Source: a virus. Taken from it: a DNA stretch of 23,604 nucleotides. This document shows positions 1 to 23,604 of the stretch, one piece after another. The DNA lies in the IMG/VR virus record IMGVR_UViG_3300043544_000003, positions 1-23,604 of that record; one strand, 5' to 3'. The stretch's first letter is position 1; each line of letters starts with the position of its first letter. A program made the translations under genes and the position numbers. A model generated the notes under the pieces. It was given only the letters and a program-made list of their open reading frames with translations, was not told the origin of the DNA and ran no database searches.

Positions 1-294
1 GATCTCATACTCTTTATATCGGAATCGGTACGTGTTTTTCGTTTGAGATACTAGTCGAATTCCGGGGAAGCTAAATATCGTGAAAGAATCTTCGTACCTT
101 TTACCAACATCTAATTGCCGAACAAAGACAGGTACATCTTTCGGATTAACACGATCGAGGGTTATAAATCGGATCCGTTGGTCTGTTAAATATTGTAGTA
201 TTGTGGAACTTACAACGTAATAGTTATCGTAAACAGTCTTAACAGCGTACGAAGACAAATCATAGTCCGAATATATTAACCAGTAGTCTTCCAT
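1..294 (-). CDS. Hypothetical protein, truncated by the window edge
   Basis: Minus-strand reading frame that starts with ATG at 294-292 and is still open at base 1, so only the first 98 residues are visible. It begins MEDYWLIYSDYDLSSYAV and is rich in Tyr, Asp and Val, with no motif I recognise, no signal peptide and no membrane segment. The start lies one base after the stop codon of the primase core gene. A GGGAG sequence sits about nine bases upstream, which supports this start and translation from the same message. The function is unknown, and its downstream position makes it the last visible gene of the leftward block. Confidence 0.7.
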   Translation of the reverse strand, partial: MEDYWLIYSDYDLSSYAVKTVYDNYYVVSSTILQYLTDQRIRFITLDRVNPKDVPVFVRQLDVGKRYEDSFTIFSFPGIRLVSQTKNTYRFRYKEYEI

Positions 295-295
295 T

Positions 296-895
296 TTAGA
301 TGTCTCCCGGTAATGTCCCGTATTGGACAACATATGTATCAGGATCATATCCTGATGGTAATCGAATAATTTCAGCTTCAAACCCGTACTGAATAAGTTT
401 GTTATAAATTTCTGCACTTTTTGTGCGACCAATGGGGTCGCCATCCAACATAACGAAGCATTTGTCTGTGAACCGCCTAAGCAACGAGATCTGATAAACG
501 TTAATGTTTGTACCTAACAAAGCACAAACATTATAAACGCCGCGTGTAATGAGAGCGAAAACGTCAAATGGTCCTTCTACCAAAATAGCGCCTTTCTTGT
601 AGACGAACGGAAACGTCTTATCGAGACCAAATAGAACATTCTTACTGAAAGGCAACGAATCATACTTCGGGCCCGACTTGGTCAACCGTCTCAAATAAAC
701 AGATACGGTACGACCGTATAAATCTTTCACGGGGAAAAGAAGACCGATGTCGTTCAAAAATTTAGGGGGAGGATTGTCTGGGAAATAACCAATAACACGA
801 TCCTTTACAAGAAGGCCTATCCCAAATATCCTGGCAACTTTATCGGATATTGCCTTCTTGGCCAAAACTTCGGAAAATAGTTCTTCTGGGGTCAT
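296..895 (-). CDS. dnaG: DnaG-type primase catalytic core (TOPRIM), without zinc finger
   Basis: This 199-residue protein should make the RNA primers for phage DNA replication. It has the N-terminal core subdomain of DnaG primases (roughly residues 25-95, including PKYDSLP and the LFGLDK segment), followed by a TOPRIM fold. The TOPRIM motifs are the catalytic Glu in EGPFD (107-111), DGDPIGR (151-157) and a late DPD (184-186). The usual N-terminal CHC2 zinc finger and C-terminal helicase-binding domain are both missing. A matching zinc-finger protein is encoded separately at 14185-14640 beside the helicase, so the primase looks split into two genes. The start ATG overlaps the dpdA stop (ATGA), and no good Shine-Dalgarno site is seen, which suggests translational coupling. 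Family call is firm; the two-subunit assembly is inference. Confidence 0.85.
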   Translation of the reverse strand: MTPEELFSEVLAKKAISDKVARIFGIGLLVKDRVIGYFPDNPPPKFLNDIGLLFPVKDLYGRTVSVYLRRLTKSGPKYDSLPFSKNVLFGLDKTFPFVYKKGAILVEGPFDVFALITRGVYNVCALLGTNINVYQISLLRRFTDKCFVMLDGDPIGRTKSAEIYNKLIQYGFEAEIIRLPSGYDPDTYVVQYGTLPGDI

Positions 896-1629
896 GCTAT
901 TGCCCGTTTGAAACTATCAATGTTTTTCTTTGCAAGATTAAGCTGTTCTTTGTTCAGCCGAAGATCAAAAAACGAAGCGGGCCTCTTCTCTTTCACTGAT
1001 TTGTCTGTAAACTCTTTCCCATAAATGGCTAGGACAACCGGCATAGACGTATCAATAGATTCGATACTAAGATATTTCTTGTATTCATACAAGAAACTTG
1101 ATCGATACAAACCAAGTAAATGTATCCTCTTATTAAGTTCGACGTTCACAACAGATTGTACTTTTTTGAGCCTAAGATCCTCGGATTCGAATAACGGACC
1201 GGGTATGTAAAAGGAAATACCTATCATGTCGTACGGAAACTCTCTCATCTTGTAGTAACACATCAAATACTCGGAATAAGTAGCCCCTTGCGGAACGATC
1301 ATGGTCTTAACATTCTTCAGACCGGGCCTCTTTGTAAATTCTTTATAAAATTCTTCTGTCATCTTCAAGGTCTCGTCGACATTCCCTAAAACATCCGGGA
1401 CAACTATTACATCCGCTTTAATCTCCTCGGCGGTATCACATAATCGACTAACTGGTATGGATCTTTTTAGTTCGTACGCCGAATTGTCCAAAATCTTGAA
1501 CTTGTTGCTAGACATGACATAGCTCTTGTACGCCGGATTCTCGCACAAGTGACTAAGTACAAAGAGGTAATCTTGGTATTCATCAAAATCATAAAGGTGA
1601 GCTATCGGTACTTCGAACGAAGCTTTCAT
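892..1629 (-). CDS. dpdA: DpdA-like 7-deazaguanine DNA transglycosylase (TGT-related)
   Basis: Likely exchanges guanine in phage DNA for a 7-deazaguanine base made by the neighbouring Que enzymes. The 245-residue sequence looks like the short phage type of DpdA, a TGT-fold enzyme. Visible conserved blocks are ILDNSAYE (46-53), VVPDVLGN (76-83, Asp residues that are candidates for catalysis and base recognition), MIVPQG (110-115), IGIS (136-139), RIHLLGLY (168-175) and SIDTSMP (191-197). The cysteine/histidine zinc site of tRNA-guanine transglycosylases is not visible. It follows queC by 16 bases, with a GGAGG overlapping the queC stop, so the two are co-transcribed. The context (queC, queE, folE2) strongly favours DNA modification over tRNA modification. 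Alternative: another TGT-like enzyme of unknown target. Confidence 0.75.
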   Translation of the reverse strand: MKASFEVPIAHLYDFDEYQDYLFVLSHLCENPAYKSYVMSSNKFKILDNSAYELKRSIPVSRLCDTAEEIKADVIVVPDVLGNVDETLKMTEEFYKEFTKRPGLKNVKTMIVPQGATYSEYLMCYYKMREFPYDMIGISFYIPGPLFESEDLRLKKVQSVVNVELNKRIHLLGLYRSSFLYEYKKYLSIESIDTSMPVVLAIYGKEFTDKSVKEKRPASFFDLRLNKEQLNLAKKNIDSFKRAIA

Positions 1630-1645
1630 TTACAGTGTCCCTCCT

Positions 1646-2476
1646 TCAAAATTGGAATGTTAACTGGTCATTGACCAGATCTCTCAACTCGAGCATAACT
1701 TTACTAAAAACCTCTACATAGGTAATATTAAGATTGTGTGTTTTAATAAGCTCGGGCCAGTTTATTTCGGTATTGTACTTAACCGGATCAACTAACCCGG
1801 CTTGTGCAAAAGCTAAAATACGTTCCTGACTAGTTGGGTTAGAACTGTCCGCGATCAGGTTTTGCTCATCAACGACAGCGTACGATGACCATGTTTTAGA
1901 ATAATTAACACCTAGACCGGTTCCAAGTACAACAATTTCACATTTTTTGAGGTTAACAAACGGGGCAATAACTTTTATCTTATTCCTACGGTTAAGTTTT
2001 GTAACAGCGTTAATCGCTTCAACATATTCTGGGGTACAATCCCAATAACCGTAAACGTCTCGCTGTTGCGCACCATAATACACAACGTTACATCCATTAG
2101 CTTCGGCGTAAGACAAACAAATACCTAGTAAAATAGTGTTTCTGAAAGGTACATATGTAACAGGCTGGTCTTCATTACCTCTGATCTCCTCCAAAGTGGG
2201 GACTTTTACAGCGTCGCTAACTAAAGCTGTACTCTTGCCAAGCAAGTCTTTCATAAAAGAAATGTCGACTATCTTGTGATCATGTACTTCAACTCCGATT
2301 GCTTTGCCAATTTCCTTAAGTTCGTTTACTTGATACCTGGCCATTTCCAGCTCTATTTTGTGCTTCTGACCATAGTAGAACGATATGGGATATATTTCGT
2401 TCCGCAATTCTTTAACAACGAAATGCGCCAAAGTTGTTGAATCTAAACCACCTGATATTGAAACTACTGCTTTCAT
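1646..2476 (-). CDS. queC: QueC, 7-cyano-7-deazaguanine (preQ0) synthase lacking the zinc-site cysteines
   Basis: QueC converts 7-carboxy-7-deazaguanine to preQ0 using ATP and ammonia. The 276-residue protein has the N-type ATP-pyrophosphatase loop SGGLDST (8-14), TYVPFRN (107-113), YGAQQRD (134-140) and YWDCTPEY (144-151), all typical of QueC. In the family a C-terminal site of four Cys (TWxCY...CGxCxxCxxR) binds zinc. Here the same region reads TWSSY (195-199) and DSSNPTSQER (210-219), with Ser, Asp, Asn and Ser in the four positions, although the surrounding residues still align. The start is set by GGAGGT just upstream of ATG 2476, after a 118-base intergenic cassette. It is first gene of the queC-dpdA-primase core block. 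The fold call is firm; whether it is active without zinc is unknown. Confidence 0.88.
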   Translation of the reverse strand: MKAVVSISGGLDSTTLAHFVVKELRNEIYPISFYYGQKHKIELEMARYQVNELKEIGKAIGVEVHDHKIVDISFMKDLLGKSTALVSDAVKVPTLEEIRGNEDQPVTYVPFRNTILLGICLSYAEANGCNVVYYGAQQRDVYGYWDCTPEYVEAINAVTKLNRRNKIKVIAPFVNLKKCEIVVLGTGLGVNYSKTWSSYAVVDEQNLIADSSNPTSQERILAFAQAGLVDPVKYNTEINWPELIKTHNLNITYVEVFSKVMLELRDLVNDQLTFQF

Positions 2477-2501
2477 ATTATTTTACCTCCTTCTTCTTCA
2501 A

Positions 2502-2590
2502 CCTTGACATTCAGGGATACCATTTGTAATTATACAGAACATACTATGGCTAGGGTCTAGCCTTATCTCAGGTCATTTATCCTGAGAAGG
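2502..2590 (-). promoter_or_regulatory. Regulatory cassette, copy 1 (hairpin plus GAATGTCAAGG motif) upstream of queC
   Basis: Two parts lie between the preceding gene's stop and queC. A hairpin at 2561-2590 has a 6-bp stem CTCAGG/CCTGAG, an 8-nt loop and an outer 4-bp stem CCTT/AAGG with a two-base bulge. On the minus strand the motif GAATGTCAAGG (2512-2502) lies about 25 bases before the queC ATG. Both parts recur upstream of the metallopeptidase-queE block at 14112-14183. A minus-strand TATAAT at 2534-2529 could be a -10 box, but no convincing -35 accompanies it. In this copy only, a second hairpin GGCTAG-GGT-CTAGCC (2548-2562) overlaps the base of the first. There is no U tract, so a classical terminator is not shown. 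Confidence 0.5.
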
Positions 2591-2594
2591 TCCA

Positions 2595-3260
2595 TTATAT
2601 CGGACCGGACCACTTTTCGGGAATTGACCAATCTACAATCTCGAGACCGCTTATAGAAAAAAGGCTGTTACCAAAGAATATCCTTACCCGGTTCAGGTCC
2701 GAATCGTTAAGAGCCTCTTCAAAAGTAACGTACTCCTTCTCGGAAAGAATGATACATGGTATCTTCCCAGATTTCATATCATTCTTTGAATAAGGTGAAT
2801 TCGCGTGTCCGTAACACGGTTCATAAATGTTCAACTTATAAGGAACCAAAATGGTAACGGTTCCTTCGACAAACTTGCTATAAACCGGACTTGCGTTATG
2901 TTCGTACGGAGCGCTGTCCCAATCATCGCCAGACTGTGAACCATTTTTACCTAAATAAAATGTAATATAGCTCCTTTTGACTTCAAAATCAATTATTTCT
3001 TTGTCTTTCAGTACTTCCGGAATTCGCGGTTCGTACAAGATAAGGGCTTCTTTCAAGTAATATTTCTTGAACTTATCCGAGGACTCGTAGTAAACGTTAG
3101 TACTATAAACAATATCAACGACATTTATACCCGGGTTCAGTCTTAACCAATTGTTGACCACTTCGTCGAGGACCAGATTACTTCTTTGTAAACTGTCTTC
3201 TTTGACAAGAAAAGACTTAACAGTACAATTTTTCACAATTTGATTGTTCACAAAGCTCAC
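2595..3260 (-). CDS. Hypothetical phage protein with weak Cse60-like N-terminus
   Basis: A 221-residue protein with a GTG start that overlaps the previous stop (GTGA). AAGGAG lies about nine bases upstream, which decides the start. Residues about 8-77 (VKSFLV..., VVDIVYST, EALILYE) weakly resemble small Cse60-type domains. The second half carries DDWDSAPYEHNASPVY (about 112-127), a kind of motif I associate with small phage proteins of unknown function. No catalytic motif, signal or membrane helix is evident. It lies between the MazG-like gene and queC, and its stop is followed at once by the cassette hairpin at 2561-2590. Function unknown; the Cse60 resemblance is tentative. Confidence 0.7.
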   Translation of the reverse strand: MSFVNNQIVKNCTVKSFLVKEDSLQRSNLVLDEVVNNWLRLNPGINVVDIVYSTNVYYESSDKFKKYYLKEALILYEPRIPEVLKDKEIIDFEVKRSYITFYLGKNGSQSGDDWDSAPYEHNASPVYSKFVEGTVTILVPYKLNIYEPCYGHANSPYSKNDMKSGKIPCIILSEKEYVTFEEALNDSDLNRVRIFFGNSLFSISGLEIVDWSIPEKWSGPI

Positions 3261-3562
3261 TTATGTCTTCTCCTTTTGAGTTCATCTTCTATTTTTTTCT
3301 TTAGAAATTGTAAAAACTCAGTTCGTTGATTCTTAAAGAATTCATCAAAAAATATGAGATCGTTTCTGATGATCTTTTCGCCGACAACTTCTTTCATACG
3401 AACGGCTTGCATCAGGACCCAACCCACAAGATCAACTAGCTCTTCTTCCCATTCTCGAGACATGTCGTTTAACAAGTATGCATCTTTATACTTTTCACTG
3501 CTCCTTTCAACCTTCTTAACTATTTTGCGAAGCAAATCCTTGAAAATTGCCCGGTTATACAT
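3257..3562 (-). CDS. Small all-helical protein, possibly MazG-like nucleotide pyrophosphohydrolase
   Basis: I place the start at ATG 3562-3560 (MYNRAIFKD), because GGAGGG sits four bases before it. A longer frame opens at 3607 but lies inside folE2 and has no ribosome site. That gives 101 residues, predicted almost entirely helical, with a very basic tail (DELKRRRHK). The segment SREWEEELVDLVGWVLMQAV recalls the second acidic helix (ExxD) of all-alpha NTP pyrophosphatases such as MazG and related phage nucleotide-modification domains, but the first EExxE helix is not clear. Its place directly after folE2 would fit nucleotide metabolism. This assignment is tentative; an uncharacterised helical protein is the safe reading. 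Confidence 0.65.
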   Translation of the reverse strand: MYNRAIFKDLLRKIVKKVERSSEKYKDAYLLNDMSREWEEELVDLVGWVLMQAVRMKEVVGEKIIRNDLIFFDEFFKNQRTEFLQFLKKKIEDELKRRRHK

Positions 3563-3576
3563 AAACCCTCCTATAA

Positions 3577-4431
3577 TTATACAAAGCTGCGATTGCTCTT
3601 GTACCATTTGTTCCCTTTTTTGATACGACTAATATACGCAATCGCGTTATGTTTATGAATCGATTCGAAACTCACTACCTTAACACGGAACCATTTAACG
3701 TTCTTAAGCTCCGATAATTTGTCAGCGACCCTTCTCGCGAGCCCTTCTACGAAGACAGGATTGTCATAGGCATGTTCTGTAACGTACTTTTCGTCTGGTC
3801 TTTTAAGAATAGCGTAAACGGGTGAGCTCGCTGACTGCTCCGCAATATCAATTAATGTTTCAAAGTAAACGCCGGGAACTTTAGAAACTTCGACTTGTAT
3901 TGTTACTTCGGCACGCTGGTTGTGCGCACCTTTCCCAATTCGTTTTTCATGATCGACTAAACACATTGCTCGGGAACACGGACAAACCGTTTGTACCGGA
4001 ACTGTTACTTGGACAAAATGACGATACGGGGGATAAATTACTGTTATCGCGGAATCGTAAACAAGAACTGCTTTCTTCTTAGTTACCGGTGCAATGGATG
4101 GTCTTGCGAACCCAAAAGAAAATTTCATGTATATATCTTCCAGTCCGAGACGATCCCTCAACCGTTTCGCAATTCCTTTAAAAGATCGAGGTGATAGAAA
4201 CTTCCCCGAATGCTCGAACAAAACTTCTGGTAATCGAGACATATCCACACCTTTTCGTGTGCGCGGTAACCTCGCGTAAGCATCAACTCGGGCGAGAACA
4301 TGACTGACTACAAGGTCTTGGGCTGAACTGTAAATTAGCGACAGTGGAACTTCTACGTTTGATACACCTGCTTTGTCAACGACCATTCTTATCGGGTCTG
4401 GTTTATGTTGTTCGTCAACAAGTTCCTTCAT
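3577..4431 (-). CDS. folE2: FolE2, GTP cyclohydrolase IB
   Basis: Opens the imidazole ring of GTP to give 7,8-dihydroneopterin triphosphate, the entry step to 7-deazaguanine synthesis. The 284-residue sequence matches the FolE2 (type IB) family: KGVDMSRL (60-67, usually KGxHMSRF), VCPCSRAM (149-156), GAHNQR (168-173), EQSASSPVYAILKRPDE (198-214), EHAYDNPVFVEG (219-230) and ESIHKHNA (256-263). Cys150, His170, Glu198 and His261 are the probable metal ligands by comparison with the family. The family is known to work without zinc, unlike ordinary FolE. The start ATG overlaps the polymerase stop, with GGGAGG about eight bases upstream. Phages in deazaguanine clusters more often carry FolE, so FolE2 is noteworthy. 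Family call is confident. Confidence 0.92.
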   Translation of the reverse strand: MKELVDEQHKPDPIRMVVDKAGVSNVEVPLSLIYSSAQDLVVSHVLARVDAYARLPRTRKGVDMSRLPEVLFEHSGKFLSPRSFKGIAKRLRDRLGLEDIYMKFSFGFARPSIAPVTKKKAVLVYDSAITVIYPPYRHFVQVTVPVQTVCPCSRAMCLVDHEKRIGKGAHNQRAEVTIQVEVSKVPGVYFETLIDIAEQSASSPVYAILKRPDEKYVTEHAYDNPVFVEGLARRVADKLSELKNVKWFRVKVVSFESIHKHNAIAYISRIKKGNKWYKSNRSFV

Positions 4432-6806
4432 AGACGGGCCTCCCTCAGCTTGTTCTTAAATTCTGATAAGTTGTCAAGTTCAGCGGTCGATCCTAGACGA
4501 TATCCTATTTCACAATCAAATGGAATGTCTACGAAAAATCCTTTGATACGCTTTCCCAAAATGTCAAACATTATGGCTAATGCTTCTTCGCCCTTGTCTT
4601 CCGGAATCTCGTATGTAAGGGAATCGTGAACAGTTAGTACTAAGTAACATCCTAAATGTTTGATCTTCTCATAGACCAAAGCTCCTTTGAACATAGTATA
4701 ATCAGCTACGGTACTCTGGGGCAAAAAGTTAAGAGCTTGACGTTCTTCAGAAGCCCTGACTTCGAAATCTGGTGAGTTTATACCTGGAAATCGGCGGATT
4801 CGCCCGAAAAAGTTTCGGAGGTACCCTCGTTGTTTTGCGATAGCAACTACTTCTTTGCAGAACTGATACGTCTTCGGAAAGGATCTAAAGAACGAATCAA
4901 TAATACTCTGGGCTTCCTCAATGGGCATATTGTGTTCTTCGGCTATAGATTTTGCTCTCCGGCCGTACATAATTCCGTACACTACAAATTTTGCAAGCCT
5001 TCGACGCTCATCATCAACTTCCTCGACCGGAATATGAAACACCAAAGAAGCAATGACTTTGAGAGGATCATATCCGCTCTCGAACGCTTCCTTCAATTTA
5101 TCGTCTTTCGCATAATGACAAAGAGCTCGGAGTTCGGCTTGCTTGAAATCGATGTTCGCTAGAAAATATCCCTTTTCTGAGATAAAAATGTCTTTAACTT
5201 CTTTATCCCTCGGAATGTTCTGGAGATTCGGTTCGCGGCTGGCAAGACGACCAGTCGTAGTACCGACTAACGTATAATTTGTATGTAACCGATTGTTGCT
5301 GTCACATAATTTGAGGAAGTTCTTAAAGTATGTGCTCGACAATTTTTTCTTCTTACGATAATCCAATAACAAATCTATTACTGGGTGGTAACTACGCAGA
5401 TTCTCGAGAGTAAACGTATCGGTTGACGGATTTCCCGACGCTGTTTTATAAAGTACGGGCAACTTTAGTTTCTCGTAAAGAACTCTCGACAGGTCCCGGA
5501 CTGAGTTAATATTAATTTTCTCGCCGATCAAATCGAAAATGCGCTGTTCGATCACAACGAGATCTTGCTCATATTGCGCGGACAACCGTTTAACATAGTC
5601 AACGTCTATCTTAACGCCGCGTATTCGAGTATCAACAAGCATTTGTATAGTCGGGATGCTCAGCTTGAGATGAAGTTTTGCGAGGGAATCCGGCAACAAT
5701 TTTACCATTTCCTGGTATAAAAGAAACGTTGCGTGGGCGTCTGCACAATTATATTTGAGAACAATAGATGTATCAACGCCTCCAGGTCTATCTTCGTCAG
5801 CAAGAGCAACGTAATCACTTTCGTACCCGCCTTTTCCAAGATACTTCCAAACAATGTTTTTGAGCCCGTACCTCTGAGCCGTCTCGTCTAATAAATGTGC
5901 GATGACCATAGTATCACCGTGGAGGTTCTTACATTCTATACCAAATTCCTTTTTGAGATACATTAAATCGAACATCGCATTGTGAAATATTTTCTTAGAT
6001 TCGTTGCTAAATAATCGTTTAAGATGGTCTATAATCTGACGAAGGTCAGAATCGGACCAATACAACGAACCATCTGGTCTTCTAACAGGGAACCCGAATG
6101 TAAGGTCGCCGGATGAAAATGCAATCGTAAAAATTACAGATTCATACAAAATATCCGACGTTTCGATATCACAACTCCACATCGGTTTTTGTTCTAGTAA
6201 TTTTATGTACCGAATAACTTCATTCTTGTCAAGAAGTATTTTGTAGTTTTCGAAGGACCAGGTATGTGGGTCCACTTTGAGCCACTCAACAACTCGCTTG
6301 AGTGTTTGTTCGACAGCCTTTGTCTTGGACGGGTCGCGTAAAAGAGCAGCTGGGTGGTAAGTCGGTACAAAAATAGTACCGTTTTGTCTAAAAGGAATCC
6401 CTTCCGAATTCTGTAAATTGCGCCTGTTCCCGAGAAAACGTTTAACAGCAACGTTCCCAAGCAACAAAACAATTTTTGGTCTGGTCTTGGACAATTCCTG
6501 ATCTAGCCGGATACCACACACTTTTATTGCATCGGTAGGAGGAGTGGTATTGTTACCGTTTGCATCGGTGGGTCGGCAAGCGACGACGTTCGTAATAAAA
6601 CATTTAGACCGATCTATTCCGGTCTTTTGCAGCAACGATGTGAGAAGTTGACCAGACCGACCAACGAAAGGAGAACCATATTTCTCTTCTTCAGCACCAG
6701 GCGCCTCTCCAATAATTACTAGTTCGGCATTTGTCGGTCCAATACCGAAAACAGGTTTCTTTCCGTACAAAGGACAACCTCTACAGGCTAGCGCGTTTTC
6801 TTCCAT
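4428..6806 (-). CDS. Family A DNA polymerase with N-terminal family-4-type uracil-DNA glycosylase
   Basis: Replicative phage DNA polymerase of 792 residues with three modules. Residues 1-175 form a uracil-DNA glycosylase domain: GEAPG (33-37), PFVGRSGQLL (46-55), the YHP motif (150-152) and four Cys (8, 11, 77, 97) spaced like an iron-sulfur cluster site. Residues about 205-370 form a 3'-5' exonuclease with DIET (213-216), NAMFD (276-280) and YNCAD (352-356), so proofreading looks intact. Residues about 480-770 are the polymerase: TTTGRL (516-521), motif A DFKQAELR (553-560), motif B RRLAKFVVYGIMYG (602-615) and motif C VHDS (726-729). Motif B has Tyr where E. coli Pol I has Phe762, as in T7. 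Motif C has Ser where Glu is usual. GGAG lies about ten bases before the ATG, and the start overlaps the preceding gene. Confidence 0.95.
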   Translation of the reverse strand: MEENALACRGCPLYGKKPVFGIGPTNAELVIIGEAPGAEEEKYGSPFVGRSGQLLTSLLQKTGIDRSKCFITNVVACRPTDANGNNTTPPTDAIKVCGIRLDQELSKTRPKIVLLLGNVAVKRFLGNRRNLQNSEGIPFRQNGTIFVPTYHPAALLRDPSKTKAVEQTLKRVVEWLKVDPHTWSFENYKILLDKNEVIRYIKLLEQKPMWSCDIETSDILYESVIFTIAFSSGDLTFGFPVRRPDGSLYWSDSDLRQIIDHLKRLFSNESKKIFHNAMFDLMYLKKEFGIECKNLHGDTMVIAHLLDETAQRYGLKNIVWKYLGKGGYESDYVALADEDRPGGVDTSIVLKYNCADAHATFLLYQEMVKLLPDSLAKLHLKLSIPTIQMLVDTRIRGVKIDVDYVKRLSAQYEQDLVVIEQRIFDLIGEKININSVRDLSRVLYEKLKLPVLYKTASGNPSTDTFTLENLRSYHPVIDLLLDYRKKKKLSSTYFKNFLKLCDSNNRLHTNYTLVGTTTGRLASREPNLQNIPRDKEVKDIFISEKGYFLANIDFKQAELRALCHYAKDDKLKEAFESGYDPLKVIASLVFHIPVEEVDDERRRLAKFVVYGIMYGRRAKSIAEEHNMPIEEAQSIIDSFFRSFPKTYQFCKEVVAIAKQRGYLRNFFGRIRRFPGINSPDFEVRASEERQALNFLPQSTVADYTMFKGALVYEKIKHLGCYLVLTVHDSLTYEIPEDKGEEALAIMFDILGKRIKGFFVDIPFDCEIGYRLGSTAELDNLSEFKNKLREARL

Positions 6807-7003
6807 CTCTGAACTATCTCCTTTACCTCTCCGATGAACCCTCTACGCTTGTACAAAAAGGCGACGCCGTCTAATTTCTTGTTTTTGAACACAATGTACC
6901 AGATTCGGAAATCTTTAGACTTTGACAAGTACCTAATAAGCTCGCGATCGTTCGTATAAAGGCCAGGAAACTTCTTATATTTAACATACACATTAAGTCG
7001 CAT
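6788..7003 (-). CDS. Small basic hypothetical protein
   Basis: A 71-residue protein, strongly basic (MRLNVYVKYKKFPGLY at the start, QRWKKTR at the end). No family is recognised. GAGAGG sits about seven bases before the ATG. It overlaps the resolvase gene at its start and the polymerase gene at its end, so it is clearly part of the same message. The mix of beta-prone and basic segments could suit a nucleic-acid-binding role, but nothing in the sequence proves that. Confidence 0.7.
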   Translation of the reverse strand: MRLNVYVKYKKFPGLYTNDRELIRYLSKSKDFRIWYIVFKNKKLDGVAFLYKRRGFIGEVKEIVQRWKKTR

Positions 7004-7520
7004 TTATGAACCTCTCGAGTTTTTTAATCAAAGTACTAAATTTTATAACGAGAAACCTGTCACATAAAGAATACTCTCGTAGCTGACGATGGTAAAAAAT
7101 AAAACTTTTTCTGGACTTCTTGATTGTATCCGAAACCTCGACCTTCTCGCCAAAAATTGACTCATAATCGTTTTTCCGAACACAACACCAGATCCGGTCC
7201 GCTTTCACGCCTTTAAACGAAAACACGAGTAACGGAACCTTGTTTATTTCGGTGGCTTCTTTCTCAAGTTTCGGGAGCCATTCAGAATCGAGCCTAAAAA
7301 CGGGCCCTTTCTTTGACCTTGACCGTCGGGATTTGCATTCTATCAAGAATTGGAAGGGTAAAAAAGGAATGTTCGTAACAATATCCCCTTTAAGGCCGCG
7401 GATACTTCCGGACTGTGGTACTCGAAATGTTCTTTCGGACATCGGAACCTCTCGATTTTGTTTAGCAAGACGTAAAAGGATTTCCTCGACCTCGTGCTCT
7501 AACGCGTACCCTTTGTTCAT
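6993..7520 (-). CDS. Holliday-junction resolvase, Hjc-like PD-(D/E)XK nuclease
   Basis: Probably cuts four-way or branched DNA made during phage recombination and replication. The 175-residue sequence has the Hjc-type layout: KGYALEHEVEEIL with a conserved Glu near residue 10, RVPQSGS (33-39), the acidic GDI (45-47) and ECK (61-63), which together form a PD-(D/E)XK active site. The C-terminal half after about residue 115 is less conserved and basic. The ATG overlaps the stop of the preceding SbcC C-terminal gene (ATGA). Placement beside SbcCD-like genes, RecA and the polymerase agrees with a recombination role. A different nuclease of the same fold is possible. Confidence 0.75.
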   Translation of the reverse strand: MNKGYALEHEVEEILLRLAKQNREVPMSERTFRVPQSGSIRGLKGDIVTNIPFLPFQFLIECKSRRSRSKKGPVFRLDSEWLPKLEKEATEINKVPLLVFSFKGVKADRIWCCVRKNDYESIFGEKVEVSDTIKKSRKSFIFYHRQLREYSLCDRFLVIKFSTLIKKLERFINAT

Positions 7521-8095
7521 GATACTACTGACTTTGACCCGTCAAAGTTAACTCGTATTATCCTATCTGAGTGTTCGGCAACTCGTTCCTGGTGCGTAAT
7601 AAGAATGATCTGTGTATCAAACTTGTGCGAAAAAGTTCTAAGTAATAACCCAAATTGTGGTTGGTATTCTTTGCTAATATTGCTGCCTACTTCGTCAAGA
7701 ATAAAAGAAAACTTGTTTGGTAAATAATTTGAAAGAATGAACCGCAACACAGTAGATACCGTGTTGCGAATGCCGCCGCCGAAACATAATAAACTTCTAA
7801 AATGATCCTCTTTACCAATTTTAAAAACATAGCCTGGACGACCTGCACTCGAAACATCTTCAACTTTAAAAGACAATCCTTCCTGATAAATAGATGATAA
7901 ACTTTCGGTCACGAGCTGTTCAATTGTTGTTTTTATATTTTCGTTACCAACAACAACGGACTGGGAAAGCACGTTCTTAACCTTATGTAAAAGATCGAGA
8001 TAGCTGCGACGTTGTACAATTCGCTCAGATAATTCTTTGTATTTCTTTTCAAGGAGTTCCTTTTTTAACTTTAGTTGTGAAATAATATTTTTCAT
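7517..8095 (-). CDS. sbcC: SbcC/Rad50-like ATPase, C-terminal part
   Basis: Carries the C-terminal half of an SbcC/Rad50 ATPase head in 192 residues. Residues 1-45 are a coiled-coil-like helix (returning arm). An ABC signature of the phage type, CFGGGIRN, lies at 104-111. Walker B is FSFILDEV (129-136, catalytic Glu135), and the H-loop is ITHQE (166-170). No Walker A is present; that lies in a separate protein at 9228-10205. The two should associate to form one ATP-binding head working with the SbcD nuclease. The start comes two bases after the stop of the 87-residue coiled-coil gene and has no clear ribosome site, so coupling, or a sequencing-level frameshift, should be considered. Confidence 0.85.
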   Translation of the reverse strand: MKNIISQLKLKKELLEKKYKELSERIVQRRSYLDLLHKVKNVLSQSVVVGNENIKTTIEQLVTESLSSIYQEGLSFKVEDVSSAGRPGYVFKIGKEDHFRSLLCFGGGIRNTVSTVLRFILSNYLPNKFSFILDEVGSNISKEYQPQFGLLLRTFSHKFDTQIILITHQERVAEHSDRIIRVNFDGSKSVVS

Positions 8096-8097
8096 AG

Positions 8098-8361
8098 TTA
8101 GATATTGAGGGATCCTAAATACTTTTCGAAAATTTGTTTTATCTCTGCAACTTTAGCTGAAATTTTTTCGATCTTTTTTCGGTTCTGTTCAATAACCCGG
8201 TCAATCTGATCAAAAGGAACGCCTCTTTTTTCGAGTTCGCTAATATATCTTTCTCTTTCCTTTTCGAGAACTGACAAGGTTGTTTGTAAAGAAATTTTCT
8301 TTTCTCTCAGTTTAGCAATTTCGTTTCTTAAACCAATGATTTCTCCGTATTCCTTATCCAT
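8098..8361 (-). CDS. Short coiled-coil protein, middle piece of a split SbcC
   Basis: An 87-residue protein that is almost wholly a charged coiled coil (IAKLREKKISLQTTLSVLEK and on through VIEQNRKKIEKISAKVAEI). It has its own strong ribosome site, AAGGAGG about eight bases before ATG 8361, although its first 34 bases overlap the end of sbcD. It ends two bases before the SbcC C-terminal gene. Its position and composition fit the returning arm of the Rad50 coiled coil, made here as a separate chain. It has no catalytic motif. The link to SbcC is inference from position and coiled-coil character. Confidence 0.75.
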   Translation of the reverse strand: MDKEYGEIIGLRNEIAKLREKKISLQTTLSVLEKERERYISELEKRGVPFDQIDRVIEQNRKKIEKISAKVAEIKQIFEKYLGSLNI

Positions 8362-9218
8362 GTAAAAGTTTCCTCCTTGACCTTACTATCATTGGGATAC
8401 AATCGGTTCGAAATCTCTTCAACGATATCATCTATTTTGTAAAAAGAACGGGTTTCTTGTTTACCAAATTTAGATACCAAACTAACAGTCTCTTGCTCAA
8501 ACGTTCTAACAGTAAAAGGCACATCTGGAAAAACATTTTTCTTAAACTTGAACGAAAATGTCATTGGGTCAAAGATAATCTCCAAAAACCCGGATTCGTT
8601 GTACTCAGACGAATCAATTCTCATTAAAGGACCTGGGTTGAAAAAAGCACAGTTTTCGTACACTTCACAAAATGAGAAGTGGAGGTCGCCACATAAGAAT
8701 ATACATTGATCTATCTTGTCTACCAAATCAGAAATCAAGGTCACTTTGTAGGGGAGCGGTCTTGGTGAAATAAGGTTATGAGTTACAACTAAATAATTCT
8801 TGAGGCCCTTGTATAAATCGGGGGTATGGTCTTTTGTAGGATAAACAACATAAAAAGGAACGTTATCAATAACGTTAAGGCCCGGGTTAAGAATTTTAAC
8901 TAGGCCGGCACTCGCTAAAGTTCCAATAGAGGTCCAACGAATACTTTTCGGCTCATACCCAACTAGATCGTGATTTCCTGGGACTATGTAAATCCTTTTT
9001 CCAAATTGTCTAAATAAATCTATTACCTGATTTAGAAAACTAACATCGTCACAAACATACGTGTCGAAAAGGTCGCCTCCGTGCAAAATGAAATCGACTT
9101 TGCTGGATAAAATCGTTGAAATACGATCCGTTATAACATTTCCAAAATTGTTGATTTCAATGGACTGCGAAGGCAAACTTTTAAGGTGCCAGTCAGTTGT
9201 GTAAATAAATGAGACCAT
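8328..9218 (-). CDS. sbcD: SbcD/Mre11-like metallophosphoesterase nuclease
   Basis: Nuclease subunit that works with an SbcC/Rad50 ATPase on DNA ends or hairpins. The 296-residue protein has the Mre11 metal motifs in order: TTDWH (7-11), HGGDLFD (46-52), GNHD (81-84), VTHN (145-148) and GDLH (177-180, usually GHxH, so one metal ligand is changed to Asp). The start is fixed by AAGGAGG five bases before ATG 9218; this site overlaps the stop of the preceding SbcC N-terminal gene. The gene is inserted between the two halves of sbcC, an unusual order. T4 gp47 and T5 D12 are functional counterparts in other phages. Confidence 0.88.
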   Translation of the reverse strand: MVSFIYTTDWHLKSLPSQSIEINNFGNVITDRISTILSSKVDFILHGGDLFDTYVCDDVSFLNQVIDLFRQFGKRIYIVPGNHDLVGYEPKSIRWTSIGTLASAGLVKILNPGLNVIDNVPFYVVYPTKDHTPDLYKGLKNYLVVTHNLISPRPLPYKVTLISDLVDKIDQCIFLCGDLHFSFCEVYENCAFFNPGPLMRIDSSEYNESGFLEIIFDPMTFSFKFKKNVFPDVPFTVRTFEQETVSLVSKFGKQETRSFYKIDDIVEEISNRLYPNDSKVKEETFTWIRNTEKSLV

Positions 9219-9227
9219 GAACCCTCC

Positions 9228-10205
9228 TTAAATAAGATCTCGAAATATATAATCTATGGAGGAACTGTCTAAAGAAGAACCGCACAACGGACAAATTCCT
9301 TTCTCCTTAAGTAAAGCTATCAAACTTGTTATCTTATCGTCAATCTCTGAAATAGTATTTCTCAAAAGAGACTGGTTCTTTTCGATACTGGTACTGACTC
9401 TCTGAACATCCCCGCAAGTATTAAGAAGATCAAGAAAATCCTCACAAGTTCGGTAATAACTATCAAGGTCTACGGAACCAAACTTATCGAGAACATCTCG
9501 AACTTTAATAATTTGGTCATTCAGGTTCTCGATCGCTTCTTTGTAAAACGAAAGAACTTTATTTTGCTCCTGAAGATCGACCATTTTCTTTTCAAGTTTT
9601 TCAAGTTTATCGACGAGTGCCTCTAGTTTATCAAGAACCCGGAGTCTCTTAAGATTCTGTTCAACACTCTTCTTTTCGCGCTCGACCTGTTCAATTTCTT
9701 CATTAACTTTCTTAATCTCGAGAGATACGTTCTTAATTGTTTCATTAAGAAGATTTAGACCGGTAACCTTTCCGATATAAGAACTGCGAACCGTAGATGG
9801 TTCATGAATTAGAAAAGAATTGTTATCTTGAAATCCTACAAAAGCTAGATAATCATCAAGATCGGATATATTTAACAAATTCTTTATTTCGTCAGGATAA
9901 CTTTTACCAAAATTGTCAAATCTATATTCCTGACCATCTTTCCTGACAATAGCAGAATTAATGGTCTCGCCACGAACTCGTTCTATCGTAAAAGAATCAG
10001 TTTCCACAACGACTCTGCAAAGATCCGTACCTTTTCGAATAAAGCCGGGGTCCCATTCGTTAAACAAAGCAAACAGAATTGCGTTAAAGATAGCTGTCTT
10101 GCCTGCGTTAGTAGGACCAACAATACAGTTAAAATTCGGGTTGAATTCTATAACCGTATTTTCGTGAGATTCAAAGTTTTCCAGTTGAATTTTTAGGATC
10201 TTCAT
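9228..10205 (-). CDS. sbcC: SbcC/Rad50-like ATPase, N-terminal part ending at the zinc hook
   Basis: First half of a Rad50-type ATPase, 325 residues. It opens with MKILKIQLENFESHENTVIEF, typical of SbcC, and has Walker A GPTNAGKT (30-37). Residues about 150-235 and 265-300 are coiled coil. It ends just after CPLC (305-308), the CxxC of a Rad50 zinc hook, with only 17 residues following. The signature and Walker B are not here but in the protein at 7517-8095, so this chain cannot form a complete ATPase alone. The ATG overlaps the stop of the zinc-ribbon gene (ATGA), and no independent ribosome site is seen. A natural end at the hook is the striking feature. Confidence 0.88.
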   Translation of the reverse strand: MKILKIQLENFESHENTVIEFNPNFNCIVGPTNAGKTAIFNAILFALFNEWDPGFIRKGTDLCRVVVETDSFTIERVRGETINSAIVRKDGQEYRFDNFGKSYPDEIKNLLNISDLDDYLAFVGFQDNNSFLIHEPSTVRSSYIGKVTGLNLLNETIKNVSLEIKKVNEEIEQVEREKKSVEQNLKRLRVLDKLEALVDKLEKLEKKMVDLQEQNKVLSFYKEAIENLNDQIIKVRDVLDKFGSVDLDSYYRTCEDFLDLLNTCGDVQRVSTSIEKNQSLLRNTISEIDDKITSLIALLKEKGICPLCGSSLDSSSIDYIFRDLI

Positions 10206-10465
10206 TTCTTGTTTTTATTTTTGGACAACGGTTCTGAAGTTGTTGAAGTACTAGAACTGGAAATCCACCACACCTGTCGCGACAGAAATGGTTCCGGCAA
10301 CACATACGGGTAACGGTAAGGATAAATTGCCACGTTCCCACTCGCGTTTTTATATTCACCCAAACATTTTGGACAAACATAACAAAGCAACTCGTAGGAA
10401 TAATAATTTGTTGGTCGTCCACAAAAAGCACATTCGTTTTTTGCAATAGGTCGTTTTTGGGCCAT
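10202..10465 (-). CDS. Small zinc-ribbon protein
   Basis: An 87-residue protein with CAFC (12-15) and CYVCPKC (28-34), likely a zinc ribbon. A Ser/Thr-rich stretch (about 69-77) and a very basic end (KNKNKK) follow. GGAGG lies six bases before the ATG. The stop overlaps the start of the SbcC N-terminal gene. It sits between recA and sbcC, so a role in recombination or transcription control is possible, but the family is not recognised. A longer frame on the same strand at this place lacks these features and is a shadow. Confidence 0.75.
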   Translation of the reverse strand: MAQKRPIAKNECAFCGRPTNYYSYELLCYVCPKCLGEYKNASGNVAIYPYRYPYVLPEPFLSRQVWWISSSSTSTTSEPLSKNKNKK

Positions 10466-10489
10466 CTGAACCTCCTTTCGGACCAGGTC

Positions 10490-11452
10490 TTATTGCTCCT
10501 GAGAGGACCCATTACTTGGACTGGTCCGCAGCGAGTATTGTGTCAAAAACCTGACTAAGTCTTCGGTTTGTACAGAATCGTACATTTCGTCGTAACTCGA
10601 CCAAGATTGATCCCCGAGAACATATTTGCGACCCGATTGCGCAATTACGCCGTTCTCCAACAAGTAGTCAAGAATAGACTGTTTCTCATCTATTCCTTTA
10701 CCATAGTAGAAACTGAATCGTGCCTCACGGTACGGAATACCAACTTTGTTTTTCACAACTTTTACAACGATTTGATGGCCGATCCTGTTCTTGTTCTCAT
10801 CTTTAATAGCTGTACCTTTTTCGACACGAACCCTTACGGACGCGTAAAATTTAAGGGCGCGGCCGCCTGGGGAGTCAGTTGGATCGCCGAAGAACATGAT
10901 CGGGCCTCGCTCTATCCTCTCCCGAAGCTGATTAATAAAAATGGCGGTACATCTATTTCTAGCAAGAACAGGCGTTATCATTCGTAATGCTTTAGAAAGC
11001 ATTCTGGCCTGAATGCCCATTGTCTGGTCTTCTATATCGCCCTCGAACTCACTTTTTGGCAGCAAAGCAGCGGTCGAGTCAACCACGATCAGGCTAAACC
11101 CGTTCTCTGCCAACGTTTTTATCCCTTCGAAAACTTGCTCACCATAGTCAGCTTGTAATACTAATAAGTCCTTGCTAACACCTACTTGGGCGGCCCAACT
11201 TGGATCGTAACTGTTTTCTATGTCGAATAACACGCCTTTCTTGCCCGAACGTTGGACGGAAGCAAGAGCAAGTAAACTAATATAGGATTTGCCACTACCT
11301 TCGCTACCGAACAATTCTACGATTCGTCCTTCAGGATATCCTTTACCAAGAAGAAAGTCTAACAACGCAAGACCTGAGCTAAAGAATCCGATATCTTCCT
11401 CAACTACCGGGAGAAGACCTAGTTTTTTAAGCTCTTTTAGGATATCATCCAT
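10490..11452 (-). CDS. recA: RecA-like recombinase
   Basis: Strand-exchange ATPase of phage recombination. In 320 residues it shows Walker A GSEGSGKS (49-56), the catalytic Glu79 in DIEN, Walker B LIVVDSTAAL (121-130), the INQLRER segment (173-179) and an L2-type loop PGGRALKFYAS (195-205). It is somewhat shorter than bacterial RecA (about 350), with a reduced C-terminal domain and a Ser/Gln-rich tail. AGAGGT before ATG 11452 supports the start, and the preceding gene's stop lies two bases away. It is in one operon with an SSB-like protein, SbcCD-like proteins and a resolvase, a coherent recombination set. Confidence 0.95.
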   Translation of the reverse strand: MDDILKELKKLGLLPVVEEDIGFFSSGLALLDFLLGKGYPEGRIVELFGSEGSGKSYISLLALASVQRSGKKGVLFDIENSYDPSWAAQVGVSKDLLVLQADYGEQVFEGIKTLAENGFSLIVVDSTAALLPKSEFEGDIEDQTMGIQARMLSKALRMITPVLARNRCTAIFINQLRERIERGPIMFFGDPTDSPGGRALKFYASVRVRVEKGTAIKDENKNRIGHQIVVKVVKNKVGIPYREARFSFYYGKGIDEKQSILDYLLENGVIAQSGRKYVLGDQSWSSYDEMYDSVQTEDLVRFLTQYSLRTSPSNGSSQEQ

Positions 11453-11453
11453 A

Positions 11454-11672
11454 TCAAATTACCTCTGGTCGTTTCCTCCTGACAAAAGGAACACCGTTGT
11501 ACGGATTAACGACTACCTCAAAATTTTCTGGTAACGGGATCGCATCCGTCGGGTCCGTCGTAAAGTAATATATATAATGTGTCTTTGCGCCGTCAAGTTT
11601 CCGGTGCAAGAAATAAAATTTCTTCTGTTTTTCGCTGTAATAAACACAAATTTCGTTAGAATTCGAGCTCAT
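11454..11672 (-). CDS. Small hypothetical protein
   Basis: A 72-residue protein rich in aromatic and basic residues (VYYSEKQKKFYFLHRK, then THYIYYFTTDP). It looks beta-stranded and has no known motif. Its ATG overlaps the end of the SSB-like gene, with GAGGAG about ten bases upstream, and it stops just before recA. No function can be assigned. Confidence 0.65.
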   Translation of the reverse strand: MSSNSNEICVYYSEKQKKFYFLHRKLDGAKTHYIYYFTTDPTDAIPLPENFEVVVNPYNGVPFVRRKRPEVI

Positions 11673-12279
11673 CTAAGTTACTAATCTCCTCTATGAAAGG
11701 ATTTTTCTTCCCTTGTAGATTTAGACCCGGGTTCGGATTTGGATGTGGTACTGACTGCTGTTGCTGCTGCTGTACTGTTTGAACAGGATTTGGAATCGGG
11801 TTGGGTTGCGGTGAAACGAAACGTTGAACCGGATTAACAACCGATGTCTCCGGACCTGTACTAGTGCCGGTTACACCAGTACCAACTACATTGGTACCGA
11901 CTACACCAGTACCAGCTACGCGTCTCATTTTAGCAGGCTTGACGTCGACAACATTCACATACTCCTCTCCAGATGGAGTCGTAACTGCGGACACAACCAC
12001 AATTGCGGGTGCTCCTTTTAACGTTGTAACGTCGAAAGTATCTGCTTGCGATAAATCAGCGCCGAGAGCGACTAACCATCTGAACAGTTTTGACCGCGGC
12101 GACGCAATTTTAGAACAAAGACCAGAAACAGATGTTTCGTACCCAGGCTCAACAATATCGAACCAGAACTTTAACACAGTGCCGTACTTACCTTGCAGTT
12201 CCTGGACGTCCCGGAGGACAGCATAGTACTCCCCTTCATCTATAGGTTTTTGTCTCTGTATCTCGACTATTACGGCCAT
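11656..12279 (-). CDS. ssb: SSB-like single-stranded DNA-binding protein
   Basis: Probably coats single-stranded DNA at the phage fork. Residues 1-115 look like an OB-fold of the kind found in phage SSB-like proteins (EGEYYAVLRDVQELQGKYGTVLKFWF, then VNVVDVKPAKMRR). This is followed by a low-complexity linker with VVGT/VTGT repeats, a run of six Gln and several PNP repeats. The end is an acidic, hydrophobic tip (IEEISNLDELEF), the usual docking tail of SSBs for partner proteins. GGAGG precedes the ATG by eight bases. It is two genes upstream of recA. The family call rests on overall layout rather than a signature motif. Confidence 0.65.
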   Translation of the reverse strand: MAVIVEIQRQKPIDEGEYYAVLRDVQELQGKYGTVLKFWFDIVEPGYETSVSGLCSKIASPRSKLFRWLVALGADLSQADTFDVTTLKGAPAIVVVSAVTTPSGEEYVNVVDVKPAKMRRVAGTGVVGTNVVGTGVTGTSTGPETSVVNPVQRFVSPQPNPIPNPVQTVQQQQQQSVPHPNPNPGLNLQGKKNPFIEEISNLDELEF

Positions 12280-12283
12280 TGTT

Positions 12284-12805
12284 TTATACCTCCTTCTTAT
12301 TTAGGTTTTTCATCTCTGTGCGGATAACTGCGTCTTTTAACGTTGGTTCTATGTTCAACATCGCTCGGACTGTTAAAAACTGTTGAATTAAATTGTCGTT
12401 TTTCGCCTTAAGTTCTTCATAAATAACCGTAACTGTCTTATAGTACGAATCGGCAACGACTACCTCCTGTTCCTTCCTTTTTATACTATCAACTAACGGT
12501 CTGAGTTCGTTATTGGCTACGGCTAACCGCAATTCATTCGACTTGAGAGGTTTAACATCGTCACGGACCAAAACCTGAGATAGTTTAGCCTCGTACTCAT
12601 TTTGTAAAGTAGCCAGCTCTGAATTAAGCATAGTTCGGTTCCAGATGGCCTCTATCAGAAGAGACAAGACGCGGTCCCGGCAACTTTGAATCTCGTAAAA
12701 CTTTTCATTAAAATAGGTTAGGCCTGCTGAAAGGGGATCTCTCGCAAGAGTGGTACTTTCCCGTATAGCATCCAGTTCCTTAAGTCTGGCATTATAGTCA
12801 ATCAT
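12284..12805 (-). CDS. Helical hypothetical protein
   Basis: A 173-residue, mostly helical protein with heptad-like stretches (IRESTTLARDP, SELATLQNEYEAKLSQVL, VIYEELKAKNDNLIQQFL). No cysteine cluster, nuclease or ATPase motif is visible. GGAGG lies about six bases before ATG 12805, which overlaps the previous stop (ATGA). It sits between a small gene after queE and the SSB-like gene, so a replication or recombination accessory is plausible. The family is not recognised. Confidence 0.7.
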   Translation of the reverse strand: MIDYNARLKELDAIRESTTLARDPLSAGLTYFNEKFYEIQSCRDRVLSLLIEAIWNRTMLNSELATLQNEYEAKLSQVLVRDDVKPLKSNELRLAVANNELRPLVDSIKRKEQEVVVADSYYKTVTVIYEELKAKNDNLIQQFLTVRAMLNIEPTLKDAVIRTEMKNLNKKEV

Positions 12806-13023
12806 GATTGTTCCTCCTTTTCAGATAAATACTTTTCTGCGACCTTTTTCATGTCTTCCGTAACGCACCGAACTGCTTTCTTGAAAAGGTCAGAAGATGC
12901 TTTCACAAGATCTTCGTCCGATTCAACATTTACATCAGCGGTTAGTTCTGTACTAAATTCCCATGACTTGTAGTCATAACTTATTTTCCTGGTGTATCTT
13001 TTCGTTATTCGAACTATTCTCAT
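12802..13023 (-). CDS. Small hypothetical protein
   Basis: I choose ATG 13023-13021 (MRIVRITKRYTRKISYDY) because GAGAGGT lies about eight bases upstream and the queE stop is one base away. An upstream ATG at 13047 would overlap queE. The product is 73 residues, with beta-strand-like repeats of basic and aromatic residues at the start and a charged helix at the end. It is not QueD: the zinc-binding histidines and catalytic Cys of that family are absent. Function unknown. Confidence 0.7.
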   Translation of the reverse strand: MRIVRITKRYTRKISYDYKSWEFSTELTADVNVESDEDLVKASSDLFKKAVRCVTEDMKKVAEKYLSEKEEQS

Positions 13024-13024
13024 G

Positions 13025-13747
13025 TTAGACACCTCTCTTTTTGTCAAAAGTATCTATATGAAGACGCGGTGACAAATTGAAACCATGAGATAAGGCGAAC
13101 TTCCAAGCTGGAACTAAATGTTTGTGATAAACTGCTCTGGTTTCTCCTCTTGGCATTATCCATACCCTTCCCGGATCTATCCCGTATCTCTCAACAGTCT
13201 TTAATATAAATACACCGCTTTGTTCATCGTTGTACACAAACTTGACGACATAATTTGAATGATGATAATGTTTACGGAACCATTCTAAAAGGTGCGGAGT
13301 AGTATCGACTTTCCGTCTCTGAGTGGCTGGATCTTTGGGGGAAATGGTCCACCAAGAAACGTGTTTTAGTAAAGATCGGATCAGTGACGGAACAACAGTA
13401 CCGTTAGTCTCAACTTCGATATAAGAGTTGCAGTCAGGTTGGATCATATCAATAATGGTCATCATCCATTCTGGTCCGTTCGAAAACAAAGGTTCATTTC
13501 CAGTGAACACGATCCACGGATGAGATTTTATTAACTGAATGTCCTCTTCTGACAATGGCCTTGATAACGATCTTGCATAAGTAGAATCGCAGAAACTGCA
13601 CATAAGAGGACAACCTGTTGCTAGTCTAACAAATACTCTAGGATGTCCTGTGTTAACGCCTTCCCCTTGAAAGGACAAAAACACTTCAGATACCCTTACT
13701 TCTTTCTCTTGAGAATTTCTTCGATTGTTTTTAAAGTATCTGTCCAT
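13025..13747 (-). CDS. queE: QueE, 7-carboxy-7-deazaguanine synthase (radical SAM)
   Basis: Radical SAM enzyme that contracts 6-carboxytetrahydropterin to 7-carboxy-7-deazaguanine, the substrate of QueC. In 240 residues it has the family opening VSEVFLSFQGEG (19-30), the iron-sulfur CxxxCxxC at Cys46, Cys50 and Cys53, TGNEPL (82-87, usually TGGEPL), EVETNGT (111-117) and SPK (136-138). GAGAGGT about seven bases before ATG 13747 supports this start, although it lies 52 bases inside the end of the metallopeptidase gene. Its substrate needs QueD, which is not in the window and may be elsewhere in the phage or supplied by the host. Confidence 0.92.
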   Translation of the reverse strand: MDRYFKNNRRNSQEKEVRVSEVFLSFQGEGVNTGHPRVFVRLATGCPLMCSFCDSTYARSLSRPLSEEDIQLIKSHPWIVFTGNEPLFSNGPEWMMTIIDMIQPDCNSYIEVETNGTVVPSLIRSLLKHVSWWTISPKDPATQRRKVDTTPHLLEWFRKHYHHSNYVVKFVYNDEQSGVFILKTVERYGIDPGRVWIMPRGETRAVYHKHLVPAWKFALSHGFNLSPRLHIDTFDKKRGV

Positions 13748-14088
13748 GGTCCGTACCTCTCTATTACTTTTACGAATTCCTCGACATCATGTTTTTTGAG
13801 AGAAACTTTTCCGTCACTAACTTGTATGTGATAAAGTTCATGAAATACAAGCGCCTCTTTACCGTTCTGGGACAATGAATCCCATACATCTTTGTTAATA
13901 AGGACTATCAGATCGTGCCCAGTCAAAAACTTTAATAACGGTGATGCTTTTGACACTCGACCAGCATATCTGATACGACCGGAAATGAGCAAAAACTTAA
14001 TCCTCGGGGGTGCCTCTTTTAAAAGCTCACTCGTCAGTTTGTTACCAATCTGATTCAGTTCCTGCGACTCGTAAAATGCCACTTTCAT
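13696..14088 (-). CDS. Putative phage metallopeptidase (HExxH)
   Basis: A 130-residue protein with the zinc-protease motif HELYH (83-87) and a downstream KKHDVEEF (98-105) that would supply the third ligand. This arrangement is seen in the family annotated as putative phage metallopeptidase. There is no signal peptide, so it should act inside the cell. AAAGGAGGT precedes ATG 14088. Its 3' end overlaps queE by 52 bases, so the two are co-translated. The cassette at 14112-14183 in front of it is a near-copy of the one in front of queC. Substrate unknown. Confidence 0.75.
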   Translation of the reverse strand: MKVAFYESQELNQIGNKLTSELLKEAPPRIKFLLISGRIRYAGRVSKASPLLKFLTGHDLIVLINKDVWDSLSQNGKEALVFHELYHIQVSDGKVSLKKHDVEEFVKVIERYGPWTDTLKTIEEILKRKK

Positions 14089-14111
14089 ATCACTTTACCT
14101 CCTTTCTTTAC

Positions 14112-14183
14112 CCTTGACATTCGGAGGATAAGAATATATGGACCAGGATCTAACCTTATCTCAGGTTATTTATCCTGAGAAGG
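14112..14183 (-). promoter_or_regulatory. Regulatory cassette, copy 2 (hairpin plus GAATGTCAAGG motif) upstream of metallopeptidase-queE
   Basis: The hairpin at 14154-14183 has the same stems as copy 1 (CTCAGG/CCTGAG and CCTT/AAGG); the 30-base element differs from copy 1 at one position, in the loop. The 11-base motif GAATGTCAAGG on the minus strand (14122-14112) is identical and lies about 23 bases before the metallopeptidase ATG. The hairpin begins right after the stop of the primase zinc-finger gene. The spacing between hairpin and motif differs from copy 1 (31 bases here, 48 there). It may act as a processing or partial-termination site followed by an internal promoter or operator. No U tract and no clear -35/-10 pair are seen. 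Confidence 0.5.
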
Positions 14184-14184
14184 C

Positions 14185-14640
14185 CTATTGGACCAGGCCA
14201 CCTCCTATCATCTTTAGTTTTTTAAGGGTGCGCATCATTTCCTCAAAAGAGACTATCTCTTTGGACGAGATGAACGCGTCGAACTTCTCCATTACTTTGA
14301 ACACATAGCTTACCGGGTATTTTTTGAACATCTCTCTAAAAATTGGCGCGCTAGAAACCAGAAGATATTCTTTATAGTTACGTTTTTCTATTTGACTGAT
14401 AAAATCTTGTAAAACTGATAAATCTAACGAAAATTGGTCTCGATAATGCGGATCAATTAACTCTAAAAACCGACGCCAATCACCTGTTATACCACATCCA
14501 AAACAATGGAATGTGTTTGTGTTGGGGTAAACTGTAAAACTCGGATTGGTTTCTTCATGAAACGGGCATAAACCCTGGTATACACGACCGACTTTTCTTA
14601 GTTCGATACCATATGATCTAACTATATCTACAATGTTCAT
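14185..14640 (-). CDS. Primase zinc-finger (CHC2) protein, separate from the catalytic core
   Basis: A 151-residue protein whose first 60 residues are a DnaG-type CHC2 zinc finger: LCPFHEETNPSF with Cys25 and His28, then FHCFGCG with Cys46 and Cys49. In DnaG this domain recognises template sites for primer start. The remaining 90 residues are helical and match no TOPRIM core. The catalytic core is encoded 13 kb downstream at 296-895. The ATG overlaps the stop of the helicase gene (ATGA), so helicase and zinc-finger protein are made together. Pairing with the distant core is inference. Confidence 0.85.
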   Translation of the reverse strand: MNIVDIVRSYGIELRKVGRVYQGLCPFHEETNPSFTVYPNTNTFHCFGCGITGDWRRFLELIDPHYRDQFSLDLSVLQDFISQIEKRNYKEYLLVSSAPIFREMFKKYPVSYVFKVMEKFDAFISSKEIVSFEEMMRTLKKLKMIGGGLVQ

Positions 14641-15905
14641 GTTTCAATACTTGGTTCCGTAACTTTAAATGTGCTAAAATCGGCTCGCAATAGAAAGGAC
14701 GGTCTAGCACCGTCCCTATCTTTTAAAAATTTACACTTCAACAAGCAAATTGGTGCCGCTGCTAAAACATCTGGATCATCGATTCGCATCGAAAATACGA
14801 TATCAGAATGTTGAATTATCGAAAACGCGAGGGCGATATCTTGTGCTTCGTAAAAATCACGGTCTCGTTCAATCGCGTCACGGCGGACCTGAGCTGCCGT
14901 GACAAGGACCGATCCGTACCTTCGAGCAATATTTCGAACCTGTACTGTTATTGTGTTCAACGATTCCCACAAAGATTTGTACGAAACCTCGCTTCGGATA
15001 AGAGATAAGTAGTCAATAATAATAAGATCCGGTTTAAACCCGAGAGCGGCTAGCTTCGAATCAATGAACGACGGAGTACAATCAGGGCAATCCACAACGT
15101 AAAAATGGTTCGGTTTCTTCTCAATCGCGGAGACAAGGTCCATGATATCTTTTTTGCGAGCGGTATCAATATTACCAGATTTAAGAAACGAGTACGGAAT
15201 ACCAGTGCATAACGAATCGAATCGACGAACGACTTGAGTGTATGGCATTTCTAGGGTGAAATAAACGACATTTTTGCCGGTCATAAAGACGTTACGGGCA
15301 ATGTTAAGTAAAAGAGTACTTTTCCCTTCTGCGAATCCGGAAATAACTACTAACATTTCACCAGGACGAAGACCGTTTGTCGCGTTATCGATTGACGGAT
15401 ACCCCATTTTAAACCCTTCTTTGTTCTCAAGAGCTTCTTCGTGAACATTTCGGTCTTTGACACTGTACGTGGTCTTTCTCCCGGACACTTCTTGAAAGTA
15501 ATACACTGTTCTCTGGAAAATGTCCACAACTTTGGCCGGATCACCATTCTTCAGAAGAGACGCGGCTTTTCTGAGGGACTTTGTAACCAGTTTCGACAAA
15601 AACCGTTCTTTCGCTAATTTGAGAGTGACATCGAACGAATGCTCTGGTGTAATGGATGTGACTTCTTCTACTAACAACAAAAATTTGGTCCTTTCCGTGT
15701 CGTCGGAAATATAGATATCGGCAAAGTGAGACATCACTCCGACCGGATCAGATATCTCCTCATCTTGAGAAGATTCATATAAAACGGATAAAAATTTTAC
15801 AAACCATCTTTCCTCTGCCGTATCGAACCATTGCGGTACAAGACCTTCTTCCTTTGCCTTGTAGTAGAATGAGCGGCGCAGCAAGAACTTCAAAAGTTCT
15901 TTCAC
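14637..15905 (-). CDS. dnaB: DnaB-type replicative helicase
   Basis: Hexameric 5'-3' fork helicase of 422 residues. The first 140 residues are a helical N-terminal domain. The RecA-like motor follows, with Walker A GFAEGKST (190-197), the Glu in TLEMP (217-221), Walker B LIIIDY (294-299), AAQVRR (337-342) and the KFLKDRDGARPSF arginine-finger region (392-404). The start is GTG 15905, chosen because GGAGGAGG lies just upstream. It follows the helicase loader gene after about 50 bases and overlaps the primase zinc-finger gene at its end, giving a loader-helicase-primase order usual in phages. Confidence 0.93.
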   Translation of the reverse strand: MKELLKFLLRRSFYYKAKEEGLVPQWFDTAEERWFVKFLSVLYESSQDEEISDPVGVMSHFADIYISDDTERTKFLLLVEEVTSITPEHSFDVTLKLAKERFLSKLVTKSLRKAASLLKNGDPAKVVDIFQRTVYYFQEVSGRKTTYSVKDRNVHEEALENKEGFKMGYPSIDNATNGLRPGEMLVVISGFAEGKSTLLLNIARNVFMTGKNVVYFTLEMPYTQVVRRFDSLCTGIPYSFLKSGNIDTARKKDIMDLVSAIEKKPNHFYVVDCPDCTPSFIDSKLAALGFKPDLIIIDYLSLIRSEVSYKSLWESLNTITVQVRNIARRYGSVLVTAAQVRRDAIERDRDFYEAQDIALAFSIIQHSDIVFSMRIDDPDVLAAAPICLLKCKFLKDRDGARPSFLLRADFSTFKVTEPSIET

Positions 15906-15957
15906 TTCTTCCTCCTCCGTTTGTACGTGAAACGTTAACGAACCAAGCAGCCCAGCC

Positions 15958-16611
15958 TTATCTTAGACTCTTAGCTCCTGGAGCGGTCCGTTTGGGACCT
16001 GACCGCCTCCAATCATCTACTTTTCTATGGTCAATAAAGTAGAAACATTCGAAAAGTAATGAGTAAAATCCTTTCCCGAACACCTCGCCAAGACTAGTCG
16101 GTTCAAGATATGATGTTATCACAGTAGGATTTCCTTTACTATACCGTGACTTAATAAGATGCTCAAATTCGTTCGTAAGAATTGATGGTACTGAATAATT
16201 ACCGAAGTCATCTATGATAAGAAAGTTCGGTCTTATAAATTCATAAAACCGGTCCCTGAAGCTGTTTACCATTTCCAAAAACGGAACATAGTAAACACTG
16301 TACGGGGTACGTCGACGTACCTCTTTCGCAAAGACACATACGAGAGCAGTCTTTGCCGAACCATGAGACCCGTATATGTAAAATCCTTTGCCGCGTATTT
16401 TCGGGCTGTATAGTCCTTTAGTCGCGAGCTCGTCAAGATAACTCATCAGCTTTTTCTTGGACTGCTCGATCTGCGGGTTTGTCAAATCACTGAACTCAAA
16501 ATTACGGTACTGTAACGGAATCCCTGCATTAACTAGGTCAACGTATATGAAATACTCCTTTTTGTTAGTACTGTAGATGTGCTTAAGATATTCAATGTCC
16601 TCTTGTCTCAT
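15958..16611 (-). CDS. DnaC/IstB-like AAA+ helicase loader
   Basis: Likely loads the DnaB-type helicase onto single-stranded DNA. In 217 residues it has Walker A GSHGSAKT (81-88), Walker B FLIIDDFG (130-137) and a sensor-like VITSY near residue 164. The N-terminal 70 residues would contact the helicase. AAGGAG lies about seven bases before ATG 16611. It is directly upstream of the helicase gene, which supports the loader role over an unrelated AAA+ protein. The C-terminal end is basic (KRTAPGAKSLR). Confidence 0.85.
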   Translation of the reverse strand: MRQEDIEYLKHIYSTNKKEYFIYVDLVNAGIPLQYRNFEFSDLTNPQIEQSKKKLMSYLDELATKGLYSPKIRGKGFYIYGSHGSAKTALVCVFAKEVRRRTPYSVYYVPFLEMVNSFRDRFYEFIRPNFLIIDDFGNYSVPSILTNEFEHLIKSRYSKGNPTVITSYLEPTSLGEVFGKGFYSLLFECFYFIDHRKVDDWRRSGPKRTAPGAKSLR

Positions 16612-16639
16612 TACAATCTCCTTCCGAGTTAACGGAAAG

Positions 16640-16843
16640 TTACTTCCCGGGAATATCTGTACCAGAATACAGTTTCTTTACAACAGCGTACAAATGTTTC
16701 TCGATCCGACCTAGTATACAATTAGTACATATGAGCATATCAAGTTTAGCTTGATTGGTCTGCCTGAGACACACTTTCAGATCTGTAAAAGGGCATTCCA
16801 TCGACTTTGTAACCTGTGCAGTTTGATCAGTTTTACTTTTCAT
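16640..16843 (-). CDS. Small cysteine-containing protein
   Basis: A 67-residue protein with Cys17, Cys25, Cys39 and Cys42 (CPFTDLKVC, then CTNC), a spacing that could bind zinc. GGAGG precedes ATG 16843. It lies between the metallophosphoesterase and the helicase loader. The family is not recognised; small zinc-binding proteins of this kind are common in phage replication blocks. Confidence 0.7.
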   Translation of the reverse strand: MKSKTDQTAQVTKSMECPFTDLKVCLRQTNQAKLDMLICTNCILGRIEKHLYAVVKKLYSGTDIPGK

Positions 16844-16865
16844 CAGCCTCCCTCCTTCTCTCTTG

Positions 16866-17822
16866 CTAAAAGACTTCTGGTGTCCGAACGACTGCGTCTA
16901 ATCTCTTACCATCGTAACCTCTTACGATAACCCATCCTATAACAGACTGGATCCCTTTTTGTAATAAGTAAGAATTCTCTCGTTGTAAAGTGCCGGCCAT
17001 AATTGTATAATTGTTTGGTGGAAAGGACCATATACCGAGCATGTGTAAATGACCGGCGATCAGAAAAGTAGGTCTTTCGACCAAATTTCGTAATATCTTC
17101 TGGATCATATAAGACCACGCATAGGAAGGCGCACCGGCCCCATGCACCATTAAGATTGACCATTTACTCGCCATTAATTTGGCCATATGTCCAAAATACT
17201 CACAATTTTCAACATTACTCGCGATATATTTAATCGGGTCGTGTCCTACTTTCCAGGAACCTTTGAGCTTTTCTTCGTGATTCCCGATAATTAAAACTTT
17301 ACGAACACTTTTCGGGATCTTGTTAAGAAGTTTGATAGCTAGTTCCTCTTGCGCGTCGATTGATGGTTCTGTGACATCCATTGCCTCAACAGAATAAACA
17401 CCTAGGCCTTGGATCAAATCACCAGCGTGAAGCATTGTCTTGACCTTGAAAGTAGTACAATCTTCGACCAATTTGTTGAAAGCAATTACAGAAAACCCGC
17501 GGCTACAAATGTGCCAGTCACTAGTAATCAGTATGGGGAACTCGATCGTACCAAGAACTTTATAATACCTATCCTTGTCGAAAGTACCGTACCTAACAAG
17601 ACCTACTTTTCTATCACGTCCGGAATATATGTATTTTAAGTCGTATCCTTCTGTCTCAATGTCTTTCAATACGCGATCAATATTTGATACAACAATTCCT
17701 TTGCTTCTGAGCCTGTTTTCCAGTTCCTTAACTGAAACTGGGAACGCGCTCTCAATAAGAGTATGTAAAACGGCGCTCTTCGCCTCCTCTCTTGATCGTA
17801 ATAACAATTTCTTTACGTCCAT
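16866..17822 (-). CDS. Metallophosphoesterase with N-terminal winged-helix-like domain
   Basis: A 318-residue protein. Residues 1-75 look like a winged helix (VLHTLIESAFPVSVKELENR). A calcineurin-type phosphoesterase follows, with SDWH (101-104), AGDLIQG (133-139), GNHE (180-183), VHGAG (226-230) and AGHLH (256-260). All metal ligands are in place. It differs from the SbcD-like protein at 8328-9218 and has no Rad50 partner next to it. It may be a DNA-binding nuclease or phosphatase. The CDS overlaps the preceding gene by 71 bases; CGGAG about nine bases before ATG 17822 supports the start. Confidence 0.85.
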   Translation of the reverse strand: MDVKKLLLRSREEAKSAVLHTLIESAFPVSVKELENRLRSKGIVVSNIDRVLKDIETEGYDLKYIYSGRDRKVGLVRYGTFDKDRYYKVLGTIEFPILITSDWHICSRGFSVIAFNKLVEDCTTFKVKTMLHAGDLIQGLGVYSVEAMDVTEPSIDAQEELAIKLLNKIPKSVRKVLIIGNHEEKLKGSWKVGHDPIKYIASNVENCEYFGHMAKLMASKWSILMVHGAGAPSYAWSYMIQKILRNLVERPTFLIAGHLHMLGIWSFPPNNYTIMAGTLQRENSYLLQKGIQSVIGWVIVRGYDGKRLDAVVRTPEVF

Positions 17823-18285
17823 TTTTGACGCTCCGGAAAGGAATCTTATTCTTGGTCAGGTACTGTTCCAGTTTCGTAAGGCCTCTCTCGTGTCCGTAAA
17901 AATGACTCTTGGCCGACAAAATTACTTTACGATTAAAATATGCGGAGAGGATTGTCTTAATCATTAGTTTGGACACGTCTCTAAATACTCGGGAAAGTTC
18001 GTTCGCGGTGAAAACTTCGTCTTTGTGATGATCAAAATAAAGAGTGAACCGAACTATCGCGGGTAATGAAGAAACGTTGTACCACTTAGATAAAGAGGGG
18101 AGATTGCCTCGGTAAAGGTAAGTATACGTTCGACTGAGTTGACCATTTTCCCTGCCAAAAGATATAGTTATCACGTGACAATCCGGATACCAATCAAGAA
18201 ACCGAACTTTTTCGCACGGAACCCTTACAAATTCGTTGTCCTTAATAACAATCGGTGCCTCTATTTTCAAATCTTGTATCTTCAC
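17752..18285 (-). CDS. Hypothetical protein
   Basis: A 177-residue protein with a GTG start overlapping the patatin stop (GTGA); GGAGA lies seven bases upstream. It appears beta-rich at first (VITISFGRENGQLSRTYTYLY), then helical, ending with a basic beta hairpin (EIVITIKRGGEERRFTYSY). No motif or membrane helix is visible. It overlaps the metallophosphoesterase gene by 71 bases. No function can be assigned. Confidence 0.7.
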   Translation of the reverse strand: MKIQDLKIEAPIVIKDNEFVRVPCEKVRFLDWYPDCHVITISFGRENGQLSRTYTYLYRGNLPSLSKWYNVSSLPAIVRFTLYFDHHKDEVFTANELSRVFRDVSKLMIKTILSAYFNRKVILSAKSHFYGHERGLTKLEQYLTKNKIPFRSVKNGRKEIVITIKRGGEERRFTYSY

Positions 18286-19127
18286 CGTACAATCTCCTCT
18301 GCCTTACGATACCCGTGCTGTATACCTCTTCTTATTTTGATAGGATCAAAGTCAAGCGAGTCAGAAATGTCGAAATCAGGCTCGATTACTTTTATATCAA
18401 TCTTTCTATAGTTGTTAAACGGCCCGAATTTGTCTATCATCTCGTTGATTCGGGTGGCTGTTTCGATATCGTTTACGTAAATTTCGTTTAACAGGATGTC
18501 AAGAACTCGTTCCAAAACTTCAACTACGTTCTTATATCTTTTATACACAACATTTGCGCGTTTTGGTGAACACAACAGTACAAAAATCGTATCTGCGCCT
18601 AGATCAATTGCTTTTTTCAGCGGAACAATATCCCGTACACCGCCATCGACCCATTGTAAATTAGAACGGTTTACTGTTGGAAAAAAGACTGGAATAGTAC
18701 AAGAGGATAAAACATCATCTACTGTCATGTCTTTCTTATTTACATATACAATACTTGTCTCTTGCAAAGACACCTTCCCCACATAAAAATCGATCGGGGA
18801 TTGCATTAGTTTACTTTTGTTAAAAAACTGGCTCAGTATCTTTCTAAGTCCGTCAAACTCATAGACTCCGTTTCTAATGCCTAACAAACACTTCCCGTAA
18901 TTTAGTATACTCTTAGTGTAGATATCTGAATCTCTTTTTATGTTCAACCATACTTGTTCGAGAATGGCAAGATCTTGCTGTGCAACGGCCAAACCTTGCA
19001 ACGACCCTGTCGAAATACCAATAACAATATCTGGTACAATCCTTTTTCTCTCGCACAAATATTTCAGTGCGCCTACTTGAAACGACCCCCTAGCACCACC
19101 ACCTGACAACACAAAAGCTGTTTTCAT
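18282..19127 (-). CDS. Patatin-like phospholipase / acyl hydrolase
   Basis: A 281-residue protein with the complete patatin Ser-Asp dyad layout: oxyanion loop GGGARGS (9-15), nucleophile elbow GISTG (37-41, Ser39) and DGG (161-163, Asp161). It should hydrolyse acyl ester bonds in membrane lipids. There is no signal peptide or membrane segment, so the protein should start in the cytoplasm. GGAGGAG lies just before ATG 19127, which overlaps the stop of the nuclease gene. A lipase inside a phage replication operon is unexpected; membrane remodelling, host takeover, lysis support or a defence/counter-defence role are all possible. Family call is firm, role unknown. Confidence 0.9.
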   Translation of the reverse strand: MKTAFVLSGGGARGSFQVGALKYLCERKRIVPDIVIGISTGSLQGLAVAQQDLAILEQVWLNIKRDSDIYTKSILNYGKCLLGIRNGVYEFDGLRKILSQFFNKSKLMQSPIDFYVGKVSLQETSIVYVNKKDMTVDDVLSSCTIPVFFPTVNRSNLQWVDGGVRDIVPLKKAIDLGADTIFVLLCSPKRANVVYKRYKNVVEVLERVLDILLNEIYVNDIETATRINEMIDKFGPFNNYRKIDIKVIEPDFDISDSLDFDPIKIRRGIQHGYRKAEEIVR

Positions 19128-19792
19128 TGCTCTCCTCCTACTACGATTTTTGGTGAACAGAATTCTTTAACCTCGCAATAATTACATAGTTCGGACGGTT
19201 CTGGTTCTGGTAAGGTTCCTTTTTCAAGAGATGTACTAAGAATTTCTAGCTTTTCATCTATGTTAACGGGTTCTTCGTCAACATAAACAGTTTTGAACGT
19301 TTTACCAACAAAAACGATAGCTAGTTTTTCTACCGGTAACCCTAACATTTGTTTGTAAATACTCAATTGTTTCTTGTACCAAGGTCTAACCGATGAACTT
19401 GTTTTAAAGTCGTAAATCGTTCTTGTTTTGTAACTGTAAAGATCGAGAGTACCTGTTAATATAGTTGCTCCGTATTTCTTCTCCATTTTATATTCGGACA
19501 AATATCCCTGTTTTGTTTTAAAATAGTCTGACAAACTTTTATGGACAAGAATACCATTAACCGCCGCAACCACACCAGTAATGTTCAAAAAATAATCTGT
19601 TGTTAACTGTAAAACGACTCTGCGTAAACAATTTATTATTTGGGAAACCGAAAACTGGACGTGTTCTTTAAGATAATTGGCTTGGTTTGTAACAAAGATG
19701 TCGATGACAAACGGTGGTACACATCGGACGGAACATTTCAAACAATCTTCAAACGACACCTTGCCCTTTAAACAACTAATTCCCTTAAGCAT
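19124..19792 (-). CDS. Cas4/RecB-like PD-(D/E)XK nuclease with iron-sulfur-type cysteines
   Basis: I start this gene at ATG 19792, which overlaps the preceding stop and has GAGGAA about ten bases upstream. A longer frame runs into the preceding gene. The 222-residue product has His84, GTLD with Asp117, YDFK with Asp128 and Lys130, and the RecB-type QLSIY (142-146), giving a PD-(D/E)XK exonuclease core. Cys55 in SQIINCLRR plus Cys203, Cys206 and Cys212 match the four-Cys iron-sulfur site of Cas4-type nucleases. An extra N-terminal cluster, Cys7, Cys17, Cys20 and Cys24, could bind zinc. There is no CRISPR array or other cas gene here, so a replication/recombination exonuclease role is more likely. 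Confidence 0.8.
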   Translation of the reverse strand: MLKGISCLKGKVSFEDCLKCSVRCVPPFVIDIFVTNQANYLKEHVQFSVSQIINCLRRVVLQLTTDYFLNITGVVAAVNGILVHKSLSDYFKTKQGYLSEYKMEKKYGATILTGTLDLYSYKTRTIYDFKTSSSVRPWYKKQLSIYKQMLGLPVEKLAIVFVGKTFKTVYVDEEPVNIDEKLEILSTSLEKGTLPEPEPSELCNYCEVKEFCSPKIVVGGEQ

Positions 19793-21413
19793 TTGGTTTT
19801 TGTTCCTCTTCAATCTGCTTAATATACTGGAACAACTCGTATGGAATATCTCTAACCCTGCTCCTTGGCAGTTTAATCTGATTACCAATTTCCTCGGCCC
19901 GTTCTTTATCTCCTTTTCTGTGGAAATGCTCTAACATATCAAGTTGAACATCCAGCGGTATCTGGATATTTTCTTTTTTGGCGAGGTCGTAAGCTTGTTC
20001 ATAAAGTGTGTTCGAAAGCAACTGATTAAAGAGGACAGGCGCTGTTGTAAAAGAAAGAGCTTCGTCAAAATCTCCGAAAGCGGCCGCACTAAAAACGTAA
20101 GCGTCCAAGAGGTCCTTAGGTACTTTCTCAAGATCGAGGTTCCATGTCTTAACAAACTTCCTTGCCGCTGGGTAATCCAAAGGAACCAATTGTTTAAAAA
20201 TTTCTATCTTCTGGCTGTCTGACAATGTACCAAGTCTTGCCGCTATTGCCTGAACATCATCAACGTCCACACCTTTCACCAAAAGGGCGTCTATAACACC
20301 AATTTTTTCTGCATCTGGTATAGCTTCTACATCGATCATATCCAAAAATTGTAAAACGAGGTCAGTGCGACCCTGGCGAGCCAACTCTTTAAGAACTTTT
20401 ACCTTCTGGTCGTCCGTCAGAACGGATACCAAATCTGGATTAAGGATCTGGGAATACTGCCCCGAAGCCATAAGATAATGAAAAATCAATAACATAGTAT
20501 CATCACTCAATTTAAAGTCTGGTTTTATTGATTTTAGCTTACTGACAACGGACCAAATATTATCAACTAGCCTAAGTAAATTTCTTACAACATAATTGAA
20601 AGCTATGTTCCAATCAATCGCGTTTCCTAAAGACATATATATTAACTTAACCCTGTCCCACTCGTCCCTAAGGATATATTTTATAATTACACTTTGGACA
20701 TCTTTCTGGACATCCCCGGATCCCCCCAAAACGTGCTCTTTAACCAACCGAACAACAGTTTCTTTGGGTAACAGTTCAATCAATAATGGATAAACTTTAT
20801 CCCCACCAGGAATTTTTCCATCAAGGATATCAGTGATATAACTCTCTGCGAACTTTCCTCCCAGTTTAAACACAGCAACGATCGCGGCTTGGTTTAACAA
20901 ACTCGCGTGGGTAAACACGGACCGGATCAAATCTTTACCATCTTCGGACAAAGAATCGTAAAACAAATTGTACTTTTCAACAAGTTTTCTTGCTTCATCA
21001 TACCTCTGCGCCGTAATTAAATCAAAGACCTTGTTCAACACACTATAAACAATATGATTTATAATAACTTTTTTCAGATCCTCATCCTCAAGTATTTTCT
21101 TAAGCGCTGTCGCCGCATTAATCAAACGATTAACCGTCTCCTTATCCTTAGCCCTAGCTATCTCAGTTTCTAACTCACTCACTCGAACCGAAATAACCTC
21201 TTTAATAAGATCATCGTACGATTTTACACCCTTCTCCAAAATAACCTTGTCAAGTTTAGCCATCAACTGCTCTATTTCCTCTACCAATTCCGGCGTAGTC
21301 TCAATACCAAAACTCTTTAACTTTCTCTCGATCACCGGTATTTCCTTGACCAAAAACGATATAGGCCGTGCTTTGGTTCTGGTATCCTCCGCTGTTTTTA
21401 ACCATCGATTCAT
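19785..21413 (-). CDS. Large helical-repeat protein, first gene of the leftward block
   Basis: A 542-residue protein predicted almost entirely alpha-helical. The C-terminal 250 residues look like repeated helical hairpins (for example YSQILNPDLVSVLTDDQ, RTDLVLQFLDMIDVE, YPAARKFVKTWNLD, YEQAYDLAKKENIQ), similar in style to HEAT or TPR scaffolds. No enzyme motif, Cys cluster or membrane helix is visible. GAGGAG lies six bases before ATG 21413. A hairpin, palindrome and promoter-like element lie just upstream, so it is probably the first and most strongly expressed early gene. It may be a scaffold or a host-interaction protein; this is a guess. Confidence 0.85.
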   Translation of the reverse strand: MNRWLKTAEDTRTKARPISFLVKEIPVIERKLKSFGIETTPELVEEIEQLMAKLDKVILEKGVKSYDDLIKEVISVRVSELETEIARAKDKETVNRLINAATALKKILEDEDLKKVIINHIVYSVLNKVFDLITAQRYDEARKLVEKYNLFYDSLSEDGKDLIRSVFTHASLLNQAAIVAVFKLGGKFAESYITDILDGKIPGGDKVYPLLIELLPKETVVRLVKEHVLGGSGDVQKDVQSVIIKYILRDEWDRVKLIYMSLGNAIDWNIAFNYVVRNLLRLVDNIWSVVSKLKSIKPDFKLSDDTMLLIFHYLMASGQYSQILNPDLVSVLTDDQKVKVLKELARQGRTDLVLQFLDMIDVEAIPDAEKIGVIDALLVKGVDVDDVQAIAARLGTLSDSQKIEIFKQLVPLDYPAARKFVKTWNLDLEKVPKDLLDAYVFSAAAFGDFDEALSFTTAPVLFNQLLSNTLYEQAYDLAKKENIQIPLDVQLDMLEHFHRKGDKERAEEIGNQIKLPRSRVRDIPYELFQYIKQIEEEQKPNA

Positions 21414-21426
21414 AATTCTCTCCTCT

Positions 21427-21464
21427 GAGGATATGGAGGCAGATATATCGTCCTCTATATCCTC
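21427..21464 (-). promoter_or_regulatory. Leader hairpin next to the ribosome site of the 542-residue gene
   Basis: Inverted repeat with arms 21427-21439 (GAGGATATGGAGG) and 21452-21464 (CCTCTATATCCTC) around a 12-base loop. Twelve of 13 positions pair in the leftward RNA. The arm ends two bases from the Shine-Dalgarno GAGGAG (21425-21420). Its own arm also contains GGAGG-like sequence, so folding could control access to the ribosome site or stabilise the 5' end of the message. Confidence 0.5.
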
Positions 21465-21479
21465 TATTAACAGATATAA

Positions 21480-21498
21480 ATCTATAACTGTTATAGAT
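21480..21498. promoter_or_regulatory. Perfect palindrome, candidate operator
   Basis: ATCTATAAC and GTTATAGAT are exact inverted arms of nine bases around a single T. The site lies just downstream of the TATAAT-like box at 21507-21502, about where leftward transcription would start. A dimeric repressor binding there would block the early promoter. The sequence is AT-rich, so chance is possible, but nine exact pairs with a one-base centre are suggestive. Confidence 0.4.
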
Positions 21499-21501
21499 AT
21501 A

Positions 21502-21530
21502 ATTATAAATAATTATAATAGAGGTGGGAA
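21502..21530 (-). promoter_or_regulatory. Candidate leftward early promoter
   Basis: Read on the minus strand: TTCCCA (21530-21525, four of six matches to TTGACA), 17 bases, then TATAAT (21507-21502). A second TATAAT lies at 21517-21512. The surroundings are very AT-rich. It points into the 542-residue gene and the whole leftward block. The -35 lies within the 13-bp hairpin arm at 21523-21535. The call is based on sequence match only. Confidence 0.4.
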
Positions 21531-21697
21531 TAATAAAATATATTATTCCCACCAAAAAATATATACGCGAGATAAGCTGGTTCGCCTTGACCAAAACCGT
21601 CGGGTTGTAAAACTTTCTCCCCGTTGCAAAGAACTTCGCCTTTAAAAAACTTAAAAATACCGTATTTGTCAAGTACCCGATAAACTAAACTTGCCAA
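21503..21697 (-). CDS. Possible small gene or gene remnant
   Basis: A 64-codon frame with a TTG start at 21697. The part LVYRVLDKYGIFKFFKGEVL and then QPDGFGQGEPAYLAYIFFGG reads like protein, but there is no ribosome site. The end runs through the perfect hairpin at 21523-21553 into AT-rich sequence (YYNYL). It may be a degraded or truncated gene. YRVLD also appears in the plus-strand frame at 22814-23011. The evidence for translation is weak. Confidence 0.25.
   Translation of the reverse strand: MASLVYRVLDKYGIFKFFKGEVLCNGEKVLQPDGFGQGEPAYLAYIFFGGNNIFYYSHLYYNYL
21523..21553. terminator. Perfect 13-bp hairpin, possible terminator or operator
   Basis: Arms GGTGGGAATAATA (21523-21535) and TATTATTCCCACC (21541-21553) pair without mismatch around a 5-base loop. 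On the minus strand it is followed by TCTATTATAATT, which is U-rich but not a true U tract. On the plus strand A residues follow. It could end a transcript reading leftward from the AT-rich region, insulating the early promoter, or be a protein-binding palindrome. Confidence 0.4.
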
Positions 21698-21723
21698 CTT
21701 TTCATCAAATTTTTAAATCTATC

Positions 21724-21802
21724 AAATCTTATTGAAAAATGAAAGGAAATCGAGTGACTGGGTTGTCTAATCTCACATCTTATTCATTTTTCAACAAGAT
21801 TT
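21724..21802. repeat. Long inverted repeat (20-bp arms)
   Basis: The left arm 21724-21743 (AAATCTTATTGAAAAATGAA) and right arm 21783-21802 are reverse complements at 19 of 20 positions. They enclose 39 bases. The repeat lies in an AT-rich stretch between the leftward block and the direct-repeat array. It could fold as a cruciform or RNA hairpin, or be part of the replication or control region. No function is proven. Confidence 0.5.
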
Positions 21803-22330
21803 CGAACTAAAGGTCGCCCCAACAATCAAAAATCGCAAAAAATAAAAGCGATCTCCATCAAAACAATATAAACATATTAGCCTATACGGGTCAACTTAAA
21901 ATTTTTGAGATTTTTTAAAACGAAGGACAGCTCTGGCCTAACCACAACATTGATGTTTTCAAACAGACTCTTTTAACATAATCTTTGATCCTGCCTAACC
22001 CATTTGTTATGTCTGGTTCGTTAAGCTCCTGGTAAACTTTAAAATCACAGTAAATTAAATAATTCAAACCAGGTCCAAAATTGTTTCAACCCACCCGTTC
22101 CTAACAGACTTTCAAATTCGCCTCGTTGTCAAAATAATAAGATCTTTCGCGATCCCCAAAATCTATAAAGACCAGTTATGTTTCGATACCAGAGACGGTA
22201 AACCTTCTATACCCCCGCCTCCTTACCTAAACCATGCCTGGACCTCAATCACATATCCATATCATGTCCATAATCCATATCTACATCTAAATCATACCTG
22301 TGTCCAAAACCAAAACCACCGACTACATTC
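21803..22330. other. AT-rich, C-rich-strand intergenic region without a convincing gene
   Basis: No frame with a ribosome site was found on either strand. The plus strand is strongly biased to C over G: by hand count 30 G and 86 C in 22021-22320. The last part (about 22250-22310) is made of short CATATC/TCCATA-like repeats. It leads into the direct-repeat array at 22331. Low stability plus strand bias would fit the unwinding and initiation side of an origin. Confidence 0.4.
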
Positions 22331-22530
22331 GACTAGTATCGACCAGTATTGGTTGCTTGGTTGGTATCGACCAGTATTGTTTGACTGGTATTGACTGGTA
22401 TTGACTGTTTGACTGGTATTGACTGGTATCGACTGTTTGACTGGTATTGACTGGTATCGACTGTTTGACTGGTATTGACTGGTATTGACTGTTTGACTGG
22501 TATTGACTGTTTGACTGGTATTGACTGTTT
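22331..22530. repeat. Direct-repeat (iteron) array, candidate replication origin
   Basis: The array is built from two words, a 10-mer GACTGGTATT (last base T or C) and an 8-mer GACTGTTT. Four 28-bp units of 10+10+8 run at 22383-22410, 22411-22438, 22439-22466 and 22467-22494. Two 18-bp units of 10+8 follow at 22495-22512 and 22513-22530. Weaker copies (GACTAGTATC, GACCAGTATT) lie at 22331-22350 and 22369-22382. The array sits exactly where strand G/C bias reverses and where gene direction changes. Such arrays bind initiator proteins at many phage and plasmid origins. There is no dyad symmetry within units and no spacer diversity, so it is not CRISPR. Confidence 0.7.
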
Positions 22531-22566
22531 GGTCAGGATTGGTTGCATTCGGTAAGGGTGGATGGT

Positions 22567-22599
22567 TGGTAATGTACCAACTGTCCGTTACCATTTTTT
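22567..22599 (+). terminator. Hairpin with T run, possible rho-independent terminator
   Basis: TGGTAA (22567-22572) pairs with TTACCA (22588-22593), and six T residues follow at 22594-22599. An alternative tighter stem GTTGGTA/TACCAAC (22565-22581) with a 3-base loop overlaps it. Both would form in rightward RNA leaving the repeat array. It could end a short origin transcript. The stems are short, so confidence is limited. Confidence 0.35.
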
Positions 22600-22813
22600 A
22601 TCCGGAGAAAACTTTCCGGACCCGACCGACCATCCCTGACGGACCGGGCAGACAAATTATTACCGGGATGGCTAGAAATAAAGAGTATATCATAACAAGA
22701 CACTGTACGAGGTCGCAAGATGTTGTAGAACCGGACGGTTTACACGGGTAGTACAAAGTGATGGATGGAACCCACTGTCAATATTCAACTCCGTACGGAC
22801 CGGAAGTATTTTC

Positions 22814-23011
22814 GTGGGAGGGATGGAGGTATTACTCCCGACCATTTATCGTGTACTGGACCCGAAAGGACCCAGTAGTTTATACAAGATAGACCCTTTG
22901 CAAGGATGGTATCTGGAAAGGACCGACTCACACCGTCTCGAAAGAGGCGAACGGCAGGTCAGATGGAACAAATTATACCGGAAGGGAGGTGAAAAGGTAC
23001 GGATACGTTGA
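22814..23011 (+). CDS. Possible small protein
   Basis: A 65-codon frame with a GTG start (or ATG at 22823). GGAAG lies about seven bases before the GTG. The product contains LLPTIYRVLDPKGPSSLYK and a basic C-terminus (WNKLYRKGGEKVRIR). Other frames here are also partly open, so chance is not excluded. The stop TGA overlaps a TTG that starts the next frame. No family recognised. Confidence 0.3.
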   Translation: MGGMEVLLPTIYRVLDPKGPSSLYKIDPLQGWYLERTDSHRLERGERQVRWNKLYRKGGEKVRIR

Positions 23012-23160
23012 GAGCAAGAGAGCTGATAAACTTGACGGGGTACCACCTCCGTCAAGGAAAACTTTACGCGAGAAATTTCGTTCGGGATCGACCGTTATGT
23101 ATTCTTCAGATTCATATACCCGTTACTAGGACGGTCCTAAAGGGTTCGTATCCGGAGTGA
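23008..23160 (+). CDS. Possible small protein, second in chain
   Basis: A 50-codon frame starting at TTG 23008, which overlaps the previous stop (TTGA). AAAAGG lies ten bases upstream. The product (RARELINLTGYHLRQGKLY...) has a plausible amino-acid mix. The perfect hairpin at 23031-23056 lies inside it. No family recognised; it may simply be open by chance. Confidence 0.2.
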   Translation: MRARELINLTGYHLRQGKLYARNFVRDRPLCILQIHIPVTRTVLKGSYPE

Positions 23161-23162
23161 TC

Positions 23163-23258
23163 ATGATAGACGACACAATCGTCGCTCATCCAGAGTTCGT
23201 GGTACTGTTAGACAAGGTCTACTGCGATCGACCTTTAAACGATATCTGGCTGTTTTAG
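23163..23258 (+). CDS. Possible microprotein, third in chain
   Basis: A 31-codon frame (MIDDTIVAHPEFVVLLDKVY and on) with GGAG six bases before ATG 23163. A GTG at 23157 in the same frame overlaps the previous stop (GTGA). The mix of acidic and hydrophobic residues looks more protein-like than the competing Arg-rich frame. Very short, so confidence is low. Confidence 0.2.
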   Translation: MIDDTIVAHPEFVVLLDKVYCDRPLNDIWLF

Positions 23259-23346
23259 GAAACTGGATGAGTAGGCTCAGGAGAGAACACTCTCGCGTCA
23301 GGCTAATCCTCGAGTGACCTTGACCGTAGTATTCAGAGGACCGTGT

Positions 23347-23424
23347 ATGGCAGTTGTACCATACACAATCCTCAAAGGCAGGCCTTCGGAAGTCGAAACT
23401 AAGGCTGGAAAGGAGGTGAATTAA
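23347..23424 (+). CDS. Possible leader peptide before the membrane protein gene
   Basis: A 25-codon frame (MAVVPYTILKGRPSEVETKA and on) with AGAGGA six bases before the ATG. It ends with TAA one base before the ATG of the next gene and covers that gene's Shine-Dalgarno site. An in-frame GTG at 23314 could start it earlier. The ATG lies in the hairpin 23343-23366, so its own translation could be controlled by folding. It may couple translation to the next gene. Confidence 0.25.
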   Translation: MAVVPYTILKGRPSEVETKAGKEVN

Positions 23425-23425
23425 A

Positions 23426-23596
23426 ATGAAATCCGAGTTACTAATCTTGAAGCTGTACTTCTTCCTATGCGGAGTCTTACTGGTCGTGTTAGGTGTTACC
23501 CAGTTTATCAACTGTTTCCCGCTGTTTGTGTTCAAAGCTTACTCCGTAATCATGACAATTCTTGGCGGGGTGTTTATATACCTAGCGCTGAAATGA
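23426..23596 (+). CDS. Small two-helix membrane protein
   Basis: A 56-residue protein with an excellent ribosome site (AAAGGAGGTG) eight bases before ATG 23426. Two hydrophobic segments, about residues 10-36 (YFFLCGVLLVVLGVTQF and on) and 38-55 (YSVIMTILGGVFIYLAL), are separated by a Lys, so it should insert in the membrane with both ends on one side. It could be an early host-takeover protein or a small holin-like protein; size alone does not decide. It is the first firmly supported rightward gene. Confidence 0.75.
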   Translation: MKSELLILKLYFFLCGVLLVVLGVTQFINCFPLFVFKAYSVIMTILGGVFIYLALK

Positions 23597-23604
23597 AAAG
23601 GAGG
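23597..23604 (+). promoter_or_regulatory. Ribosome-binding site of a gene beyond the window
   Basis: AAAGGAGG follows directly after the stop of the membrane protein gene and runs to the window edge. It indicates that the rightward operon continues with a closely spaced next gene. Confidence 0.7.

Follow-up and report, generated by a model that had tools for sequence, protein, structure and literature searches.

This locus raises the question whether a phage QueC that has lost all four of its zinc-binding cysteines can still be a working preQ0 synthase, and what its product would be used for. The window, that is, the whole stretch of 23,604 nucleotides analysed, carries folE2, two small unknown genes, queC, a DpdA-like gene and a Toprim primase-like gene in succession on the minus strand. 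With FolE2, QueC and the QueE encoded further up in the window, the DpdA-like gene gives a DpdA-type transglycosylase accompanied by preQ0 genes, the combination by which a phage deazaguanine DNA-modification cassette is recognised. The genes concerned are the following:

3577..4431, minus strand, FolE2 (GTP cyclohydrolase IB; PF02649, 2.7e-68)
2595..3260, minus strand, uncharacterised gene between folE2 and queC, with weak matches to unknown phage families only
1646..2476, minus strand, QueC variant lacking the zinc ligands, 276 aa
892..1629, minus strand, DpdA/TGT-like transglycosylase, 245 aa, the next gene downstream of queC
296-895, minus strand, Toprim primase-like gene
13025..13747, minus strand, QueE (7-carboxy-7-deazaguanine synthase; PHROG QueE-like, 1.5e-36)

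The QueC product matched PF06508 above the gathering score (1.6e-49, 168.8 bits, cut-off 22), and its score against the NCBIfam equivalog TIGR00364 (147.1 bits) fell narrowly under the cut-off of 150.3. The TIGR00364 alignment stops at residue 201, ahead of three of the four cysteine positions. The AlphaFold2 model had a pLDDT of 90.4, the loop with the replaced residues also being confident (block means 85-92), and its top PDB fold matches were the QueC structures 2pg3 and 3bl5, followed by Cap9. At the zinc site the translation of 1646-2476 (minus strand) reads ...TWSSYAVVDEQNLIADSSNPTSQER..., aligned here with the intact phage QueC of KVP40 (...LTCYDPNEAGESCGKCPSCAER...) as the reference. 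The C(x)8CxxCxxC zinc motif is absent, and its four cysteines are replaced at these codons:

1883..1885, minus strand, Ser198, codon TCG, at the position of zinc Cys 1
1847..1849, minus strand, Asp210, codon GAC, at the position of zinc Cys 2
1838..1840, minus strand, Asn213, codon AAC, at the position of zinc Cys 3
1829..1831, minus strand, Ser216, codon AGT, at the position of zinc Cys 4

Five IMG/VR relatives of the window QueC were found (83-97% identical), all with identical residues at the four positions, so that S/D/N/S is present in all six contigs; the codons read in five of the contigs agree. The sequence-only reading had placed a QueC without its four zinc cysteines at 1820-1895, and alignment, codons and contigs all bear it out, also in its position. 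In pairwise codon comparisons within the window clade, dN/dS at larger distances was about 0.03-0.07 for the whole queC and about 0.02-0.04 for the zinc loop; the nearest pair, with few changes, gave 0.18. Judged by these comparisons, the window queC is under strong purifying selection, and since dN/dS in the loop is at least as low as in the rest of the protein, the replaced site itself is under selection. The same conservation of the loop argues against both sequencing error and decay; sequencing error, pseudogene and chance are ruled out by the six agreeing contigs together with dN/dS.

According to a family survey from 2026 (PMC13329287), canonical QueC is defined by four sequence motifs (SGGxDS, YxQxHxxE, VPxRN and YPDC), by the zinc motif and by two further conserved residues, a Leu and a Lys, zinc being described there as needed for function. 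The same source gives Y35, R99, Y131 and Y189 as essential residues of E. coli QueC. The corresponding signatures in the window protein, with the first three motifs named as in that text, are:

2438..2455, minus strand, SGGLDS ATP/pyrophosphate loop, residues 8-13
2351..2374, minus strand, YGQKHKIE (YxQxHxxE motif), residues 35-42
2138..2152, minus strand, VPFRN (VPxRN motif), residues 109-113
2036..2047, minus strand, YWDC, equivalent to the substrate motif YPDC with Pro -> Trp, residues 144-147
1880..1882, minus strand, Tyr199, corresponding to Y189 of the E. coli enzyme, kept in 216 of 216 sequences

The window QueC retains the ATP site and all the residues proven essential in the E. coli enzyme, and further Y35/Q37/H39/E42, Y144/D146/C147, the conserved Lys K178 and Y199. 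Invariant across the 216 QueC sequences were Y35, E42, V109, R112, N113, D146, K178, Y199 and R219. The claim that the ATP site and the substrate motifs remain thus holds, with the exception of the Pro -> Trp change in the YPDC counterpart, where Tyr, Asp and Cys are retained; the same change occurs in the intact KVP40 QueC. With canonical QueC (PF06508 cluster 1; B. subtilis 3BL5, E. coli) the protein shares the fold, the ATP loop, YxQxHxxE, VPxRN, Y-x-D-C, the Tyr beside Cys 1 and the Lys. It differs in lacking the four cysteines, in the spacing of positions 1-2 (12 versus 9 in C(x)8C) and in a C-terminal extension (276 aa versus about 222).

Because the ATP site and all the residues essential in E. 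coli are kept, a working zinc-free QueC is the best reading of the locus. Going by the residues and the gene neighbourhood, we consider it likely that this enzyme still makes preQ0 and that the product is most likely put into the phage DNA by the adjacent DpdA-like enzyme. The structural zinc site would have been swapped for a metal-free polar cluster of Ser/Asp/Asn/Ser, and the protein would still turn 7-carboxy-7-deazaguanine into preQ0 using ATP and ammonia. The DpdA-like neighbour would then most likely insert either preQ0 or its amide intermediate into the DNA of the phage itself, where the deazaguanine would protect against restriction. Phage enzymes can behave unexpectedly, since the Gat-QueC of phage 9g did not restore queuosine when tested for complementation of E. 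coli queC (PMC6884629).

The DpdA-like product gave weak matches to DpdA models (NCBIfam 6e-6, PADLOC 1.2e-5), and its structural model (pLDDT 94.7) had TGTs and the DpdA 7ui4 among the top PDB folds. Residues D48, D79, G115 and D193 were invariant in 38 sequences. The protein is about 30-33% identical to the annotated DNA guanine transglycosylase of Flavobacterium phage immuto and to a hypothetical protein of the Campylobacter phages CP220/CPt10, and a homologue directly after queC is also present in Campylobacter phage CC_R7. As the neighbour is DpdA-like by sequence, by model and by its invariant Asp residues, use in DNA modification rather than in tRNA modification or defence is supported, though unproven. 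In CP220/CPt10 DNA guanine is wholly replaced by dADG (PMC8306585), and a 2019 study placed these phages among those lacking DpdA (PMC6884629); by its homology the CP220/CPt10 protein is a candidate for the missing transglycosylase. Homologues of the DpdA-like protein of the window that are annotated as hypothetical include the one at 3001-3777 of L092 (CPt10); that of CC_R7 lies at 3998-4738 of L094.

Among the related viral QueC surveyed first, only a few did not show the simple cysteine pattern, namely a copy of a window-clade contig, L060, L020 and L028. In L060 all four cysteines are present and only the loop is longer, and L028 has three changes at the cysteine positions. L020 (3965-4711) is a phage QueC with a single Cys -> Asp change at position 2, standing beside intact relatives, and is a possible intermediate.

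In the combined survey, where row counts depend on the seeds chosen and are not frequencies, CCCC was found in 176 rows, 80 of them cellular, and S/D/N/S in the six rows of the window clade. A survey of phage QueC for the same change had been proposed from the sequence, and it yielded three further phage groups with three or four cysteines lost. The immuto group, formed by Flavobacterium phage immuto and at least 80 IMG/VR loci, had S/D/S/S throughout (at least 81 rows). The marine group, that of L028, included 27 rows in which Cys 1 is kept, followed by D/S/E, S/T and S. The Rhizobium group, with about 34 IMG/VR loci besides phage RHph_Y1_1, had A/T/D/S, A/V/D/S, S/T/N/N and similar patterns. 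Most replacements in the different groups converge on the same few residues, Asp, Ser, Thr and Asn. All 80 cellular QueC (best matches picked by similarity, not a random sample) had CCCC, and this rules out that the phages inherited a zinc-less QueC from cells. The existence of a phage clade with the same substitutions already shown to be ordinary preQ0 synthases had been named as grounds for giving up the claim of an unusual QueC; similar phage groups do exist, none of them known as an assayed preQ0 synthase. No reports of zinc-less QueC were found in the open-licence literature, and the July 2026 survey (PMC13329287), in its accessible part, treats the zinc motif as one of QueC's two hallmarks and leaves zinc-less phage forms unmentioned.

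The columns of the zinc loop were left out when the QueC trees were made. Three changes were needed in the tree of the window, immuto and marine groups, and five when the Rhizobium group was included, because the intact L426 nests inside that group, which calls for two losses or a regain. A single zinc-less clade was rejected in both trees (p-AU 1.2e-7 with three groups, 2.5e-6 with the Rhizobium group) and the window and immuto groups alone as one clade gave p-AU 0.002, values that are strong and not exact, since the groups were named after the sequences had been seen and the immuto branch is long. One ancient zinc-less clade is ruled out by the loop-free trees and the AU tests. The window clade branches next to intact KVP40-like QueC (support 99/93 for the set). 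On the evidence of these trees, loss of the zinc ligands is independent in at least four phage lineages. Such losses in otherwise standard pathways amount to natural mutagenesis and predict that the zinc is structural and dispensable; from the sequences compared, the zinc of QueC is probably a replaceable structural prop and not part of the chemistry. L426 (391-1068), as an intact CCCC QueC within the Rhizobium-phage zinc-less group, offers a good natural control pair.

Among isolated phages the nearest QueC are those of the KVP40/2.275-type Vibrio phages, 37-40% identical to the window protein and sharing with it Y-W-D and the ...G..DP..Y tail. They differ in the intact Cys4 site, in a separate glutaminase-like gene adjoining queC and in the presence of QueF. 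The QueC of Flavobacterium phage immuto (MW353175) has also lost the four cysteines, and a DpdA of the same family is present in the genome, although the loss is independent, the identity to the window QueC is about 30%, and immuto has FolE1, QueD and QueF. The Rhizobium phage RHph_Y1_1/RHEph04 QueC, likewise without the four cysteines (A/V/D/S), adjoins QueE, QueD and FolE, and its loss is an independent one on the branch with CAjan-like QueC. Cultured phages with a zinc-less QueC are thus available in Flavobacterium phage immuto and the Rhizobium phages, and an annotation that relies on the cysteine motif will overlook genuine QueC of phages.

FolE1 and QueD are zinc enzymes, and the substrate of QueF is preQ0. 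In the immuto- and marine-type contigs, mostly fragments, 39 of 39 had one QueC, and that was zinc-less. FolE1 was found in 13, FolE2 in two, QueD in 15 and QueF in eight of 16 immuto-type contigs; the nine marine-type contigs included FolE1 in six, QueD in six and QueF in two. A weak QueF match in contig G030 was not counted, as it overlaps the FolE gene there. Phage immuto itself encodes FolE, QueD, QueE, QueC, QueF and an annotated DpdA. Since QueF stands beside a sole zinc-less QueC, preQ0 is likely made in these phages; the co-occurrence is strong circumstantial evidence of preQ0 synthesis, as a host QueC could in principle supply QueF. The three window-clade contigs all had FolE2, and FolE1, QueD and QueF were found in none of them. 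With QueD not found in the window clade, which is available as fragments only, the pathway is incomplete in these fragments and may depend on the host. A second, intact QueC had been named as a further finding that would speak against the claim, and none was present in the window or in the contigs of its five relatives, all fragments of at most 56 kb. The NCBIfam QueE models matched the window QueE under their cut-offs, and queE was found in four of the five relatives, in one as an end fragment only. The exception was the 56 kb contig G002.

A bolder form of the preferred reading is that zinc is dispensable and that the site has repeatedly been rebuilt as an oxygen cluster, metal-free or with an alternative metal, which alters how the enzyme behaves, for instance in its ammonia source, the hand-over to DpdA or the end product (ADG instead of preQ0). 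Going as far as this seems rather unlikely.

The enzyme might also, by losing zinc, have become an ADG synthetase that stops at 7-amido-7-deazaguanine, DpdA then inserting ADG as dADG. This would agree with the neighbouring DpdA belonging to the same sequence family as the protein of the dADG phages CP220/CPt10 (PMC8306585) and with the absence of QueF from the window-clade contigs tested. However, the QueC of CPt10 and CC_R7 keep all four cysteines, so dADG is not tied to zinc loss, and zinc loss is ruled out as the explanation of dADG. Zinc-less QueC moreover co-occurs with QueF, which needs preQ0, and the reaction-linked residues are retained. ADG as the end product of the window enzyme is, on balance, improbable.

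There is little to recommend the idea that the oxygens of Ser/Asp/Asn/Ser hold a metal other than zinc and harder, be it Mg, Mn or Ca. The replacements are mostly oxygen- or amide-bearing, strongly conserved within the groups and convergent between them, but one carboxylate per site means few ligands for stable Mg or Ca, in one group position 1 is Ala and position 2 is Val, Thr or Asn, and polar residues would also be the easiest metal-free substitutes.

That this QueC belongs with FolE2 to a deazaguanine route avoiding zinc, as the sequence-only reading had suggested, and is fitted to low zinc, is very hard to uphold. FolE2 is known to stand in for FolE1 without needing zinc (PMC2770081), and in the window-clade contigs tested it belongs to the gene run of queC. 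The remaining zinc-less groups nevertheless use FolE1 (13/16 and 6/9) and QueD (15/16 and 6/9), and FolE2 occurs in five of 28 zinc-less versus one of 21 intact contigs, and three of those five come from the window clade, which leaves no clear association between FolE2 and zinc-less QueC; FolE1 was present in 17 of the 21 intact-QueC contigs. The window phage also retains a CHC2 zinc-ribbon primase, a Rad50-like CPLC zinc hook and a putative phage metallopeptidase. The co-occurrence data largely refute zinc avoidance. Like zinc-independent ribosomal protein paralogues and FolE2 (PMC2770081), zinc-less QueC is a zinc-independent counterpart of a zinc-dependent protein, but those are Zur-regulated back-ups, whereas the zinc-less QueC is the sole copy found per phage contig tested.

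The shift to a defence-type reaction, that is, a protein-modifying QueC-like enzyme comparable to Cap9 or QatC, can practically be set aside: the top fold match outside QueC is Cap9 (9nto) and the TGT-like Cap10 of type IV CBASS (9ntn) weakly matches the DpdA-like neighbour, but QatC keeps its four zinc-binding cysteines (PMC13279940) and Cap9 a cysteine motif of the same kind (PMC13329287), no CD-NTase or Qat proteins were found among the window proteins scanned (a part of all ORFs), the window QueC has no such Cys4 or Cys motif and is 276 aa long versus about 185 in Cap9, and YxQxHxxE, VPxRN and Y-x-D-C are retained together with the linkage to FolE2, QueE and DpdA.

Further features were observed elsewhere in the window. 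The gene at 4428-6806 (minus strand) encodes a fusion protein in which a uracil-DNA glycosylase domain at the N terminus and a 3'-5' exonuclease are joined to a family A DNA polymerase. At 18282-19127 (minus strand), amid phage replication and recombination genes, lies a patatin-like phospholipase that resembles PADLOC phospholipase effectors. Tandem repeats of 28 and 18 bases occupy 22336-22531, in a region without clear genes.
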